The notes under the pieces are model-generated. The model did no database searches, was not told the origin of the DNA, and was given only the letters and a program-made list of their open reading frames with translations. A DNA stretch of 64,000 bases from NCBI RefSeq assembly GCF_000148645.1, contig NC_014541.1, forward strand, positions 2,317,139 through 2,381,138. Direction: 5' to 3'. Shown piece by piece: positions 1 through 64,000 of this stretch. Numbering within the stretch: position 1 is the first letter of the stretch; every line of letters starts with the position of its first letter. A program made the translations under genes and the position numbers. The DNA is from Ferrimonas balearica DSM 9799 (lineage in GTDB: Bacteria > Pseudomonadota > Gammaproteobacteria > Enterobacterales > Shewanellaceae).

Positions 1-246
1 CACCTTAGTGGCACGGCCATCCATGATATAAACCTGTTTGGCACACCAGGAGGTGCAACCCTGGCAGGTTGTCGGCACCCAGGTACCGGTACCGGTTCTC
101 AGGTCCACCTTCGGCAGAGCCTGCTCCATCGCCTCGGCGACAGGTTGAAACAGGAAGCCACCACCCAGTCCCAGCAAAACGGAGCTCGCGGCCGTCCCTT
201 TGAGGAGATGTCGACGTGTACGGTCGATCGATTTATCGTTTTTCAT
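1..246 (-). CDS. Tat-exported molybdopterin oxidoreductase, N-terminal fragment (arsenate-reductase-like)
   Basis: Only the first 82 residues lie in the window; the rest runs off the left edge. The protein opens with a twin-arginine signal (RTRRHLLKG near residue 9, then a hydrophobic AASSVLLGLGGG stretch). Around residue 61 comes the Cys-x2-Cys-x3-Cys pattern of CQGCTSWC, which in complex iron-sulfur molybdoenzymes begins the [4Fe-4S] site; the following DGRATKV also fits. This indicates a periplasmic respiratory catalytic subunit. The CQGCTxWC form recalls arsenate respiratory reductase ArrA, and an ArsR regulator is divergently encoded, but other members of the superfamily are possible. 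The ATG at 246 follows a GGGA ribosome site. Substrate is inference. Confidence 0.72.
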   Translation of the reverse strand, partial: MKNDKSIDRTRRHLLKGTAASSVLLGLGGGFLFQPVAEAMEQALPKVDLRTGTGTWVPTTCQGCTSWCAKQVYIMDGRATKV

Positions 247-307
247 TTCCCATTCCCATATCTGCATATGCGGTTAGGCATATATTATGCGGACGGGAAA
301 ATTATGG

Positions 308-323
308 GGTGACCCTAGTCACA
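308..323. promoter_or_regulatory. CRP-like site upstream of the molybdoenzyme gene
   Basis: GGTGA-CCCTAG-TCACA matches the CRP consensus TGTGA-N6-TCACA at 9 of 10 positions. It lies about 62 bp upstream of the molybdoenzyme start codon, in the 390-bp gap shared with arsR. cAMP-CRP control of anaerobic respiration is established in Shewanella. The rest of the gap (247-636) shows an A+T-rich patch with a GCATATGC palindrome near 265 and no convincing gene. Confidence 0.4.
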
Positions 324-636
324 GGGACAGTTTCCTTACTCGCAGAAGGGTCAGAACCCCGATCTTTGGCACGCTTTAGAAATCCAGTGTGAGTTACGCC
401 ACAAACGAGTGTGCCGCCCTCTCCTGCCCCTTAACCATGGGACTTACCGGCAGTTTTAGCTCAGCGTGGTCATTAAATGCTCAGGGGTTGGGTGGCTGGG
501 AGTGGGATCCGGTTCACATCATCGCAACGAGCCGCGCCGTAATAAACGAGAATCGCTCGCAACGCTCTCTTTGCCGTCATCCTTATGTCACAATATTGCG
601 TTGCAGTCGCCCGGTTACCCACGCCAAAGGAGTTTT

Positions 637-984
637 ATGATCCACCCCGTTGCCGCCTTTAAAAGCCTGGCTGATGAAACCCGGCTCAGCATCATGCTGC
701 TGATCCAGCAGCAGGGTGAACTTTGTGTGTGCGAACTGTCGACTGCACTGGACCAGAGCCAGCCGAAAATCTCGCGTCACCTGGCCCGATTGCGCAGCGA
801 CGGGCTGCTGACCGATAACCGGCAGGGCCAATGGGTGTTCTATGCGCTGGCAGAACTGCCACAATGGATGACCGACACCCTAACCGGCATCGCCGAAACC
901 AGTCCTCAATTGCTGAGTCCCCTCTGCGCCCGACTGGCTGAAATGGGTGACCGGCCCCAGCGGCGCGAGTCGCTGTGCAGCTGA
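637..984 (+). CDS. ArsR-family metal(loid)-responsive repressor
   Basis: A 115-residue winged-helix repressor. The segment ELCVCEL at residues 28-34 carries the paired cysteines (C-V-C) that bind As(III)/Sb(III) in classical ArsR, and the following LDQSQPKISRHLARLRSDG is the recognition helix. A C-terminal cysteine (SLCS) may add a ligand. The ATG at 637 is preceded by AAAGGAG at good spacing; longer in-frame starts upstream have no ribosome site. It stands alone here, without arsB/arsC downstream, and is divergent from the Tat molybdoenzyme, so control of that operon is the natural reading. Repressor class is clear; the ligand is inferred from the cysteines. Confidence 0.88.
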   Translation: MIHPVAAFKSLADETRLSIMLLIQQQGELCVCELSTALDQSQPKISRHLARLRSDGLLTDNRQGQWVFYALAELPQWMTDTLTGIAETSPQLLSPLCARLAEMGDRPQRRESLCS

Positions 985-1207
985 CACCGATCCAATAATC
1001 ACACCTCCCGGATACCGGCCAGGCCGTACCGGGGGATTGGCCCAAGAACCACCCGCAATAAGAGAGGGAAAAGATGATTGCAGTAAAGCGTAACCGGGCT
1101 GCGGAGCGCGCTACCCGCTGATCCGCGCAGGCCCGGACCCGTTACGGCCAATGCGCCGAACCCAATAACGACACTGCAACACCAGACGGTGTTGCCCGGG
1201 AAACGCC

Positions 1208-2266
1208 ATGACACACCCAAACTCACTATCCACCCCAATCTCGCTTCAACAACTGGGATGGAAACCCGTTTTTCAACAACAGGTCGAACTGGACCAGTGG
1301 CAAGACACCCCCGCCCGGGTGTTTGCCGTTCACCGTAACCGGTTGGACATCGTTACCGAACAGGGCGAACTGAGCCTGCCCCTCACCCCAGGGATGCCAC
1401 GCATCACCGTCGGTGACTGGCTGCTTCTGGGCGAGCAGGCTCAGGATGTCACCCTGCTGGAGCGACGCAGCCTGTTTCAGCGGAAGGCCGCCGGTACGGC
1501 ATTGGAGGCACAACTGATCGCCGCCAATGTCGATACCCTGTTTATCGTCAGTTCGCTGAATGATGACTTTAACCTCAACCGGCTGGAACGCTATCTGGCG
1601 CTAGCCCACGAGGCGGAAGTGGAACCGGTGATCGTACTGACCAAGGCCGATCTCTGTGACGAGCCTGACACCTATGTTGGTCAGGTACAACGGCTTGATC
1701 CGCTGCTGATGGTGATCGCCGTCAATGGCCTCGACAGCAGCACTGCCGAGCAACTGGCGCCCTGGTGCCGCAGTGGCAACACCGTGGCATTGATGGGCTC
1801 CTCCGGGGTGGGCAAATCCACCCTGGTGAACACCCTGCTTGGGGGCGAGGTGCAGAGCACCGGCACCATTCGTGAGGACGACAGCAAGGGGCGGCACACC
1901 ACAACCGGCCGGTCGCTTCACCTGATGCAACACGGTGGCCTGCTGCTGGACACACCCGGTATGCGGGAGCTGCAGCTGACCGATTGCGAACAGGGCGTCA
2001 ACGACGTGTTTGCCGACATCACCGAACTGGCAAAACAGTGCCGCTTTGGCGACTGTCAGCACGAAGGCGAACCCGGCTGCGCCGTCGCCCGTGCCATTGA
2101 AGACGGCACGTTGTCGGAACGCCGCCTAGTCAGCTACCAGAAGTTGCTGCGGGAGCAGGCCCACAACAGTGCCAGCCTGGCGGAGAAGCGCAGTCGCGAC
2201 CGCGACCTGAGCAAGATGTACCGCTCAGTGCAAAACCACCATCGTGCCAACAAAGGTAAGCGATAA
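1208..2266 (+). CDS. rsgA: Ribosome small-subunit-dependent GTPase RsgA
   Basis: A 352-residue circularly permuted GTPase that acts in late 30S maturation. In the permuted order the G4 motif TKAD (about residue 146) comes first, then the P-loop GSSGVGKST (about 197) and the G3 motif DTPG (about 248). An N-terminal OB-fold region precedes it. A C-terminal zinc site follows (C-x4-C-x-H-x5-C, in CRFGDCQHEGEPGC). The GKR tail is basic. It starts 224 bp after arsR, so probably has its own promoter, and ends just before a strong hairpin terminator. Many marine gammaproteobacteria carry a second RsgA-like paralogue, and this copy could be either. Confidence 0.92.
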   Translation: MTHPNSLSTPISLQQLGWKPVFQQQVELDQWQDTPARVFAVHRNRLDIVTEQGELSLPLTPGMPRITVGDWLLLGEQAQDVTLLERRSLFQRKAAGTALEAQLIAANVDTLFIVSSLNDDFNLNRLERYLALAHEAEVEPVIVLTKADLCDEPDTYVGQVQRLDPLLMVIAVNGLDSSTAEQLAPWCRSGNTVALMGSSGVGKSTLVNTLLGGEVQSTGTIREDDSKGRHTTTGRSLHLMQHGGLLLDTPGMRELQLTDCEQGVNDVFADITELAKQCRFGDCQHEGEPGCAVARAIEDGTLSERRLVSYQKLLREQAHNSASLAEKRSRDRDLSKMYRSVQNHHRANKGKR

Positions 2267-2270
2267 ATTC

Positions 2271-2294
2271 AGGGCCCCTCACGGGGCCCTTTCT
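2271..2294 (+). terminator. Rho-independent terminator after rsgA
   Basis: An 8-bp perfect stem (AGGGCCCC / GGGGCCCT) with a 4-nt loop is followed by TTCT, starting 4 bp after the rsgA stop codon. Confidence 0.8.
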
Positions 2295-2361
2295 ATTCAC
2301 ATCTCTCGGAGCATCTCGCTCAGCACGACCTTTCGCGCCTTACGATCCGTTAACCCGTGTC

Positions 2362-2742
2362 TTATTGGCAATCCGGTGCCATCAGCAGGGGTTTCAGGGT
2401 CGCAAGGTAGGCACTGGCATTGGCCTTAACGTCGTCTTTGGCCATGCGCTCAGAACCAACGTGAACACGCTCCAGTTGCTCTTCCGCCTGCTCCAGCTCA
2501 ACCTCGATACGCTGCAGTGCCATCTCCAGCGTGTAGGTCAGCTCATGGATCTTGACCATATCCTCGGCGCTCATCTCAGGCTGGTTGACCAGCTCCGCCA
2601 ACATGGGCTGATGGCGCTGAAGGTTACAGATCGCCTCCGTCAGCGTCTCTGAAGGGATGGCCTTAAAGTGCTGGTACTCCGATGACGCGATAGCGCCGAA
2701 TGAAACCGCCGAACAAACCAAAAATACGACAGGGAATTTCAT
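2362..2742 (-). CDS. Small secreted helical protein, DUF6746-like
   Basis: A 126-residue protein with a clear signal peptide (MKFPVVFLVCSAVSFGAIAS, cleavage near residue 20). The mature part is almost all helix and acidic: YQHFKAIPSETLTEAICNL is followed by MVKIHELTYTLEMALQRI and an EVELEQAEEQLERVH coiled-coil stretch. The H-x-L-T-Y-T-L-E core and the overall pattern recall the DUF6746 family of marine proteobacteria; I could not check this. Two cysteines (residue 39 and the penultimate residue) could form a disulfide. The ATG is preceded by AAGGAAA. It is monocistronic, convergent to rsgA. Function unknown. Confidence 0.7.
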   Translation of the reverse strand: MKFPVVFLVCSAVSFGAIASSEYQHFKAIPSETLTEAICNLQRHQPMLAELVNQPEMSAEDMVKIHELTYTLEMALQRIEVELEQAEEQLERVHVGSERMAKDDVKANASAYLATLKPLLMAPDCQ

Positions 2743-3096
2743 ATTGTTTTCCTTAACCCGAAATAACGGAACCCCAGTGAAACCCTTTCCTCAATGCTGA
2801 CGTTAAACGCCCCGGGCTCACCCATTTTGCAACGTATCCAAAAACCGCTTCACTCAACCATAGCAACAGATATTCACGTCAACCACAACGAGTAATCGAA
2901 GCGAAAAACGGTAATTCCATTCAATCGTTTTGCCCTGTTTCCGCCAGCGTATCTCTGGCTGATATGGCGCAATTGCTTTATGGAAATAAGGGAAGTCATC
3001 GAACTCTCTGCAACACACACCAGCAAACGCTCGTTGGCCACCAATTCAAAGCATCGGTGCATTATTGAGATTGCCCATGGGTGCCCAGACCACCAT
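2743..3096. other. Intergenic gap, nothing recognised
   Basis: About 350 bp between two minus-strand genes. It must hold the promoter of the small secreted protein, but I see no convincing -35/-10 pair, hairpin or small gene. An ORF at 2874-3206 on the minus strand overlaps the next gene and reads as a shadow. Confidence 0.4.
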
Positions 3097-3825
3097 TCAC
3101 TCTCCTCCATCCAAAGAGCGGGCTTTAAAGAGCAACAGTGAGCCGTACAGAACGATACTGATGCCGACCATCTCCAGAAACTCCTCCATCGCCACCTCCA
3201 GGGCATAAACGTATCCTGGATAATCGTGCGCCCGGATCAGCTCATAACTCAGTACCTCAAGTCCTACACCGCCCAGGACAAAGAGTGTTCCGCCCAGTGC
3301 AATGATCAGGCTTTCTCGACGATAAGCCCTCAGCACACTCTGAAGTGGTTTCATCAGAAGCAGATACAGGATGAGTCCGACAGCAAGGTAAGGAGCAATC
3401 CAGACGCCATGCTCTCCTTCAAATCGTGGCAGGTAAGGCAGGTGCTTTAACGAGGATGTGATCCGCTCATGAACCGAAAAGAGCTCATCAAAAGAGAGGA
3501 AAAGAAAGCCAAGACCAAGAATAACGTCCAGCCTGTAGGGCAGTGCTTCCTTATGTTTCATCTGGCGCGACATGGCCCCAAAGACCAGTCCAACCGCGGC
3601 CAATTGAAGGGCTGAGAACAACGTGGGAATGTTTTTCTCGTAATCGAGGTTAAATAACTTGGCCACCAGACTGCTCTTATCACTGAAAGATGCGGTCAGA
3701 AAAAACAGAATGACCAGGGCAATCTCAATCGCGATACAAATGACGAGCAGATATCCGGGAAAGCCGTCAGGAACTTTGACGGTCACAGGTTCGAATTCGC
3801 CTGTCGGTGTTCTATTAATATCCAT
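3097..3825 (-). CDS. Multi-spanning membrane protein of unknown function
   Basis: A 242-residue inner-membrane protein with about six hydrophobic segments: residues 24-46 (GYLLVICIAIEIALVILFFL), 66-83, 102-112, 144-160, 174-192 and 216-233. A distinctive FDELFSVHERI motif sits just after the third segment, putting acidic residues and a histidine next to the membrane. An LMKPLQSVLRAYRRES loop is basic and probably cytoplasmic. The start at 3825 has GGAG seven bases upstream. No neighbour suggests a role. I do not recognise the family. Confidence 0.7.
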   Translation of the reverse strand: MDINRTPTGEFEPVTVKVPDGFPGYLLVICIAIEIALVILFFLTASFSDKSSLVAKLFNLDYEKNIPTLFSALQLAAVGLVFGAMSRQMKHKEALPYRLDVILGLGFLFLSFDELFSVHERITSSLKHLPYLPRFEGEHGVWIAPYLAVGLILYLLLMKPLQSVLRAYRRESLIIALGGTLFVLGGVGLEVLSYELIRAHDYPGYVYALEVAMEEFLEMVGISIVLYGSLLLFKARSLDGGE

Positions 3826-4164
3826 TCAGAACTCCATCTCGAACCTCTGTGTACGCCAACCAATATCAGTGCGTCACTCTTGAGGCCAACACTCTGGTCA
3901 GAGAAAACCCCTCGAAACATCGGTAGGTTTAGACCCATTATCCGCCACTTACCTGCCATGCGGGCGCATTGCGGCCTACCTAAACGGATGAGTCGACGTT
4001 TTGACCCGAAGCGGTTTTGCCCCCATCGGCAGATGCCAACAATCCCGGTTTAAGATCGGTTCCTCCAACATCAGTGAAAATCCAGCAGTGGCGCGAAATG
4101 GTAAATAACTTCCGGTGGGGTCGGTAGCTTAGGGGCAGAACAGTCACCCACTACGAGGTTCCCT
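3826..4164. other. Divergent promoter region, no gene seen
   Basis: About 340 bp between the divergent membrane-protein gene and the decarboxylase gene. It should contain both promoters, but no strong consensus elements or palindromes stand out by eye. Confidence 0.4.
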
Positions 4165-5613
4165 ATGACCCACTCGTTTGATCAGTACCGTGCTTTGCTC
4201 AATCGTTCACTGGCCCACGCCACCGACTACCTGGAATCCCTGCCCGAGCGTCCCATCGACACTCCGGTCAGCAGTGACACCCTGCGCACCCTGCTCGGCG
4301 GCCCCCTGCCCCAGGGACACAGCGACGCCCAGACTGTGCTTGATGACCTGGCCCATAACATTGAACAGGGGCTGATCGGCTCCGGCGGTCCCCGCTACTT
4401 TGGCTACGCCATTGGCGGCAGTTTTCCGGTTGCTCTGGCGGCAGACTGGCTGGTAAGTGCCTGGGATCAGAACGTGCCCTATTACGTCTCCAGCCCCGCC
4501 ACCTCCGTCGCCGAAGAGACCGCCGCCGAGTGGATGCTGGAACTGCTCGGCCTGCCCCAAAAGGCGGGTGTTGGCTTTACTTCCGGGGCTCAGGAGGCCA
4601 TCTACACCGCCATGATCACCGCACGCAACACCCTGCTTAAACGTGCCGGTTGGGACGTGGCCAAAAAGGGACTGTACGAGGCACCGCGGATTCACGTGGT
4701 AGTGAGTGACCAGATCCATTCCACCATCAAGCGGGCGCTGTGGATGATCGGCATGGGCGAAAGCCAGATCAAAACCCTCCCCACCGACCACAACCTGCGG
4801 ATCATCCCCGAAGCGATACCGGCGGTACTGGCAGACTGTGACGGGCCCACCCTGGTCTGTGCCCAGGCCGGCTGCATTGACTCTGGCGCCTACGATCCCT
4901 TTGAAGCCCTTGCCACTGCGGTTAAGGCCCATCCCAATGCATGGCTTCATGTGGATGGCGCCATCGGTCTGTGGTCTGCGGCCAGCGCCCAACAGCGGCA
5001 CCTGCTCAAAGGCATCGAGCTGGCCGACTCCTGGGATACCGATGGCCATAAGTGGTTCAACATGCCCTACGACAGCGGTGTGGTGATCGTCCGGGATGCC
5101 GCCCTGCTGGCTGAAGCCATGGGGGGTAACGCCATGGGCGCCTACCTGACCGATGCCATCGCCAAGCCGGATCGCAACGCCATCAACTTCGGCATCGCGG
5201 CTTCCCGCCGGGCCCGGGGTGTGCCGGTTTACGCGGCCATCAAAACCCTGGGCAAGCAAGGGATCGAAGCCCATCTGGACAACAGCTGCCGCTTGGCCAA
5301 ACGCATGGCAGACCACCTGAGCCAGGTTGAGGGCATCACCATTCTTAACGACGTGGTGTCCAACCGCTTCTCTGCCCAATTCGGCAAAGGTGATGACGAC
5401 TTCCGCAACCGGTTGACCGCCCGCGTGGTTCACCAACTGCAACAGGATGGATTCTGCTACCCCTCCACCTCCGGCTACAAGGGGCTCAAAACCATGCTGT
5501 TCTCCGTGCTCAACTGCCACACCACGGAAGCCGACATCGACGCCTCAGCCGAGCGGATCATCGCCATCTACCAGCGCGAACTGGCCCGATGCAACGACGC
5601 CGTACCGGCATAA
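4165..5613 (+). CDS. PLP-dependent group II decarboxylase-like enzyme
   Basis: A 482-residue fold-type I PLP enzyme of the aromatic amino acid / glutamate decarboxylase group. HVDGAIG places Asp264, which should pair with the pyridine nitrogen, and TDGHKWFN places the Schiff-base Lys296. The N-terminal GGPRYFGYAIGG and TSGAQEAIYTA segments fit the substrate and phosphate-binding regions. The reaction is probably amino acid decarboxylation, but the substrate cannot be read and an aldolase or lyase role is possible. The amidohydrolase follows 41 bp downstream, suggesting one catabolic unit, and an AraC-type regulator is encoded convergently just beyond. The ribosome site (ACGAGG) is modest. Confidence 0.82.
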   Translation: MTHSFDQYRALLNRSLAHATDYLESLPERPIDTPVSSDTLRTLLGGPLPQGHSDAQTVLDDLAHNIEQGLIGSGGPRYFGYAIGGSFPVALAADWLVSAWDQNVPYYVSSPATSVAEETAAEWMLELLGLPQKAGVGFTSGAQEAIYTAMITARNTLLKRAGWDVAKKGLYEAPRIHVVVSDQIHSTIKRALWMIGMGESQIKTLPTDHNLRIIPEAIPAVLADCDGPTLVCAQAGCIDSGAYDPFEALATAVKAHPNAWLHVDGAIGLWSAASAQQRHLLKGIELADSWDTDGHKWFNMPYDSGVVIVRDAALLAEAMGGNAMGAYLTDAIAKPDRNAINFGIAASRRARGVPVYAAIKTLGKQGIEAHLDNSCRLAKRMADHLSQVEGITILNDVVSNRFSAQFGKGDDDFRNRLTARVVHQLQQDGFCYPSTSGYKGLKTMLFSVLNCHTTEADIDASAERIIAIYQRELARCNDAVPA

Positions 5614-5654
5614 CCTGGCTGGCCCCTGCCCCCTACAACAGAGTGAGTACCGCA

Positions 5655-6935
5655 ATGACCGTATTGATTAAGAACGTCTCGCTGTTTGATGGAATCAACG
5701 ACACGCTGCGCACGGACTGCTGCATCCAGATTGATAACGGGCTGATCACCGCCATCAGCGCCCAGCCCAACCCGGACTGCCGCTATGAGCAGGTGATCGA
5801 TGCCGCCGGATTCACCGTGATCCCCGGCTTAATCGACGCCCATACCCACATCGCGTTTTCTGACACCTTCCAGGCACTGGACCGAATGACCGCTGAAGAG
5901 GTCGCGGTGCGCTCCACCGTCATCGCCCGGGAGATGATTGAACGTGGCTTTACCACGGTGCGGGATGTGGGCAGCAACTGCTATGGCCTGAAGCAGAGTA
6001 TCGATGCCGGCTTCGTGCCCGGGCCACGGATCTACCCCAGCTACGGGGCGCTGTCCCAGACCTGTGGCCACGCTGACTACCGGCAGAACCGGGCCCAGCG
6101 CTCAGACTTCAACCGGGGACTGGAAGATTCCAGCATGATGCGTCAGGGCCACCTGATACTGGCCGACGGCGTACCCCAGTGCCTGAAACGCACGCGGGAC
6201 CAGATCTTTATGGGCGCCTCACAGATCAAGATCTTCGGCGGTGGCGGGGCCTCTTCACTGTTCGATCCGCTGGACACCATCCAATACACCCGGGAGGAGT
6301 TGCGCGCCATTGTCGAGACGGTCAGTAACTACGGCTCTTACGTCTGCAGCCACATCCATGCGGGGCCAGCGATGAAAATCGCCATCGAAGAGGGGGTCAA
6401 ATCCCTGGAACACGCCACCTTTATGGACGATGAGATCGCCCGCCAGTGCCTGGACCACGAGGTGTGGATGGTGCCGCAATACGCCACTGCGGAGAAGATC
6501 GCCCAACGCCAGATCCCGCTGGACAGCGAGATCCTGTACCAGAAGACTGAACGGGTGGGTAAAGGACTGCTGCGACAGGCGGAACTGGTGGAGAAATACG
6601 GCCTCAAGTGCGCCTTTGGTACCGATTTGATAGGCACACCCGAAGTGCATGCCCGGCAGAACGACGAGTTCTCCGCCCGTAAGCGCTTCTTCGGCTCCTT
6701 CCGCGGCCTGAAGCAGGCCACCTCGGAGGCGGGGCAACTGCTCAAGCTCTCTGGCCTGCTGGACCCCTATGCTGAAGGTGCCTTGGGGGTGCTCTGCGAC
6801 GGAGCCTATGCCGACCTGCTGCTGGTGGCCGGCAACCCGGTGGCGGACCTGGATATCCTGGCCGACGCTGACAACATCAAAATGGTGATCAAGGGCGGCA
6901 ATGTCATTAAAGACATTCGTCCAGCACAGTTCTGA
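5655..6935 (+). CDS. Metal-dependent amidohydrolase (imidazolonepropionase/prolidase-like)
   Basis: A 426-residue amidohydrolase-superfamily enzyme. DAHTH supplies the first metal ligands (His63 and His65). Later come the QIKIFGGGG lysine strand, SHIHAG, SLEHATFMD and AFGTDLIGTPEVHA, the last giving the catalytic aspartate. No signal peptide is seen, so it is cytoplasmic. The ATG at 5655 begins the typical MTVLIKNVSLFDG strand; a longer frame from 5589 adds 22 residues that do not fit the fold. Close members hydrolyse Xaa-Pro or N-acyl amino acids or cyclic amides. With the upstream decarboxylase it may degrade one amino-acid derivative, which is inference. Confidence 0.85.
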   Translation: MTVLIKNVSLFDGINDTLRTDCCIQIDNGLITAISAQPNPDCRYEQVIDAAGFTVIPGLIDAHTHIAFSDTFQALDRMTAEEVAVRSTVIAREMIERGFTTVRDVGSNCYGLKQSIDAGFVPGPRIYPSYGALSQTCGHADYRQNRAQRSDFNRGLEDSSMMRQGHLILADGVPQCLKRTRDQIFMGASQIKIFGGGGASSLFDPLDTIQYTREELRAIVETVSNYGSYVCSHIHAGPAMKIAIEEGVKSLEHATFMDDEIARQCLDHEVWMVPQYATAEKIAQRQIPLDSEILYQKTERVGKGLLRQAELVEKYGLKCAFGTDLIGTPEVHARQNDEFSARKRFFGSFRGLKQATSEAGQLLKLSGLLDPYAEGALGVLCDGAYADLLLVAGNPVADLDILADADNIKMVIKGGNVIKDIRPAQF

Positions 6936-6964
6936 AACCGCCCTCTGACGTGGTTTCACCCTTT

Positions 6965-6992
6965 GCCAGCCGTAACCCCGGCTGGCTTTTTT
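6965..6992 (+). terminator. Rho-independent terminator after the amidohydrolase
   Basis: An 8-bp stem (GCCAGCCG / CGGCTGGC) with a 6-nt loop is followed by six T, 30 bp after the stop codon. Confidence 0.85.
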
Positions 6993-7017
6993 GTATCCGG
7001 CGCCCTGCCCTGTGGCT

Positions 7018-8049
7018 TCACTCCGGCACCGGCGCCGACAGGTAACGCTTGCGGTACTCCCGGGGTGGAAAGCCGGTCAGCCGTTTAAAGGCCCGGGAGA
7101 AATGGGCAATGTTGGCGTAGCCCAACGTCGAAGCGATGTCGGTCAGCGAGTAGCGGGGGTCTTCCATCAACCGACAGGCGGTGGCCAGCACGATGTTCTC
7201 CCGCACCTGGTTAAAGCTGCTGCCGGCTTCCGCCAGCTTGCGCTGCAGCGTCCGCGGGCTGGTATCCAGAATCGTTGCCGCCTCACTAAGGGAAAGCGCT
7301 TGCCGTGACAAATACGGCGTCAGGGCCAGGTACACCGTCTCCAGGTACTGGTGTTCAACCGGCTCCCCCAAGGGATTGGTATCACTAAAACGAGCAGGTA
7401 GGTGAAATGGCTGGCTCAACAGGGCCTCGGACAGTTCCACCGCCGCGACCCGTCTATTGGCGAAGATCCGAGCCTGCGCCACATTTGCTGGTCGCTGGGC
7501 CTCCAGAATGGCCGCCAGCACATCCCCGCTGTCCGACTGAATCGCAATGCCGGAAGGCTGCCACTCGGACTTGCTGGCCAGGCCAACAAACTCAATCAGA
7601 AACAGCACGGAGAAGATCTCCGCCCAGCGATAACCCTCGTTGTGTTCACCGGCCTTGTAGCGGCAGAGCCAGGGCACACGATTGAAGTACTGCAGGTCTA
7701 CCTGTACGGTCGAGGATTCATGACGGAGCGCGGTGCTGAGCTGGATGATCGCCCCGCCGAGGGTAACGGGATTATCCAGCTGACGCATAAGGGGCGGCAG
7801 AACCCGCTCTCGGAGTGTGGTGCGAAGCAATTCGCCGAAATAACGGGGCTCGGCCCGCTCCGCCATCAGCGCCAGCAGGTGCTTGACGGGCGTTTCCGGC
7901 AGATACTCGTGTGAGGCATTCAACAGATCTTCGGGCAGGCCGGCCGCCCGCAACAGCGGATAGATGTCGGTTTCGAACTGCTTTAACAGCCCGACCAGGG
8001 TCTCCGCATGTGCGGTTTTGATAAGGGGTACCAATGGGCCTGACGGCAT
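7018..8049 (-). CDS. AraC/XylS-family transcriptional regulator
   Basis: A 343-residue regulator of the OruR/arabinose-binding type. A long N-terminal ligand domain (residues 1-235, with a YFGELLRTTL and AEIFSVLFLIEF core) precedes two C-terminal helix-turn-helix units. The second unit is seen in SLTDIASTLGYANIAHFSRAFKRLTGFPPREYRKR. The gene faces the decarboxylase and amidohydrolase pair end to end, and these are its most likely targets, though nothing in the sequence proves it. The chosen ATG (MPSGPLV) has a weak ribosome site; homologues in this group commonly start near here. Confidence 0.88.
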   Translation of the reverse strand: MPSGPLVPLIKTAHAETLVGLLKQFETDIYPLLRAAGLPEDLLNASHEYLPETPVKHLLALMAERAEPRYFGELLRTTLRERVLPPLMRQLDNPVTLGGAIIQLSTALRHESSTVQVDLQYFNRVPWLCRYKAGEHNEGYRWAEIFSVLFLIEFVGLASKSEWQPSGIAIQSDSGDVLAAILEAQRPANVAQARIFANRRVAAVELSEALLSQPFHLPARFSDTNPLGEPVEHQYLETVYLALTPYLSRQALSLSEAATILDTSPRTLQRKLAEAGSSFNQVRENIVLATACRLMEDPRYSLTDIASTLGYANIAHFSRAFKRLTGFPPREYRKRYLSAPVPE

Positions 8050-8411
8050 AACAACCCGCGTGAAAGAGACAGAATACCGCCTCAGAAGATAGAGGGATCG
8101 GCAGCGAAGGCAAGGCTTATCAGCGGGTTTAACCCACGCCCGGCGGTGATGCGCACTCAGTGAACCTCTGCGTCACTCTGGTGCTGCCACGGCTCAAATG
8201 CACCCCGCTGAGACCATGTGGTCGCTTAACGCCCCATAAGGCGGAGGTGCAGAAAGCCAACTAAAAAAACAGACAAAACTCCTGAAAAAATTAATTCAAG
8301 CGAAAACGCCGCTTTCCATATTTATTTTGTGTATTTGAGAGGATTGGCCGAATGTAATTCGCGGCACTGTCACATTGATGCGCCAGTTATTTTAATTAAA
8401 AAACAAACCCA
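8050..8411. other. Intergenic region upstream of the araC-type gene
   Basis: About 360 bp. The left half is G+C-rich without a recognised element. From about 8250 the sequence turns strongly A+T-rich (poly-A runs, TTAATTCAAG), leading into the promoter of the small membrane-protein pair. The abrupt composition change hints at a foreign or regulatory segment. Confidence 0.35.
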
Positions 8412-8439
8412 TTGAATAAATTTTCAGACTGACTATATT
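8412..8439 (+). promoter_or_regulatory. Predicted sigma-70 promoter of the small membrane-protein pair
   Basis: TTGAAT, a 16-bp spacer and TATATT lie in A+T-rich DNA 35 bp before the first start codon. The -10 matches 5 of 6 and the -35 matches 4 of 6 consensus bases. Confidence 0.45.
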
Positions 8440-8473
8440 GGTCGATTGGTTGTTACAGAGGATTTATTTGTAA

Positions 8474-8641
8474 ATGAAACTGTTGGCAAGTGTGATTTTC
8501 CTGTTCCTGTTTTTATACCTGCTCTGCTCTCTGAAGGGAAAAAAGAACCGGAATAAATATTTGATGGAAAAAGCCAGCCATTATAGGAAATCAACGAACG
8601 ACATTTTGTCTGCCCGTTCGAGTCATCGGGAGGGAGTTTAG
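8474..8641 (+). CDS. Small single-pass membrane protein (55 residues)
   Basis: A short ORF with one N-terminal membrane segment (SVIFLFLFLYLLCSL, residues 6-20) followed by a strongly basic tail (KGKKNRNKYL and so on), so a positive-inside anchor with a cytoplasmic tail of about 35 residues is expected. AGAGGA lies about 11 bases upstream of the ATG and a plausible promoter precedes it. Its TAG stop at 8639-8641 directly abuts the GTG of the next gene, which suggests translational coupling and supports both as real. No family recognised. Base composition is more A+T-rich than the surroundings. Confidence 0.55.
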   Translation: MKLLASVIFLFLFLYLLCSLKGKKNRNKYLMEKASHYRKSTNDILSARSSHREGV

Positions 8642-8869
8642 GTGTTTTGGGTAAACTACTTCGTTGCACTTTTTGTCCTGTGTGGATGGTATCTGCACAA
8701 CAAAATTTTGCTCGATGAGGAACTGCCTGCGCTAAAGACCGACCACCGGATCGCCAAAGCGACTTACCATGCGGCATTGAAGTCCATCGGTACGCCGGTG
8801 CACCACCGCAATGAAACCGTATTTCAGGCGGCACTCCGCCAGATGAAAGTGGACGCCAGGCAAGCCTGA
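8642..8869 (+). CDS. Small membrane-anchored protein (75 residues)
   Basis: The GTG start follows the upstream stop with zero spacing and has a strong GGGAGGG ribosome site inside the end of the previous gene. One membrane segment near the N terminus (NYFVALFVLCGWYL, residues 5-18) precedes a charged domain with several histidines (TDHRIAKATYHAALKS, PVHHRNETVF). With its partner it forms a two-gene unit closed by a 10-bp hairpin. I do not recognise the protein; a small membrane complex or a toxin-like pair are both conceivable, with no direct evidence for either. Confidence 0.6.
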   Translation: MFWVNYFVALFVLCGWYLHNKILLDEELPALKTDHRIAKATYHAALKSIGTPVHHRNETVFQAALRQMKVDARQA

Positions 8870-8901
8870 TAAGGCACGGAAACTGCCCATCGAAGTGCGG
8901 A

Positions 8902-8924
8902 AAGACCCAGAACCTCTGGGTCTT
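8902..8924. terminator. Hairpin between convergent genes
   Basis: A perfect 10-bp stem (AAGACCCAGA / TCTGGGTCTT) with a 3-nt loop sits between the small-protein pair and the convergent DUF3144 gene. It has no long T tract on either side (TTT on the minus strand), so termination efficiency is uncertain. Confidence 0.55.
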
Positions 8925-8965
8925 AGAGAGCCACCACAAGAATTCCTCAGGGCAACACCTGTCTC

Positions 8966-9256
8966 CTACCGATTCAGATATTTCTCGTAATTGGCCACAT
9001 AGTCATCGAAGTTCTCCTCAAAGGAGAGGCGGAACTGCTCAACAAAATACTCGATGGCTTTATCGCGGTCGGCCTCCAGTGCCGGTTTGCTGTCGCTGTT
9101 GGCGGCGTAAACAAACGCGCAATAACGGGCCATGCCATACATAAAGGACGCGCTGACTTTGCCTGCTCCCACCTCGTTGCTGACCTGGCTGTTGGCCAGA
9201 GAGATATGGGCGTCAGCCCGGTGGTAAAAATCGGGGTCGGTGTTTTCCACGGTCAT
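8966..9256 (-). CDS. DUF3144 family protein
   Basis: A 96-residue acidic, helical cytoplasmic protein. The segments DFYHRADAHISLANSQ, GKVSASFMYGMARYCAFV and AIEYFVEQFRLSFEENFDDY match the pattern I associate with DUF3144, a small family common in marine gammaproteobacteria. The ATG has AAGGAAGA upstream. It is monocistronic. No function is established for the family and its context here gives none. Confidence 0.8.
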   Translation of the reverse strand: MTVENTDPDFYHRADAHISLANSQVSNEVGAGKVSASFMYGMARYCAFVYAANSDSKPALEADRDKAIEYFVEQFRLSFEENFDDYVANYEKYLNR

Positions 9257-9457
9257 ATTCTTCCTTGCTGTGAATGGGTTACAAACGCAGGCTGCTGTTG
9301 CCCTGCTGTGTGGGTTCCTGCCGGTTAAACTTAAGCATTGACCGGCAGGCGGGTAAATAGCCTATTTAATGAGTATCTTGCTGAACTTTCACACTTCCCA
9401 AGCTTAGATTCACTCAGCCGCAGAAGCGTGAATCCAGCTCATCGTCCGATGGCATGG

Positions 9458-10363
9458 CTACGCCTCGATGCGGAGGTTGTCTTTCTGGCTGATCCAATCG
9501 AGGAAGGTGGCGGCCACCGGCGACAACGATTTGGCCTTATGGTGGGCCAGATACCAGTGCGAACGAATCGGCATCCCCTCCACCGGCAATATGGCCAGCC
9601 CGGAGTCACCACCGAACGCCAGGGTATGGGTGGAGATCACTGACACGCCCAGGCCGGACATCACGGAGTGACGGATCGCTTCATTACTTTCTACCGTCAT
9701 ACGCACATTGAGCTTGGCATTCTGTTCACGCAGAAAGCGCTCCAGCGCATAGCGGGTGCCGGAGCCATGTTCACGGATAAGGAACGGTTCTTGGGCAAAC
9801 TCCTGCAGCGGCACCGTACGCCGTTTTGCCCAGGGGTGATCAGCGGACGCAATCGCCACCAGTGGGTTGTCGAGGAATTCGTGCAGCGCCAGCGGCGCAT
9901 CCTTGGGGGGGTGGCTGAACACATAGAAGTCGTCACGGCCTTCAGACAGGCGATCAATCACCTGCTGTCGGTTGCCCACCTTAAATTCGATCTCAATCTG
10001 GGGGTAACGCTCACAGAAACCTCCAAGCAAGTGCGGAATAAAGTATTTGGCTGTGGTGACAACGCCCAAACGTAGGGTGCCGCGTTTCAACCCCTTCAGG
10101 TCCGCCAGATCCATCTCCATCCGTTCAAAGCTCGCCAGTACCTCGATGGCGGTCTCCAGTGCCCGCTCACCGGCATCGGTAAACTGAAGGCGGCGGCCTA
10201 CCTGGTGATAGAGGTCCGCTTCCAGCGTCTCGCTGAGCTTCTTCAACTGCATCGATACCGTCGGTTGGGTCAGGTGCAGTCGTTCTGCCGCTGCACTGAC
10301 GGAACCGGCATCCCGAAGGGCCAACAGAATCTCCATCTGTCTTAATGTGGCACGGCCGCTCAT
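9458..10363 (-). CDS. LysR-type regulator, CbbR-like
   Basis: A 301-residue LysR regulator. The N-terminal winged helix (TLRQMEILLALRDAGSVSAAA, then LTQPTVSMQLKKLSE) is followed by a two-lobed effector domain that begins GTLRLGVVTTAKYFIPHLLG, which resembles CbbR, the regulator of CO2-fixation genes. It is divergent from a gene set with an SbtA-like bicarbonate transporter and purEK, so sensing a metabolite of the inorganic-carbon or purine economy is plausible. A TATAGA-N6-TCTATA palindrome in the shared promoter is its probable target. The ATG is preceded by TAGGAGAG. Confidence 0.88.
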   Translation of the reverse strand: MSGRATLRQMEILLALRDAGSVSAAAERLHLTQPTVSMQLKKLSETLEADLYHQVGRRLQFTDAGERALETAIEVLASFERMEMDLADLKGLKRGTLRLGVVTTAKYFIPHLLGGFCERYPQIEIEFKVGNRQQVIDRLSEGRDDFYVFSHPPKDAPLALHEFLDNPLVAIASADHPWAKRRTVPLQEFAQEPFLIREHGSGTRYALERFLREQNAKLNVRMTVESNEAIRHSVMSGLGVSVISTHTLAFGGDSGLAILPVEGMPIRSHWYLAHHKAKSLSPVAATFLDWISQKDNLRIEA

Positions 10364-10446
10364 TCCGCTCTCCTAACGGTTGTGCCCGCCATATTCTCTG
10401 GCGACAAGATGCACAACATCAATAAATCAGGTACTTAATGGCAGAC

Positions 10447-10464
10447 TATAGACTTTTATCTATA
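10447..10464. promoter_or_regulatory. Probable LysR-type operator (TATAGA-N6-TCTATA)
   Basis: A perfect 6-bp inverted repeat with 6-bp spacing lies in the 186-bp divergent promoter between the lysR gene and the transporter operon. It contains the T-N11-A geometry expected of LysR boxes. A second related motif (TCTATAAGAGATA) lies near 10491. The surrounding DNA is highly A+T-rich. Confidence 0.5.
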
Positions 10465-10549
10465 TAAATAAAATTATTTTTCGATTTCCATCTATAAGAG
10501 ATATCCATCACACTTCGCAGCGGTAAAAAACGCAACAAAGGACAGAACT

Positions 10550-10741
10550 ATGCCGCGTCGCCTCGCTTTCGAACTGACCATCGCCATGAGCCTGATGCTG
10601 ATGGGAGGCGCCCTCGCCACCGCCCACATCAGTGACTGGAGTCTCGCCATCACCGGCGCCGTGCTGATGGGCACCAGCCTGGTACTGCGCCCGCGCTCAC
10701 AAGCCCAAACCGCTGCCCAAACCGCTTCGATGGAGCGCTAA
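10550..10741 (+). CDS. Small two-TM membrane protein in the bicarbonate-transporter operon
   Basis: A 63-residue hydrophobic protein with two probable membrane helices (residues 7-24, ELTIAMSLMLMGGALATA, and 29-46, WSLAITGAVLMGTSLVL) and a polar tail. AAAGGA precedes the ATG, and the transporter starts 3 bp after its stop, so the two are almost certainly cotranslated. It could be a small transporter subunit or assembly factor; this is inference. It does not resemble the PII-like SbtB that controls SbtA in cyanobacteria. Confidence 0.7.
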   Translation: MPRRLAFELTIAMSLMLMGGALATAHISDWSLAITGAVLMGTSLVLRPRSQAQTAAQTASMER

Positions 10742-10744
10742 TCC

Positions 10745-11677
10745 ATGGGCCTGGACATCGTTGTTGCCTTCTTCATTCTGGGCGCGGTCGCCCAGTTGGC
10801 GAAGGCTGAGCTCAGTCTGCCACAGAGCCTCTACCAGTCGCTGGTCATCTTCCTGTTGTTGGCCATCGGCCTGAAGGGCGGTATCGCCCTGTCTGAACAC
10901 GTCAACGCCGCGCTGCTGGTGAAGTCCGCTGCGGTGCTGGCGTTTGGTTTTATCCTGCCGTTGATCGCTTTCCCCCTGTTGCGCTCCTTCGGCCACCTGC
11001 CCCGCCTCGACGCCGCCACCATCGCCGCCCACTACGGTTCCGTCAGCGTGGCCACCTACGCGGTGGCGGTGGCGTTTCTGGACAGCCAGGGCATCGAGTA
11101 CGAACCCTACTTCCCGCTCTTTGTGGCTCTGCTGGAAGCCCCGGCCATCGCCGTTGGCCTGTGGCTGGCCAGCCGCAAGGGTGAAAAAACCGACGGCAAA
11201 GCCATCGCCAAAGAGATGCTGCTGAATCAGGGCATGGTGTTGCTGCTGGGTGGCATTCTGATTGGCTGGTGGGGCGGCGAGCGCGCTGAACGCATCATGC
11301 CCTTCTTCGGCGAACTGTTCCACGGCGTACTGGCGCTGTTCCTGCTGGCCATGGGCCAGAAAGCCGCCCAGCGCTGGCGTGAGCTGGGCGCCAATGCCTC
11401 GTTCCTGGCCAGCTTCGGCGTGGCCATGCCGCTGATTGGTGCCGTGCTGGGTACCGCTCTGGCGATGCTGCTGGGCCTGAGCCACGGCGGTATGGTGCTG
11501 CTGGCCACCCTGGGCGCCAGCGCCTCCTACATCGCCGTCCCTGCCGCCCTGTCTGCGGCGCTGCCCAAAGCCGACCTGGGCCCGGCCATTACCGCCTCAC
11601 TGGGCGTCACGTTTCCCTTCAATGTGCTGGTGGGCATCCCCCTCTACAGCGCGTTGATCAGCCATTTCGTTCTCTAA
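10745..11677 (+). CDS. SbtA-like sodium-dependent bicarbonate transporter
   Basis: A 310-residue integral membrane protein with about ten hydrophobic segments in two inverted halves. The signature stretches [18 protein letters not shown] (residues 92-109) and [16 protein letters not shown] (about 257-272) are those of the SbtA/DUF897 family. In cyanobacteria that family imports HCO3- with Na+. GGAG precedes the ATG. Position in front of purE and purK is suggestive because PurK consumes bicarbonate. The regulator on the other side is CbbR-like. Substrate is by homology; the alternative is another small anion. Confidence 0.82.
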
Positions 11678-11691
11678 ACTCCGGAGTCATC

Positions 11692-12177
11692 ATGTCTCAA
11701 CCCAAAGTCAGTATCATCATGGGTTCTCAGTCCGATTGGGCCACCATGGAAGAAGCCACCAAGCCGCTGGAAGCGCTGGGCGTGGCGTTTGAAACCAAGG
11801 TGGTCTCCGCACACCGTACCCCGGATCGCCTTTACCAGTTCTGCAACGACGCCCATGAGCGTGGCATTCAGGTGATCATCGCCGGTGCCGGTGGCTCTGC
11901 GCACCTGGCGGGCATGGCCGCGGCCATGACCCACCTGCCGGTGGTCGCCGTACCGGTCTCCAGCCGCAACCTGAAAGGGATGGACAGCCTGCTGTCGATG
12001 GTTCAGATGCCCCGCGGTGTTGCAGTGGCCTGTCAGGCCATCGGCGGTGCCGGTGCCTACAACGCGGGCCTGATTGCCGCGCAGATGCTGGCGCTGGGTG
12101 ATGCCGAGCTGACCGAACGCCTGATCGACTGGCGTCGCAGTCAGACCGAATCCGTGGCGGAAGAGGTCGTAAAATGA
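11692..12177 (+). CDS. purE: N5-carboxyaminoimidazole ribonucleotide mutase
   Basis: A 161-residue class I PurE, which moves the carboxylate of N5-CAIR to C4 to make CAIR in de novo purine synthesis. [13 protein letters not shown] (residues 7-19) is the phosphate-binding start, VVSAHRTPD carries the catalytic histidine, and [11 protein letters not shown] and the [20 protein letters not shown] stretch complete the site. It starts 14 bp after the transporter with GGAG, and its stop overlaps the purK start by 4 bp, so it is coupled to purK and cotranscribed with the transporter. Confidence 0.96.
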
Positions 12178-13262
12178 AAATTGGCATCATCGGCTGCGGC
12201 CAGCTGGCACGGATGCTGGCCCTGGCGGGCTGGCCCCGGGGAGTGCAGTTCAGCTTCCTGGCCGGTCCCCAGGAAGATCCGTCACCGGTGATGGGGCTTG
12301 GCACCATCCACCGCCTCCAGGAGGGAGACAGCGCCGAGTCCATCTACCAGGGATTGGGTGAGCCCGACGTCATCACCACCGAGCGTGAGCAGGTGGAAGT
12401 GGCGTTGCTGGCCTCTCTGCAGCCCTTTGCGCCGGTGTTCCCGCAGCCTGAGGCGGTCTCCATCTGCCAACACCGGGCCCGGGAGAAGCAGTTTATCAAT
12501 GACCAGGGCATCGCCACGGCACCGTGGCAGCCGGTCACTCCCCAGACTGACCTGCTGGCCCTGGGCCATGAACTGGGCTGGCCGCTGTTCATCAAAAGCT
12601 GCGAAGACGGCTATGACGGCTACAACCAGTGGCGCATTAATGGCCCAGACGATGCGCTGCCGACGCTGCCGGAAGGCGTCGCCTGCATCGCTGAAGGCGG
12701 TGTGGCGTTTGAACGGGAGCTTTCGCTGGTGGCGGTGCGTGGCCGTGACGGCAAGGTACGCTGTTACCCGCTGACCGAAAACCACCACACCGCAGGCATT
12801 CTTCAGCACTCCCTGGCCCCGGCTCCGGCCCTGGCCGACGGGTTGCAGCAGAAAGCGGAAGCGATGGCTCAGCGCTTGCTGAGCGCGATGAACTACGTTG
12901 GCGTGCTGACCCTGGAGCTGTTCCTGGTGAACGGTGAGTTCAAGATCAATGAGCTGGCACCGCGGGTACACAACAGCGGTCATTGGACTCAGAGTGGCGC
13001 CCTCACCTGCCAGTTTGAGAACCACGTCCGTGCCATCGCCGGATTGCCGCTGGGCCCAACCGATGCGCCTCTGCCGGCTGCCATGGTCAACCTGCTGGGC
13101 GTTGAGCCGCCCAACCCGGTGATCTGTCCTGACGCCAAGCTGCACTGGTACAACAAATCAGTACGCCCGGGCCGCAAAGTGGGTCACCTCAACCTCACCC
13201 ACGCCGACCCGCAACAGCTTTCTCGCCAGGTGTCGGAGTTGGTGGCCATCCTCTACCCCTGA
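12174..13262 (+). CDS. purK: N5-carboxyaminoimidazole ribonucleotide synthase
   Basis: A 362-residue ATP-grasp enzyme that joins ATP, bicarbonate and AIR to give N5-CAIR. The N-terminal [19 protein letters not shown] is the typical PurK opening. The ATP-grasp core follows, with [33 protein letters not shown], and the metal and base segment [15 protein letters not shown]. The [15 protein letters not shown] segment near the C terminus is also characteristic. The start overlaps purE (ATGA). The gene is followed at once by a strong terminator. Its need for bicarbonate gives the upstream transporter a clear rationale. Confidence 0.95.
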
Positions 13263-13270
13263 GCCATTCT

Positions 13271-13294
13271 GGCCGCACCCAACCGGGTGCGGCC
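13271..13294 (+). terminator. Hairpin terminator after purK
   Basis: A perfect 10-bp G+C-rich stem (GGCCGCACCC / GGGTGCGGCC) with a 4-nt loop, followed by ACCCTTTCCC, starts 9 bp after the stop codon. The T tract is weak. Confidence 0.7.
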
Positions 13295-13743
13295 ACCCTT
13301 TCCCGCCTTTGCCACGTGCAGACAAGCTATAAAGCGTCATACCGGATAGCCATGCAGAGCCCGCTCCAAGTCCTCAGGTCAGGGCGCTGCCGAGACAACG
13401 TTTCATACTCACCAGTACCCCTTCCCCCACCGAGCCCCAACTCTGTGGAATAAATCGTCATAGTGCCGCTAGTCGGCCAATGGCCGCAGCGGCGGCAGAG
13501 CCAGTTAGTCACACAGTTGGCGCACTTTCACTGGATGGATTCTCTGTTTCGCCCAAAGGACAGTCGAAAACGACATCTAAGAGATTGATTGAATTGGGAT
13601 CGCTTGGTACGTTTGGCGAACTTTCGCCGGAGTTATTGCGCCTGCAAAGGTGCCTGCAGGCGCAATAAATACACTGTTAACTGGATTGGCGGATTTCCAG
13701 TAATTTGAGGTGGCAAGAGCATTGCCAATACGAAGGGTATTTA
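13295..13743. other. Left flank of the inserted operon
   Basis: About 450 bp without a supported gene. The first 200 bp are backbone-like. From about 13500 the composition falls toward A+T. A short frame at 13480-13668 ends inside the hairpin described separately and has no ribosome site. The insert boundary probably lies in this stretch. Confidence 0.4.
13633..13668. repeat. 14-bp perfect inverted repeat before the inserted operon
   Basis: The arms at 13633-13646 (TTATTGCGCCTGCA) and 13655-13668 (TGCAGGCGCAATAA) are exact reverse complements with an 8-nt loop, 76 bp before the first gene of the PLD operon. It could be a terminator of incoming transcription, an operator, or a recombination or insertion-site relic. 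An AATAAAT run follows the right arm. Confidence 0.7.
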
Positions 13744-15336
13744 GTGTTAAACACAGAATTTTATTCGGGTGCTGTCATACGGCTGGCGACCCTGCAAAAA
13801 AAACGCAATTATGCGGGTCACTTGCTTTTCGCCACCGTGTCCTTGCTCCCTCGCGGTAGACCGCTACCTCCACCGATGGAAGGACTGCATCGGTGCCCCA
13901 TCGGAAAAACCGACGAAACTGTTTTTTTTCGCCGTGTGCTTTTGAGTGTGCAAGAAGCTATTGACTGGTATCGCGCTCTTGGCAGTGGCGATGATAAATC
14001 CCCGATTCCCTCCCGACATGAGGAACGCAATAGCCAATACGATGGGGTCAAGATAGAAATCTCAAAGCTGATCGATGACCCATCCTGGCCGTATCTCGGC
14101 CTGCCGGTTGGGGAAGGGATGTTTGCACATCTTTCTGGACGAAACCATCCGGCGCCCTTCATTGGTAATTCCCCCGCCCGCATCCATCGCCGTTTCGGTA
14201 GTCAGGATGGCTTCGACTTGATGCTAGCTGATAATAAAGCCGTAGACTTTGTTGCAAGACGATTGCATGTTGATCTTAGGCTTTATAGGGAGTACCTCGG
14301 AAGCATTACATTAGTCGCGCCAGATCCTGTGCTAAAACAAATTGATAACTTTATGATTCCAGCCTCTGCTGATAGGGGCGAACGTATTTTCTATCGTTTT
14401 GTTCCTCGTGCAGGGGAATCGTTGGCTGGCCTGAAGATCACCACCTTCGACGAACAAGGCCACCTACTTACAGACTTCAACACGCAGGAAATTCCCGCCA
14501 ATGGCATTTTGGATATTGATAAAGGCGACTGCATAGGCACTTATGGCTATGTTGTGGCTCACCAGCAACATGGCGTTTTGGCCTATAGCCCACCGTCTTC
14601 ATTCCTACGCCAAATGAACTTTTCGATGCATATCGGTCCAGAGGAAAGCAAGAAGGTCAGCGTCCCTACTGGCGAATCAGCCAATTCCCCGCGCATGGAA
14701 TATCTTGCGGCTCAACGTTCAACACTTGCCTCGCAGCACCTCATGGGAGATGGGCCGCGTATACCGAATGTCAACGCCCGCATAGCCAATGCGGCTGCAC
14801 GCCGCGAAAAGATCGCAAACGCGAAGCAATACGGCCAGCGCTGGTTCCCTGACGGATCCCGTGAAGAGGCTATTCGCTTTATTCAGAGTGAACTGAGGCG
14901 CGCCAAGAATAGAGTGATGATTGCTGACCCTTATCTTGCCGGATTGCAATTAGGACAATTTCTGTACGCCGTTAATCCAGAAACCATTTCAGTGACCCTG
15001 CTGAGCTCAGCCCTCGCATTTAAGTCTAAGGGGCAAGGGCTCTCGAAGACCGATGACTTTAGCCAGCGACTCACCCAACTGGAAAAGGACGCCAAGGTAA
15101 CTGCCAAGGCATACGTGCTCCAGTCATCCATCCTGCACGACCGCTTCCTTGTAATAGATGATACCGTCTGGTTCCTTGGCAACTCGCTGAACACTTTGGG
15201 CGACAAGGCATCCCTAATCGTTAAACTTCCCAATCCGGATGAGATCATTGACCAGCTTGAAGATATGCTGAAACAGGCAATATCCTTTGTCGACTATGAG
15301 AAACATCAAACTAAGGATAAGGACGCCGGGTCATGA
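13744..15336 (+). CDS. Protein with C-terminal PLD-like domain, first gene of the candidate defence operon
   Basis: About 530 residues. The GTG at 13744 has GAAGGG six bases upstream, better than the TTG at 13705. The N-terminal 90 residues (AVIRLATLQKKRNYAGHL, then VFFRRVLLSVQEAIDWYRAL) recall the family NCBI names after Vibrio VPA1262, an uncertain recollection. A middle beta-rich region follows. From about residue 375 there is a PLD-like fold: EEAIRFIQSELRRAKNRVMIADPYL, then HDRFLVIDDTVWFLGNSLN at residue 465. This is an HKD motif with Lys replaced by Arg and only one copy. Its stop overlaps the next start (ATGA). G+C and codon use are lower than the neighbours, pointing to transfer. Confidence 0.72.
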   Translation: MLNTEFYSGAVIRLATLQKKRNYAGHLLFATVSLLPRGRPLPPPMEGLHRCPIGKTDETVFFRRVLLSVQEAIDWYRALGSGDDKSPIPSRHEERNSQYDGVKIEISKLIDDPSWPYLGLPVGEGMFAHLSGRNHPAPFIGNSPARIHRRFGSQDGFDLMLADNKAVDFVARRLHVDLRLYREYLGSITLVAPDPVLKQIDNFMIPASADRGERIFYRFVPRAGESLAGLKITTFDEQGHLLTDFNTQEIPANGILDIDKGDCIGTYGYVVAHQQHGVLAYSPPSSFLRQMNFSMHIGPEESKKVSVPTGESANSPRMEYLAAQRSTLASQHLMGDGPRIPNVNARIANAAARREKIANAKQYGQRWFPDGSREEAIRFIQSELRRAKNRVMIADPYLAGLQLGQFLYAVNPETISVTLLSSALAFKSKGQGLSKTDDFSQRLTQLEKDAKVTAKAYVLQSSILHDRFLVIDDTVWFLGNSLNTLGDKASLIVKLPNPDEIIDQLEDMLKQAISFVDYEKHQTKDKDAGS

Positions 15337-15953
15337 AAGGGTTAACTCCAAATATCCCGATTGCCCCAAAGACAGAGCGTCCATTTCCCAATAAAGAAAT
15401 TCTCTGGGGCAGCGAGGGGGGCGGGCAGGCTTGCTTCCCGACATCCGCGGCTGCCTATGAGCGGAAGTATTCTGCTGATCCTGTTCCCTTGCAAAAATTT
15501 GGCAAAGCAGTGTCAGAGGCCCAGGAGAGAGTCTGGATTGTCGACGAATATTTGTTGATACCTGATAGCGGAAAACCGACAAAGCGAATCGAACAAATCC
15601 TATCTTGGTTGCCGTTATGGTTTGCAGCAAGCGATGTTCGCCTGCTGACGAAACAGCATCAAGAAGTCGATGAAAATGACCTGAAGAAATTTCAACAACA
15701 TGCGCAGGCAATTACTAACCAATCGGTAAGGCGTGAGAAGGCGTGCCGCATTGAGATCAGAAAGCATCTCACACGGGATTGCGATTTTGTCCACGACCGC
15801 TTTGCCATCATTGATGACGAACTTTGGCATTTTGGGGGAACAGTGGGCGGGTTTCATTCTAAAGTCAGTGCAGCCAGCCGAGGCTGGCGGGCATCGGATC
15901 ACGGTGCTATCAGTTTCTTTGAGGAGATCTGGAACGCAGGAGAACGAAAATGA
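15333..15953 (+). CDS. Single-motif PLD-like protein, second gene of the operon
   Basis: A 206-residue protein. Near residue 60 a FGKAVSEAQERVWIVDEYL segment resembles the start of a phospholipase D fold (compare AKNRVMIADPYL in the gene before). HDRFAIIDDELWHFGGTVGG begins at residue 154. That is one HKD-like motif with Lys to Arg and a conserved Gly-Gly. PLD enzymes need two such motifs, so a homodimer, or a heterodimer with the upstream protein that carries the matching HDRF-xx-IDD-xx-W motif, is likely. It overlaps both neighbours by 4 bp, so the three genes are translationally coupled. Substrate (nucleic acid or lipid) cannot be told. Confidence 0.72.
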   Translation: MKGLTPNIPIAPKTERPFPNKEILWGSEGGGQACFPTSAAAYERKYSADPVPLQKFGKAVSEAQERVWIVDEYLLIPDSGKPTKRIEQILSWLPLWFAASDVRLLTKQHQEVDENDLKKFQQHAQAITNQSVRREKACRIEIRKHLTRDCDFVHDRFAIIDDELWHFGGTVGGFHSKVSAASRGWRASDHGAISFFEEIWNAGERK

Positions 15954-17932
15954 CGGAACAATGGCCAATAGAGCGTCACGCCGAAACTCGGGAAACCGGT
16001 GAAGATACCTCTTTCAAGACGGCGCGAGATTTCCTCAATCTCTTGAATTTATTTCCTCACGACCAGCACAAAACTTTCAATGACGTCGTAATCTGGATAG
16101 TGGAAAAAAGTGGCGATATTTCTGAGTTGGAACAGCAGTTGGCCCCTGTTGCCGACGAGTTCGAGTCGTCAACTGTTGATAGCCATACTTTGCTGATGAC
16201 GCTCGCTTGCGCCGCAGCATTAGCAAACATGCCCTCGTTGCGAACCTGGGGCAAAGTCAACGCATTCAAATACAACTCATGGGAACTTGAGAATTGGTTG
16301 AGTGAAGCCATGATAGCGTATGCCGAAGTTCATCCCTCAGCATGTGATGCTTATGCCAATCTCGCTAAGGAGGCTTTTTCTGGACTTGAGAGTTTCTCGC
16401 TTCAATCCGAGTCAGAGCGCACCAACGCTGAGCGGATAGGTGCCTGGAACGGTTGGGGCAAACGACAAGGCAAGCTGGAAGAAATATGGTGGGACTTGCG
16501 CGGTTGGCATGGTTTCATGAACTACCAAGAAGAGCTTCCGCTATTCCAGGTTTTCTATAAGTTGGAGCCAGACGAGTTCATTCGCACAATATCCAAATCT
16601 GACAACCCTTATTTAGTTAACGCGTTGTTATTCGTGGCAGGCATAGGTGAATTCTCTCCACGATTCTCTGAGTGGAAACGAATGATTGCCGCAGCACCAG
16701 TTGCTTTTGAACATGATGGTAAGTGGAATGGTTCTGTCCTTGTGCCATTGCTATTGGTTGATGCTCGTAACCAATTGCTACAAGTAAGATCAAGCTTTCA
16801 ATACTTGGACGTCACAACTGTTGACCATGATGAAATAGAACAGGAAATAACCAACACTGCTGAACTCATTGTTGGCACAGTTGCTGAACGGAAGGATGCC
16901 GCAGCTATATTCTCTCGGTGGGCATCATGGTTGATTCGGAAAATATTGGGGCAGAGCGAAAAGGAAATCGCCGATGTGAAGTCTTCGGCGTTTGCCGATA
17001 ATGCCTTGGTCGATGCTATCGGCAGAAAGCTAGGGAATCGCGTGCTACCTCAGTCAGTTCCTGATGACGCGCCTTTATGGGAGGCTTGGTGTTACCGCTG
17101 CGCGTTGGCCTCTTTTGCCTATAACGGGCATATCCAGGTACCTGCTTGGGAAGGTTTTGGAAGTGAATGGCGTCTTTCACCTGAAGACTGGATAGGAGAT
17201 AGAGGACAGTCTTTACGCGAGCACGCCAGCCTTATAACCACCCTAAATAAAGAAATTCCGGGTATCGCTGCAAACTTACTGGCCTATCCAATTGCACAAT
17301 CCACCATTCCTGTTGAGGCGTGGATCCACCTGTGGAATGACGCTATCGTCTTACGTGAAATTGTGGAATTCGGCGATTCGGACTCAGTCGAAGACGAATA
17401 CAGTTCTCGCTATGAGGCTGGGCGTCTGTTGCTCTTGCTCTTCAACATCGGTCTGGCAATCTTTGACCAAAGTTCAGCCCGTAGTTATGACAGTAATTCG
17501 CCTGAAGCTAGATCTCTTGTTAGCCTATTCAAATCTCTCAATTTCGCAGCTAGCGAAATGCGGGAAATCGATAGCACATTAAATCATGAGAAATGGCTTG
17601 TAGTTGCTCAACATTTGACTATCAGAAGAATGATTTGGGAGCCCACTTCTAGCGATGAGAGTTCATCAAGTAATTTTCAGGTTTTCAAAGCCGACGACAA
17701 CCCTACAGTCTCTGAAATTCTTATCGAAGCAAATGGTGATGTAATAAAAATGGTCACTATTTTGCAATCCCTCTTGCTCAATGCTCCAGATTTAAGGTTG
17801 AAAGCTGCACTCAATTCATCATCAATTGATGTGTCCAGTATCGTGCAGTCGATCAGGACTCTGAATGAATACCATCCGAGAAAGTACCCTATTGATGAGG
17901 CTCAACTAAAAAAGCTTAGCGCACTAATATAA
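15950..17932 (+). CDS. Large helical protein of unknown function, third gene of the operon
   Basis: A 660-residue acidic, apparently all-helical soluble protein, rich in Trp and Leu, with no signal peptide, no membrane segment and no nucleotide-binding motif that I can find. Segments such as LEEIWWDLRGWHGFMNYQEELPLF's central WWDLRGWHG, and KAAAIF-like repeats, suggest a helical-repeat scaffold, but I cannot define a repeat unit. It starts with ATGA overlap from the second gene and ends the operon. The G+C content is visibly lower than the surrounding genes. A sensor or scaffold for the two PLD-like partners is a guess. Confidence 0.65.
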   Translation: MTEQWPIERHAETRETGEDTSFKTARDFLNLLNLFPHDQHKTFNDVVIWIVEKSGDISELEQQLAPVADEFESSTVDSHTLLMTLACAAALANMPSLRTWGKVNAFKYNSWELENWLSEAMIAYAEVHPSACDAYANLAKEAFSGLESFSLQSESERTNAERIGAWNGWGKRQGKLEEIWWDLRGWHGFMNYQEELPLFQVFYKLEPDEFIRTISKSDNPYLVNALLFVAGIGEFSPRFSEWKRMIAAAPVAFEHDGKWNGSVLVPLLLVDARNQLLQVRSSFQYLDVTTVDHDEIEQEITNTAELIVGTVAERKDAAAIFSRWASWLIRKILGQSEKEIADVKSSAFADNALVDAIGRKLGNRVLPQSVPDDAPLWEAWCYRCALASFAYNGHIQVPAWEGFGSEWRLSPEDWIGDRGQSLREHASLITTLNKEIPGIAANLLAYPIAQSTIPVEAWIHLWNDAIVLREIVEFGDSDSVEDEYSSRYEAGRLLLLLFNIGLAIFDQSSARSYDSNSPEARSLVSLFKSLNFAASEMREIDSTLNHEKWLVVAQHLTIRRMIWEPTSSDESSSSNFQVFKADDNPTVSEILIEANGDVIKMVTILQSLLLNAPDLRLKAALNSSSIDVSSIVQSIRTLNEYHPRKYPIDEAQLKKLSALI

Positions 17933-18336
17933 CATCTGACGAGTGATACATGTTTATATTGAACGACGTTAGATAAACGTGGCGCCAAACTTCTACAGCC
18001 GTGAGCCTGCGATATAAATTGCAGCAATTGTCTGGAAGCAGATTCCGAGAAGGGCGACTTCGATGGCTGAAAGGGGAAGAGTTCAAGGGGTCAGAGCAAT
18101 TGAATCTACAGGCAGCAGGAGCCATTGGGCTCTTGCCGTCGGGTATGATGCTTTATTGCTCACCCACACCAGGCCCGCCAAACCATCCATAACCCGCCAC
18201 GCCGATCCTTCGCTAACTCATTGAGAAAACCCGATATAGCTCACTTGTTTCCAGATTGTTGTCTGGACATAATCAACCCCGGCTTACTCGCCGGCGAGGG
18301 TCGGCAGCCATCGAAACAATTGGTTAAGGAAACGGG
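17933..18336. other. Right flank of the inserted operon
   Basis: About 400 bp with no supported gene. It carries a sequence that looks like the end of a REP-associated element (annotated separately) and then returns to backbone-like composition with a CCGGCTTACTCGCCGGCG inverted repeat near 18280, just before the next gene. A short + frame at 18001-18192 has no ribosome site. Confidence 0.4.
18085..18103. repeat. Possible mobile-element end (AAGGGGTCAGAGCAATTGA)
   Basis: AAGGGGTCAGAG followed by an ATTGA-type tail is a sequence I associate with the ends of REP-associated transposase (RAYT) elements dispersed in marine gammaproteobacteria. No transposase ORF remains here, so it would be a relic at the right edge of the inserted operon. 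This is recollection, not a search. Confidence 0.35.
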
Positions 18337-19320
18337 ATGATTGACGCGTTATTCACACAGGAAGTGCAGCTGGGCATCGACATTGCCACCAGTGCCACCA
18401 TTATTGGTGCCATGCTCTCCTGGTTTATCGAAAGCCGCCGACAGGCGAAGAAAAGTCGCGAGCGCGGCATCAGCGATCAGGCCCGTGCCTCCTCGTTAAG
18501 CAAAGTGCAGAGCATCCTGTACGAGTTCGAAAACAGCTTCAGTGATTTGATCGCCTCCGCCCAGACCTTCGAACGCCCCATCGACAACCGCAGTGGTGAC
18601 CGTCTAGGTGAGTACCTGCGCCACCACCCGGAGTTTATCGACGTCAGCTCCGAGCGCCTTGGCAACTTCTATCAGGAGGTGGACCGCTTCTACGAGTCAA
18701 TCCAGAAGCGCCGTTACTCCCTGTTGCCGGTGCTGGACTCTCTGCACAGCGGCGACAAGTTTATGTACGACCTCAAGCAGGACATTCAGCAGGTGGGCGA
18801 GCTCTACAACAAGCTCAACTCCGGCTGGAGCCAACTGCTGCGTGAGTTCCACGCCGTGTACAAAGAGTATTACCCGATTGTTCTGGCGGACGAGAACCAC
18901 AACAAGTCCCAGGAGGAGATGGTTGGCCTGTTGCTGGAGCGGGAGGATTACATCCGCGCCATGCTGTCGATTCTGCTCGATAAGAGCTACTGGACCTGGG
19001 TGGAAAGCTTTGTGCCCAAAGAGATGGAAGAAGCCTACAAAACCATGCTGGAGACCAATGAACGCGATGCCGCCGCCCTGAACCGGGCCGCCGTCAACTT
19101 CACCGGCCACCTGCTGAAAGATCCCTACCGTTTGTTTGCCCAGATCCTGCGCCGTACCTCCGTTGAGGTGCAGACCGCCCGCATCGAGTGCAAGGACATC
19201 CTGATCAAGCTGAGCGCCCTGACCCACAAGCTGCTCAGCAACCAGGAGGTGAATCTCGACGACCTGATCAAGAAGTACGAAACCGAAGACTACCTCGGTA
19301 AAGAACGCTTTATTCACTGA
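18337..19320 (+). CDS. Membrane-anchored coiled-coil protein of unknown function
   Basis: A 327-residue protein. One N-terminal membrane segment (residues 13-31, LGIDIATSATIIGAMLSWF) is followed by a basic ESRRQAKKSRERG stretch and a long helical cytoplasmic region of about 290 residues with coiled-coil character (YQEVDRFYESIQKRRYSLL, LKQDIQQVGELYNKLNSG, SQEEMVGLLLEREDY). The start has AAGGAAA upstream. It is monocistronic and ends in a 12-bp bidirectional terminator. Composition is like the backbone, so it is not part of the insert. Function unknown; architecture alone would suit a sensor or scaffold. Confidence 0.75.
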   Translation: MIDALFTQEVQLGIDIATSATIIGAMLSWFIESRRQAKKSRERGISDQARASSLSKVQSILYEFENSFSDLIASAQTFERPIDNRSGDRLGEYLRHHPEFIDVSSERLGNFYQEVDRFYESIQKRRYSLLPVLDSLHSGDKFMYDLKQDIQQVGELYNKLNSGWSQLLREFHAVYKEYYPIVLADENHNKSQEEMVGLLLEREDYIRAMLSILLDKSYWTWVESFVPKEMEEAYKTMLETNERDAAALNRAAVNFTGHLLKDPYRLFAQILRRTSVEVQTARIECKDILIKLSALTHKLLSNQEVNLDDLIKKYETEDYLGKERFIH

Positions 19321-19333
19321 TTGGCCGTGTAAA

Positions 19334-19367
19334 AACGCCCGCCCGGTGCAAACATCGGGCGGGCGTT
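19334..19367. terminator. Bidirectional terminator
   Basis: A perfect 12-bp stem (AACGCCCGCCCG / CGGGCGGGCGTT) with a 10-nt loop lies between two convergent genes. A-runs on the left give a T tract for the minus-strand transcript. Confidence 0.85.
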
Positions 19368-19381
19368 GTTGTATTCAGGGA

Positions 19382-19780
19382 TTAGTCCAGCAGGTGGAAG
19401 GCGCGCAGGAAGTCGTTTTTGGTCTGGTCGAACTTGATGTGGCCCGGACTGTTGAGCGCCCTCTTCGGTTCACTGAATGCCGGCATCACATAACCCCAGT
19501 TGGAGTTGCGGGCAAACGCGACCACCACGTTTACGTGGCTGTCCTGCCAGCGATTGGTGATGGGATGCTCTTCGCTGCCGGGTTCGAGGGTTTTCACCTG
19601 GATCCGGTGAAAGTTGGGGCCGTCGGAGATCAGGATGTCGGTCTGGTGGCCATTATCGAGAATGGGGATAAACACCTGCCAGCCGTCCTGCATCAGCCAG
19701 CTGACCACCATGCTTTCATAAGCGGTGTTCTTCAGTGTCTGGTGGGTGCCTTCGGCGGTGTAGGTCATGCGGCGTGGCAT
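19382..19780 (-). CDS. PD-(D/E)XK nuclease-like protein
   Basis: A 132-residue cytoplasmic protein. The pattern AYESMVVSWLMQDGW (Glu), then GHQTDILISDG (Asp) and FHRIQVKTLEPG (Gln-x-Lys) reproduces the E-D-(Q/E)xK catalytic core of PD-(D/E)XK nucleases, spaced as in small stand-alone members. Target and role are unknown. It is the last gene of a five-gene minus-strand operon with another nuclease-like protein, an RDD membrane protein and a lysozyme-inhibitor-like protein. The ATG at 19780 has GAGGAG upstream. Catalytic assignment is by motif only; a nuclease-derived non-catalytic domain is possible. Confidence 0.65.
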   Translation of the reverse strand: MPRRMTYTAEGTHQTLKNTAYESMVVSWLMQDGWQVFIPILDNGHQTDILISDGPNFHRIQVKTLEPGSEEHPITNRWQDSHVNVVVAFARNSNWGYVMPAFSEPKRALNSPGHIKFDQTKNDFLRAFHLLD

Positions 19781-19818
19781 GGTGGCTCCTCTCTGTCTCG
19801 GGGCTCAGAGGTCAGGAC

Positions 19819-20232
19819 TCAGGGGTCCGGCAGATCCGGGCCCTGTTGCAGCAGGATTTCCAGCGTATAACGCCCCACCTCGTCACGGCGGGCGGCGTTG
19901 CGCATCAGGTAGGTCAGGATGCGGTACTCCCCGGCCATCTGCGCGGTGCCGGCGTACTCGGTGCCGGAGGTGGACCCAATAAACAGCGCGGTGTCCTGAT
20001 TGGGACCGGTGATGTTGAAGTACTGGAAGCGGTTATCACTGCGCAGCGACACCGCCCACTGCTGGCCCTGCTCCAGGCTGACCCGATACTCCATCACGTC
20101 GTAGCCATTGAGCCGACCCTCGGTAGTGACCCAGCCATCCCCTTCCAGGCTGAGGGTTTGTACAGGGTGCTCCGCCGCGCCCAATCCAAACATCAGGGTC
20201 AGCGGCAACATCCACAGCCAGAACCGTCTCAT
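19819..20232 (-). CDS. Secreted beta-sandwich protein, PliG/PliI lysozyme-inhibitor-like
   Basis: A 137-residue protein with a signal peptide (MRRFWLWMLPLTLMFGLGAAE, cleavage near residue 20). The mature part is all beta: GYDVMEYRVSLEQGQQWAVSL, RFQYFNITGP, ALFIGSTSG, and near the C terminus YRILTYLMRNAARRDEVGRYTLEI. The R-N-x-A-R element before a final YxL/V strand is what I recall from periplasmic inhibitors of g-type or i-type lysozymes. That would protect the cell wall from animal lysozymes. Its ATG overlaps the RDD gene stop by one base (TGATG). Fold confidence is moderate; function is by resemblance. Confidence 0.6.
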   Translation of the reverse strand: MRRFWLWMLPLTLMFGLGAAEHPVQTLSLEGDGWVTTEGRLNGYDVMEYRVSLEQGQQWAVSLRSDNRFQYFNITGPNQDTALFIGSTSGTEYAGTAQMAGEYRILTYLMRNAARRDEVGRYTLEILLQQGPDLPDP

Positions 20233-20696
20233 CAGGGGGCCTCCTGTTCAAATTCCACCGCCTGCTTACGATGCTGGCGCAGCACCACGGTGCCTGCCAA
20301 TTTGTCGTGCCAGCCCTGTTTGCGCTTGTCGATGCCGACCCAAAACAGGCCCAGCAACAGCGGAATGGTACTGACGTAGTAGCCGAGGTAACGCACCACC
20401 AACTGGCCGGTGCTGGGCTTGCCGCCGGTTTTGGCGTCGACAATGGTGAGCTTGAGCACCATCTTGCCCGGCGTGGCGGACTTGGCCATCCAGAACAGGA
20501 TCACCGCGATGGCGGGCAACAGGTAGTTCAGCAGCAGGTCCCAGGTGCCCCATATCTGGGTTTGGTCCAGCCAGTACTCCTTGCCATAAAGCAGCGTCAG
20601 TATGGGGGCGATGACCATCGCCAGCAGAACGCTGTCGATCAGGGCTGCACCAACCCGAATCCAGAATCCACCGTACTCCAGTTCCTCTTCCACCAT
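20232..20696 (-). CDS. RDD family membrane protein
   Basis: A 154-residue inner-membrane protein. GGFWIRVGAALIDSVLLAMVI (residues 9-29) holds the Arg and Asp of the RDD motif. SATPGKMVLKLTIVDAKTG is the conserved loop, and RYLGYYVSTIPLLLGLFWVG leads to the ending DKRKQGWHDKLAGTVVL, also typical. Some RDD proteins act as Na+/H+ antiporters, most have no known role. It sits between two other envelope proteins in a tight operon. GAGGAG precedes the ATG. Confidence 0.9.
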   Translation of the reverse strand: MVEEELEYGGFWIRVGAALIDSVLLAMVIAPILTLLYGKEYWLDQTQIWGTWDLLLNYLLPAIAVILFWMAKSATPGKMVLKLTIVDAKTGGKPSTGQLVVRYLGYYVSTIPLLLGLFWVGIDKRKQGWHDKLAGTVVLRQHRKQAVEFEQEAP

Positions 20697-20706
20697 TGCA
20701 GGCTCC

Positions 20707-20955
20707 TCAGTATTGTCGCCACCACTGGCGCGCCATCATGACGCCCGCGCCGGTCAGTCCGAAACTCAGGGTGGTGGGCGCAAACCAGCTGATAAAGGTG
20801 TCCCAGACAAAGTGCCACTGGGTGCCCCGGTCGGAACGGAATATCCCGCCCGGATTCTCCCACCAGTCCCACAGCGCCATCAGCAGGGCCAAGCCACATG
20901 CCAATAGAATACCGACGCTCGCGCCCAGCATCATCGCTCTGCCCCACCGATTCAT
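20707..20955 (-). CDS. Small two-TM membrane protein
   Basis: About 82 residues, with membrane segments at residues 6-28 (RAMMLGASVGILLACGLALLMA begins it) and about 57-74 (WFAPTTLSFGLTGAGVMM), separated by a polar GGIFRSDRGTQWHFVWD loop. The ATG at 20955 was chosen because GGGAG lies six bases upstream; longer frames overlap the previous gene. It lies 13 bp after the wHTH-nuclease gene and 10 bp before the RDD gene, so it belongs to the operon. No family recognised. Confidence 0.6.
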   Translation of the reverse strand: MNRWGRAMMLGASVGILLACGLALLMALWDWWENPGGIFRSDRGTQWHFVWDTFISWFAPTTLSFGLTGAGVMMARQWWRQY

Positions 20956-20968
20956 GGTTGCTCCCATC

Positions 20969-21826
20969 TCAGTACACCTCAATGCCAAACGCCAGCAGGC
21001 GACGCGGCAACACCTCGTCGAGGTTGTCCAGATCTGCCAGGTGCAGCTGAATCAGCTTTAACCCCAGCTGACGGTAGCGGCTCTGACGTGCAGCCAGGGT
21101 GTCCGCGTCCAGTCCCTCCACATAATCAATGTAGATGGCTCCACGCGGAAGGAAGAAACTGCAGAAGGTTTCGTCTTGTTGGCCAAGGGTTTCCCGCACC
21201 GGACGCTCATAGGCGTGAACCAGCCCCGCCAGATAGAGCCAGTTGTCGATGGTCAGCTCCGCGACCGAGCGAACGTAGTGCCCGTCCAGGGTGCGGTACT
21301 TGGCGTCAAACTTGGCGCGGAAGCTGGCGATGGAGCCGTGGGTAGACTCCTTATCCGCGTCTTTGCCCAACGCCTGGGCCAATGCCCGCTTAAACAGCGG
21401 GTCGGTCTCCAGCGCTGCCGGCCATAAGCTGTAGGGCGCGCCGTTGCGCCGGTCCGCCTGCTGCACCCCGCCCGCAGCGGCGCCGCTTTCGGTTACCCGC
21501 CAGCCCTTGGGCGCGGGGGCCAGATAGCCGATTTCATGCAATAACCCCAACAAGCTTTCCCGGCCCAGCCCGGTGGACTCAGAAAACTTGGAGACGCTGA
21601 GCAACCCCTCCGGGCTGGGCACTTTCAGGGTTTCCGGCCACACCACGTACTCACCAAACTTGTCGCTGTGCTGATTGCGGCCGCCGGCCAGACGTCCCTG
21701 CTCCGTCAGGCACCAACGTTCCGCTTCCCGCACCAGAAAGCCCGCTCTGGCAAGGCGTTCAAACAGGGTTTTGGTGGGCAGCTCGAGGCGCTTAGCCAGC
21801 GCCGTGGTGGAGAGGGATTTTGCCAT
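20969..21826 (-). CDS. Tandem winged-helix protein with C-terminal nuclease-like domain
   Basis: About 285 residues from the ATG at 21826 (MAKSLSTTALAKRLEL). Two tandem copies of a winged-helix-like unit are visible: each reads roughly LL-x2-G(F/Y)L, then W-x-(L/V)TE-x-G, GG and WP-x2-L (residues 5-65 and 77-145). The C-terminal third contains GHYVRSVAELTIDNWLYLAG, FLPRGAIYIDYVEG and LGLKLIQLHLADL, which fits a PD-(D/E)XK fold with Glu, Asp and Lys. Shewanella homologues have been labelled glycerol kinase, which nothing here supports. It is the first gene of the five-gene operon. A DNA-binding nuclease or regulator is the best reading. Confidence 0.65.
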   Translation of the reverse strand: MAKSLSTTALAKRLELPTKTLFERLARAGFLVREAERWCLTEQGRLAGGRNQHSDKFGEYVVWPETLKVPSPEGLLSVSKFSESTGLGRESLLGLLHEIGYLAPAPKGWRVTESGAAAGGVQQADRRNGAPYSLWPAALETDPLFKRALAQALGKDADKESTHGSIASFRAKFDAKYRTLDGHYVRSVAELTIDNWLYLAGLVHAYERPVRETLGQQDETFCSFFLPRGAIYIDYVEGLDADTLAARQSRYRQLGLKLIQLHLADLDNLDEVLPRRLLAFGIEVY

Positions 21827-21948
21827 TTCGGGTTCCGGTGATTGCACTAACTCCCTCAGAGTATCAGTAAGAAAAATCAAAGGCGAACGGGGACTTAGCG
21901 TCAATCAACCTCGGTTCAGCTCGGCGGCATAAGTGCCTGAATACCCAA

Positions 21949-21984
21949 AAGTGTCCGGCGCGGACACTTCGGACACAGCGGACA
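21949..21984. promoter_or_regulatory. GGACAC repeat array, probable enhancer for the NtrC-type regulator
   Basis: A 9-bp perfect inverted repeat (AAGTGTCCG-gcg-CGGACACTT, 21949-21969) is extended by further direct copies of CGGACA(C) at 21970 and 21979. This gives three same-strand copies spaced exactly 9 bp apart. The array lies about 90-130 bp upstream of the predicted sigma-54 start site, the usual position of an upstream activating sequence. A related AGGACACTTCAGGACA occurs near 22122 inside the first codons. Confidence 0.65.
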
Positions 21985-22053
21985 GGAGTCACAACGACGA
22001 TAACAATCACAAATTTTCATACTAACCAATCACTTAGCCTCAAATGACATCTT

Positions 22054-22069
22054 TGGCACGGTTCTCGCT
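22054..22069 (+). promoter_or_regulatory. Sigma-54 promoter of the exporter operon
   Basis: TTGGCACG-GTTC-TCGC carries the -24 GG (22055-22056) and -12 GC (22067-22068) with the required 10 bp between them. It has one mismatch to the TGGCACG-N4-TTGC consensus. The expected start near 22080 lies 31 bp before the adaptor gene. The operon encodes its own sigma-54 activator, which strengthens the call. Confidence 0.7.
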
Positions 22070-22110
22070 CTATTACCGACATTCCATCAGCGGACAGATG
22101 AGCGATACGG

Positions 22111-23364
22111 ATGATTCAGGACACTTCAGGACAAGATGTGCAGCGCAAGGCTCCACGTCGCCTTCGCGGACTGTGGCTCGGCCTGTTGGCCACGGCACTG
22201 CTGGTGAGCGGCGGCTACCTCTGGGCTCAGTATGGTCAGGGCCAGCAAAGTGTTCGTGCCAGTCGGCTGCAGCTGGCCACCGTCGAACGGGGCGACATGG
22301 TGCGGGAAGTGGCCGCACGGGGTCGCATTGTCGCCGCCAATGCCCCGGTGCTGTTCAGCCCCTCCGCCGGCCACATCAATCTGCAGGTGCAGGCGGGTGA
22401 GATTGTCGAACAGGGCCAGGTACTGGCGCACATCGACAGCCCCGAACTGGAAGCGCAGCTCTCTCAACAGCAGGCGATTCTGGAACGCCAGACTCTGGAC
22501 CTTCAGCGCCAGCAACTGGAAGCGCGCCGTACCGCTCTGGAGCTGCAACGCCGTCGCGATCAGGCGTTGGTTACCCGCACCGCCGCCGAGCGGGAAAAGC
22601 AACGCGCCGACCGGGCCGCCGAGTCGGACCTCATCAGTGACATCGACCATCAGCAGGCCCAGGACGAGTTTGCCAGCGCCCGCATCGCCTTTGCTCACGC
22701 TGAGCAGGAGATCGCGCTGGCCCGGGACACCCTGCAGTTTGAACAGCGTACCGCCGAAGTGGAGCTGGAGCGCCAGCGCCTGACCGTGGCCGAGCTGCAA
22801 CGGCAGGTGGATGCCCTGACCCTGCGTTCACCGCTTGATGGCCTGGTGGGCAACACCCTGGTGGGCCAGCGCGAGCAGGTGGCGGACAACCAGCCGCTGC
22901 TGTCGGTGGTCAGCCTCAGTGACTATCAGGCAGAGCTGCAGGTGCCGGAAAGCTACGCCGACGAACTGGGCCTGACCATGGCGGTCAGCCTGTCGGTGGG
23001 CGGTGCGCAGATTGAGGGCGAGATCGCCGGCATTAGCCCGGAGATCGTCGCCAACCAGGTCACCGTCCGGGTTCGTTTCCCGCCACCGGAGGTGCGCCTG
23101 CGCCAGAACCAGCGGGTCACTGCTCAGGTGCGACTGGAATCTCTGGAGAACGTGCTGATGGTACGCCGGGGCGCCTTTATTCAGTCCGGCCATGGTCGCA
23201 CCGGCTTCCGGGTTGACGGCGCAATGGCCCAGCGCGTGCCCCTGCAACTGGGCGCCAGCAGCCTGACCCACATCGAAATCCTCGCCGGTGCCGACGCCGG
23301 TGATCAACTCATCATCTCCGATCTCTCCGGGCTGCTGAACAGCAGCGAGATCCTCATTAAGTAA
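22111..23364 (+). CDS. Periplasmic adaptor (HlyD/MacA-type) of an ABC exporter
   Basis: A 417-residue membrane-fusion protein. An N-terminal anchor (residues 20-41, LRGLWLGLLATALLVSGGYLW) is followed by the lipoyl half-motif (AAGHINLQVQAGEIVEQGQ-like region near 90). A long heptad-rich coiled-coil hairpin (residues about 110-235, many Q/E/R) comes next, then a second lipoyl half (LTLRSPLDGLVGNTLVGQREQV) and beta-barrel domains. It bridges the inner-membrane ABC exporter to an outer-membrane channel not encoded here. It is the first gene of a six-gene set with ATPase, two permeases and a two-component pair, read from a sigma-54 promoter. The start is the ATG at 22111; its ribosome site is weak. 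Confidence 0.85.
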   Translation: MIQDTSGQDVQRKAPRRLRGLWLGLLATALLVSGGYLWAQYGQGQQSVRASRLQLATVERGDMVREVAARGRIVAANAPVLFSPSAGHINLQVQAGEIVEQGQVLAHIDSPELEAQLSQQQAILERQTLDLQRQQLEARRTALELQRRRDQALVTRTAAEREKQRADRAAESDLISDIDHQQAQDEFASARIAFAHAEQEIALARDTLQFEQRTAEVELERQRLTVAELQRQVDALTLRSPLDGLVGNTLVGQREQVADNQPLLSVVSLSDYQAELQVPESYADELGLTMAVSLSVGGAQIEGEIAGISPEIVANQVTVRVRFPPPEVRLRQNQRVTAQVRLESLENVLMVRRGAFIQSGHGRTGFRVDGAMAQRVPLQLGASSLTHIEILAGADAGDQLIISDLSGLLNSSEILIK

Positions 23365-23375
23365 AGGAGTGCCCC

Positions 23376-24089
23376 ATGCTGCACATGGACAATATCGGCA
23401 AAGTATTCCGTACCGATCTGATCGAAACTCACGCCCTGAGAGGCCTGCAACTGTCCGTCAACGAGGGAGAGTTCGTTGCGGTAACCGGCCCCTCCGGCAG
23501 TGGCAAAACCACCTTTCTCAACATCGCCGGATTGCTGGAGAACGCCTCCAGTGGCCAGTATTTCCTCGATGGTGAAGAGGTCAGCATGCTGACCGACCGG
23601 GAGCGCTCGCAGCTGCGCAATGAGAAGATCGGTTTTATCTTCCAGGGCTACAACCTGCTGCCGGACCTGAACCTGTTTGATAACGTCGACGTGCCCCTGC
23701 GCTACCGCGGATTCAGCGCCGCCGAGCGCCGTCGCCGCATCGAAGAGGCGCTGGAACAGGTGGGACTGGCCGCCCGGATGAAGCACCTGCCCTCCCAGCT
23801 GTCCGGGGGACAACAACAGCGTGTGGCCATCGCCCGTGCCCTGGCCGGTTCACCCCGCATCCTGTTGGCGGATGAGCCCACCGGTAACCTGGACTCCCTG
23901 ATGGCGCGTCAGGTGATGCAGCTGCTGAACGAGATCAACCGCAACGGCACCACCATCATCATGGTGACCCACGACGCCGAACAAGCCGCGCAAACCCAGC
24001 GCAATATCCACATCGTCGATGGCCAGATCTGCGATCTGGCGATGCTCAACCGCCGCACCGCCGTCGAGCCGGTTGCCGCCGAGGGATAA
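23376..24089 (+). CDS. ABC transporter ATP-binding protein (LolD/MacB type)
   Basis: A 237-residue ATPase. Walker [10 protein letters not shown] (about residue 38), Q-loop [16 protein letters not shown], signature LSGGQQQR (about 143), Walker [13 protein letters not shown] and the H-loop VTHD are all intact. The short NL-x-DS dimer region and length place it with the MacB/LolD/FtsE group, whose permeases have FtsX-like domains, as do the next two genes. AAAGGAG precedes the ATG. It powers export together with both permeases. Confidence 0.93.
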
Positions 24090-24092
24090 GCC

Positions 24093-25412
24093 ATGACGCT
24101 GTTTAACTACTACCTCAAACTCGCCTGGCTCAGCGTCCGCCAGAGCCCGGTGATCAGCACCCTGATGGTGCTGGCCATCGCCATCGGCATCGGCACAGCC
24201 GGTACCAGCCTGACCGTCCACCACACCATGAGCCACAACCCCATGGCCCATAAGGACGACCAACTCTACGCGGTGCAGCTGCAAAGCCATGAAGAGGGGC
24301 ACCACTCCGGCACCGAAGATGGCCTGTACTACCAGATCACCTATCAGGACGCGATCAACCTGAGCAAGCAGTCCGGCCCGGTGCGACAGGCGGCGATGAT
24401 CCGCACCGGCTTTACCGTCCAGCCGGAGAACCCGGACCAATACCCCTTTATCGCCGATGGCCGCGCCACCGGCCGCGACTTCTTCGCCATGTTCGACGCC
24501 ACCTTCGTGCATGGCGCGGCCTGGACCGACGAGCAGGGAGAGCTGGCCGAACCGGTGACGGTGATCAGCCAAAGCCTCAACGACAAGCTGTTTGGCGGCG
24601 GCAACAACGTAGGCCGCACCATCGATGCCAACGGCAAGGTCTACACCGTGGTGGGCATCATCACCGACTACAAGCCGCAGCCGCTGTTCTATGACGTCAA
24701 CAACGGCGCCTTCCACCCCCACGAGGAGATGTTTATCCCCTTCAGCCTGCTGCCGGTGCATGAGATTGCCGCCTGGGGCAACACCGATGGCTGGAAGCAG
24801 GAGATGATCAACAGCTACGCCGACCGCCTCAATTCCGAACTCTACTGGGTGCAGTACTGGGTTGAGCTGCGGGACAGCGAGCACCGTGATCAGTACCACC
24901 AGCAGCTGGCCGCCTATATCGACCAGCAACAGGAGATTGGCCGCTTTACCAACCCCGATGCCGTGAGCGAGCTGCGCCGGGTCAGTGAGTGGCTGGAATA
25001 CAACGAGGTGGTCAGCGAGGACAACCGCATTCTGCTGGCGCTGTCGTTCCTGTTCCTGGCGGTGTGCCTGGTCAATATGGTTGGCCTGCTGCTGGCCAAA
25101 TTCCTGCGCCACGCCGCCAATGTGGGCATTCGTCGGGCGCTGGGGGCCAGTCGCGGGCAAGTGATGGCCCAGCATCTTACTGAGGTGGGATTGATTGGCC
25201 TGCTGGGCGGCCTGCTGGGCAGCGTATTTGCCCTGATTGGCCTGGCGGGACTGCGCCAGCTCTACCCCGGTTATGACCAGCTGGCGCGGATGGACCTCAC
25301 CATCCTGTTCAGCCTGCTGACTCTGGCGCTGTGTGCCGCCCTGCTGGCTGGGCTTTTTCCGGCCTGGCGCATCGGCCGCACCAACCCCGCCCACTACCTG
25401 AAAAGCCAATAA
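24093..25412 (+). CDS. MacB/FtsX-type ABC permease, first subunit
   Basis: A 439-residue permease with the MacB topology: one N-terminal membrane helix (residues 15-40, ISTLMVLAIAIGIGTAG), a periplasmic domain of about 240 residues, then three C-terminal helices (about 318-340, 370-395 and 405-425). GIRRALGASRGQVMAQHL near residue 345 is the coupling-loop motif that contacts the ATPase. It starts 3 bp after the ATPase gene and is followed 10 bp later by a second permease of the same type, suggesting a heterodimer. Confidence 0.88.
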   Translation: MTLFNYYLKLAWLSVRQSPVISTLMVLAIAIGIGTAGTSLTVHHTMSHNPMAHKDDQLYAVQLQSHEEGHHSGTEDGLYYQITYQDAINLSKQSGPVRQAAMIRTGFTVQPENPDQYPFIADGRATGRDFFAMFDATFVHGAAWTDEQGELAEPVTVISQSLNDKLFGGGNNVGRTIDANGKVYTVVGIITDYKPQPLFYDVNNGAFHPHEEMFIPFSLLPVHEIAAWGNTDGWKQEMINSYADRLNSELYWVQYWVELRDSEHRDQYHQQLAAYIDQQQEIGRFTNPDAVSELRRVSEWLEYNEVVSEDNRILLALSFLFLAVCLVNMVGLLLAKFLRHAANVGIRRALGASRGQVMAQHLTEVGLIGLLGGLLGSVFALIGLAGLRQLYPGYDQLARMDLTILFSLLTLALCAALLAGLFPAWRIGRTNPAHYLKSQ

Positions 25413-25422
25413 GGAGCCGATC

Positions 25423-26625
25423 ATGTTTGAACTTCGCCCTATTCTGTCGGCCCTGCTGCGAAACAAAAGTGGCCCGCTGCTGATTGTGCTGCAACTGGCC
25501 CTGACCCTGGCCGTGGTTGCCAACGCCGCCTTTATCATCCAGGAGCGCCTGGCCATGATGGCGCGGGACTCCGGCATCCCCGAATCTGAGCTTATCGGCT
25601 TTACCCTGGCCGAGATGCACATGGATAAAGACCTGCTGGCCCAGCGCCAGATGGACGAGCAGGCTCTGCGCGCCATCCCCGGCGTGAAAGACGCGGTGGC
25701 CACCAACCACCTGCCCCTGACCAACAGTGGCTCCTCCACCACGGTGAGCTCCGGGCCCAGTGGCGAAGGCCGTAAGCTGAACGTGGGCTACTACACCGGC
25801 AACGAGCACCTGTTCACCACCCTGGGCCTCAGCCTCAGTGAGGGCCGCACCTTCGACGCCAGTGACATCCGCAGTGGTGGCCACACCAGCACCCCGCCTT
25901 CGCAGGTGATGCTGAGCCGCGACAGCGCCGAGTACCTGTTTCCCGACAGCAGTGCCGTAGGCAAACACGTCTACCTGCGGGATGAGCCCATCGAAGTGGT
26001 GGGCGTCTATGACCGCCTGCAAACCCCCTGGCCCCATCGCACTCACAGCTTCGCCTCCGCCCTGCTGCCGGTGGAAAACGATCGCTTCTTTGTCCGCTAC
26101 ATCGTGCGGGTCGACCCCGCCCAGCGGGATGCGGTGATGAAGCAGATTGAGTCCACCCTGCTGGCGCTGGACCCCAGCCGGGTGATCACCAGCCTGCGCC
26201 ACTTTGACGAGATCCGCGAGCGGGCCTACCGCAATGACCGCGCCATGGCGGTGCTGCTGGGGGTGGTGATCGTGCTGCTGCTGGTGGTGACTGCGCTGGG
26301 GGTGGTCGGACTGGCCAGCTACAGCGTGGCACAGCGCCGCAAGCAGATCGGCACCCGGCGCGCCCTGGGCGCCACCCGCACCGCCATTGTCCGCCACTTC
26401 CTCACCGAGAATATGATGATCTGCCTGACCGGAATGGGGCTGGGGCTGCTGGCCGGGCTGGGGTTGAACCAATACCTGATGCACCACTACGAGCTGAGCC
26501 GTCTGCCGCTGAGTTATCTGGGGGTGACTCTGGCGGGGCTGGTGTTGCTCAGTCAGTGTGCCGCCGCTTCCCCCGCGCTGCGGGCCGCTCGGGTCTCCCC
26601 CGCGCTGGCGACCCGCTCGGTGTAA
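25423..26625 (+). CDS. MacB/FtsX-type ABC permease, second subunit
   Basis: A 400-residue permease with the same plan as the preceding gene: an N-terminal helix (residues 18-40, LLIVLQLALTLAVVANAAFI), a periplasmic MacB-like domain with VMLSRDSAEYLFPDSSAVGK, and three C-terminal helices. GTRRALGATRTAIVRHFL is the conserved coupling loop. AAGGAG precedes the ATG. Paired with the previous permease it likely forms the exporter core. The exported substrate is unknown; MacB relatives move macrolides, toxins or lipopeptides, and others act in mechanotransmission. Confidence 0.88.
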   Translation: MFELRPILSALLRNKSGPLLIVLQLALTLAVVANAAFIIQERLAMMARDSGIPESELIGFTLAEMHMDKDLLAQRQMDEQALRAIPGVKDAVATNHLPLTNSGSSTTVSSGPSGEGRKLNVGYYTGNEHLFTTLGLSLSEGRTFDASDIRSGGHTSTPPSQVMLSRDSAEYLFPDSSAVGKHVYLRDEPIEVVGVYDRLQTPWPHRTHSFASALLPVENDRFFVRYIVRVDPAQRDAVMKQIESTLLALDPSRVITSLRHFDEIRERAYRNDRAMAVLLGVVIVLLLVVTALGVVGLASYSVAQRRKQIGTRRALGATRTAIVRHFLTENMMICLTGMGLGLLAGLGLNQYLMHHYELSRLPLSYLGVTLAGLVLLSQCAAASPALRAARVSPALATRSV

Positions 26626-26692
26626 CGGGCAACGGTAGCCAACGGTGAAAAACCACGTAATCTATTAGGCGGCAAAGGAGGGATTACCGGCC

Positions 26693-28024
26693 ATGGACTG
26701 CATCTTGATCATTGACGACAACCCGGCCATCGGCGAAGCGCTGTCGCTGCTGCTGGAACTGGACGGCCACCGCACCCGTTGCTGCACCACGCCAGAAGAG
26801 GCGCTGCAACTGGTGGAAGAGGAGGAGGTCGGGCTGGTGATCCAGGACATGAACTTCAGTGCCGACACCACCTCCGGCGAGGAGGGGCGCACGCTGTTTC
26901 ACGCCCTGCAGGCCAAGGCGCCCGGATTGCCGGTGATCCTGCTGACCGCATGGACCGATCTGGCCATGGCGGTAGAACTGGTGAAGGCCGGCGCTGCCGA
27001 CTACCTCGGCAAACCCTGGGATGACCAGAAGCTGCGCCTCACCGTCAACAACCTGCTGGAGCTGTCCCGCCTGCGCCGCCAGGCCCGGGCCCGGGAATAC
27101 CAGCAGGCCAACCGAAAGCGCCAACTGAGCCAGTTCGACCTGTGCGGCATCCTGCTGCACAGCCCGGCAATGCTGGACCTGCTCGACACCACCACCCGCG
27201 TCGCCGCCTCCGGTCTGCCGGTGCTGATCACCGGCCCCAATGGGGCCGGCAAAGAGCGCATCGCCGATGTGCTCCAGGCCAACTCTCCCCTCAAGGATCG
27301 CCCCTACATCAAGGTGAACGTCGGCGCCCTGCCGCCGGAGCTGATGGAAGCGGAACTGTTTGGGGTGGAACCCGGCGCCTTTACCGGCGCCAGCAAACGC
27401 CGCATCGGCCGATTTGAAGCCGCCGATGGCGGCACCCTGTTTCTGGATGAACTGGGCAACCTGCCGCTGTCCGGTCAGGTGAAGCTGCTGCGGGTGCTGC
27501 AAACCGGGGAGTTCGAACGCCTCGGTTGCCACCAGACCCGCCGCGTGTCGGTGCGGGTGATCAGCGCCACCAACGCCGATCTGGTGGCTGCCATTCACGC
27601 TGGTACCTTCCGGGAAGATCTCTACTATCGCCTCAATGGGGTGCAGCTGGCGCTGCCACCACTGGCGGAGCGGGAAGAGGAGATCCTGCCGCTGGCCGAG
27701 CATTTCCTCGATGGCAAAGCGTCCCTCAGCGACGCCGCCCGCCAAACCCTGCTGGCCCACCCCTGGCCCGGCAATGTGCGGGAGCTGGAAAACGCCATCG
27801 CCCGGGCCGCCCTGCTCTGCCGCGATGCGGTGATCACCCCGGCGGATCTCGCCCTGCAGGCGCCGCCTCCGCCGCCGCCCACTTCCCCATCTGACCTCGA
27901 CGCCGCCACCATCACCGACGCCCTGGCCCGCCATGGCGGCATGGTGGCCCGGGCCGCACGCAGTCTCGGGGTTTCGCGCCAGCAACTGTACCGGCGCATG
28001 GAGAAACTGGCGGTGAGCAAATGA
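26693..28024 (+). CDS. NtrC-family sigma-54-dependent response regulator
   Basis: A 443-residue activator. The receiver domain has Asp52 (VIQDMNF) as phospho-acceptor, with a short loop insertion after it, Thr in LLTAWTD and Lys in GKPWD. The AAA+ domain follows, with Walker [10 protein letters not shown], the GAFTGA loop that contacts sigma-54, Walker [11 protein letters not shown] and [10 protein letters not shown] Pro-rich linker ([11 protein letters not shown]) leads to a Fis-type helix-turn-helix ([19 protein letters not shown]). It sits between the exporter genes and its kinase, with which it overlaps by 4 bp. It should activate the sigma-54 promoter upstream of the exporter operon. Confidence 0.93.
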
Positions 28025-29376
28025 GCCTGCGCGCCCTGTTGTTGCTGTGGGCCGCGCTGTCATCACTCATCGCCGCCCTGCTGGCTATCGGCCTGCCCCG
28101 CCTGTTGCCCGGCTACAGCGAGTGGTCGACCACGGCCCAGTTGCTCACCCTGGTGTTGGTGCTGCTGCCGCTGATGTTGCTGCTGGTGTACCGGCTCAGT
28201 CGACCGCTGCGCCAGGGGCTGGCCGCGCTGGAAGCGGGCATCCTGAATTTCGCTGACGGCGATTTCAGCACCACCCTGCCCCCTCGAGGCTCGCCCGAGA
28301 CCCGAACTTTGGCAGAGCAGTACAACGCCATGGCGATCAAGCTGCGGCAGGAGCGATTTACCCTGCACCAGCGGGAGCTGATCCTCGACAAGGTACTGCA
28401 GAACTCGCCGATGCTGGTGCTGCTGACGGACGCCCGGGGCCGCATCGTACTGGCCAATCGGGAGACGGAGCAGTTCTTCGGCCAGACCGGACTGGAGGGC
28501 CAGAACCTCAGCGAACTCCTCGCCCCCTACGACAACCACACCCGTGCGCTGTTTGACGCCACCACCGATGGCCTCTACCCCCTCCATTCCGATCAGCAGG
28601 CCGACACCTATTACCTGGTGCAGGGGCAGTTCCACCTCCATGGCCAGCCCCACCGCCTGATACTGGCGCGCCAACTGACCCGGGAACTGGCCCGGCAGGA
28701 AGCGGCAGCGTGGAAGAAGGTGATCCGGGTGATCAGCCACGAGCTCAACAACAGCCTGGCGCCCATCAGCTCCATGAGCCACAGTGGCCGCGCCCTGCTG
28801 CCGGAACAGTCCGACCCGCGCCTGCATCGGGTGTTCAGCGCCATCGAGGAGCGTTGCCAAAGCCTCAACCGCTTTATCCAGGGCTACGCCACCTTTGCCA
28901 AACTGCCCACGCCGCAGCCGCAGTTGGTCAGCTGGCACGCCTTTATCGAGGGGCTGCGGGCCCAGTACCCCTTTGTGCTGCAAGGCGACCTGCCCGCACT
29001 GTCCGGCTGGTTTGATGCCAGCCAACTGGAACGGGCCATGGTTAACCTGCTGAAGAACGCCCACGAGAGCGGCAGTGACGCCGACGCCATCACCCTGTCC
29101 GTGGAAACGCTGGAATCCGGCGTCAGCCTGCGCGTCAGTGACCGTGGTCAGGGCATGAGCCAGGCCACCCTTAACCAGGCCCTGATCCCCTTCTACTCCA
29201 CCAAACGCCAGGGCACCGGACTGGGCCTCGCCCTCTGCCGCGAAATCGCCGAAGCCCACGGCGGCCAGATGCAGCTACAAAACCGCCCCGACGGTGGCGT
29301 CAGCGTCAGCCTGTGGTTGCCGGAAGGGTTGGCGAGTGAAGCGGCAGGAGCGGCGGAGAAATTAAAGCGAGGGTAA
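28021..29376 (+). CDS. Sensor histidine kinase partner of the NtrC-type regulator
   Basis: A 451-residue kinase. Two membrane helices (residues 4-24 and 40-60) enclose a very short periplasmic loop, so sensing is probably within or next to the membrane. A HAMP-like segment and a PAS domain (LQNSPMLVLLTDARGRIVLAN) follow. The H-box VISHELNNSLAPISS has His240. ATP-binding boxes are N (LLKNAHES), G1 (VSDRGQGMS), F (FYSTKRQG) and G2 (GLGLAL). The ATGA overlap with the regulator gene couples their synthesis. The stimulus is unknown, perhaps the exporter's substrate or envelope stress. Confidence 0.92.
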   Translation: MSLRALLLLWAALSSLIAALLAIGLPRLLPGYSEWSTTAQLLTLVLVLLPLMLLLVYRLSRPLRQGLAALEAGILNFADGDFSTTLPPRGSPETRTLAEQYNAMAIKLRQERFTLHQRELILDKVLQNSPMLVLLTDARGRIVLANRETEQFFGQTGLEGQNLSELLAPYDNHTRALFDATTDGLYPLHSDQQADTYYLVQGQFHLHGQPHRLILARQLTRELARQEAAAWKKVIRVISHELNNSLAPISSMSHSGRALLPEQSDPRLHRVFSAIEERCQSLNRFIQGYATFAKLPTPQPQLVSWHAFIEGLRAQYPFVLQGDLPALSGWFDASQLERAMVNLLKNAHESGSDADAITLSVETLESGVSLRVSDRGQGMSQATLNQALIPFYSTKRQGTGLGLALCREIAEAHGGQMQLQNRPDGGVSVSLWLPEGLASEAAGAAEKLKRG

Positions 29377-29384
29377 GTTCAATT

Positions 29385-29470
29385 CGTGCGCCACAGGCGC
29401 ACGCTAAAGCAGGTTTCGCACTCTGAATCGAAGCACTGGCGTTAACTGTAGCGTGGACCAGTGGCCCACG
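29385..29470. repeat. REP-like palindromic pair after the kinase gene
   Basis: Two hairpins lie 48 bp apart: CGTGCGCC-aca-GGCGCACG (29385-29403, perfect 8-bp stem) and CGTGG-N9-CCACG (29452-29470). The framing ACGCTAAAGC and GTAGCGTGG are typical of extragenic palindromic repeats of gammaproteobacteria. There is no T tract, so these are not standard terminators, though they may protect the mRNA end. Confidence 0.5.
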
Positions 29471-29618
29471 GAAACCAAATGGATTCGGGCAGACTTAAGG
29501 GGACACCCACCTTAGGAGCAGGGGCGAAACCAGCCATTAAGTTTGATAGCTCTGCTCTACATCGTCCCCACTCACAAAGCGTCGACAACCAAACACACCT
29601 ACCCTGCCCAACCTCCCC

Positions 29619-30431
29619 TTACTCGACCAGATAGTCACCCAACAATGATTCGATGGTATTTACCACCTCGGCACAGATTTGAGCATTGAGGGCATCCGGG
29701 TGCGGTGGGGCAAAGCGGCCGCTGTCATTATCGAAGTACTGGCCTGAGGCGTTGGCAAACTCCTCCGACAGGGCGGCGCGGGTCAGGATGTCGGCGCCGA
29801 TGTTGAGGTCACCGCCTTTTACGCCAAAGGCGTCGCTCACCATCTTGCTGCCCAGCAACGAAGCGGGGTTTACCGCGATGTTGATCGGCTCGTTGGCGGC
29901 GCGGTTTAAGCCCCACTGCCGTGACCACATGGTCAACGCCAGTTTGCTCTGGGCGTAGGCGGCGCTGTCAGACAGAAACTGTTCCCCCCGCAGTGCTGCC
30001 AGGTCCACGCTGGCCTGGGCGGCGGAGGAGAGGTTCACCACCCTGCCCTCAGCGCCCAGCAAGGGAGCTAGCTTCTTTGCCAGCAGGTAAGGCGCCAGGG
30101 TGTTCACCACAAAGCGCACATCGAGACCGGACTCGGTTCGGGGGTTGGGGGTGCTGTAGACCCCCGCGTTATTGATCAGCACATCCAGGGCCTGTCCGCT
30201 GACCAGCACCGTGCGCGCCATCGCCACCACCTCCTCCAGACGCGACAGATCCGCCTGCAGAACCTGCACCGGACCTGCGCCGGGGATGGCGGTCAGGGTG
30301 GCCACCGTGTCCGCCAGTTTGCTGGCACTGCGGCCATGCACCAACAGGTGGTGCCCTTCGGCGGCCAGCAGTTTTGCGGTGGCCAGGCCGATGCCGTCGG
30401 TGGCGCCGGTCAGCAGAATGGTTTTCGCCAT
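29619..30431 (-). CDS. Short-chain dehydrogenase/reductase
   Basis: A 270-residue SDR. TGATDGIGLATAKLLA (residues 8-23) is the glycine-rich cofactor motif; HGRSASKL after beta-2 suggests NADP(H). LINNAGVY is the structural NNAG motif. NLSSAAQ supplies Ser, and YAQSK gives the catalytic Tyr and Lys. The start at 30431 (MAKTILLTG) has AAGGAG upstream; the longer frame from 30494 adds residues that do not fit. It looks like the retinol-dehydrogenase-like, WW-oxidoreductase-like subgroup; substrate unknown. No operon partners. Confidence 0.9.
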   Translation of the reverse strand: MAKTILLTGATDGIGLATAKLLAAEGHHLLVHGRSASKLADTVATLTAIPGAGPVQVLQADLSRLEEVVAMARTVLVSGQALDVLINNAGVYSTPNPRTESGLDVRFVVNTLAPYLLAKKLAPLLGAEGRVVNLSSAAQASVDLAALRGEQFLSDSAAYAQSKLALTMWSRQWGLNRAANEPINIAVNPASLLGSKMVSDAFGVKGGDLNIGADILTRAALSEEFANASGQYFDNDSGRFAPPHPDALNAQICAEVVNTIESLLGDYLVE

Positions 30432-31070
30432 GAATGAGCACTCCTTAAACGCCACCGGGCGGGAACCGCGCGGTTCTGACACCGGTGAATCCACAAATTC
30501 GTGGTCGCAGGATCATGAATCGATACCGCGACGGCTGCCACAACCGAACCCGCGCAGAGGGCGAACCACGATGCCATTGAATATATGGGGGAACAGTACA
30601 GGGTAGCTCGTGGATCGCGGTAAGCCATTCGCAAATCGAAAAAAAAGGTTCTTCGCGGATCAGCGGGGAAAGAAGACAGAAGCGACTTCTCCAATAAAAT
30701 ACCTTTTCATGGCCTCTGCTCGCCTTGAGGGACTGATGCTGTTTCCGAATAAGAGTGAGCACCCAGCTATCACGGCGCAGCCGTCCACCAAAGGCCGACT
30801 CGCGGCGCCGAGCGGGAGCGACTGGGAGTGAAGCCGAGGGCCAGGGAAGGCCCGAGTGCCAGTCGAGCAAGGATGCGAGTCTGGCCAGTGCTGAACGTGA
30901 AGGAGTGGGAGCGAGGGGCTGTCGCCGCGTCGGAGGCAGGGGTGTCAAGAGCGGGGCGCGCAGCCGGGCAGCGCCCTTCTGGTGCCCGCCGGGGCATCCC
31001 GGCAATGGCTCGGTAGGTGGAAACGGGCTCGGAGCCAAGGTTCCCACGGAAATATGCGATGACCCCCCCC
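30432..31070. other. Unexplained G+C-rich, structured intergenic region
   Basis: About 640 bp between the SDR gene and the deoD terminator. The part from about 30770 to 31060 is unusually G+C- and purine-rich (many GGGAG, GCGAG blocks) and full of short inverted repeats, for example GCCGGG-GCAT-CCCGGC, GGCC-N6-GGCC and GGCTC-G-GAGCC. Frames through it are Pro/Arg-rich without ribosome sites and look non-coding. It may be a dispersed repeat, a degraded element or a structured RNA; I cannot tell. The left part holds the SDR promoter. Confidence 0.45.
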
Positions 31071-31098
31071 AAAAAAAGCCTCCGCGAGGGAGGCTTTT
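31071..31098 (-). terminator. Terminator of the nupC-deoD operon
   Basis: Read on the minus strand, a 10-bp stem (AAAAGCCTCC / GGAGGCTTTT) with a 5-nt loop is followed by seven T, about 20 bp after the deoD stop. Confidence 0.9.
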
Positions 31099-31117
31099 CT
31101 GACTCAGAAACGCGCTA

Positions 31118-31828
31118 TCAGTCGATGGAGATGGCGGCTTCGAGGGTCAGTTTGATCATGTCGTTCAGGGTCAGCTGGCGCTCTTCAGCGGTCAGGTGCT
31201 CACCGCGAACGATGTGGTCGGTTACGGTCATCATCGCCAGTGCCTTGGCGCCGAACTCAGCAGCAACGCCGTACAGGCCGGCGGCTTCCATCTCGACACC
31301 CAGCATGCCGTACTTGGCCATGGTGGCGTAGCGGGACTCGTCCGGGCTGTAGAACAGGTCGGAAGTGTACACGTTACCCACGTGGTAGTTGGCACCCTGC
31401 TTCTGGGCAGCGTTAACCGCGGCAGACAGCAGACCGAAGTCGGCGATCATGGCGTAGTCGGTACCCGGGAAACGGGTGCGGTTCACACCGGAGTCGGTGG
31501 AAGCGCCCATGGCCAGTACCACGTCCATCATCTTCACGTTGTCGGAGATGGCGCCGCAGGAACCGATGCGGATGATGTTCTTCACGCCGTACTCGGTGAT
31601 CAGTTCTTTGGCGTAGATGGAGATGGACGGTACGCCCATGCCGGAACCCATTACGGAGATGCGCTTGCCCTGGTAGGTGCCGGTGTAGCCCAGCATGTTG
31701 CGCACGTCACACACCTGTACGGCGTCTTCCAGGAAGTTCTCGGCGATGTACTTGGCGCGCAGCGGGTCGCCCGGCATCAGTACGGTGTCGGCAAAGGCGC
31801 CAGCGGGAGCATTAATGTGAGGGGTCAT
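31118..31828 (-). CDS. deoD: Purine nucleoside phosphorylase, DeoD type
   Basis: A 236-residue hexameric-type phosphorylase that splits purine (deoxy)nucleosides with phosphate. [29 protein letters not shown] is the family's N terminus with the phosphate-binding GDP-x-[21 protein letters not shown] (ribose contact Glu) and [10 protein letters not shown] (catalytic Asp) follow. The ATG at 31828 has GGAG eight bases upstream. It lies 13 bp downstream of the nucleoside transporter gene, with which it forms a salvage operon ending in a strong terminator. Confidence 0.96.
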
Positions 31829-31841
31829 GGGTAGTCTCCAC

Positions 31842-33296
31842 TTATTGGAAGGTAAACAGCAGGCCCGCAATGGTGCCGCTCATCAGGTTAGCCAGGGCCG
31901 CGGCCAGCAGGCAGCGCGGGCCGATTTGGCCAAGAACTTGGCGACGCTGGGGCGCCATCGCCACCAGGCCACCGATCACCATTGCCAGGGAGCCAAAGTT
32001 GGCAAAACCACACAGGGCAAAGGTAACGATGATTTGGGTTTTCGGGCTCAGGGTGTCAGCGACAGACATAAAGTCGACGTAAGCCACGAATTCGTTGATC
32101 GCCAGTTTCTGGCCGATAAAGGAAGCCGCCACCTGCGCTTCAGACCACGGCACACCCATCACCCAGGCCAGCGGTGCCAGCAGCACACCGAGGATGGATT
32201 GCAGTTGCAGCTTGGCTTCGGCAGCGGTCATCACGGCCTGAACGGCGGCGGCGTTGTTGTCGCCCAGGTTCAGACTGCTCAGGTTCTCAATCAGTACGCT
32301 GCGGTCGATGGCGGTGATCCACTGGCCGATCTCGGCAGCGTTCTGCTCGGTGGCCTGGGCCAGTGCAACCGCAAAGCCATCAAAGGCCGGCAGGTTGGCG
32401 GCAGTGGCCTGCAGAGCGTCGAAAGCCGCTTGCAGGTCGGCGTTACCGTAGCCGAAGAAGGCCGCAATGCCGGACAGCATGCCGTTGATCAGGGCGATCA
32501 GGGCAACAAAAGCCAGCAGCAGTGCACCCACCTGGATCACCTGCTGCATGCCCATGCTGGCACCGGCTGCCGCAGCGTCCAGTACGTTAGCGGGCTTGTC
32601 TTCCACTTCGTCGATGACCTTGTTCAGGTCCTCTTCCGCTTTCTCGGTTTCCGGGCACATCAGCTTGGCAAACAGCAGGCCAGCCGGGGCGGTCATAAAG
32701 CAGGCGGTGAGAATGTACTTGGGGTCGATGCCCAGAGAGATGTAGCCAATCATGGTGCCGCCAGCCACGGACGCCAGACCACCGGTCATCACGGCGAACA
32801 GCTCGGAGCGGGTCATGCGGTTAACGAAAGGACGCACCAGGGAGGGCGCCTCAATCGGGCCGACAAAGATGTTGGCGGTGGCAGACAGAGACTCAGCGCG
32901 GGAGGTGCCCAGGATGGCGCGCAGGACGCCACCGATGCCGCCGATGATCTTCTGCATCAGGCCGAGGTAATAGAGCACGGAGATCAGGGCGCAGACAAAC
33001 ACCAGCGGACCCAATACGTGCAGCAGGAAGATGAAGCCGACCTTAAAGTTGGCCAGGTCACCCATCAGGAAGCTCAGACCGGCGTTAGCGTAGCCAATCA
33101 CGTTGTTGACGCCATTGGAGGCGGCCTGCAGGACGCTTTGGCCTGCCGGCACGAACATCACGAACGCGCCAAAGGCGATCTGGAACGCCAGTGCGCCCGC
33201 TACGGTGCGGACGGAAACCGCACGCCGGTTTTCAGAGAACAGCAGGGCAATACCGATCAGGGTCGCCATGCCCAGCAAACTGATGAAAACTTCCAT
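31842..33296 (-). CDS. Concentrative nucleoside transporter, NupC family, with an insertion
   Basis: A 484-residue CNT-family transporter that imports nucleosides with H+ or Na+. [21 protein letters not shown] opens it, and [21 protein letters not shown] and [13 protein letters not shown] are the substrate-binding regions. Length exceeds the usual 400. The excess lies between FFGYG and [17 protein letters not shown], where about 75 extra residues ([18 protein letters not shown], then [18 protein letters not shown]) form what should be a soluble loop; a shorter acidic loop also lies after [10 protein letters not shown]. deoD follows 13 bp later. The upstream region has a CRP-like half-site and a perfect palindrome. 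Confidence 0.92.
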
Positions 33297-33355
33297 AAAA
33301 ATTACCACGAACTAAAGAGTTAGCGTCGATGGTAATTTCATTCGATGAAGTGTCG

Positions 33356-33390
33356 AGAGAGCCAGATCACAGGCTGCGTTGCGCAACGCA
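33356..33390. promoter_or_regulatory. CRP-like site and 16-bp palindrome upstream of the transporter
   Basis: TGCGTTGCGCAACGCA (33375-33390) is a perfect palindrome with a central CpG, the usual form of LacI/PurR/CytR-family operators. Beside it, AGAGA-GCCAGA-TCACA (33356-33371) has one perfect CRP half-site. CRP plus CytR control of nucleoside salvage genes is established in enterobacteria, so a parallel arrangement is likely here. Confidence 0.5.
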
Positions 33391-33450
33391 AGTCGGCGCG
33401 AACCGCCCGAAAAACCGGGCAAAATTCCGCCGCACAACAACAGGAGGGAA

Positions 33451-33567
33451 ATGAAAACACTACGCCAGCACTACGCCCGCAACACCAGCGCAATGTTCGG
33501 TCAAATTCTGAGCCGATTCCATCTCGTTAAGGGCGGTCGATTTTTCGCCATTAACGCTGTAATTTAA
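33451..33567 (+). CDS. Possible 38-residue basic small protein
   Basis: A short ORF on the + strand, opposite to its neighbours, with a full AGGAGGG ribosome site just upstream (spacing is short). The product (MKTLRQHYARNTSAMFGQIL start) is basic and has no membrane segment. It could be a genuine small protein, a leader ORF or chance. Nothing else supports it. Confidence 0.3.
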   Translation: MKTLRQHYARNTSAMFGQILSRFHLVKGGRFFAINAVI

Positions 33568-33602
33568 TTACCGTTTCGTCCTTTTAAAACGGTCACTTGC
33601 GC

Positions 33603-34244
33603 CTATTTCTGGCTTTTTTCACCTTGCGCCAACCAGTGCTGATACAAGCCATCAATGTCACCGCTGCACAACCGTGACATTGCGGCGGCCAATTGCGCCT
33701 CCGGCCAGTCCCACCAGGCCATCTCCAGCAGTTTGGCCTGGGCGGCATCATCAAACCGGTGGCGAATCAGACGCGCCGGATTGCCCGCCACAATGGCATA
33801 GGGCGGCACATCCTTGGTGACCACTGCACGGGCCGCAATCACCGCCCCGTGGCCGACCTTAACCCCCGGCAGAATCATCGCTTCACTGCCAACCCAGACG
33901 TCGTTGCCCAACACGGTGTCCCCGGCCGGTTGCCAGGCGTCGTTGGCATCGGCAAACGCCGGATTGTCCTGATAGAAGAAGGGAAAGGTGGTGATCCAGT
34001 CCATGCGGTGGCCCTGGTTGCCCGCCATCACAAACACCGCGCCGGTGCCGATGGAGCAGTAACGCCCGATGATCAGGCGGTCGACGTCGGTGCGGTCCGG
34101 CACCAGATAGCGCACACAGTGCTCAAAGGGGTGACCGTGGTAGTAACCGGAATAGTAGCTGTGCGCCCCCACGTCGATATTGGGGTTGCTGACCTGCTCC
34201 GCCAGCGGTTTGCCGGCAAAGGGGGATTCAAAGTAGTTGTTCAT
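33603..34244 (-). CDS. catB: CatB-type hexapeptide O-acetyltransferase
   Basis: A 213-residue left-handed beta-helix acetyltransferase of the xenobiotic (type B chloramphenicol) group. [18 protein letters not shown] and [13 protein letters not shown] are typical; the catalytic His is in [10 protein letters not shown]. Hexapeptide turns ([32 protein letters not shown] region) end in [17 protein letters not shown]. Such enzymes use acetyl-CoA and can acetylate chloramphenicol, virginiamycin or sugars. It is a chromosomal stand-alone gene with backbone composition, so more likely intrinsic than acquired. AGGAG precedes the ATG. Confidence 0.88.
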
Positions 34245-34322
34245 AATGCTCCTGCAATGTCGCCGTTATGGTAGGCCAAATTGCCGGAGCATGGCGTGAC
34301 GCTGCTGGCGAAACGCCAAGGT

Positions 34323-34955
34323 TCAGGCACTTTGCAGCGGGGCTGCCAGCCACTCGGGCTGGCCCAGCGGCAACACCTCACTGCCCTGAATCACCAGCGC
34401 GCTGTGGTCATCGCACATGGCCACCGGGTAGCAGTGATGGCGGGCCAGGGCCGCCGCCGCGGTTTTCAGCTGCGGCTGGGCGTGGGGCAGGAACAGAAAA
34501 GGCAGCAGGTTGGCGCCCTGGGTGTCGTCCAGTTCCACCGAATTGGGGTCGCCGCACAGTGAGGCGGTATCGATGCTGGGGGTTAACACCATGGCACCCG
34601 CACTGACGCCCACCAGTGCCCTGCCCGACTCGCCATGACGCTTAAGGGGCAACAACAGGTTTCGGGCCTGCAACCCCGCCAGAAAGCGGTAGGTGTTGCC
34701 GCCGCTGAGGTGAATCAGGTCGCACTCCAGCACCCGCTGGGCGGTGTCGGCATCGAAGCGCTGCTCCAGCTCCAGGTAGTGGACCTCGCCCGCGCCGAGC
34801 CGGCGGTACATCGCCCGAACCGGTTCAAAGTAGTGCCATTGGGGGTCGGGCTCTGCCGCAATATAGCCGATGCGGGGACGCGTCATGCCACTGAGCACCT
34901 GGCGCAATGCGGCCTGGGCGGCCGGGGAGTCCGGCTGGCTGATCAAGGCGATCAT
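34323..34955 (-). CDS. Peptidase S51 / dipeptidase E-like protein
   Basis: A 210-residue protein of the dipeptidase E (S51) and cyanophycinase group. LIHLSGGNTYRFLAGLQ (residues about 79-95) and GVSAGAMVLTPSID carry the oxyanion Gly-Gly-Asn and the nucleophile Ser. MCDDHSALVIQG near the end could supply the His of the triad. No signal peptide. Its ATG overlaps the preceding membrane protein gene by 4 bp. Substrate would be Asp-Xaa dipeptides if it is true PepE, but the family is broader. Confidence 0.78.
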   Translation of the reverse strand: MIALISQPDSPAAQAALRQVLSGMTRPRIGYIAAEPDPQWHYFEPVRAMYRRLGAGEVHYLELEQRFDADTAQRVLECDLIHLSGGNTYRFLAGLQARNLLLPLKRHGESGRALVGVSAGAMVLTPSIDTASLCGDPNSVELDDTQGANLLPFLFLPHAQPQLKTAAAALARHHCYPVAMCDDHSALVIQGSEVLPLGQPEWLAAPLQSA

Positions 34956-35425
34956 GGCGTGCCTGCCTTACCCGCCTCGAGGATGGGCAAACCCGCTTCG
35001 GTGGGGATGTAGATGCGCTCGCCTTTGCCATCCTGCAGCCCCTTAATCCAGACGTAGCGCAGGTAGGCTTCGTTGTCCTTCAGCGAGGCGCCGATGATGC
35101 GGTTGGCCTCTGCCGCGGCTTTAGCCCGTTCAATGTCCGCCTGCCCTTCGGCACGGGCGCGAACAATCTGAGCCTCGCCTTCGGCCTGGGCCAGAGTTAC
35201 TTTGGCCTTGGCTTGCATCAGCGCGGCCTGCTCCCGGGCCCGGGCCTCCTCAATCAGGATCTGTTTGCTCCACTCCGCCTCTTTCAGCGCCGCGATGCCA
35301 CTCATCTCCTGCTTATACACCCGGTATTTGGGCCAGGCCCACAGTGCCGCGATGATCAGCAGCACCACCAGTAAGATCAGTGTCAGCAGGCCGCCAAAGG
35401 CCAGTGCCGGTCCGTTCCGGTTCAT
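34952..35425 (-). CDS. Membrane-anchored coiled-coil protein resembling an SPFH tail
   Basis: A 157-residue protein with one N-terminal membrane helix (residues 10-31, AFGGLLTLILLVVLLIIAALWAW in part), then an Ala/Glu/Arg-rich coiled coil (LIEEARAREQAALMQAKAKV, ARAEGQADIERAKAAAEANR). It ends in LRYVWIKGLQDGKGERIYIPTEAGLPI. The latter looks like the C-terminal part of SPFH/prohibitin-like proteins, but the SPFH domain itself is missing. It overlaps the S51 peptidase by 4 bp. Function unknown; a membrane scaffold for the peptidase is speculation. Confidence 0.7.
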   Translation of the reverse strand: MNRNGPALAFGGLLTLILLVVLLIIAALWAWPKYRVYKQEMSGIAALKEAEWSKQILIEEARAREQAALMQAKAKVTLAQAEGEAQIVRARAEGQADIERAKAAAEANRIIGASLKDNEAYLRYVWIKGLQDGKGERIYIPTEAGLPILEAGKAGTP

Positions 35426-35546
35426 TCCACGTTGTCCCTGTGTTCTGGCCCGGAGGGGGCACTCCCGCCCTCCCCGATTGGCTCAATCCAATGCGTTAAT
35501 CCGACCCAAAGCTATCAGCTAACCCGTTCAGATTGAAGGCAAAGCC

Positions 35547-36692
35547 TCAATCCAGTCGTTTTTTAAAGCGCAGCGAGGCGACCACCAGGCCCACCACGGT
35601 AAAGCCCGCCAGCCACAGGGCATCCGGTTGCAGATCCGCCAACGTCGCGTCCCGCAGGATCACCCCACGGATGGCCCGCATAAAGTGGGTAGCAGGCAGC
35701 ACCTCCGCAATCTGCTGCGCCACTTTGGGCATCCCCTCATAGGGGAACATAAAGCCGGACAGCAGAATCGACGGCAGCAACACAAACACCGTCATCTGCA
35801 TCGCCTGCAACTGATTGCTGGCCAGGGTGGAGATCACCAGCCCCAGCGACAGGCTGGCGGCAATAAACAGTCCGGTGATGCCCGCCAGGCTGGCCAGTGA
35901 GCCGCCGATGGGCACATGGAACACCCAGTGGCCGAGCCCAAGGATGATGCCCACCTGAATAAAGCCGATAAAGACGTAGGGGATGATCTTGCCGATCATC
36001 AACTCGATGGAGCGCACTGGCGTGTTGATCAGCATCTCCATATTGCCCCGCTCCCGTTCACGGACGATGGCGGCGGAGGTGAACATGATCATGGTCATGG
36101 TGAGGATCACCCCCACCAGACCCGGCACGATATTGACCGCGGTGCGCTGCTCCGGGTTAAAGAACAGGGTGACTTCAAAGGTGGGCACGGTGCGGTTGGC
36201 CGGTTGCCGGAACAGCTCTTTCAGAGGCATCGCCCTGAGTCCCTTGATCGCCCCGGCGATCATGGTGTCCGAGCCATCCACCAGCCAGTGCGCCACCGGA
36301 CGGCTGGTCTCTTCATCGGTGGCGGGCGGCGAACCCAACCCCACACTCTGGTGGCGCACCAGGCGTTGGCTCAGGTCTTCCGGGATCACCAGCGCGGCAC
36401 GCACGGTGGAGGCTTTAATGGCCGCTTCCGCCTCCTGCACCGTGGCGAACTGCTCGGTGAACTTCACCACCTGGGTGGCGCTGACGGTCTGCACCAGTAT
36501 GCGGGACAACGCGGTGTTGCTTTGGTCCACCACCGCCACCGGGATCTGGCGGATGTTGGTGTTGATGGCATAGCCGAACAGCATCAGCTGGATCAGCGGA
36601 ATCATCACCACCATGCCGAAGGTCATCCGGTCCCGGCTGAGCTGGGTCAGCTCCTTGCCGACGATCGCCAGTATGCGACTAAGACTTTGCAT
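35547..36692 (-). CDS. ABC-2 type exporter permease
   Basis: A 381-residue permease starting at MQSLSRILAIVGKELTQL. One N-terminal helix (residues 23-42, MVVMIPLIQLMLFGYAINTN), a large periplasmic domain, then five C-terminal helices typical of ABC2_membrane_3 / YhhJ-YbhS-like proteins. RERERGNMEMLINTPVRSIELMIGK is the conserved cytoplasmic coupling element. Its start overlaps the ATPase gene by 14 bp; longer frames are shadows. With the ATPase and the lipoprotein adaptor it forms a drug- or metabolite-type exporter operon. Confidence 0.9.
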   Translation of the reverse strand: MQSLSRILAIVGKELTQLSRDRMTFGMVVMIPLIQLMLFGYAINTNIRQIPVAVVDQSNTALSRILVQTVSATQVVKFTEQFATVQEAEAAIKASTVRAALVIPEDLSQRLVRHQSVGLGSPPATDEETSRPVAHWLVDGSDTMIAGAIKGLRAMPLKELFRQPANRTVPTFEVTLFFNPEQRTAVNIVPGLVGVILTMTMIMFTSAAIVRERERGNMEMLINTPVRSIELMIGKIIPYVFIGFIQVGIILGLGHWVFHVPIGGSLASLAGITGLFIAASLSLGLVISTLASNQLQAMQMTVFVLLPSILLSGFMFPYEGMPKVAQQIAEVLPATHFMRAIRGVILRDATLADLQPDALWLAGFTVVGLVVASLRFKKRLD

Positions 36693-37620
36693 GGGACGCC
36701 CCTCCCCGGCCACCGGTGCAGGTGACAAACACATCCTCCAGACTGGGCCGCACCGCCTCAATGGCATTGGCGCCCGCCAACTCCGGCAACTGGCGAAGCC
36801 AGCTGGCGGGGTCATTCACCTGATCGGACACCAATACCCGAAGCCGCGCCCCTAACTGGGCCGCCGAAGTCACTTCGGGACGGGCCACCAGTTGCTGTTT
36901 CAGTGCGCGCAGGTCCGGCGCGGCCACCTCCACCACTTTGGCGCCCATATTGTCCATCAGCCCCTCCGGGCTGCCATCCGCCCGTTTCTGGCCCCGTTCG
37001 AGAATGGCCAGGCGATGGCACCGCTCCGCTTCATCCATATAGTGGGTGGAAACCAGGATGCTGGTGCCCTGATCGCACAGGTCAAACAGCTGTTCCCAGA
37101 ACTCGCGACGGTTTTCCGGGTCCACCGCGGAGGTGGGCTCATCGAGAAACAGCAGTCGCGGCTGATGAATCACAGCGGCAGCCAGGGCCAGGCGCTGACG
37201 CTGTCCGCCACTCATGCTGCCGGCGCGCTGGTTGGCGTTCTCCGTCAGGCCATAGATGGACAGCAGTTGGTCGATACGGCGCCGCCCCTCCCGGTACGGC
37301 AGGCTGTAGATCCGGGCCACAAAACGCAGGTTCTCCAATACCGTCAAATCCTCGTATAGGGAGAATTTCTGAGTCATGTAGCCAATCTGCCGTTTCAGCG
37401 CTTCCGCCTGCTGCGGCAGTTTCAGCCCCAGCACCGTGGCCTCACCGACGCTGGGGGTCAGCAGTCCGGTCAGCATGCGGATGGTGGTGGTTTTGCCGCA
37501 GCCGTTGGGGCCGAGAAAGCCGTAGATGGTGCCCGGCGCCACCTGCAGGTCGACATCATCAACCGCAGTAAAATCACCGAACCGGCGGGTCAGACCCCGC
37601 GCTTCAATTGCCCACTCCAT
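36679..37620 (-). CDS. ABC exporter ATP-binding protein
   Basis: A 313-residue ATPase. Walker A LGPNGCGKTTT (about residue 37), signature MSGGQRQR (about 135), Walker B LLFLDEPTSAVDP and the switch His in VSTHYMDEAERC are intact. A C-terminal extension (residues 220-313) ends with LEDVFVTCTGG, as usual in the NodI/YbhF-like drug-exporter group. It starts 3 bp after the adaptor stop with GGGGGAG upstream and overlaps the permease, giving one operon: adaptor, ATPase, permease. Confidence 0.93.
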   Translation of the reverse strand: MEWAIEARGLTRRFGDFTAVDDVDLQVAPGTIYGFLGPNGCGKTTTIRMLTGLLTPSVGEATVLGLKLPQQAEALKRQIGYMTQKFSLYEDLTVLENLRFVARIYSLPYREGRRRIDQLLSIYGLTENANQRAGSMSGGQRQRLALAAAVIHQPRLLFLDEPTSAVDPENRREFWEQLFDLCDQGTSILVSTHYMDEAERCHRLAILERGQKRADGSPEGLMDNMGAKVVEVAAPDLRALKQQLVARPEVTSAAQLGARLRVLVSDQVNDPASWLRQLPELAGANAIEAVRPSLEDVFVTCTGGRGGASHAKS

Positions 37621-37623
37621 CGG

Positions 37624-38574
37624 TCACTCCCCCGTCGGCATGTCCACCTGCACCGGCACGCCGCTGGGCAGGTTGGCGGCACTGGCAGGCAGTTGCACCT
37701 CGGCCAGGTACATCAGGCGGGCACGCTCCTCCTGATTGAGGGCGTAATAGGGGGTAAATGCGGGTTCCTGACTGATCCAGCGCACGCTGCCCTCTATCGG
37801 GTCAGGCAAGCCATCAATATGAACGGTTAACTCGCTGCCGGTGCGGATATGCACCCGATAGGGTTCCGGCACATAGACGCGGGCATAGGGCGCATCACCG
37901 GCCAGCAACACCGCCACCGGGCTGCCCACCGTGACCCGCTCGCCAAGGTTCCAGGGCAGGCTGTCCAGCACCCCATCGCGGGTGGCGGTGATGGTGAGGT
38001 CGGACAGCCGCTTACGCTCACTCTCCAGTGACGCCTGATTGGCCGCCAGCTCCGCTTCAGCCATACGCAGGTCCTCTTCACGGGTGCCGTTGGTCAGCTC
38101 GCGCAGTTGCTCCTGGGCCGAGCGCAGGTTGGCGTCAGCGGCGTCGCGGTTGGCCAGCGCCCGGTCGAGGTCGGCCTGGCTGATCATCCTGCGTGCCACC
38201 AGGTCACGGTTGCGCTGGTAGGTTTGCTGCGCATCCAGCAAGGTGGCCCGCGCACCGGCCACCCGGGCCTGGGCAGCCGCCACCTCCTCTTCACGGGCAC
38301 CGTTGCGCAGCTTCTCCAGATTGGCCTGAGCGCGGATCACCTCCGCTTCGGCCCGAGCCACCACAGAACGTTGCTGACGGTCATCCAGCTGCACCAGCAC
38401 CTGGCCGGTCTCCACCGTCTGCCCCTGCGCCACCGGCAGGCTGACCACCACCTCGTTTACCGTTGCGGTCAGGGCAACCCGGTCCCGCTCCAGCGTCCCC
38501 AACGCCAGGTGTTCCGGCCCATAGCTGCACGCGGACAAAAGCATTCCCGCCAGTACCACCATGCCACTGCGCAT
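37624..38574 (-). CDS. Lipoprotein HlyD-type adaptor of the ABC-2 exporter
   Basis: A 316-residue membrane-fusion protein, lipid-anchored rather than membrane-spanning: VVLAGMLLSAC has the lipobox with Cys15. Lipoyl half-motif VVSLPVAQGQTVETGQVLVQLD, then a coiled coil of about 120 residues with two near-identical NGAREEE and NGTREED turns, and the second lipoyl half ITATRDGVLDSLPWNLGERV. The start at 38574 has GAGG upstream; the longer frame from 38634 would hide the signal. First gene of the exporter operon. Confidence 0.88.
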   Translation of the reverse strand: MRSGMVVLAGMLLSACSYGPEHLALGTLERDRVALTATVNEVVVSLPVAQGQTVETGQVLVQLDDRQQRSVVARAEAEVIRAQANLEKLRNGAREEEVAAAQARVAGARATLLDAQQTYQRNRDLVARRMISQADLDRALANRDAADANLRSAQEQLRELTNGTREEDLRMAEAELAANQASLESERKRLSDLTITATRDGVLDSLPWNLGERVTVGSPVAVLLAGDAPYARVYVPEPYRVHIRTGSELTVHIDGLPDPIEGSVRWISQEPAFTPYYALNQEERARLMYLAEVQLPASAANLPSGVPVQVDMPTGE

Positions 38575-38704
38575 ACTCGCCTCATCAGTTTGTGGTTGTG
38601 GCTTTACTTTTGGTGAAATACAAAAGAAATACAAGGTGATGAGATCAAGCCTTCGGAGGCGTTAGCCATTGCTACACTGTCCAGAGGGTGACTAAGGAGG
38701 GTTT

Positions 38705-39094
38705 ATGAGCGCACAAGCGCGACTGCGGATACTCAAGTGGGTGCTGCGGGTGGCGGGGCTTGTCATGCTGTTCGGCTGGTTGCCGCTGTCACTGCTGTGG
38801 CCATCGGGCTGGGGCTGGTACCTGCAAACCGACCATCTCTACTTTGAGGTGCTGCTTGGTGTGTACGCCACTCTGGGCGTATTTCTCATCTGGGCCGCCA
38901 GTGATCCTCTCGCCCATCGCAGCCTGATCTGGTTTACCGCCTGGTCCAGCCTGGTGCATGGCGGCGTGATGACCTGGCAGGCACTGCGCGACCCGTCCCA
39001 CTTCGGCCACTTCTGGGGTGACGTCCCCGCCTTGCTGGTGCTGGCCGTGCTGATCTTCGTATTGATGCCCAAGCACGGATGGGACCTCAGCTGA
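38705..39094 (+). CDS. Four-helix membrane protein, DUF6632-like
   Basis: A 129-residue inner-membrane protein with four hydrophobic segments (about residues 13-34, 46-64, 74-91 and 103-122). HLYFEVLLGVYATLGVFLIWA and HRSLIWFTAWSSLVHGGVM are well defined; I recall this pattern from a small DUF (6632) family but cannot verify it. Three or more histidines lie next to membrane segments. AAGGAGG precedes the ATG. It is divergent from the exporter operon. Function unknown. Confidence 0.7.
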   Translation: MSAQARLRILKWVLRVAGLVMLFGWLPLSLLWPSGWGWYLQTDHLYFEVLLGVYATLGVFLIWAASDPLAHRSLIWFTAWSSLVHGGVMTWQALRDPSHFGHFWGDVPALLVLAVLIFVLMPKHGWDLS

Positions 39095-39149
39095 CCTGCA
39101 CGTTGCCCCACAGTAACCACTGTGATATACGGGTTACTTCGTTGTTTCC

Positions 39150-39623
39150 ATGGAAGAATTCTCAGTGCAGGACCATACCCAAGATCTGGAGTTTGTGCGC
39201 TCCGCCACCCTCAGTACCATCGTTAATACCGAGATCCGGCCCAGCGCCCTGCATGGCTTCGGCCTGCACGCCACCGCCCCGATCGCCGCCGGCACCCTGC
39301 TGTGCGTGCTTGACGGTCAGGTGATGCCCATCGCCCACTATCAGAAGATGGAAGCGCAGATCGGCCCCAGCCTCGGGCCATTCCGCAAGTACGTCTACAT
39401 GGAGTGCAACTACCTCGACAACCAGACACTGCTGGCCCGCAACTTCCGCACCAGCTACAGCTACATCAACCACGCCCGGGACGCCAATACCGAACTGGTG
39501 CGCCACCCTCTGCGCCTGGTGGCCCTGCGTGATATCGCCGCGGATGAAGAGATGACGGTGGATTACCGGAAAGAGCAGCTTTCCGATGACTACCTCAATG
39601 ACCCTGCCAAACAGTTTCTTTAA
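39150..39623 (+). CDS. SET-domain protein (putative protein lysine methyltransferase)
   Basis: A 157-residue protein that is essentially a bare SET domain. RPSALHGFGLHATAPIAAGT (residues about 30-49) is the N-SET motif binding S-adenosylmethionine. SYINHARDANTEL is the NHS/NH-x(D/S)-x-N element, and ALRDIAADEEMTVDYRKE is the catalytic C-SET motif with Tyr. No post-SET cysteines and no signal peptide. Bacterial SET proteins methylate ribosomal or nucleoid proteins in the few studied cases. The ATG at 39150 lacks a clear ribosome site. The gene lies 17 bp before a membrane protein gene with which it may be cotranscribed. Confidence 0.88.
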   Translation: MEEFSVQDHTQDLEFVRSATLSTIVNTEIRPSALHGFGLHATAPIAAGTLLCVLDGQVMPIAHYQKMEAQIGPSLGPFRKYVYMECNYLDNQTLLARNFRTSYSYINHARDANTELVRHPLRLVALRDIAADEEMTVDYRKEQLSDDYLNDPAKQFL

Positions 39624-39640
39624 GGCGGGGCCGCTCAGAG

Positions 39641-40999
39641 ATGGTGAAAATCCGCATGATGTGCGTGCAGCCCATCGAGGTGAGCGTCGAGCAGTACGAA
39701 AACCTGCTGGTGCGCAAATCTCACGCCCGTTCGCTGCACAGCCGCTATGACCAGAACCCGTTCCATACCGAATGGCTGCAACAGTTCCGCCAGCACCACC
39801 GCAAGTTTGTCAACAACAAGTCCCTGTTCGGCGAGGAGACCCAGCGGGTCGACGCCAACACCCTGAAAGCTGACCTCGCCCAGCCCCTGTACCACGTTGG
39901 GGGTGAGCACGACCTGTCGGAGTACCTGATCCCGGAAGAGACGGTGTACGACCTGGTGTTCGACCCGCGCTTCTTTAACTTTGTGTTGGTGTATGAGCTG
40001 GCGTTTGCCCTGCCGGAGCACAAGCTGGGGCAGATCCTGACTGCCGATCAGGCCGATGTGCGCCAGGACGATTTCTACAACACCCTGCGACGCCTGATGG
40101 TGAAGGAGCGCGATGATTCGCCGTTGTCCCAATGGGCCGTTGCCATCCGCCAGCAGGTGCTGGATACGGTGGAAACCACCTGCCGGGCGGAGCGTCGCCG
40201 TAATGGGTTTAAAGTCGCCAACATCGGCAATAACTCCGGCAACATCACCTTTTTTGTCGACGCGCCGGTCAGCGATACCCGGGTCAAGGGCCTGTTCCTC
40301 AACTGCAACGCCAACGCCGAGCGCCTGTTGGGGAACTGCACCACGGTGGTGGACAACGACAAGGTGCATTACGCCTTCTTCAGCCGCTTCCACACCATCA
40401 TCAGCGATGACCCCCGCTACTACTACCGCTATGCTCCCATCCAGTACCACATCCAGTTCATCTGGTTCTATGTGCGCTACTACAGCGAGATCATGGAGGT
40501 GCTGAACCATCACGTGATGGCGCTGAACAGCCAGGCCCGCATCGGCTCCAAACGCCACGTGATCGATGAGTACATCAACAAGATCGAACAGCTGAAGATG
40601 CACAACGAAAACTTCAAGCTGGCCATTGAGTCCGACAATACGGCGGTGTACGCCCAAATCGAGGGCAAGTGGAACATCGAGAGCAGCCTGGCCAACGCCC
40701 AGTCCTACGTCTCCTTTTTTAAGGACTATCTGGAACGGGCTTACATCCGCAAAGCGGAGCGGGCCAGCCAGCGCCAGAACCACATCCTGTTTGTGATCTC
40801 CTGCATCCAGATCCTCGGCCTTATCAGCATCTGGAGCGACTACCTCGGCCTCTCCAAGCTGAAACACGCGGTGCTGGGCACTGAGCTGAGTCACCAAAGC
40901 GGCGAGTACTGGCTGCTGCACTTCAACACCTGGCTGCCCATCGCCCTGTTTGCCAGCCTGATCGCGCTGGTGGTGTTCGCCTACTTCAAAAGCGATTAA
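39641..40999 (+). CDS. Large protein with C-terminal two-helix membrane anchor, CorA-like layout
   Basis: A 452-residue protein. The first 350 residues are soluble and polar, with a Tyr-rich patch (SDDPRYYYRYAPIQYHIQF) and helical segments that end in a coiled coil (VIDEYINKIEQLKMHNENF). Two C-terminal membrane helices (residues about 376-396 and 428-447) follow. This layout resembles CorA-type metal channels, but I see no GMN motif, so transport is unproven. Starts 17 bp after the SET gene and ends before a hairpin terminator. A membrane-anchored partner of the SET protein is possible. Confidence 0.65.
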   Translation: MVKIRMMCVQPIEVSVEQYENLLVRKSHARSLHSRYDQNPFHTEWLQQFRQHHRKFVNNKSLFGEETQRVDANTLKADLAQPLYHVGGEHDLSEYLIPEETVYDLVFDPRFFNFVLVYELAFALPEHKLGQILTADQADVRQDDFYNTLRRLMVKERDDSPLSQWAVAIRQQVLDTVETTCRAERRRNGFKVANIGNNSGNITFFVDAPVSDTRVKGLFLNCNANAERLLGNCTTVVDNDKVHYAFFSRFHTIISDDPRYYYRYAPIQYHIQFIWFYVRYYSEIMEVLNHHVMALNSQARIGSKRHVIDEYINKIEQLKMHNENFKLAIESDNTAVYAQIEGKWNIESSLANAQSYVSFFKDYLERAYIRKAERASQRQNHILFVISCIQILGLISIWSDYLGLSKLKHAVLGTELSHQSGEYWLLHFNTWLPIALFASLIALVVFAYFKSD

Positions 41000-41007
41000 G
41001 GCCCCTG

Positions 41008-41033
41008 CCCCACACGGCGACTGCCGTGTGGGG
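41008..41033 (+). terminator. Hairpin after the SET-protein gene pair
   Basis: A perfect 11-bp stem (CCCCACACGGC / GCCGTGTGGGG) with a 4-nt loop lies 9 bp after the stop. The T tract is weak. Confidence 0.65.
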
Positions 41034-41187
41034 CGGTTACCCTTTCCCGTTGACCCGCCGTCCCGCCGATGCTGAGGCCGCAACAGGCCCGACACACCGC
41101 TCCACTCTGACGCCTCCCCCGATACCGCGCTAACCTTCTATTCTCTATGGATTCATCATCCGCCGGTCTCATCAAGGAGTGAACTCA

Positions 41188-43035
41188 ATGGCAACAGGTC
41201 TTTGCTTAACGAGGATTAATCGGTTCGCCGTCGCTGCTCTGGCGGCAACCAGTTTTGCCGCCAGCCTGCTTACCACAAGCACTGTGGCGCTGGGCGCGGA
41301 GCCAGCCGACACGCTCTACCGGGGCGGCCCCATCCTGACCATGAATGATGCCCAGCCACGGGCGGAAGCGCTGGCCGTCAAAGATGGACGGATCCTTGCC
41401 GTGGGCACCGAGTCGGAGATTCAACCCTACATCGGCGCGCAGACGCAGGTGCGGGAGTTGAACGGTCAGGCACTCATTCCCGGCTTTGTCGATGCGCACG
41501 GCCACGTCGCTGCGGTGGGCCTGCAGGCTTTGGCCGCCAATCTGCTTCCGCCCCCGGATGGCGATGGCAACAGCATCGAGGCGCTTCAGTCGGTGCTGCG
41601 CCAGTACGCCAGTGAGTACGAAGCGCGGATCAATCGGGTCAATGCCATCATCGGCTTTGGCTACGACGACTCGCAGCTTAAAGAGCAGCGCCACCCCACG
41701 CGCCAGGAGCTGGATGCCGTCAGAGACGACATCCCGGTTTACATCGTGCACCAGTCCGGCCATCTGGCGGTGGCCAACACCAAGGCGCTGGAGGTCGCGG
41801 GCATCACCGACCAGACCGAAGAGATGCCAGGCGGCGTGATCCGACGGGAAGCCGGCACTCAGGTGCCCAACGGGGTGCTGGAGGAGACTCCCCACTTTGT
41901 GGCACTGCAAAAAGTGCTGGGTAATCTCGACGCCGACGGCGCCAAAGAGATGATCCGCGCGGGCAGCAAACTGGTGACCACCTACGGCTATACCACCGCA
42001 CAGGAGGGGCGTGCCACCACCGGTCAGGTGCGTTCCATGCAAGCGCTGGCCGCCAGCGATGAAGGGTTTGATATCGACATAGTGGCGTACCCGGACATTC
42101 TGGTGGACAGAAGCTTTATCGCGGAACAGGTCTCCCGTGAGTACCGAAACCGGGTTCGGGTCGGGGGGGCCAAGCTGACCATCGACGGTTCACCCCAGGG
42201 CTTTACCGCCTGGCGGGATCGCCCCTACTACGCGCCTCCGTCCCAGCTTCGCCGTGATTACGTTGGCTATCCCGCCGCCTCGCCGGATCAAGTGTTTGAG
42301 GCGATCAACTGGGCCTTTGCCAATGACATCCAACTGTTAACCCACTCCAACGGCGAGGCCGCCACCGACCTGCTGCTCGCCGCCATTGGCACCGCAGCCG
42401 CCGAACATGGCAATGACGACCGACGCGCCGTGCTGATCCACGGCCAGTTTTTACGTGAAGACCAGGTCGACGCCATCAAGCGCCTGAAGCTGTTCCCCTC
42501 CCTGTTCCCCATGCACACCTTCTATTGGGGCGACTGGCATCGGGAGCGTACGGTCGGGCCAGAACTCGCCGACAACATCTCACCCACCGGCTGGGTGCTC
42601 GACCGGGGCATGCGCTTCTCAACCCACCATGACGCCCCGGTGGCGTTCCCCGATTCCATGCGGGTGCTGGATGCCACCGTAACCCGGCGCAGTCGCAGCG
42701 GTGACATCATCGGTCCGGCGCACCGGGTCGATGTGATGACCGCCCTGAAAGCGATGACCCTCTGGCCCGCCTGGCAGCACTTCGAGGAGAACGAGAAAGG
42801 CTCGCTGGAACCGGGCAAACTGGCGGATCTGGTGGTCCTCTCCGCCGACCCCACCGCCGTCGACCCCGAAACGCTCGATCAGCTCACCGTGGTAATGACC
42901 ATCAAAGAGGATCAGGTGATCTACCAGGCCGACGACCAACCCAGCACCAGCCTGCTGTGGCCCCGCCACCTCGGGGGCTCCGCTCCGGACGGCCCCTACT
43001 GGCGGCAGCAATTGCATTCGGGTCATCGGCACTGA
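41188..43035 (+). CDS. Exported YtcJ-type amidohydrolase
   Basis: A 615-residue Amidohydro_3 protein. A signal peptide (residues 1-38, RINRFAVAALAATSFAASLL core, ending VALGAE) sends it to the periplasm. YRGGPILTMNDAQPRAEALAV opens the domain, FVDAHGHV gives the first metal histidines, SPQGFTAW is a conserved loop and STHHDAPVAFPDSM the C-terminal catalytic Asp region. GSLEPGKLADLVVLSADP ends it. The ATG at 41188 has AAGGAG eight bases upstream. Relatives hydrolyse N-substituted formamides and similar amides; substrate unknown. It faces an OprD-like porin across a shared terminator. Confidence 0.87.
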   Translation: MATGLCLTRINRFAVAALAATSFAASLLTTSTVALGAEPADTLYRGGPILTMNDAQPRAEALAVKDGRILAVGTESEIQPYIGAQTQVRELNGQALIPGFVDAHGHVAAVGLQALAANLLPPPDGDGNSIEALQSVLRQYASEYEARINRVNAIIGFGYDDSQLKEQRHPTRQELDAVRDDIPVYIVHQSGHLAVANTKALEVAGITDQTEEMPGGVIRREAGTQVPNGVLEETPHFVALQKVLGNLDADGAKEMIRAGSKLVTTYGYTTAQEGRATTGQVRSMQALAASDEGFDIDIVAYPDILVDRSFIAEQVSREYRNRVRVGGAKLTIDGSPQGFTAWRDRPYYAPPSQLRRDYVGYPAASPDQVFEAINWAFANDIQLLTHSNGEAATDLLLAAIGTAAAEHGNDDRRAVLIHGQFLREDQVDAIKRLKLFPSLFPMHTFYWGDWHRERTVGPELADNISPTGWVLDRGMRFSTHHDAPVAFPDSMRVLDATVTRRSRSGDIIGPAHRVDVMTALKAMTLWPAWQHFEENEKGSLEPGKLADLVVLSADPTAVDPETLDQLTVVMTIKEDQVIYQADDQPSTSLLWPRHLGGSAPDGPYWRQQLHSGHRH

Positions 43036-43053
43036 CAAAGCCCCACTCAGCAG

Positions 43054-43083
43054 AAAGGCCAGCGCATTGCTGGCCTTTTGTTT
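43054..43083. terminator. Terminator between amidohydrolase and porin genes
   Basis: A perfect 10-bp stem (AAAGGCCAGC / GCTGGCCTTT) with a 5-nt loop, followed by TGTTTT on the + strand. It separates two convergent genes. Confidence 0.8.
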
Positions 43084-43101
43084 TGATTAGGCGCAATCGG
43101 C

Positions 43102-44349
43102 TTACAAGCCGAACTTGTAATAGAGATAGAACCGGGTGTCGGTCAGATCATCTGATGCGTCAAAGTTGACGATGGCATGGCGGGCCCGGACACTGAACCC
43201 TTCAACCAAGTGGTTCAGGTCATACCAAACGGAAAAGTCCGTCTCGTTGATCCCCTGGTTATCCTCCCCATCGATGTCATAGGTTGCCCAGTTCACGTAC
43301 GCACTGACACCACGCAGCGCCGAGTCAGGCGCAAAACGGTAGCTTAGCTGCGCGCCGTAGGCATCCTCATTGGCACGACCGGACTGCACCACCTGCTGGA
43401 TGATCACCTTTTCATCACCGAAGGGGGCGACCACATCGTCGTCGCCGGTTTGAACGTATTTGACCACCGCATCAAACCCACGCCATTTCACCCCAAGATG
43501 AAAGCCCGCCTGATGGGTATCGAACTGGGCTTCGGTCTGAGACAGTTTGCCGTTGGAGGATTGCTTCAGGTAGGAGGGGGTGAAGTACCAACCGGCGCTG
43601 CCCAGCTCGCCACTGAAGCTGAGCTTGAGATAGTACTGGTCATAGACGTCGTCCATGCCGTAGTACCACAGGCTGGTCTTCATATTCAGTGCCGACAGCG
43701 CCAGATTATGATCAAGCCCGAACGCGATCATGGGATTGTCTTCCACATCGACCTTAATCCCCTTGCGGGCAAACTCCCCCGCTACGCCGTCTGACACGTC
43801 GGCAAAGGTGTCATTGGTCCACCCCATATAGTCAGTGATATAGAGGGCCGAAATGGCCAGATTATCGATCGAGGTATTCTTGATGCTGGCCCCCCGGTAG
43901 GTGAACGGAATAGCACGCAAGGGGAACGGGTTCATCATCGGCGTCCGCAACTCCTGTGCACCGTAGGTCAGCTTGGTGTCGAACCAGTTGCCACTGACAA
44001 AGTACTCCTGAAGTCGGTTAACCGCGGTGCGATCCACCAGCGAGCCTGGCGCGCCTGCGCCTCCTACCAGGCCATAAAGACCTTCACTGGAATCCCAGAT
44101 GGGGTTGGCGGACGCGAACGCGCCGCCGAACTGAATCCCGTTGACCTCGCCTGAGCGAAGATAAAACAGCCCACCCAGCGAGGTGTCCCGCCGGTCCTGA
44201 GTATCGCCATCAAAATTACGTTGAAAATCGAAAAGCTGAAATTGGCCTTTAAAACTGCCGTCATTAAACAGGTTCGCCAGGCCATCGTCTGCCAGTGTTG
44301 GGAAACTCACCAAACTGGCGGCGATCAGATAATGGATCCGGGTTTTCAT
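43102..44349 (-). CDS. OprD-family outer-membrane porin
   Basis: A 415-residue beta-barrel protein. Signal peptide MKTRIHYLIAASLVSFPTLA, then FKGQFQLFDFQRNF and many alternating amphipathic strands. AELSYRF-type turns and a C-terminal aromatic strand (DTRFYLYYKFGL, ending near Phe as outer-membrane barrels do) support a barrel. GAQELRTPMMNPFPLRAIPFTYRG is the conserved OprD loop region. OprD relatives take up basic amino acids or small aromatic and organic acids. It lies downstream of the tetraheme cytochrome and flavoreductase genes on the same strand, so it may admit their substrate. The ATG at 44349 has AGGAT upstream. Confidence 0.88.
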   Translation of the reverse strand: MKTRIHYLIAASLVSFPTLADDGLANLFNDGSFKGQFQLFDFQRNFDGDTQDRRDTSLGGLFYLRSGEVNGIQFGGAFASANPIWDSSEGLYGLVGGAGAPGSLVDRTAVNRLQEYFVSGNWFDTKLTYGAQELRTPMMNPFPLRAIPFTYRGASIKNTSIDNLAISALYITDYMGWTNDTFADVSDGVAGEFARKGIKVDVEDNPMIAFGLDHNLALSALNMKTSLWYYGMDDVYDQYYLKLSFSGELGSAGWYFTPSYLKQSSNGKLSQTEAQFDTHQAGFHLGVKWRGFDAVVKYVQTGDDDVVAPFGDEKVIIQQVVQSGRANEDAYGAQLSYRFAPDSALRGVSAYVNWATYDIDGEDNQGINETDFSVWYDLNHLVEGFSVRARHAIVNFDASDDLTDTRFYLYYKFGL

Positions 44350-44477
44350 TTGTATCATCCTAATACAGGCCATCACCACAGCCAGAGGCATAATGGCAAG
44401 GGAATTTAATTCGTAATGGATTCAGCGGGACATGGCAGTGCCGCCATTCCACTTTGGGTGATTAATTTCGTTAATTT

Positions 44478-44834
44478 CTACGGAACGACAAATTCGTAAC
44501 GCAGGTGGCAACCCAGGCAGTAATTTTCAGATTCCTGATGTTGGTGATGGCAATAGTTGCAATTCGTTTCAGTACTGAAGTGACGGTTGTCATGAGGATT
44601 GGTTGGTAAGGTATCCTCAGTGGATTTCGCCAATGCCTTGGTATCGTGGCACTCAAGGCATTTTGTCATGGGTACGGCTTGTCGGGGTTGGGCATCGCCA
44701 TGACAGTCAGTGCAACTCATCCCCATTCCGGCATGAAACGCATCCAGTTGCCCTTTTTCCTGGGCAAGCGTGACGGAAGAGAAACACATCAGTGACAGCG
44801 CGAATAACCATTGAGTCGGGGTGCGATATTTCAT
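44478..44834 (-). CDS. Periplasmic tetraheme cytochrome c
   Basis: About 118 residues with a signal peptide (QWLFALSLMCFSSVTLAQ) and four C-x2-C-H heme sites: CTDCH, CLECH, CNYCH and CLGCH. Extra His residues (FHAGMG, HDNRHF, HHQHQ) can be distal ligands. It resembles the small tetraheme cytochromes that carry electrons from CymA-like quinol oxidases to periplasmic reductases and the heme domain of flavocytochrome c3. A longer start at 44876 overlaps the flavoreductase stop (TAATG). I prefer the ATG at 44834, which gives a normal signal peptide. It is the likely electron donor for the flavoreductase encoded just upstream. Confidence 0.88.
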   Translation of the reverse strand: MKYRTPTQWLFALSLMCFSSVTLAQEKGQLDAFHAGMGMSCTDCHGDAQPRQAVPMTKCLECHDTKALAKSTEDTLPTNPHDNRHFSTETNCNYCHHQHQESENYCLGCHLRYEFVVP

Positions 44835-44875
44835 CATCGATTCCATCCATTCATTCTTGTTGTTGGTGGGGACCA

Positions 44876-46555
44876 TTACAGGCGGGCAACGTGCTTACCG
44901 GTGAGGTAGCCAAAGGTGTAGCAACGGCCCAGTGACAGGCCGAACACGGTCAACGGGTAATCCACCCCACCGTAGAAACCGCCACCCAGGTTGCCGATAA
45001 CGAACAGTCCACCAATGGGGTTGCCATCTGCATCCAACGCCTGGTGGTTTTCATTCACCAGCATCCCGGAGCACACGGCAGAGATGCGCATACGACGGTG
45101 AATGCCATAGAAGGGCGGTTTAACAACCGGCAGCATCTTGTCGGCCGGCTTACCGAAGTCCTCATCCTTTCCGGTCTTACACAGCTCGTTATACCGCTTC
45201 ACATTGGCCACGAACGTGGCGGGATCGCAGCCCAGCTTCTGCGCCAGTTCCTCCAGCGTGTCGGCAACAAAGGTGTTGGTTTGGGACGGATAGACACCGT
45301 GTTTCTCAGCGGGGTCTTCCGGCATGTACTTTTTCAGCCCCTCAGGATCGACCAATTTGCCCGGCCAACCGGCCGCCTGGGTCATGTAGTTGGCGTCAAA
45401 CACCTGAGAGTAATGGCCCGCGTTTTCTGCATCGCGCAGGTAGTTGTTCATCAGCGACATCGCCACGGTCTCATTCACAAACCGCTCGCCCTTGCGATTC
45501 ACGGCCAGGAACGGCATGTCGCACATGGACGCCGGGCCCGCATCGAAGTCATGCAGCATCTTGGTGTGGCCGACCGGTTCGATCACCCCGCCAGCCCAAT
45601 AAGCCATGGCGAAACCGTCACCGGTGCGCTCCATCTGCTTGCGCTCAAAGTGTTTGAGATCCGGCAGGAAGAAGTCGCACATCGCTTCGTTGTTCTGGTA
45701 GTCACCCGAGGAGAGGATCACCCCTTTATTGGCCATAAACTTGTGGTAACGGCCATCGCGGTCCTGGGCGATGACGCCGATCACACGGCCCTCCTCGTCC
45801 TGGATCAGCTGCTGGGCCGGCGTGTTGAAGAAGAACTTCACCCCGGCTTTTTCTGCGGTCTTAGCCAGCGCACGCATGCCATCGCCCGCGGTGTAAGGCT
45901 TCGGCCCGAAGTAGGAGGTGACGAAGTTGAGCGGGTATTCTGTGATCCCTTTGATGCCATGCTGGGGTTTGGTGCCCTGATCCTCTACCTGAGCACCGCC
46001 TTTTCTGGCCCGGTCGATAACCCAGGACACCGCTTCCCCGGAGTGATAGGCCCACGACCTCACCAATGCCGGGCTGCAGCGATGGGCGCTGTCCGACATC
46101 AGGCGGCTGACCAACGCCTCAACGCCGGCTTTATCGCTGGTTTTAAGGTCGAGACCGGAGCCGGTATTGCCCTGAGAGACCACGATCGCCTGCTTTTGCA
46201 GAACCGCGACTTTGGCGCCATTTTCGGCGGCGGACAGGGCGGCAGGCACACCGGATGCCCCGGCACCGACCACCACCACATCAAAACGCTGGGTGGAGGC
46301 GATTTCGCTGTCGGCAATGGGTCGCGGCTTTGGCATAAAGCTCAGGGTGGCGCCACCATCGGCACTCTTTGCCAGCCGTTCTCCCGCTTCCATCGGCTTG
46401 GCTTCCGCCATCCCCCCGGTGAGTCCAGCAAACGCCATAGCGCCAGTGCCCATCGCGGCACCGGTCATAAACCGTCGGCGGGAGATGCCATTCTGCAGTA
46501 CATTGGCGGTATATTGGTCCAGCGGCTTTTGCGCTGTGGGCTTATCTTTACTCAT
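44876..46555 (-). CDS. Tat-exported FAD-dependent fumarate-reductase-like enzyme
   Basis: About 559 residues from the ATG at 46555 (MSKDKPTAQKP). SRRRFMTGAAMGTGAMAF is a Tat signal. [21 protein letters not shown] binds FAD, and KGVILSSGDYQNNEAMCDFF, VNRKGERFVNE and the C-terminal RRMRISAVCSGMLVN and GGGFYGGVDYPLTVFGLSLGR are the flavoprotein fold of the flavocytochrome c / urocanate-reductase group. It has no heme domain and is followed immediately by a separate tetraheme cytochrome, so the two should work as a split flavocytochrome. The terminal acceptor may be fumarate or another enoate; active-site specificity cannot be judged by eye. Confidence 0.87.
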   Translation of the reverse strand: MSKDKPTAQKPLDQYTANVLQNGISRRRFMTGAAMGTGAMAFAGLTGGMAEAKPMEAGERLAKSADGGATLSFMPKPRPIADSEIASTQRFDVVVVGAGASGVPAALSAAENGAKVAVLQKQAIVVSQGNTGSGLDLKTSDKAGVEALVSRLMSDSAHRCSPALVRSWAYHSGEAVSWVIDRARKGGAQVEDQGTKPQHGIKGITEYPLNFVTSYFGPKPYTAGDGMRALAKTAEKAGVKFFFNTPAQQLIQDEEGRVIGVIAQDRDGRYHKFMANKGVILSSGDYQNNEAMCDFFLPDLKHFERKQMERTGDGFAMAYWAGGVIEPVGHTKMLHDFDAGPASMCDMPFLAVNRKGERFVNETVAMSLMNNYLRDAENAGHYSQVFDANYMTQAAGWPGKLVDPEGLKKYMPEDPAEKHGVYPSQTNTFVADTLEELAQKLGCDPATFVANVKRYNELCKTGKDEDFGKPADKMLPVVKPPFYGIHRRMRISAVCSGMLVNENHQALDADGNPIGGLFVIGNLGGGFYGGVDYPLTVFGLSLGRCYTFGYLTGKHVARL

Positions 46556-47214
46556 CTCTCTCATCCTTTTTGCAAATAATGGCTTCAAATTTTTTCCGCC
46601 ATAAATTTGTGAAATCAATTTATCCACTGACAATTTCATTCCTGTCAGGAACGAATTCGTGTTTGGATAATCAATCCTGATTTCAATGTTGAGTTTATCG
46701 AGATGAGTTGGCTTAACCATATGGCCGATAGCATCGTCGCTATGCAAATATGGTCATGCAGAGGCAGGTTCCGATCACGTAATACATCGCCCATTTGAAA
46801 AAGATCACAATGGGAGCCTATATGGTAAAAATGCCTTATCGAAAACGATGAGAAAAGTCGGCATCAAAAAAGGATCGCCGTTCATCAGATGGAAAATGGC
46901 GCCATAAATATAGAAAGGCGAAAATAAATAACGAAAAAACCGACACCTCTAGCAAATCCTCCCCCTCCCGAAAAGGAATAGTGAGAATGCCTTAATCGTC
47001 ATATAAAGGGTGACGGTATTCATAACCGCTGCAACGCTGAGAGTCACAGCCCATTTACCAACAAAAAAACGAGAAAGTTTTTGCTTGGACAAGGGGGAAC
47101 AATGACTGAATAGCAGCACATTTACAGTATTCGCCCCTATTGGATTGAGTGGCGGATCGTTATGAGTAGACTGAACCCAGTCGCACAGCCATCCCACCGC
47201 AGCCTGGAGCCAGT
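46556..47214. promoter_or_regulatory. Long A+T-rich divergent promoter with a CRP-like site
   Basis: About 660 bp between the flavoreductase and the lysR gene, clearly A+T-richer than the genes. TTTGA-AAAAGA-TCACA at 46794-46809 matches the CRP consensus at 9 of 10 positions, about 240 bp upstream of the flavoreductase start. Frames that run through this stretch (including 46949-47197, minus) have no ribosome site or family signature. LysR binding sites are expected but I could not single one out. Confidence 0.45.
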
Positions 47215-48141
47215 ATGAATATCGAAGTTTTACGGGCGTTTCATACCACCGCCATCTTTGCCAATGTGAGTAAAGCGGCAGCGCAGTTGGGCACCAGCCA
47301 ATCGGTACTCAGTCGTAAAATCAAAGCGCTAGAGGCAGAGCTTCAGGTTGACCTGTTCCATCGGGCCGGCAACTCCATCCAACTCACCCACAAAGGCCGT
47401 CGCTTCTTTACCACTGTCGACAACATCCTTGGCGAGCTGAACCAGGGGCTGGACAGTTTGCGAAGCGCGGATACCGGTGCCACTGGCTCAGTCATGGTGG
47501 CCGCGCCGGCGAGTTTGCTGGAAGCCCATGCCAACCTGTTCCAAAGCCTCAACGCCAGCCATCCCGGTATCCAGCTTAACCTGCGCTCAGTCAGCGCCCG
47601 CGACGCCGGACAGATGGCAGACGCCGACATCATGATCAGCAACAATCTGCCTACGGATCAGAACCTGATTGCGCGCAAAGTCGCCGACGAGCCCGCCGTA
47701 TTTTGCGCCAGCAGGGATTACCTTGCTCGTCATGGCACGCCGTCGGACCCCTCGCAACTCCGCAACCACAACTGCCTGACCGGTGGTGCCGCCCTCAAGC
47801 CCGAGGCGGACTGGCTATGGCGAGACGCCAACGGGCAGGAGCAAAGTGTTACGGTCAGCGGCGTTATCACCACCGACTCCATGGGCGTTGCCAAGCGGAT
47901 GATGATTGGTGGAGCGGGCATTGCCTGTTTGCCGCTTGGGCTGGTTATGGACAGCGCGTACGACTTCGAGATCCTGTTTGACGGCGAATGCTACCGCCCG
48001 ATGTCGATCTACCTGGTGTATCCAGCGAATAAATACATGGCCCAGAGTGTTCGCGTCACCATCGACCACACTCTCCACCACTTTGAATTACTGCAGGCAC
48101 GCTTTGGCGAGGCGTTGCAGGCGCGAACACGCCGTTCCTGA
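47215..48141 (+). CDS. LysR-type regulator beside the flavoreductase module
   Basis: A 308-residue LysR protein. VLRAFHTTAIFANVSKAAAQL and TSQSVLSRKIKALEAEL form the winged helix. GSVMVAAPASLLEAHANLF begins the effector domain, which contains DADIMISNN and MMIGGAGIACLPLGLV. It is divergent from the flavoreductase-cytochrome genes, the usual arrangement for a LysR regulator and its target. The inducer is probably the respiratory substrate (inference). Downstream, 185 bp with no terminator precede the HD-GYP gene. Confidence 0.9.
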   Translation: MNIEVLRAFHTTAIFANVSKAAAQLGTSQSVLSRKIKALEAELQVDLFHRAGNSIQLTHKGRRFFTTVDNILGELNQGLDSLRSADTGATGSVMVAAPASLLEAHANLFQSLNASHPGIQLNLRSVSARDAGQMADADIMISNNLPTDQNLIARKVADEPAVFCASRDYLARHGTPSDPSQLRNHNCLTGGAALKPEADWLWRDANGQEQSVTVSGVITTDSMGVAKRMMIGGAGIACLPLGLVMDSAYDFEILFDGECYRPMSIYLVYPANKYMAQSVRVTIDHTLHHFELLQARFGEALQARTRRS

Positions 48142-48326
48142 GCGGATACCCAACATCACCATTTACCTCATTCCCTTGGCTACCCGCCCTGGCGCTATCC
48201 CTCTGATTACACTCGACTCAATCGTGGGCCATCAACCCGGTGGCTCAATTGCCGCCATGGAAAATTCAGTGTAATAATTGAGCACTACTGCAAGGGAGAT
48301 GCAGTCCCCACTTGATGGAGCAAGGC

Positions 48327-51300
48327 ATGGCGCACGGACGCAAGTATTCCATTCGGGTCACCGTGGGTGGCTTGTTGATCCTGGCAACGCTTATCACCGG
48401 ACTGGTGGCGCTGGCACTGCAGTTTCATTTCACCAAGGAGATGACTCAGGAGGGGCTGCTGGATCGGCTGGGCCTCACCAGCGAAGCGATCTCCGCCGAC
48501 ATCGCCAAACTTGACCGCGACGCCCACTTTACCGGCCAACTGCTTAGCCAGGTGGCGAAAGGGGCCTTAGCCCCGGAGCAACGACAACGCCGCATCGAAC
48601 TGCTGAAGCAAACACTGGATGGCAACCCCCAGTTCTACGGCGCCTACTTTGGCCACGGCGATGGCGAGTTTGTGCAGCTGATGAACCTGAACGCCTCGCA
48701 CGTGCTTCGGGAGAACCTTGGTGCGCAGGACAGTGACCGATGGGCGCTGGTCCACTATGAGCAGCAGTCAGGGCAACGCGTCCGGGTGACCCGCCTGTTG
48801 GACGACAACCTCAACCAAACCCACCGCGAACAGCAACCCGACAATTACCAGCCAAGCCAACGCGCCTGGTACAAGGGGGCGATGCGCAACGGCAGCTATA
48901 AGACCGACCCCTACCTGTTCCACACCGTTGAGATCAACGGCCAGACCTACGCGCACCGGGTGGCCGATACCGATGTGGTGGTGGGCATCGATGTGGTGCT
49001 CTCCTCCATCGCCCGCAAGTTCAATGACTACACCCGCTACCACGACGTTATTGAGGCCACCGAAGCCTACTTTTTTGATCACCACGGCGAGATCATCGCC
49101 GCCAACCAGACGGTACCCGCCAGCGCGCCACTGCCTCCTTCCCGTCCGCTGCCGCTCAGCGCAGAGCAGCAACAGTACATCGCTCAGCTGGGCACCCTCA
49201 CCGTCTCCAACCAGGACGCCTGGGAGCCGATGGATTTCTCCCTTGGTGGCGTCCCCAAGGGTTATGCCATCGACATGTTTGCCATCATCAGTGAGATGAC
49301 CGGCATCCCGTTCCACTTCAGTAATGGCCAAAGCTGGAATCAGCTACGACGTGGCTTTATCGATGGAGACATCGACATCCTCCACTCCCTTCAACGTAAT
49401 CTCGGCAGTCGTCATCTGGGTCTGTTCAGCAGCCCGATGTACACCATGCCCTTTGCCTTGATGACCAAAGAGTCCACTCCGGTCACCCGGCTGGGTGAGT
49501 GGCAAGGGCGACGGCTGGGCATGATTGCCGGCTGGTCGATCATCCCGGCCCTCCGTACTCACTATCCGCACCTTGAGGTGGTGGAGTTTTACGATCTGAA
49601 ACCCGCCTTTGATGCCCTGCGGGACGGCCAAATCGACGGCGTCATCGACGCCAGTGATGTGCTCCGCTACAAGGTATCCCAATACTATTTTGGTGACGCC
49701 ACCATTCACGAAAACCTCAGTGATCTGGACAACCGCTACGACGGCCACTTCTACCTTGTGGTCAACAGCGAAAAGTCGCAGTTGCACCAGATCCTGAACC
49801 TGGCGCTGGCCAACATCAGTCAGGAACAACGCACCGCGTTGGCGCAAAAGTGGCTGCAGGCGGAAAACGGCCGCCCCAGTGCCCGCTTTGCCAGCATTGT
49901 GCCTCACAAGGCGGTGCTGGATATCATTGAGCGTGAAGAGGGACTGGGCCAGCTCCAGCGGCTGACACTGAATAAAGAGCCCGCCTATGTCTACGTCGAG
50001 CATGTGGGCAACTTTAATCAGCTCAAAGACTACATCGCGGTGATTTTGCCGGAATCCCATGTTGACCAACTGGTGCTGCAACGTATCGCCCCATCGGCGC
50101 TGGTCACGGCGGCCATCATCCTCGCACTGCTGCCCCTGGCCTGGGCCTTCAGCCGCCCCATCGTGCGCCCTATCCTGCAGTTGCGACGCGCCACCATCCA
50201 GATTGAAAAGCGCCAGTTTGACCAGGTAGAACCGGTGCAGACCAACATCAAAGAGTTGGACGACCTGTCGCGCTCGGTAAACCAGATGGCGGACACCATC
50301 AACGCCCATGAAAAGGCACAGCAAGCCTTTATCGAATCCTTTATTGAGCTGATCGCCAACGCCATCGATGACAAATCGCCCTACACCGCAGGCCACTGCC
50401 ACCGGGTTCCGGAGCTGGGGCTGATGCTGGCTCAAGCGGCAGAGCAGTGTCAGGAGGGGCAGTTTGCCGGGTTCGCCTTTGCCAATGAGGATGAACGCCG
50501 GGAGTTTCGCATCGCCGCCTGGCTGCACGACTGCGGCAAGATCACCACCCCGGAACACATCGTTGATAAGGGCAGCAAACTGGAAGCGATCTACAACCGC
50601 ATCCACGAGGTGCGGATGCGTTTTGAGGTGCTGTGGCGGGACGCCGAACTCGACGCGCTCAAACAGCTGGCCGACGCGCCGGAGAAAGAAGCCGACATCC
50701 AGGCGCGACTGGCTGAGCGCCAACAGCAGTTGCAGGAACAATACGCCTTTGTCGCCAACTGCAATGTCGGCGGCGAATTCTTTGACGAAGCCAGGATCGA
50801 GAAACTGCACGACATCGGTGCCCAGACCTGGTTACGCCATTTTGACGACCGCATCGGGTTATCGCCGCAGGAGGAGACTCTGCTGTGTGATGACGCCAGG
50901 CCACTGCCCGCCGTTGAACCTCTGCTGGCTGACCGCCCAGAACACAAGGTCAGCGCACGACATGACCGGGAAAACGACCCGGCCCTTGGGATCACCATGG
51001 TGGCGCCGTTGCTGGAGCAAAACCTGGGCGAGCTGTACAACCTGAGCGTTGGACGTGGCACCCTGACTGCCGAAGACCGCTACCGCATCAATGAACATAT
51101 GGTCAGTGGCATTAAGATGCTGGCGAGCCTGCCCTTCCCGCCCGAGCTCAGCCGGGTACCGCGCTACGCCACCAGCCACCATGAAACCCTGGATGGCAAA
51201 GGCTACCCCCGTGGTCTGGTGGGCGAGCAGATGTCGATTCCGGAGCAGATCCTGGTGCTGTCAGACATCTTTGAAGCCCTGACCGCCTCCGACCGCCCCT

Positions 51301-51539
51301 ATAAACGAGCAAAACCGCTCTCCGTGGCCATCGACATCATGCACAAGATGGCGCTGAACCGGCATTTTGATCCGGCGCTGTTCCGCCTGTTTCTCAGCAG
51401 CGGTACGTACCTGCGCTATGCCCGGGCCCACCTGGCGCCGGAGCAGATCGATCACGTCGACATCGGGAAATACCTGAAAACAGAAGGCGCCGATGCCCCG
51501 AAGGCAGCGGTCAGTCAGCCGGAACACATGACGGAATAG
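48327..51539 (+). CDS. Membrane HD-GYP c-di-GMP phosphodiesterase-like sensor
   Basis: About 1070 residues. Order: membrane helix (residues 11-32); Cache-like periplasmic domain to about 250; a bacterial solute-binding (SBP_bac_3) domain about 280-520 (GTLTVSNQDAWEPMDFSLG, KPAFDALRDGQIDGVIDA); second helix about 580-605; HAMP (RPIVRPILQLRRATIQIE); HD-GYP catalytic part. WLHDCGK has His734-Asp735 and HHETLDGKGYP has His951-His952, so the motifs are intact but about 215 residues apart, much wider than usual; a charged Glu/Gln-rich insertion (EKEADIQARLAERQQQLQEQ) fills the gap. The ATG at 48327 has GGAG upstream. It probably senses a small periplasmic solute. Confidence 0.9.
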   Translation: MAHGRKYSIRVTVGGLLILATLITGLVALALQFHFTKEMTQEGLLDRLGLTSEAISADIAKLDRDAHFTGQLLSQVAKGALAPEQRQRRIELLKQTLDGNPQFYGAYFGHGDGEFVQLMNLNASHVLRENLGAQDSDRWALVHYEQQSGQRVRVTRLLDDNLNQTHREQQPDNYQPSQRAWYKGAMRNGSYKTDPYLFHTVEINGQTYAHRVADTDVVVGIDVVLSSIARKFNDYTRYHDVIEATEAYFFDHHGEIIAANQTVPASAPLPPSRPLPLSAEQQQYIAQLGTLTVSNQDAWEPMDFSLGGVPKGYAIDMFAIISEMTGIPFHFSNGQSWNQLRRGFIDGDIDILHSLQRNLGSRHLGLFSSPMYTMPFALMTKESTPVTRLGEWQGRRLGMIAGWSIIPALRTHYPHLEVVEFYDLKPAFDALRDGQIDGVIDASDVLRYKVSQYYFGDATIHENLSDLDNRYDGHFYLVVNSEKSQLHQILNLALANISQEQRTALAQKWLQAENGRPSARFASIVPHKAVLDIIEREEGLGQLQRLTLNKEPAYVYVEHVGNFNQLKDYIAVILPESHVDQLVLQRIAPSALVTAAIILALLPLAWAFSRPIVRPILQLRRATIQIEKRQFDQVEPVQTNIKELDDLSRSVNQMADTINAHEKAQQAFIESFIELIANAIDDKSPYTAGHCHRVPELGLMLAQAAEQCQEGQFAGFAFANEDERREFRIAAWLHDCGKITTPEHIVDKGSKLEAIYNRIHEVRMRFEVLWRDAELDALKQLADAPEKEADIQARLAERQQQLQEQYAFVANCNVGGEFFDEARIEKLHDIGAQTWLRHFDDRIGLSPQEETLLCDDARPLPAVEPLLADRPEHKVSARHDRENDPALGITMVAPLLEQNLGELYNLSVGRGTLTAEDRYRINEHMVSGIKMLASLPFPPELSRVPRYATSHHETLDGKGYPRGLVGEQMSIPEQILVLSDIFEALTASDRPYKRAKPLSVAIDIMHKMALNRHFDPALFRLFLSSGTYLRYARAHLAPEQIDHVDIGKYLKTEGADAPKAAVSQPEHMTE

Positions 51540-51658
51540 AGAATAGAGAAAAGAGAAGCAGAGCGGCAGCCTGGATCGAACGGCGCCCGCCGCTGGCCGA
51601 CTTTGCAGTACCGATTCACTCTGGCATTCCCGATTGAGGCCAACGCCGCCCGGCTCTG

Positions 51659-51970
51659 TCAGTCCGGGTCAAACAACCGGCCTTCCACATAGGCACGGTA
51701 AGCGGCTTCCAGCATCTGCTCCCAGGTATCGAAGCGGGTGCGACTGCGGATAAAGGCGTTCCAGTCCGATGCCGGGATCGCCTGGAAATCCGCCTCAGAG
51801 TTCACCGTATAGCCACAGTTGGCAAACAGCTGCTCAATATTGGCAAAGTCGGAGTGTTCAGCCAGGAAAGCGTCGGTCAGCAGGTCACCAAGCGTGACCT
51901 CCATCCCCTCCTCGCTGCCCTCTGTCGGCTCCGCCTCCACCGCTCTGTCTGCGCCGTTTAACTTGGACAT
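51659..51970 (-). CDS. Small acidic protein of unknown function
   Basis: A 103-residue cytoplasmic protein. The first 30 residues are acidic and low-complexity (EAEPTEGSEEGMEV); the rest is helical with several aromatic residues (FANCGYTVNSEADFQAIP, DWNAFIRSRTRFDTWEQML). AAAGGGGG precedes the ATG. Alone between the HD-GYP and MarR genes. No family recognised. Confidence 0.6.
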   Translation of the reverse strand: MSKLNGADRAVEAEPTEGSEEGMEVTLGDLLTDAFLAEHSDFANIEQLFANCGYTVNSEADFQAIPASDWNAFIRSRTRFDTWEQMLEAAYRAYVEGRLFDPD

Positions 51971-52086
51971 GCTGGCCCCCTTTAGCGTTGGTTACCGGTT
52001 AAGCGTATGCCGAGTATAGTTGCGACGGGCCAATTGAAAAACCGGGCCTTTTTGCCTCGATATCACGCTGCCAACCGGTCAAAACC

Positions 52087-52530
52087 CTAGCTCCCGGGCG
52101 CGGCGCCGGCGTTCAGTCCTTCCGCCATCCGCCGGGCGATCCGCTGGAATTCCGCGAGGTCTTCGGCGGGCACGGACTGGGAGAGTTGTGCCAACATATG
52201 GGCATCAATCGCCTGCAGGCGCTCAACGATGGCGGCGCCAGCGTCAGTCACCTGCAGAAACTGGCTGCGCTTATCCTCCGGGTTGGCCTGCTTTTGCAGT
52301 AAGCCATGTTCCAGCAGCGGTTTGAGCAAACGAGTGACCTGCGCTTTGTCCCGTTGCAGCAACATCACCACGTCGTTCGCCGTGCATGGCTGACGCCGGG
52401 ATATCACCTTCAGCACCCGTACATGCATGGGGGTAATCGCTAGCCCCATGGCGTCAATCTGTTGCTGCATCTCCCGCTTCAGCGCGTGCACCAGCGTAAA
52501 AACGCTTTCCAGTAATCCTTGATTCGTCAT
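52087..52530 (-). CDS. MarR-family repressor
   Basis: A 147-residue winged-helix repressor. LAITPMHVRVLKVISRRQPCTANDVV leads into the recognition helix QRDKAQVTRLLKPLLEHGLL, and the wing is NPEDKRSQFLQVTDAG. A Cys near residue 50 in the DNA-binding core (QPCTAND) could be redox-sensitive. The gene is divergent from a DUF3861 gene, and two near-identical inverted repeats in the shared promoter are its probable operators. GAGGGG precedes the ATG. Confidence 0.9.
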   Translation of the reverse strand: MTNQGLLESVFTLVHALKREMQQQIDAMGLAITPMHVRVLKVISRRQPCTANDVVMLLQRDKAQVTRLLKPLLEHGLLQKQANPEDKRSQFLQVTDAGAAIVERLQAIDAHMLAQLSQSVPAEDLAEFQRIARRMAEGLNAGAAPGS

Positions 52531-52578
52531 TGGCCCCTCACCTGGCTATGCCCTCTGTCGCGTATCGCCCGCCCACAT

Positions 52579-52623
52579 AGTTGACAACATCAACCATCGA
52601 GCATATAGTTGACATTATCAACC
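52579..52623. promoter_or_regulatory. Twin MarR operators overlapping a consensus promoter
   Basis: AGTTGACAACATCAACC (52579-52595) and AGTTGACATTATCAACC (52607-52623) are near-identical GTTGA-N5-TCAAC inverted repeats, 28 bp apart. The first contains TTGACA at 52581, which with TATAGT at 52604 (17-bp spacer) makes an almost perfect sigma-70 promoter for the DUF3861 gene. The second repeat overlaps its -10. Repression by the adjacent MarR protein is the natural reading. Confidence 0.8.
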
Positions 52624-52667
52624 TTAATGGCGACACAGACAAGTTCGATATCACAGAGGAGCACAAC

Positions 52668-52952
52668 ATGACCGGCCACCTGTACAAAGTTACCGTTGAA
52701 CCGCTTGAAGATCGCAAAGGCAACCCGGTTGAGGCGGCCCCACTCTGTTTTGAAGCACGCTGTCACGATGACCTCTTCGCCGTGGTGGACAAGCTGCAGG
52801 AGAAGATGCCGCTGAGCGAAGCCGACACTCAGGCCTTTGCGGTTGGCCTGAAGCTGTTCAGCGAAGTGATGATGAAAAACCGCGATAACCCGCTGTTTAA
52901 GTCGTTCAAACCCGCCTTTACCGAGTTTATGATGGCGTTGAAAAAGGGCTGA
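52668..52952 (+). CDS. DUF3861 family protein
   Basis: A 94-residue protein with the pattern GHLYKVTVEPLEDRKGNP, then LCFEARCHDDLFAVVDKLQEK and FKPAFTEFMMALKKG, which I associate with DUF3861. The start at 52668 has GAGGAG upstream; a longer frame begins inside the operator. It is the only evident target of the divergent MarR repressor, so it should be induced by whatever that repressor senses. Family function is unknown. Confidence 0.85.
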   Translation: MTGHLYKVTVEPLEDRKGNPVEAAPLCFEARCHDDLFAVVDKLQEKMPLSEADTQAFAVGLKLFSEVMMKNRDNPLFKSFKPAFTEFMMALKKG

Positions 52953-52978
52953 ACCCAGGCCCCGCGTCATGCCCCGAG

Positions 52979-53014
52979 ATAAGCCGCCTGTTATCATGGC
53001 GGCTTATTGGTTTT
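52979..53014 (+). terminator. Terminator after the DUF3861 gene
   Basis: A perfect 10-bp stem (ATAAGCCGCC / GGCGGCTTAT) with a 9-nt loop is followed by TGGTTTT. Confidence 0.75.
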
Positions 53015-53033
53015 CCTGCCCCAGAGAATGGTT

Positions 53034-53468
53034 ATGCGCCAGACCCGCCTGAACGAGGCCTACCGCGGCGAAATTTATGGCATCGCCTTTTTCCAGCACA
53101 TGCTCAGCCAGCGCCCGGAACAGGCCACACTGTGGCAGGCGCTGGTTTCTGTCGAGGTGCGCACGGCGGCGTTGTTGTCGCCACTTCAGGCGGCGTCCGT
53201 CTCCGCAGCGGAGCGGGCGGCACTTTGGCACAAGGGCGTTGCCCAGGCGAGACAGTGGGATGCCCTGCCCTGGCCTGAGCTGCTGGCTACCCTGATTGAC
53301 TGGGTCACGCCTTATGAGGAGCGCTACCGGGAATGGGCCGAGGCCGACCCACAACTGGCGCTGGTGGCCCGGCATGAAACCGCCATCTGGCTGGCCCTGA
53401 AGGATCTCAGCCAGGGCGGAGACGGCCTCACACCGCTGCACCAGTTTCTTGATGACTACTCCTTGTAG
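53034..53468 (+). CDS. Hypothetical helical protein
   Basis: About 144 residues from the ATG at 53034 (MRQTRLNEAYRGEIYGIAFF). It is helical and Trp-rich, with LWQALVSVEVRTAALL, EERYREWAEADPQLALVARHE and a DGLTPLHQFLDDYSL end. The layout hints at a ferritin-like or rubrerythrin-like bundle (Glu and His in helices: EIYG, EVRT, RHETA), but the metal ligands are not convincing. A terminator precedes it. Its 3' end overlaps that of the convergent DUF1254 gene by 13 bp. No family recognised. Confidence 0.65.
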   Translation: MRQTRLNEAYRGEIYGIAFFQHMLSQRPEQATLWQALVSVEVRTAALLSPLQAASVSAAERAALWHKGVAQARQWDALPWPELLATLIDWVTPYEERYREWAEADPQLALVARHETAIWLALKDLSQGGDGLTPLHQFLDDYSL

Positions 53469-55009
53469 GGCTCCAACTCTCCCGGCTGCCACTGCTTGTC
53501 AAACCACGGCTCCAACGGCCCATACAACCTCAGCACCGTAAACCAGCCCTTGCCGGGCAGGGTTTCGGTCCAGTTGCTCTCCCAGCCCTTGGGCGCTTTG
53601 GGGCCAAAAAACAGGTCAACGGAACCGTCATCGTTGTAGCGCAGCGTATCCCGCACGTTGTTTTTGCTGGGGTAGCGCTGTTGGGTTTGCAGCTCAGAAC
53701 GGGTTTGCGGGTCATACACCACCACCGACCAGAAGTTCTTTGCCGGTACCGGTGCAGGCAAACGCAGTCGGTAGGTTTCTCCCCCATCCAGATAGCGCCC
53801 TTCGGCGTCCGTGGCGTTAAAGGCGTACTGCGAGCCCACCCCCGGAATGCGCAGGGCCATAGCGGGGGTGTTGACCGTCGCCGAATAGAAAAACAGAGTA
53901 CGCGCATCCAGATTGCGTCCGCCCTCTCCTTCATCGATCAACCAACGGTAATCACCGCCGACAAAGGGCGTGTACCAACCACTGTCAGGATAGAGACGCG
54001 CGTTGGCATCCCGCGGCTTCAGCCAGATGGCCCGGGCGGTGGCATTGCCCACCGCCACCGCTTCGCTCAGCAGGGTCTTCATCCGCTTATCCGGCGCAAA
54101 AGGCTGGCCCTTGCGAATGCCGATCGCCGCCGCCAGTCCCCGAAGCTCCGGCTCCAACAGGCCTACCGGTTCCCGTTGAATCACCTGGTCCAACTCCAGA
54201 TAGAAATGAAAGTCGTTGGCGTGAATGGTATTAACGCTGCGGTCGGAACCGTTGATAAAGCGCATCGTCGGAGGCTCGGCGACCTGGCTGAGGGGGTACA
54301 CCTTCAGCCCCTCCCGCCACATGGTGACGGCCGGTTCCGCCTTGCCCTCCACCAACAGGCCACGAAGGATCAGCCAATTGATGTAGCTGGCCGAGCGGGC
54401 CACGTAATAATCACGGCCATCGACCCGCTGAGGCTTGCCCTGGACAGAGGGGGTGATCGGCCCTTGGTAATCCGGCGGCAGAATCAGGTAATGCCCCCCT
54501 TTACCCCGGTCCGGACCCGGCGCGCCCATGTCGATGATAAAACGGAAAAACGCGTCGTTGACCGTTCCCGGCCCGGCGCCCGGTGGCACCTCCACCACGG
54601 TGGGGCCATCCCGCTGCAGATCCAGCATTGCCGAGGCGTATACGGTATCGGTATTGCCGGTCAGAAACAGCGGTCGGGCATCCATCAGCTGCTCAAAGAT
54701 CACCACATCCGAGGATTGGGTTGCCCCCAGCTCCGCCATGCCGACACGTAACGCCTCCAGTGACGCGGCGGGGATAAAGTTCAGGAACACTTCAACCCCG
54801 CGCAGGAAATCGAGGTGGTCATACAGGGTGGCCACCGTGGCCGCATCCGGCCTGCCATCGTCAAAACGCAACTCCCCAATCCGGCTGGGCACCTGGTCGG
54901 GCGTCAGAATCGTTTGCGGCAAAGGCGGGTAGCGCCGCGCCTCCTCAGCGAAAACCGGCGCCATCATCAGTGACGCCAACACCAAGATCACACCGTATCG
55001 AATCGCCAT
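53456..55009 (-). CDS. Exported DUF1254/DUF1214 protein
   Basis: A 517-residue protein with a signal peptide (MAIRYGVILVLASLMMAPVFAEE). The N-terminal domain (LYDHLDFLRGVEVFLNFIPAAS, FLTGNTDTVYASAMLDLQRDG, GGHYLILPP) matches DUF1254. The C-terminal domain (NFWSVVVYDPQTRSELQT, KNNVRDTLRYNDDGSVDLFFGP, WFTVLRLYGPLEPWFDKQW) matches DUF1214. Such two-domain periplasmic proteins are common in marine bacteria and lack an established function. AAGGAG precedes the ATG. It overlaps the convergent neighbour at the 3' end. Confidence 0.9.
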   Translation of the reverse strand: MAIRYGVILVLASLMMAPVFAEEARRYPPLPQTILTPDQVPSRIGELRFDDGRPDAATVATLYDHLDFLRGVEVFLNFIPAASLEALRVGMAELGATQSSDVVIFEQLMDARPLFLTGNTDTVYASAMLDLQRDGPTVVEVPPGAGPGTVNDAFFRFIIDMGAPGPDRGKGGHYLILPPDYQGPITPSVQGKPQRVDGRDYYVARSASYINWLILRGLLVEGKAEPAVTMWREGLKVYPLSQVAEPPTMRFINGSDRSVNTIHANDFHFYLELDQVIQREPVGLLEPELRGLAAAIGIRKGQPFAPDKRMKTLLSEAVAVGNATARAIWLKPRDANARLYPDSGWYTPFVGGDYRWLIDEGEGGRNLDARTLFFYSATVNTPAMALRIPGVGSQYAFNATDAEGRYLDGGETYRLRLPAPVPAKNFWSVVVYDPQTRSELQTQQRYPSKNNVRDTLRYNDDGSVDLFFGPKAPKGWESNWTETLPGKGWFTVLRLYGPLEPWFDKQWQPGELEPYKE

Positions 55010-55317
55010 TTTTCAGCTCCTTGGAAAAACCCTCTAAAGCGTAGCCCGGCCATCAGCCCCCCACAGCGTAAAGGCCGAACAGGAATACCGATTAAGCCCG
55101 TCCATGGCGTGACTTAACAAAAAGATCATATTGGCCAGTTACTTGTCTTAGGTCTTTAAAATCAGGGCGTTAGATCCGGTACTGAGGTTCACTTTCTCGA
55201 CAGCGCACGCAATTCACATTTCGTTAACCGTTCAGACATGTTCGGCCACCACCTTGGTGCGCCGACGCAGCACCCTGCTGCCGAAGACAACAACTCAATG
55301 TGCGAATGGAACAAAGC
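55010..55317. other. Intergenic region before the PhoX-like gene
   Basis: About 310 bp between divergent genes. It should hold both promoters. I looked for a Pho box (CTGTCAT-type repeats) and found none. A+T content rises around 55110-55170. Nothing else recognised. Confidence 0.4.
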
Positions 55318-57141
55318 ATGAACTCTCAATTCAAACTCTCTTTGCTGACCGGCGCCCTGCTGCTGGCTCTGGCTGGCTGCAGCAGCGACGGTGACAACGG
55401 CGTTGATGGTGCCAATGGTGTGGATGGTGTTAATGGTGTGGACGGCGTTGACGGGCAACCGGGGCAGGATGGCAGCAACGGTCAGGTGGGCACCCTGACC
55501 CGTTTGGCCACCGTGCCTCTGGGCGCGGAAGTCACCGGCATTTTCCTGACCGAGCAGGGCGACCTGTTCTTCAACCTGCAACACCCCTCCAGCGCCAATG
55601 TCAAGACCGACCACAACAGCGTGGCCTACAACCGTGGCACCGTGGGCGCACTGGCTGGTGTGAACCTCAACCAGCTGCCTTACGACCTGGTGGACTCCCC
55701 GGTGCCGGCCTCCGCCAAGGAGCAGGAAACCGTGATGACCGCCTATGGCCAGTACCAGGTACTGGGCCAGAACGGCGACACTTATGACGGCAAACTGGCC
55801 AATGGCCTCGGTGTGGTCATGAGCCTGGACGGTGGTACCGCCGTGGTGGACACCGACATGCCGGACTTCAACGCCTTTGTTCCTACCGAAGCGGGCAAGG
55901 GTTACCTGTTCACCAACTGGGAATACATCCCCGGTGGCATGAGCCGACTGGCGCTGAGCAAGCAGGAAGATGGCCGCTGGATGGTGGATGACGCCATGAT
56001 GATCGACTTCTCTGCCATCCACGGTACCGCCGCCAACTGCTTCGGCAGCCTGACCCCCTGGGGCACCCCGCTCTCCTCTGAAGAGTGGATTGTCGATTCC
56101 AGCGTCGATGGCACCACCGATCCGAGCTGGAACGAGCCGGGCAATGAAGATGTGGCACGCATGGACACCATGACCGGCGCCAGCTTCCCCAACCCCTACC
56201 GCTACGGTTACATCATCGAAGTGACCGATCCCAAGGGCACGCCGATGCCGGCCAAGCACTACGCCATGGGCCGTTACGAACATGAAAATGGCGTGGTCAT
56301 GCCGGATCAGCGCACCGTCTACCTGTCCCAGGACGACACCGGCGGCGTGATGTTCAAGTTTGTCGCCGATGCCGCGGGCGACCTCTCCTCCGGCACGCTC
56401 TATGCCGCCAAACTGACTCAGGACGCTGGCAGCAACGAACCGCTGACCACCGGCTTTGATGTCAGCTGGGTCGAGATGGGCAGCGCCAACAACGACGAAG
56501 TGGAAGCCTGGATCGCCGAATTCGACGACATCGACACCAGCGACTTTGTCGAGGGACAGTCCAGCTACCTGACCCTGGCGGATGTCCAAGCCTGGGCCGA
56601 AGGCGCCGCCACCTACCCCACCGTGGCCGAGGGCGGCAACGCCGTCACCGCTGGCAAGCCGATGGATGACCGCGTGGTGTTCCTGGAGTCCCGCCAGGCC
56701 GCGCGCCAGAAAGGCGCCACCGCCGAGTTCCGCAAACTGGAAGGGATCAACATCAACGCCAAGCGTGCAGAAGAAGCCGTCGATGGTGTTGACCGCATCG
56801 CCGATGAGGACGTCACCGAAGCCTACGTCTACTTCGCCATCGCCGATCTGGACCGCACCATGATCGACGGCGAAGGCGACATTGCCCTCTCCAGCCGGGT
56901 GAAAGATTGTGGCGGTGTGTATCGCATGCCACTGCAGGCAGGTTACGACGTTAACCGCATCGAACCGGTGGTGATGGGCGGTACTTACCGCGACAGCCTG
57001 ACCGGCGCTGAGCGCTGTGACGTGAGCCAACTGTCCCAGCCGGACAACGTGGTGGTGATGGACGACGGCCGCCTGCTGATTGGTGAGGATGGCTTCCAGG
57101 TCAACAACACCCTGTGGCTGTACCGTCCGGTTACCCGTTAA
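55318..57141 (+). CDS. PhoX-like (DUF839) lipoprotein with collagen-like stalk
   Basis: A 607-residue lipoprotein. LALAGC is the lipobox (Cys21). Residues 25-58 are eleven uninterrupted Gly-x-y triplets (GDN GVD GAN GVD GVN and so on), a collagen-like spacer. The globular part has GTAANCFGSLTPWGTPLSSEE, close to the NC-x-GG-x-TPWGT-x2-(S/T)xEE motif of PhoX, plus LFTNWEYIP, MGRYEHENGVVMPDQRTVYLSQDD and LIGEDGF. PhoX is a Ca/Fe alkaline phosphatase, usually Tat-exported; here export is by Sec with a lipid anchor. GGAA precedes the ATG. The two-heme protein follows 56 bp downstream. Confidence 0.85.
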   Translation: MNSQFKLSLLTGALLLALAGCSSDGDNGVDGANGVDGVNGVDGVDGQPGQDGSNGQVGTLTRLATVPLGAEVTGIFLTEQGDLFFNLQHPSSANVKTDHNSVAYNRGTVGALAGVNLNQLPYDLVDSPVPASAKEQETVMTAYGQYQVLGQNGDTYDGKLANGLGVVMSLDGGTAVVDTDMPDFNAFVPTEAGKGYLFTNWEYIPGGMSRLALSKQEDGRWMVDDAMMIDFSAIHGTAANCFGSLTPWGTPLSSEEWIVDSSVDGTTDPSWNEPGNEDVARMDTMTGASFPNPYRYGYIIEVTDPKGTPMPAKHYAMGRYEHENGVVMPDQRTVYLSQDDTGGVMFKFVADAAGDLSSGTLYAAKLTQDAGSNEPLTTGFDVSWVEMGSANNDEVEAWIAEFDDIDTSDFVEGQSSYLTLADVQAWAEGAATYPTVAEGGNAVTAGKPMDDRVVFLESRQAARQKGATAEFRKLEGININAKRAEEAVDGVDRIADEDVTEAYVYFAIADLDRTMIDGEGDIALSSRVKDCGGVYRMPLQAGYDVNRIEPVVMGGTYRDSLTGAERCDVSQLSQPDNVVVMDDGRLLIGEDGFQVNNTLWLYRPVTR

Positions 57142-57157
57142 TCGGCCTACCCACGAT

Positions 57158-57181
57158 GCCGGGGCAGTGCGCTGCCCCGGC
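57158..57181 (+). terminator. Hairpin between the PhoX-like and two-heme genes
   Basis: A perfect 10-bp stem (GCCGGGGCAG / CTGCCCCGGC) with a 4-nt loop but only CCTTTGG after it. In a gene pair with 56 bp spacing it may attenuate or stabilise rather than fully terminate. Confidence 0.6.
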
Positions 57182-57197
57182 CCTTTGGTGAATAACG

Positions 57198-58838
57198 ATG
57201 AAAATGACCCCTGCCCTTGGGCTGATTGCCCTGCTGAGCCCGGCGCTGCTGGCCCAGCAAACCACCCCTTTGGCCTTGCGCGACGACATTCCGGCCCGCG
57301 CCTATCTTGAGCAGGATGTGCTCTACAACGGCGAATCGGTGATTCCGCCCCAGTGCTATACCCGTACCGAGGGGCAGCACAACCCTTGTTACGTCTGCCA
57401 CCAGAGTTACCAGGATCAGCGCCCCAACGTGATGAACGACGGTGACCTGCAGGGCAACTACGAATTCTCCGACCTCGGCTTTAATAACCACTGGCGCAAC
57501 CTGTTTGTTGACCGCCGCGACGCCATTGCCCGCGTCAGCAATGCCGAGATCGACGCCTACGTCCAACAGGACAACTACAGCCCGTGGATCGCCCGGTTAA
57601 AAGCCAGCAACTGGCAGGGCGCCATCCCCGAAATCCGTCGCCTCGCCTACCCTGAGCACGCCTTTGATCAACAGGGCTTTGCCCGTGACGGCAGCCACTG
57701 GGTGGCGTTTAACTACAAGCCCTTCCCCAGCACCTTCTGGCCCACTAACGGCTCGGCCGGTGACGTGATGATCCGACTTCCCGCCGCCTACCGTGAACAC
57801 CGGGGCCAGTACAGCCGCGACCTCTACCTAGCCAATCTGAGCCTGCTGGAGATGGCAATGAAACAGAGCGATGCCCTGACGGTACCGGCCCTGTCGGAGC
57901 GTCGGGCCGGCCTTGATATGGACGGCGATGGCAAGCTGGCTGACGCCATTCACCGGCTGCCGGCGCGGGATCATTTTCTCGGTGATGCCAGCCACATCGC
58001 CATTACCGGAATGATCTACCCCAAGGACACCGAGTTCCTCCACACTGTGCGCTACCTCCAAGTGGACGCTTTCGGCCAGGTGGGTCCGGCGCCGCGGATG
58101 AAGGAGGTGCGCTATATGCGGAAGCACATCGACACCAACCCGCTGCAACTGCGCTCCGCCTACTATCAGGAGCAGAAAGAGAAGGTGTTTGAGCAGCTGC
58201 CCAAATCCACCTTTCACGGTGATCGTGGCCTGGCCAACAACTTTGGCTGGACCCTGGACGCCCACATCGAAGATGAGCAGGGCGTCCTGCGTCAGCAAAA
58301 GCCTCAGGAACTGGCGTTCTGTAACGGTTGCCACAAGACCATCGGCACCACCATCGATCAGGTGTTCTCCTTTGCCCGCAAAGTCGATGGCAGCCCGGGC
58401 TGGGGCTATCTGGACCTCAGCCAGCAGCAGGATGTCCCGGCCCGTGGCAAGACTCAGGGTGAGTACCTGACCTATCTCGGCCGGGTGGGCGGCGGTGACG
58501 AGTTCCGCCAGAACACCGAGATGCTTGAGCGCTGGTTCCACCCCGACGGCACCGTTAATGCCAGTAAGGTGGCACAGGCCCCCCATATCGGCGCGTTGAT
58601 CCTGCCCTCGCCCCAGCGGGCCCGCGACCTCAATAAAGCGTACCGGCTGATTGTTCAGGAGCAGAGTTACCTGTTTGGCCGCGACGCGGTGCTGGCTCCC
58701 GCCCGCAACGTATTCAGACAGGTGGGCGCCGATGCAGTGCCGTTGCCGGCAGAACATCATCACCGCTTTGATCTGCGTCTGGACTGGTTCCGGGCCGGAC
58801 TGGCCAGCCATCAACAACGCGCGGAGCGTGCCGAGTGA
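57198..58838 (+). CDS. Exported two-heme-motif protein of unknown function
   Basis: A 546-residue protein with a signal peptide (MKMTPALGLIALLSPALLAQ). It has two C-x2-C-H sites, CYVCH near residue 63 and CNGCH near residue 376, about 310 residues apart. Long intervening segments (KPFPSTFWPTNGSAGDVMIR, AGLDMDGDGKLADAIHRLP, an EF-hand-like DMDGDGKL) are unfamiliar. It is probably a periplasmic di-heme cytochrome or c-type peroxidase-like protein; I do not recognise the family. It overlaps the next membrane protein gene by 4 bp and follows the PhoX-like lipoprotein, suggesting one exported complex. Confidence 0.75.
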   Translation: MKMTPALGLIALLSPALLAQQTTPLALRDDIPARAYLEQDVLYNGESVIPPQCYTRTEGQHNPCYVCHQSYQDQRPNVMNDGDLQGNYEFSDLGFNNHWRNLFVDRRDAIARVSNAEIDAYVQQDNYSPWIARLKASNWQGAIPEIRRLAYPEHAFDQQGFARDGSHWVAFNYKPFPSTFWPTNGSAGDVMIRLPAAYREHRGQYSRDLYLANLSLLEMAMKQSDALTVPALSERRAGLDMDGDGKLADAIHRLPARDHFLGDASHIAITGMIYPKDTEFLHTVRYLQVDAFGQVGPAPRMKEVRYMRKHIDTNPLQLRSAYYQEQKEKVFEQLPKSTFHGDRGLANNFGWTLDAHIEDEQGVLRQQKPQELAFCNGCHKTIGTTIDQVFSFARKVDGSPGWGYLDLSQQQDVPARGKTQGEYLTYLGRVGGGDEFRQNTEMLERWFHPDGTVNASKVAQAPHIGALILPSPQRARDLNKAYRLIVQEQSYLFGRDAVLAPARNVFRQVGADAVPLPAEHHHRFDLRLDWFRAGLASHQQRAERAE

Positions 58839-59503
58839 TGGTACCGGACCTGTTTCTGCTCAGCTGTCTGGCGATGGCCAGCGGTATCGGGGCAGACGTC
58901 GCTCTGGCCAGCGCCGCGGCGGCGGATCTGCCCCGCCGCGCACGCTGGCTGTGGCTGAGTGGCGTCACCGCCACCCACACGGTGTTCCCGATGGCAGGCT
59001 ACCTGCTGACCTTCTACTTTGCCCGCCATCTGCCGCTGCTCACGCCGTGGCTGGGGCTGTTGGCCGCGGGATTAATCTTCCACTTTTACCTGTCCGAACT
59101 GCGCCGTCCGGCTGAGTCGCCGGACGCCCCCTCCCGGATCAGCTGGCCTCTGCTGCTGGCAATCAGCTGGGACGCGCTCTGGTCCGGGCCCGCCAAGTCG
59201 GCGCAAGTGCTGGAGTGGTCGCCCTTTTGGGTGGCGTTGTCATTCTTTTTGGTGGGCGCTCTGGTGTGGGGATTTGCGCTGGTGGGGATGCGACTGGGGC
59301 GCTGGCTTTTGCACACGCCTCTGTGCGCCGGAGGCTGTCGCTATCTGCAACTGGTGATCCTCAGTTACTTTGGCGGACTGGCTCTGTGTCGGTACAGTTT
59401 GCAGTGGCCGGTGCCCGGCCTGGCCATCCTGTTGATTGCCGCCAGCGTGACGGCCCTCGCACTGTGGCCCAAATCCCCCCTCCAACCCTTGAGGGATCGG
59501 TAA
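58835..59503 (+). CDS. Polytopic membrane protein coupled to the two-heme gene
   Basis: A 222-residue inner-membrane protein with six or seven hydrophobic segments (about residues 3-22, 37-58, 66-86, 104-118, 128-150, 166-184 and 190-212). GIGADVALASAAAADLPRRAR and LLLAISWDALWSGPAKSAQV are internally similar (a small-residue helix with Asp), which suggests an inverted-repeat small transporter, loosely like MntP or LysE types. Start overlaps the two-heme gene (ATGA). Its function is unknown; a redox or ion-transport partner is possible. Confidence 0.72.
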   Translation: MMVPDLFLLSCLAMASGIGADVALASAAAADLPRRARWLWLSGVTATHTVFPMAGYLLTFYFARHLPLLTPWLGLLAAGLIFHFYLSELRRPAESPDAPSRISWPLLLAISWDALWSGPAKSAQVLEWSPFWVALSFFLVGALVWGFALVGMRLGRWLLHTPLCAGGCRYLQLVILSYFGGLALCRYSLQWPVPGLAILLIAASVTALALWPKSPLQPLRDR

Positions 59504-59580
59504 TCTTTTCCTGTTTATTCGGATTTCCGATGGCTATACTGAGCCCCCAATGAAATCACTGAACTGAGCACCCTAACACC

Positions 59581-59979
59581 GTGAACCTGTTGAGAATCCT
59601 GCTGCTTTCGCTATTGATGGGCTTTACTGCCCAGGCGTTTGCACAGCCCTCAACCGCCCCCGACGGTGAGTTCTATCAGTCGCTTTCACAACCGGGCCAA
59701 CTCCAAGAAGGCCCGCATCAGGTGGAGTGGGGCCTGTTTACCCATCCCCGTCTGTTGCAGATGTTCCAGCGCCAGGCCCCCCTGCCGGAGCCGGATTACG
59801 AACTGCTGCTGGAGCTGGCCGTACCGCTGGCGATGGTGCTGCAACACGGCTATGCCACGCCCCGTTCTCCGCAACTGGACTGGCACCTGAAGATCCGTCC
59901 CCCCCGCAGTCGCATAGGCGGCTGGAAAGAGAGCAACGCGCTCTACCGTCATCTCGGCACCCTGCCGACTCTCGTCTGA
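59581..59979 (+). CDS. Small secreted protein before secD
   Basis: A 132-residue protein from a GTG start with a clear signal peptide (LLRILLLSLLMGFTAQAFAQ). The mature part has no recognisable motif (GEFYQSLSQPGQLQEGPHQVEWGLF, YELLLELAVPLAMVLQHGYA). No strong ribosome site. It lies 128 bp upstream of secD, where yajC is found in the usual secDF operon, but it is not YajC-like. Confidence 0.5.
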   Translation: MNLLRILLLSLLMGFTAQAFAQPSTAPDGEFYQSLSQPGQLQEGPHQVEWGLFTHPRLLQMFQRQAPLPEPDYELLLELAVPLAMVLQHGYATPRSPQLDWHLKIRPPRSRIGGWKESNALYRHLGTLPTLV

Positions 59980-60107
59980 ACCTGCCGCGGCGTGATGCCG
60001 CCAACCGTGCCATTGGTTCAATGCCCTGCATTGCGCTTTGGCTTCCTGTTCGCCTGCGGGTTTGATGCCGCGCGGACAGCCATCGGCCCCAGGGCCGAAC
60101 GCAGAGA

Positions 60108-61907
60108 ATGATGATGAAGAAACCCACACGAGCCTCGGCGGTGATCAATCGATACCCCGCCTGGAAATACGTGGTGCTGGTGGTCACCCTGGTGGTGATG
60201 ACCCTCAGTGCCCTGCCCAGCTGGTACGGCGAAGACGCCGCCATTGATATCCACTGGTCCCACGCCAAAGACGCGCAAAGCACCGAACGCTATCTGGAGT
60301 CACAGGGCATCTCCGTTAAGGCGATCAACCAGCAGGGTGAGCAGACCCAGATTGTCCTGGCAGACCCTAACAGCCAATTTACCGCGCAGGCTGCGCTCAC
60401 CAAGTGGATTGGCCCCGATGACAGCCTGGCACTGTCCCAACAGCCCGCAGCCCCGAGCTGGCTGCTGAATATGGGCTTTGGCCCGATGAGCCTCGGCCTC
60501 GACCTGCGCGGTGGCGTCCAGTTCCTGCTGGATGTGGACATGGCACCGGTGATGAACGCCCAGCAGCAAGCCGTGATGCAATCCCTGCGCAGCACCGTTC
60601 GCGGCGTGCGCGCCCAGGCCCAGCATGACCACAGTGTCACCACCAGTGCCCTGACTGACGCCCAACGTCAGCAGGTGATCGAGGTGGTGAAGAAGGACTA
60701 CCCGGGCTGGCAGTGGCGCAACCATGTTGACGGTCTTGCCCTCTCCATGAAACCGGAAGAGCAGGAGCAACTGACCCGCCTGACCGTGATCCAGAACCTG
60801 CAGATCCTGCGCAGCCGCATCGAGGAGCTGGGCATTACCGAGGCCGTGGTCCAGCGTCAGGGCACCAACCGCATCCGCATTGAGCTGCCCGGGGTGCAAG
60901 ACCCGGTGGCGGCCAAAAAAGTGATCGGCGCTACCACCAGCCTGGCCTTCTACGAGGTCAACCAGGGTGAGCCGGTTCAGGGTAAAACCCTGCCCTTTAA
61001 CCAGGGCGGCACCGTGTCCGTTAAGCGCCTGCCGGTGCTGACCGGGGAACACATCATCGACGCCCGGGCCGGGCTCGACGAGATGTCTCAGCCCCAGGTC
61101 AATATCGTGCTGGACGCCGCCGGCGGCCGCATCATGTCCGACTTTACCCGCAATAAGATCGGCTACCCGATGGCCACCGCGTTCAGCGAGTATCGCCAGG
61201 ACGCCGCCGGCCGCTCCGTGGTCGACACCGAGGTGATCAGCGTGGCCACCATCCAGAGTCAGCTGGGCAGCCGCTTTGTGATCACCGGCAGCGGCTCCAT
61301 GGCGGAAGCGCAACAGCTCGCCCTGCTGCTGCGTGCCGGCTCTCTGACCGCTCCGGTGGTGATCGTTGAGGAACGCACCATCGGCCCCACCCTGGGGGCG
61401 GAAAACATCGAAAACGGCTTCCAGGCACTGGCCGTCGGCATGGGCGCCACCCTGCTGTTTATGGCCCTGTGGTATCGCCGACTGGGCTGGGTCGCCAACG
61501 TCGCACTGGTGGCCAACCTGGTCACTCTGTTTGGCTTGATGGCCCTGCTGCCCGGTGCGGTGCTGACCCTGCCCGGCATCGCCGGTTTGGTGCTGACAGT
61601 CGGTATGGCGGTGGACACCAACGTGCTTATCTTCGAGCGCATCCGTGACATGATCCGCCAGGGCCACAGTCTGGCCCGCGCCATCCATCTCGGCTTCGAC
61701 CGCGCCCTGACCACCATCTGGGACGCCAACCTGACCACCATGATCACCGCCCTGGTGCTCTACTCCATCGGTAACGGTCCCATCCAGGGCTTTGCCCTGA
61801 CCCTGGGCCTCGGCCTGATGACCAGCCTGTTTACCGGGGTATTCCTGTCCCGCGCCCTGATCAACCTGGTGTGGGGCCAAGACACTCGTCGCAAGGTGAC
61901 CATATGA
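60108..61907 (+). CDS. secD: Protein translocase subunit SecD (probable second copy)
   Basis: A 599-residue RND-related translocation motor subunit. Membrane helix 1 (residues 18-40) precedes the periplasmic P1 domain with GLDLRGGVQFLLDVD and VQRQGTNRIRIELPGVQD. Five further helices follow in the C-terminal third, with MAVDTNVLIFERIRDMIRQG and LTTIWDANLTTMITALVLY, the SecD/SecF conserved helices including the ion-relay Asp. It uses the proton or sodium gradient to pull proteins through SecYEG. secF overlaps by 4 bp. yajC, tgt and queA, which flank the main secDF of gammaproteobacteria, are absent, so this is likely the paralogous pair known from marine genera. Start ambiguous among three ATG. 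Confidence 0.93.
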   Translation: MMMKKPTRASAVINRYPAWKYVVLVVTLVVMTLSALPSWYGEDAAIDIHWSHAKDAQSTERYLESQGISVKAINQQGEQTQIVLADPNSQFTAQAALTKWIGPDDSLALSQQPAAPSWLLNMGFGPMSLGLDLRGGVQFLLDVDMAPVMNAQQQAVMQSLRSTVRGVRAQAQHDHSVTTSALTDAQRQQVIEVVKKDYPGWQWRNHVDGLALSMKPEEQEQLTRLTVIQNLQILRSRIEELGITEAVVQRQGTNRIRIELPGVQDPVAAKKVIGATTSLAFYEVNQGEPVQGKTLPFNQGGTVSVKRLPVLTGEHIIDARAGLDEMSQPQVNIVLDAAGGRIMSDFTRNKIGYPMATAFSEYRQDAAGRSVVDTEVISVATIQSQLGSRFVITGSGSMAEAQQLALLLRAGSLTAPVVIVEERTIGPTLGAENIENGFQALAVGMGATLLFMALWYRRLGWVANVALVANLVTLFGLMALLPGAVLTLPGIAGLVLTVGMAVDTNVLIFERIRDMIRQGHSLARAIHLGFDRALTTIWDANLTTMITALVLYSIGNGPIQGFALTLGLGLMTSLFTGVFLSRALINLVWGQDTRRKVTI

Positions 61908-62806
61908 GATTCGATATTCGCTCCATGACCCATTGGCGTTACCTGACCGCCGCTTTTTCCATCCTGCTGACCGTTGCAGCGCTGCTGGCGCTGGGGATCC
62001 GTGGCCTGAACTGGGGCATGGACTTTACCGGCGGCGTGATTACCGAAGTGAAAATGGACGCCCAGTACAGCGGCCTGGATCTGACCAGCCGACTGGAACA
62101 GGGGTTGGGCCAGACCGTCAGCCTGGTTCAGGCGGGTGAGCCGGGCCGTTGGCTGATCCGCACCGGCCCGGTCGACCCGCAGGCCAGCAGTGATGTCACC
62201 GCCCTGTCGGTGTTGCAACAGATTGATCCGGACGTGCAGCTGATCGCCTCCAGTGTGGTGGGCGCTCAGGTGGGTCAGGAACTGGCAGAGACCGGTGGCG
62301 TCGCTGTGCTGTTCTCAATGCTGGCCATCCTGTTCTACCTCTGGTACCGCTTCGAATGGCGACTGGCCTCCGGCGCCCTGTTGGCGCTGCTGCACGATGT
62401 GATCATGGTGCTGGGCCTGTTTGCCGTTACCCAGATGGAGTTCAACCTGACGGTACTGGCGGCGGTGTTGGCGGTCGTGGGCTACTCGCTCAACGACTCC
62501 ATTGTTCTGTCGGACCGCATCCGTGAGCTGCTGTTGGCCAAGCCCGACTGGCTGCTGGCCAAAATCAACGACACGGCGGTTAAACAGACCTTCGCCCGCA
62601 CTATGGTGACCTCAGGCACCACCCTGACCACCGTCGCGGCGGTCTGGATCTTTGCCGGTGCCTCGCTGCACGGCTTCGCCATTGCGCTGTTTGTCGGCAT
62701 CATCAGCGGCACCTGGTCCTCCATCGCCATCGGCACCGTGCTGCCCGAGATGGCCGGTCTGACGCCGGAACACTACCGGCCAGAGCCGATTCCGGACCTG
62801 CCTTAA
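61904..62806 (+). CDS. secF: Protein translocase subunit SecF
   Basis: A 300-residue partner of SecD. Helix 1 (LTAAFSILLTVAALLALG) is followed by the conserved GLNWGMDFTGGVITEVK, a short periplasmic domain, and five helices. VVGYSLNDSIVLSDRIREL and VKQTFARTMVTSGTTLTTVAAVWIF are the family signatures with the ion-relay Asp. The start at 61904 overlaps the secD stop (ATGA), giving coupled translation. A strong terminator follows directly. Confidence 0.94.
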   Translation: MRFDIRSMTHWRYLTAAFSILLTVAALLALGIRGLNWGMDFTGGVITEVKMDAQYSGLDLTSRLEQGLGQTVSLVQAGEPGRWLIRTGPVDPQASSDVTALSVLQQIDPDVQLIASSVVGAQVGQELAETGGVAVLFSMLAILFYLWYRFEWRLASGALLALLHDVIMVLGLFAVTQMEFNLTVLAAVLAVVGYSLNDSIVLSDRIRELLLAKPDWLLAKINDTAVKQTFARTMVTSGTTLTTVAAVWIFAGASLHGFAIALFVGIISGTWSSIAIGTVLPEMAGLTPEHYRPEPIPDLP

Positions 62807-62812
62807 GCGCAC

Positions 62813-62843
62813 AAAAAACACGGCCAACTGGCCGTGTTTTTTT
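62813..62843 (+). terminator. Terminator after secF
   Basis: A long stem (AAAAAACACGGCC / GGCCGTGTTTTTT) with a 4-nt loop and a T run of seven on the + strand. Confidence 0.93.
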
Positions 62844-62861
62844 ATCGCACGAAAAGTGCCG

Positions 62862-63032
62862 TTACGCCGTCATTTGCTGTGGAATGGCCACCATTCCCGG
62901 CCAGTTCTCTGCCTGTTCGATCAATTCATCCAATGACAGTGTCAGGCAGGCGTCGACGTCCTGCGGCGTCGTACCGGGAGATTCGGTGCCATCCAACAGC
63001 ACCACGGCGATATCCAGTTCAGAAAGGGTCAT
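62862..63032 (-). CDS. 56-residue acidic small protein
   Basis: A short ORF, below common length cut-offs, with a good AAGGAG ribosome site before the ATG at 63032. The product (MTLSELDIAVVLLDGTESPG start, LDELIEQAENWPGMVAIPQ later) is acidic, has no membrane segment, and carries a hydrophobic core fitting a compact helical domain. It converges on secF and ends just beyond that gene's terminator. Unknown family. The ribosome site, typical codon use and full filling of the gap favour a real gene. Confidence 0.6.
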   Translation of the reverse strand: MTLSELDIAVVLLDGTESPGTTPQDVDACLTLSLDELIEQAENWPGMVAIPQQMTA

Positions 63033-63154
63033 GGGAGCTCCTTGTCACAGGTGACGTTGCTGTCTTAAGTAAAGCGCAGTTGCAACGATGTGCAGAAAAC
63101 CATGCCACCGCTATCTGACAGAACAATGACCCTATCGAGGATAGGAATGGGCAC

Positions 63155-63181
63155 AAAAAAAGCCGGGCAAATGCCCGGCTT
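63155..63181 (-). terminator. Terminator of the DUF3332 gene
   Basis: On the minus strand a 9-bp stem (AAGCCGGGC / GCCCGGCTT) with a 4-nt loop is followed by a T run (six or more), 18 bp after the stop codon. Confidence 0.9.
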
Positions 63182-63198
63182 CTTCCTGCCTGGTGAAC

Positions 63199-63744
63199 TT
63201 AGCTTTGACGAGTCTCGACGTAAGCTTCCAGTTCGGCAACGGATACGGTCGCAATGGCTTCGCCATCGAGGCTGAACTCAACGCGGTCGCCCATACGCTG
63301 ACCCAGCAGCTGACGCTCAGAACCGTCTTCGAAGAACAGGTTCATGCGGGTGCTGTCCTGGTCCAGGTACTCCATCTGGATACGCTCAACCTTGCCCTGG
63401 AGCTTCTGGTCCAGATTCGGGTTTTCGGTCAGGCTGCTGTCCAGGTGCTGGTTTACCTTGAAGATCGCTTCTACCGGCATATCAACCACCGCCGGAGAAC
63501 GACCGGTGATCGGGTTGGTGCCAGTCCAGAACTCGATGCTGTTGAAGATAAACAGGTCAGCCATGCTGGCGATGCCGTATACCGGGCTCATCAGCATAAA
63601 CAGACCGGCGCGGCCGTAACGGTTGTCCACGACGGACAGGTTGGCTTTGGTTACGGCGGCGGATACGCCCATCTGGCCCATGCAGCCAGTCAGGGAGGAG
63701 GTGGTCAGGGCAACGGCCACTGCGCTCAGAACGAGCTTTTTCAT
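63199..63744 (-). CDS. DUF3332 lipoprotein
   Basis: A 181-residue protein. MKKLVLSAVAVALTTSSLTGC is a lipoprotein signal with Cys21 as the lipid site. RYGRAGLFMLMSPVYGIASMADLFIFNSIEFWTGTNPI is the hallmark central region, with a hydrophobic stretch, and ITGRSPAVVD follows. This pattern is the DUF3332 family, found in Vibrio, Shewanella and relatives. The C-terminal half is a small beta/alpha domain. It is monocistronic with its own terminator. No function is known. Confidence 0.88.
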   Translation of the reverse strand: MKKLVLSAVAVALTTSSLTGCMGQMGVSAAVTKANLSVVDNRYGRAGLFMLMSPVYGIASMADLFIFNSIEFWTGTNPITGRSPAVVDMPVEAIFKVNQHLDSSLTENPNLDQKLQGKVERIQMEYLDQDSTRMNLFFEDGSERQLLGQRMGDRVEFSLDGEAIATVSVAELEAYVETRQS

Positions 63745-63925
63745 CTCAAACTTCCTACGAAAAAAAACGCGCGGATTATAGGCGCAAATTTGAGCTGAAC
63801 CTACTCCCTAAAGAGCGACTGGCGATATTTTAATCCATGCAAATTAACTTATACCGAACATGAAAATAATTCGCGCTGCAATCGTGTGTTAAACAACTGA
63901 TTTCGAATGAGGCTTTCTGCCTGGC

Positions 63926-64000
63926 TTACTTTTTATCCCGATCGCCCATCGGGTTAAAAAAGGCGCCAAACACCTGGGCAGGGTTGAACTCCTGCATCCG
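63926..64000 (-). CDS. C-terminal end of a gene entering from the right edge
   Basis: A minus-strand frame open from the window end to a TAA at 63926-63928 encodes 24 residues (FNPAQVFGAFFNPMGDRDKK at the end). The composition and codon use look coding, and no stop interrupts it. Too short to name. The 63745-63925 gap to its left is A+T-rich, with no obvious terminator, and should contain the DUF3332 promoter. Confidence 0.4.
   Translation of the reverse strand, partial: RMQEFNPAQVFGAFFNPMGDRDKK

Follow-up and report, generated by a model that had tools for sequence, protein, structure and literature searches.

Three overlapping genes of Ferrimonas balearica DSM 9799, here called A, B and C, form a real, recurrent unit. 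Because this triad moves as a unit among plasmids, viruses and bacteria that are not related to one another, and in many cases lies near anti-virus genes, its sequence and setting suggest that it probably serves defence through a PLD-type effector, as a system not yet studied. The window (the whole stretch analysed, 64,000 nucleotides of contig NC_014541.1, positions 2,317,139 to 2,381,138) carries all three genes on its forward strand: A (13744-15336, GTG start) encodes a VPA1262_N_dom protein of 530 aa, B (15333-15953) a 206-aa PLD-like paralogue of the C-terminal domain of A, and C (15950-17932) an all-helical protein of 660 aa, a predicted superhelix. Coordinates and overlaps bear out a first-pass annotation, made from the DNA alone, which had described three coupled genes with a 4-base ATGA overlap at both the A/B and the B/C junction. 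A longer frame of A would begin at TTG 13705 (543 aa), but GTG 13744 is most likely the start, since DNA homology to the copy in Sulfuriferula (L002) begins at window position 13740.

The same annotation was right that the operon is lower in G+C than its flanks: GC is 0.507, 0.498 and 0.464 in A, B and C versus 0.641 in purK, and GC3 is 0.52, 0.50 and 0.46 versus 0.79. It had also placed an insert between purK and a backbone gene. Synteny with the congeners G371 and G375 is indeed interrupted between about 13265 and about 19376, an interval matched in those genomes by a gap of about 1 kb; however, this variable segment (13265-19376) holds, besides the insert, a fourth ORF (18337-19320, 327 aa) with a host-like GC3 of 0.79. 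The Sulfuriferula copy is 75-79% identical at the DNA level, in two pieces that span only window positions 13740 to 17916, so the stretch common to the two genera is the three ORFs. Profile searches with the fourth ORF gave no family above cut-off, and its N-terminus reads as apparently hydrophobic. The triad directly follows purE-purK both in the window (11692-17932) and in Methylobacter (L005:6017-12222, purE-purK identified by reading), where A is 63% identical to that of Ferrimonas; insertion at the end of purK may thus be favoured, the two genera being distant.

Upstream of A lies a repeat of about 165 bp (13519-13679, forward strand), which ends in GTTA 64 bp before the gene and contains a hairpin with a perfect 14-bp stem (13633-13668). 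Among 14 Ferrimonas genomes five carry it, with eleven copies in all, that of the window included, at E 5.5e-11 or better; plasmids gave no match. The ten other copies are L078 (the same as L091), L080-L083, L092-L094, L096 and L097. Most copies end in GTTA, and three (L083, L093 and L097) match over only about 120 bp before a different sequence begins. GC drops across the repeat in all ten non-window copies, from 0.49-0.64 before to 0.38-0.50 after it (1.5 kb per side), though in L083 merely from 0.49 to 0.47, and the copies are followed by different foreign-looking genes. Five of ten downstream proteins, drawn from nine of the ten non-window copies (L094 left out), were PADLOC-positive at E<=0.001, a figure that has no control set; the matches include a type IV restriction HNH enzyme, a CBASS-like HNH effector and a weak one to AbiV, for which Pfam HEPN_AbiV gives E 5.4e-29. 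The repeat has the look of a dispersed site at which defence cassettes land, though it may instead mark one end of a mobile unit, for which no right end was found. An integron attC site was rejected as an explanation of 13519-13679 because its ends are unpaired in the fold and because only two of the five repeat-carrying genomes have an integron integrase over cut-off. Of the 14 Ferrimonas genomes, 10 (within G369-G381) encode an integron integrase over the curated cut-off (TIGR02249), in one case interrupted by an inner stop, and the genome of the window is not among them.

Homologues of A followed by those of B and C recur in other bacteria, plasmids and viral contigs, with A 24-80% identical, which shows that the arrangement is not due to chance. 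A complete, open triad is present in ten loci (the window, L002, L004, L005, L014, L016, L038, L039, L058 and L059), and four more are partial: L003 has a short C frame near a contig end, L006 has A in two pieces and C broken off, L015 has B in two pieces, and L042 reaches its contig end after B. Two loci (L017 and L032) encode A with a large partner and six (L031, L043-L047) a single fused protein, all without B. Conservation of the triad as a unit is supported, and B was never found apart from A in the homologue searches, which included 398 genomes drawn from the phylum. Full-length A occurs in three of those 398 genomes, each with B (six further A matches cover the PLD part only), A in 1 of 96 genomes of the host family, and VPA1262_N_dom over cut-off in 2 of 369 genomes of the class, while the congener G376 has the fused form instead of the triad. 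Where junctions were measured, ATGA or GTGA overlaps were found at 7 of 12 between A and B and at 7 of 11 between B and C.

The tree built from 21 A proteins, without the interrupted A of L006, separates seven rows without B (the six fused proteins and L032) from the other 14 on a branch with 100/100 support. The larger side comprises 13 rows with B plus L017; the placement of L017, L032 and L042 is unsure because of their long branches. Nearest to the Ferrimonas protein among the rows is that of Sulfuriferula, which makes transfer of the triad between distant hosts likely on sequence grounds. The Methylorubrum plasmid locus L017 (9944-14354) has A, the large partner and a 260-aa protein without HDR, and adjoins TIR, SIR2 and Dsr2 genes.

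Protein A consists of a beta-rich N-terminal region (about residues 1-350) and a C-terminal PLD domain (about 360-525). The suspected relation of the N-terminal domain to VPA1262 is supported by a match to VPA1262_N_dom (NF040700) of 396.9 bits against a curated cut-off of 80, over residues 72-524 of the 543-aa frame; against the full-length VPA1262_fam (NF040699) A scores 49.7 bits, under the cut-off of 325, and a profile comparison matches A to the fused VPA1262 proteins (E 1.4e-07). VPA1262 itself is a protein of the Vibrio island VPaI-6, and the family, like the triad, occurs on islands and plasmids. The fused members are about 1100 aa long, and their tail has no detectable relation to C by hhalign. 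The gene serves as a PCR marker of VPaI-6 in the available part of PMC1464126, and no published function for it was found in the literature searched, as far as those texts were accessible. Both the structure model of A (moderate, pLDDT 67) and its structural neighbours place its C-terminal domain in the PLD fold, as the annotation had proposed. Its best-ranked neighbours are nucleases, and several nucleases are among the top VIA matches, so that, as far as the model goes, lipase looks less likely than nuclease activity for the candidate enzyme. PLD-superfamily lipases and phosphatidylserine synthases also match structurally, as would suit a membrane-damaging phospholipase effector triggered by infection, but with nucleases ranked first, and with A, B and C showing no transmembrane or signal segment when read by eye, such an effector is very improbable.

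The annotation had further claimed an HDR motif, an HKD variant with Arg for Lys, in each of the first two proteins, and both are there: HDRFLVIDDTVWFLGNSLN in A (H465-N483, window 15136-15192, forward strand) and HDRFAIIDDELWHFGGTVGG...AASRGW in B (H154-W185, 15792-15887, forward strand). The two proteins are related as supposed, their alignment sharing the motif; B is a paralogue of the PLD domain of A, although its own match to PLDc_2 (E 0.0012) is below cut-off. Of the proteins tabulated, 14 of 15 A and all 13 B carry HDR (the interrupted A of L006 and B of L015 were left out). The canonical HxKx4D does not occur, xDR with Arg for Lys being found in all 15 A and 13 B. The two also differ: A keeps GxSxN, whereas B has GxTxGG instead, and in 13 of 13 B proteins HDRFA..D.E.WHFG.T.GG and the SRGW that follows never vary, but the SxN that A has within GNSLN is gone.

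The preferred reading, which I consider evenly poised between right and wrong, is a horizontally spread anti-phage triad whose A and B form an asymmetric nucleic-acid phosphodiesterase, held by the A N-terminus and C until infection. The duplicated PLD-type domains of A and B would have specialised, so that the putative shared site takes HDR and SxN from A, and a second HDR with the TxGG/SRGW variant from B. The asymmetric enzyme would cut nucleic acid, and the N-terminal domain of A, together with the superhelix C, may bind a phage component and restrain the nuclease until infection. In PLD nucleases such as BfiI each protomer contributes one of the two HxK motifs of an active site, and the two histidines differ in their tasks. 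By analogy, the split into two paralogues might fix this inequality. The accessible part of PMC7913695 describes a single site assembled from two HxK motifs for both SauUSI and BfiI, with histidines that are not equivalent in BfiI; for SauUSI the two-HxK mechanism is said to remain unverified.

Two observations on the site weigh against an A:B enzyme: B is without the Asn/Ser of the canonical GSxN half-site, and A of L042 (6149-7543) reads FYDR for HDR and GNQLN for GNSLN beside an intact B motif. The system in L042 seemingly lives without A's histidine, in which case nature has itself tested which of the two half-sites counts, or else this copy is decaying. The loss of SxN in B would also suit a defence system with A as its sole nuclease, acting as an A:A homodimer (the form that the fused VPA1262 proteins, having no B, would need), and with B as a pseudo-enzyme that regulates A or adapts it to C. 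Relatives without B (the six fused proteins, L017 and L032) keep HDR on one chain, but a pure regulator need not retain HDR, which is more constant in B than in A, where L042 has lost the histidine; I regard this arrangement as rather unlikely. MITD1, FAM83 and TrmB domains, which are dead PLD folds serving as binding modules, are also among the structural neighbours of A. Together with Arg for Lys in every tabulated A and B, they would fit catalytically dead folds in both proteins that recognise rather than cut. That is improbable given the invariant H, R and D in B, the near-invariant H in A and the nucleases among the top VIA matches, and the Arg variant of BrxL-HKD is judged likely active by its authors in the available part of PMC12839542.

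Protein C is, as the annotation had it, large, helical and unrecognised. Its model is all-helical (pLDDT 77), family searches gave no match and a structural search with the model gave nothing significant, though the C proteins of the subclades that carry B are homologous to one another (E 8.1e-15). The annotation's interpretation is supported in part: from the model I infer a sensor or scaffold, and the A:B dimer, nuclease activity, sensing by C and antiviral outcome are likewise reasoned predictions.

What cellular role does the genomic setting favour? On the viral contig L038 the triad and one ATPase-like gene lie between P2-type portal and replication nickase genes (PHROGs), an interval described as a defence hotspot by Rousset et al. 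in the accessible part of PMC9122126. In L058 the triad is flanked by LmuA/LmuB on one side and GajA/GajB on the other, and a transposase-like ORF separates LmuB from A. Plasmid neighbours include PD-T4-5 and a TrlF ATPase in L014 and AbiJ in L015, while those in L017, which has no B, include a TIR effector, a subtilase and Dsr2; a fused relative in L045 is two genes from a PifA homologue, and L006 adjoins transposase-like ORFs. At E<=1e-20, 50 neighbour proteins on four plasmids matched 18 PADLOC families and 79 control proteins encoded on the far side of these plasmids matched 9 (SngB and SngC of the Shango type, otherwise helicase/ATPase-like components of other systems), a moderate contrast in raw counts, in an output without distinct-protein counts per set, to which L017, the plasmid without B, gives several of the matches. 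Cut genes, three very short control genes and two transposases (L066:19572-20632, with stops inside, and L016:3701-4518, of a length not a multiple of three) were left out. Proximity to defence genes stands for part of the loci (L014, L015, L017, L038 and L058) and not for five chromosomal ones (the window and L002-L005), which, read from translations, lie among ordinary-looking genes outside defence islands and count against the anti-phage reading. Presence on plasmids and viral contigs would also suit a non-immune function in plasmid or prophage maintenance or exclusion; however, the triad is chromosomal too (the window, L002, L004 and L005) and lies near several unrelated defence systems, and such a function is quite improbable.

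Known systems resemble the triad in parts. SauUSI, NgoAVII R and Nuc/NucT have a fold like the C-terminal domain of A and an HxK-type motif, and BfiI, a PLD nuclease with such a motif, is likened to A through the accessible part of PMC7913695 and not through a fold match. Unlike these nucleases, the triad has Arg for Lys, a site apparently split over two paralogous genes, and no helicase/ATPase or methylase. BrxL-HKD of BREX shares the Lys-to-Arg variant in a defence protein but, in the available part of PMC12839542, is a single protein with the HKD domain fused to BrxL. The PADLOC candidate PDC-S05 matches the PLD region of A (E 8.1e-12), which aligns only to the last half of the model (positions 162-300 of 306), and weakly matches B (E 8.2e-05). 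I know of no C-like partner of PDC-S05. The Menshen system (NsnABC) has three genes too, and the PLD region of A weakly matches NsnC (E 1.2e-4). Membership was rejected, as NsnA/NsnB partners are lacking and neither B nor C matches any Nsn model at E<=1. Among the papers listed on PLD-type candidate systems, with supplements and most subscription journals outside their scope, no title or abstract opening deals with the triad, which is undescribed only within those searches.

The fullest version of the preferred reading is an undescribed immune system whose PLD nuclease is asymmetric by design: gene duplication would have divided the normally symmetric two-histidine site, giving A and B different chemical roles, with the helical superhelix C as infection sensor. 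Carried as an exact three-ORF cassette, it would move via phage hotspots, plasmids and, in Ferrimonas, the dispersed repeats of about 165 bp, as sites where defence genes gather. This is a tentative proposal that I would sooner expect to fail than to hold. If the triad is a PLD-based defence system, the VPA1262 family, so far a name lacking characterisation, would gain a function, and an ATPase-free system of this kind would be added. It would also place the two PLD-site histidines, unequal in the one BfiI reaction, on separate genes, where each could be mutated singly.
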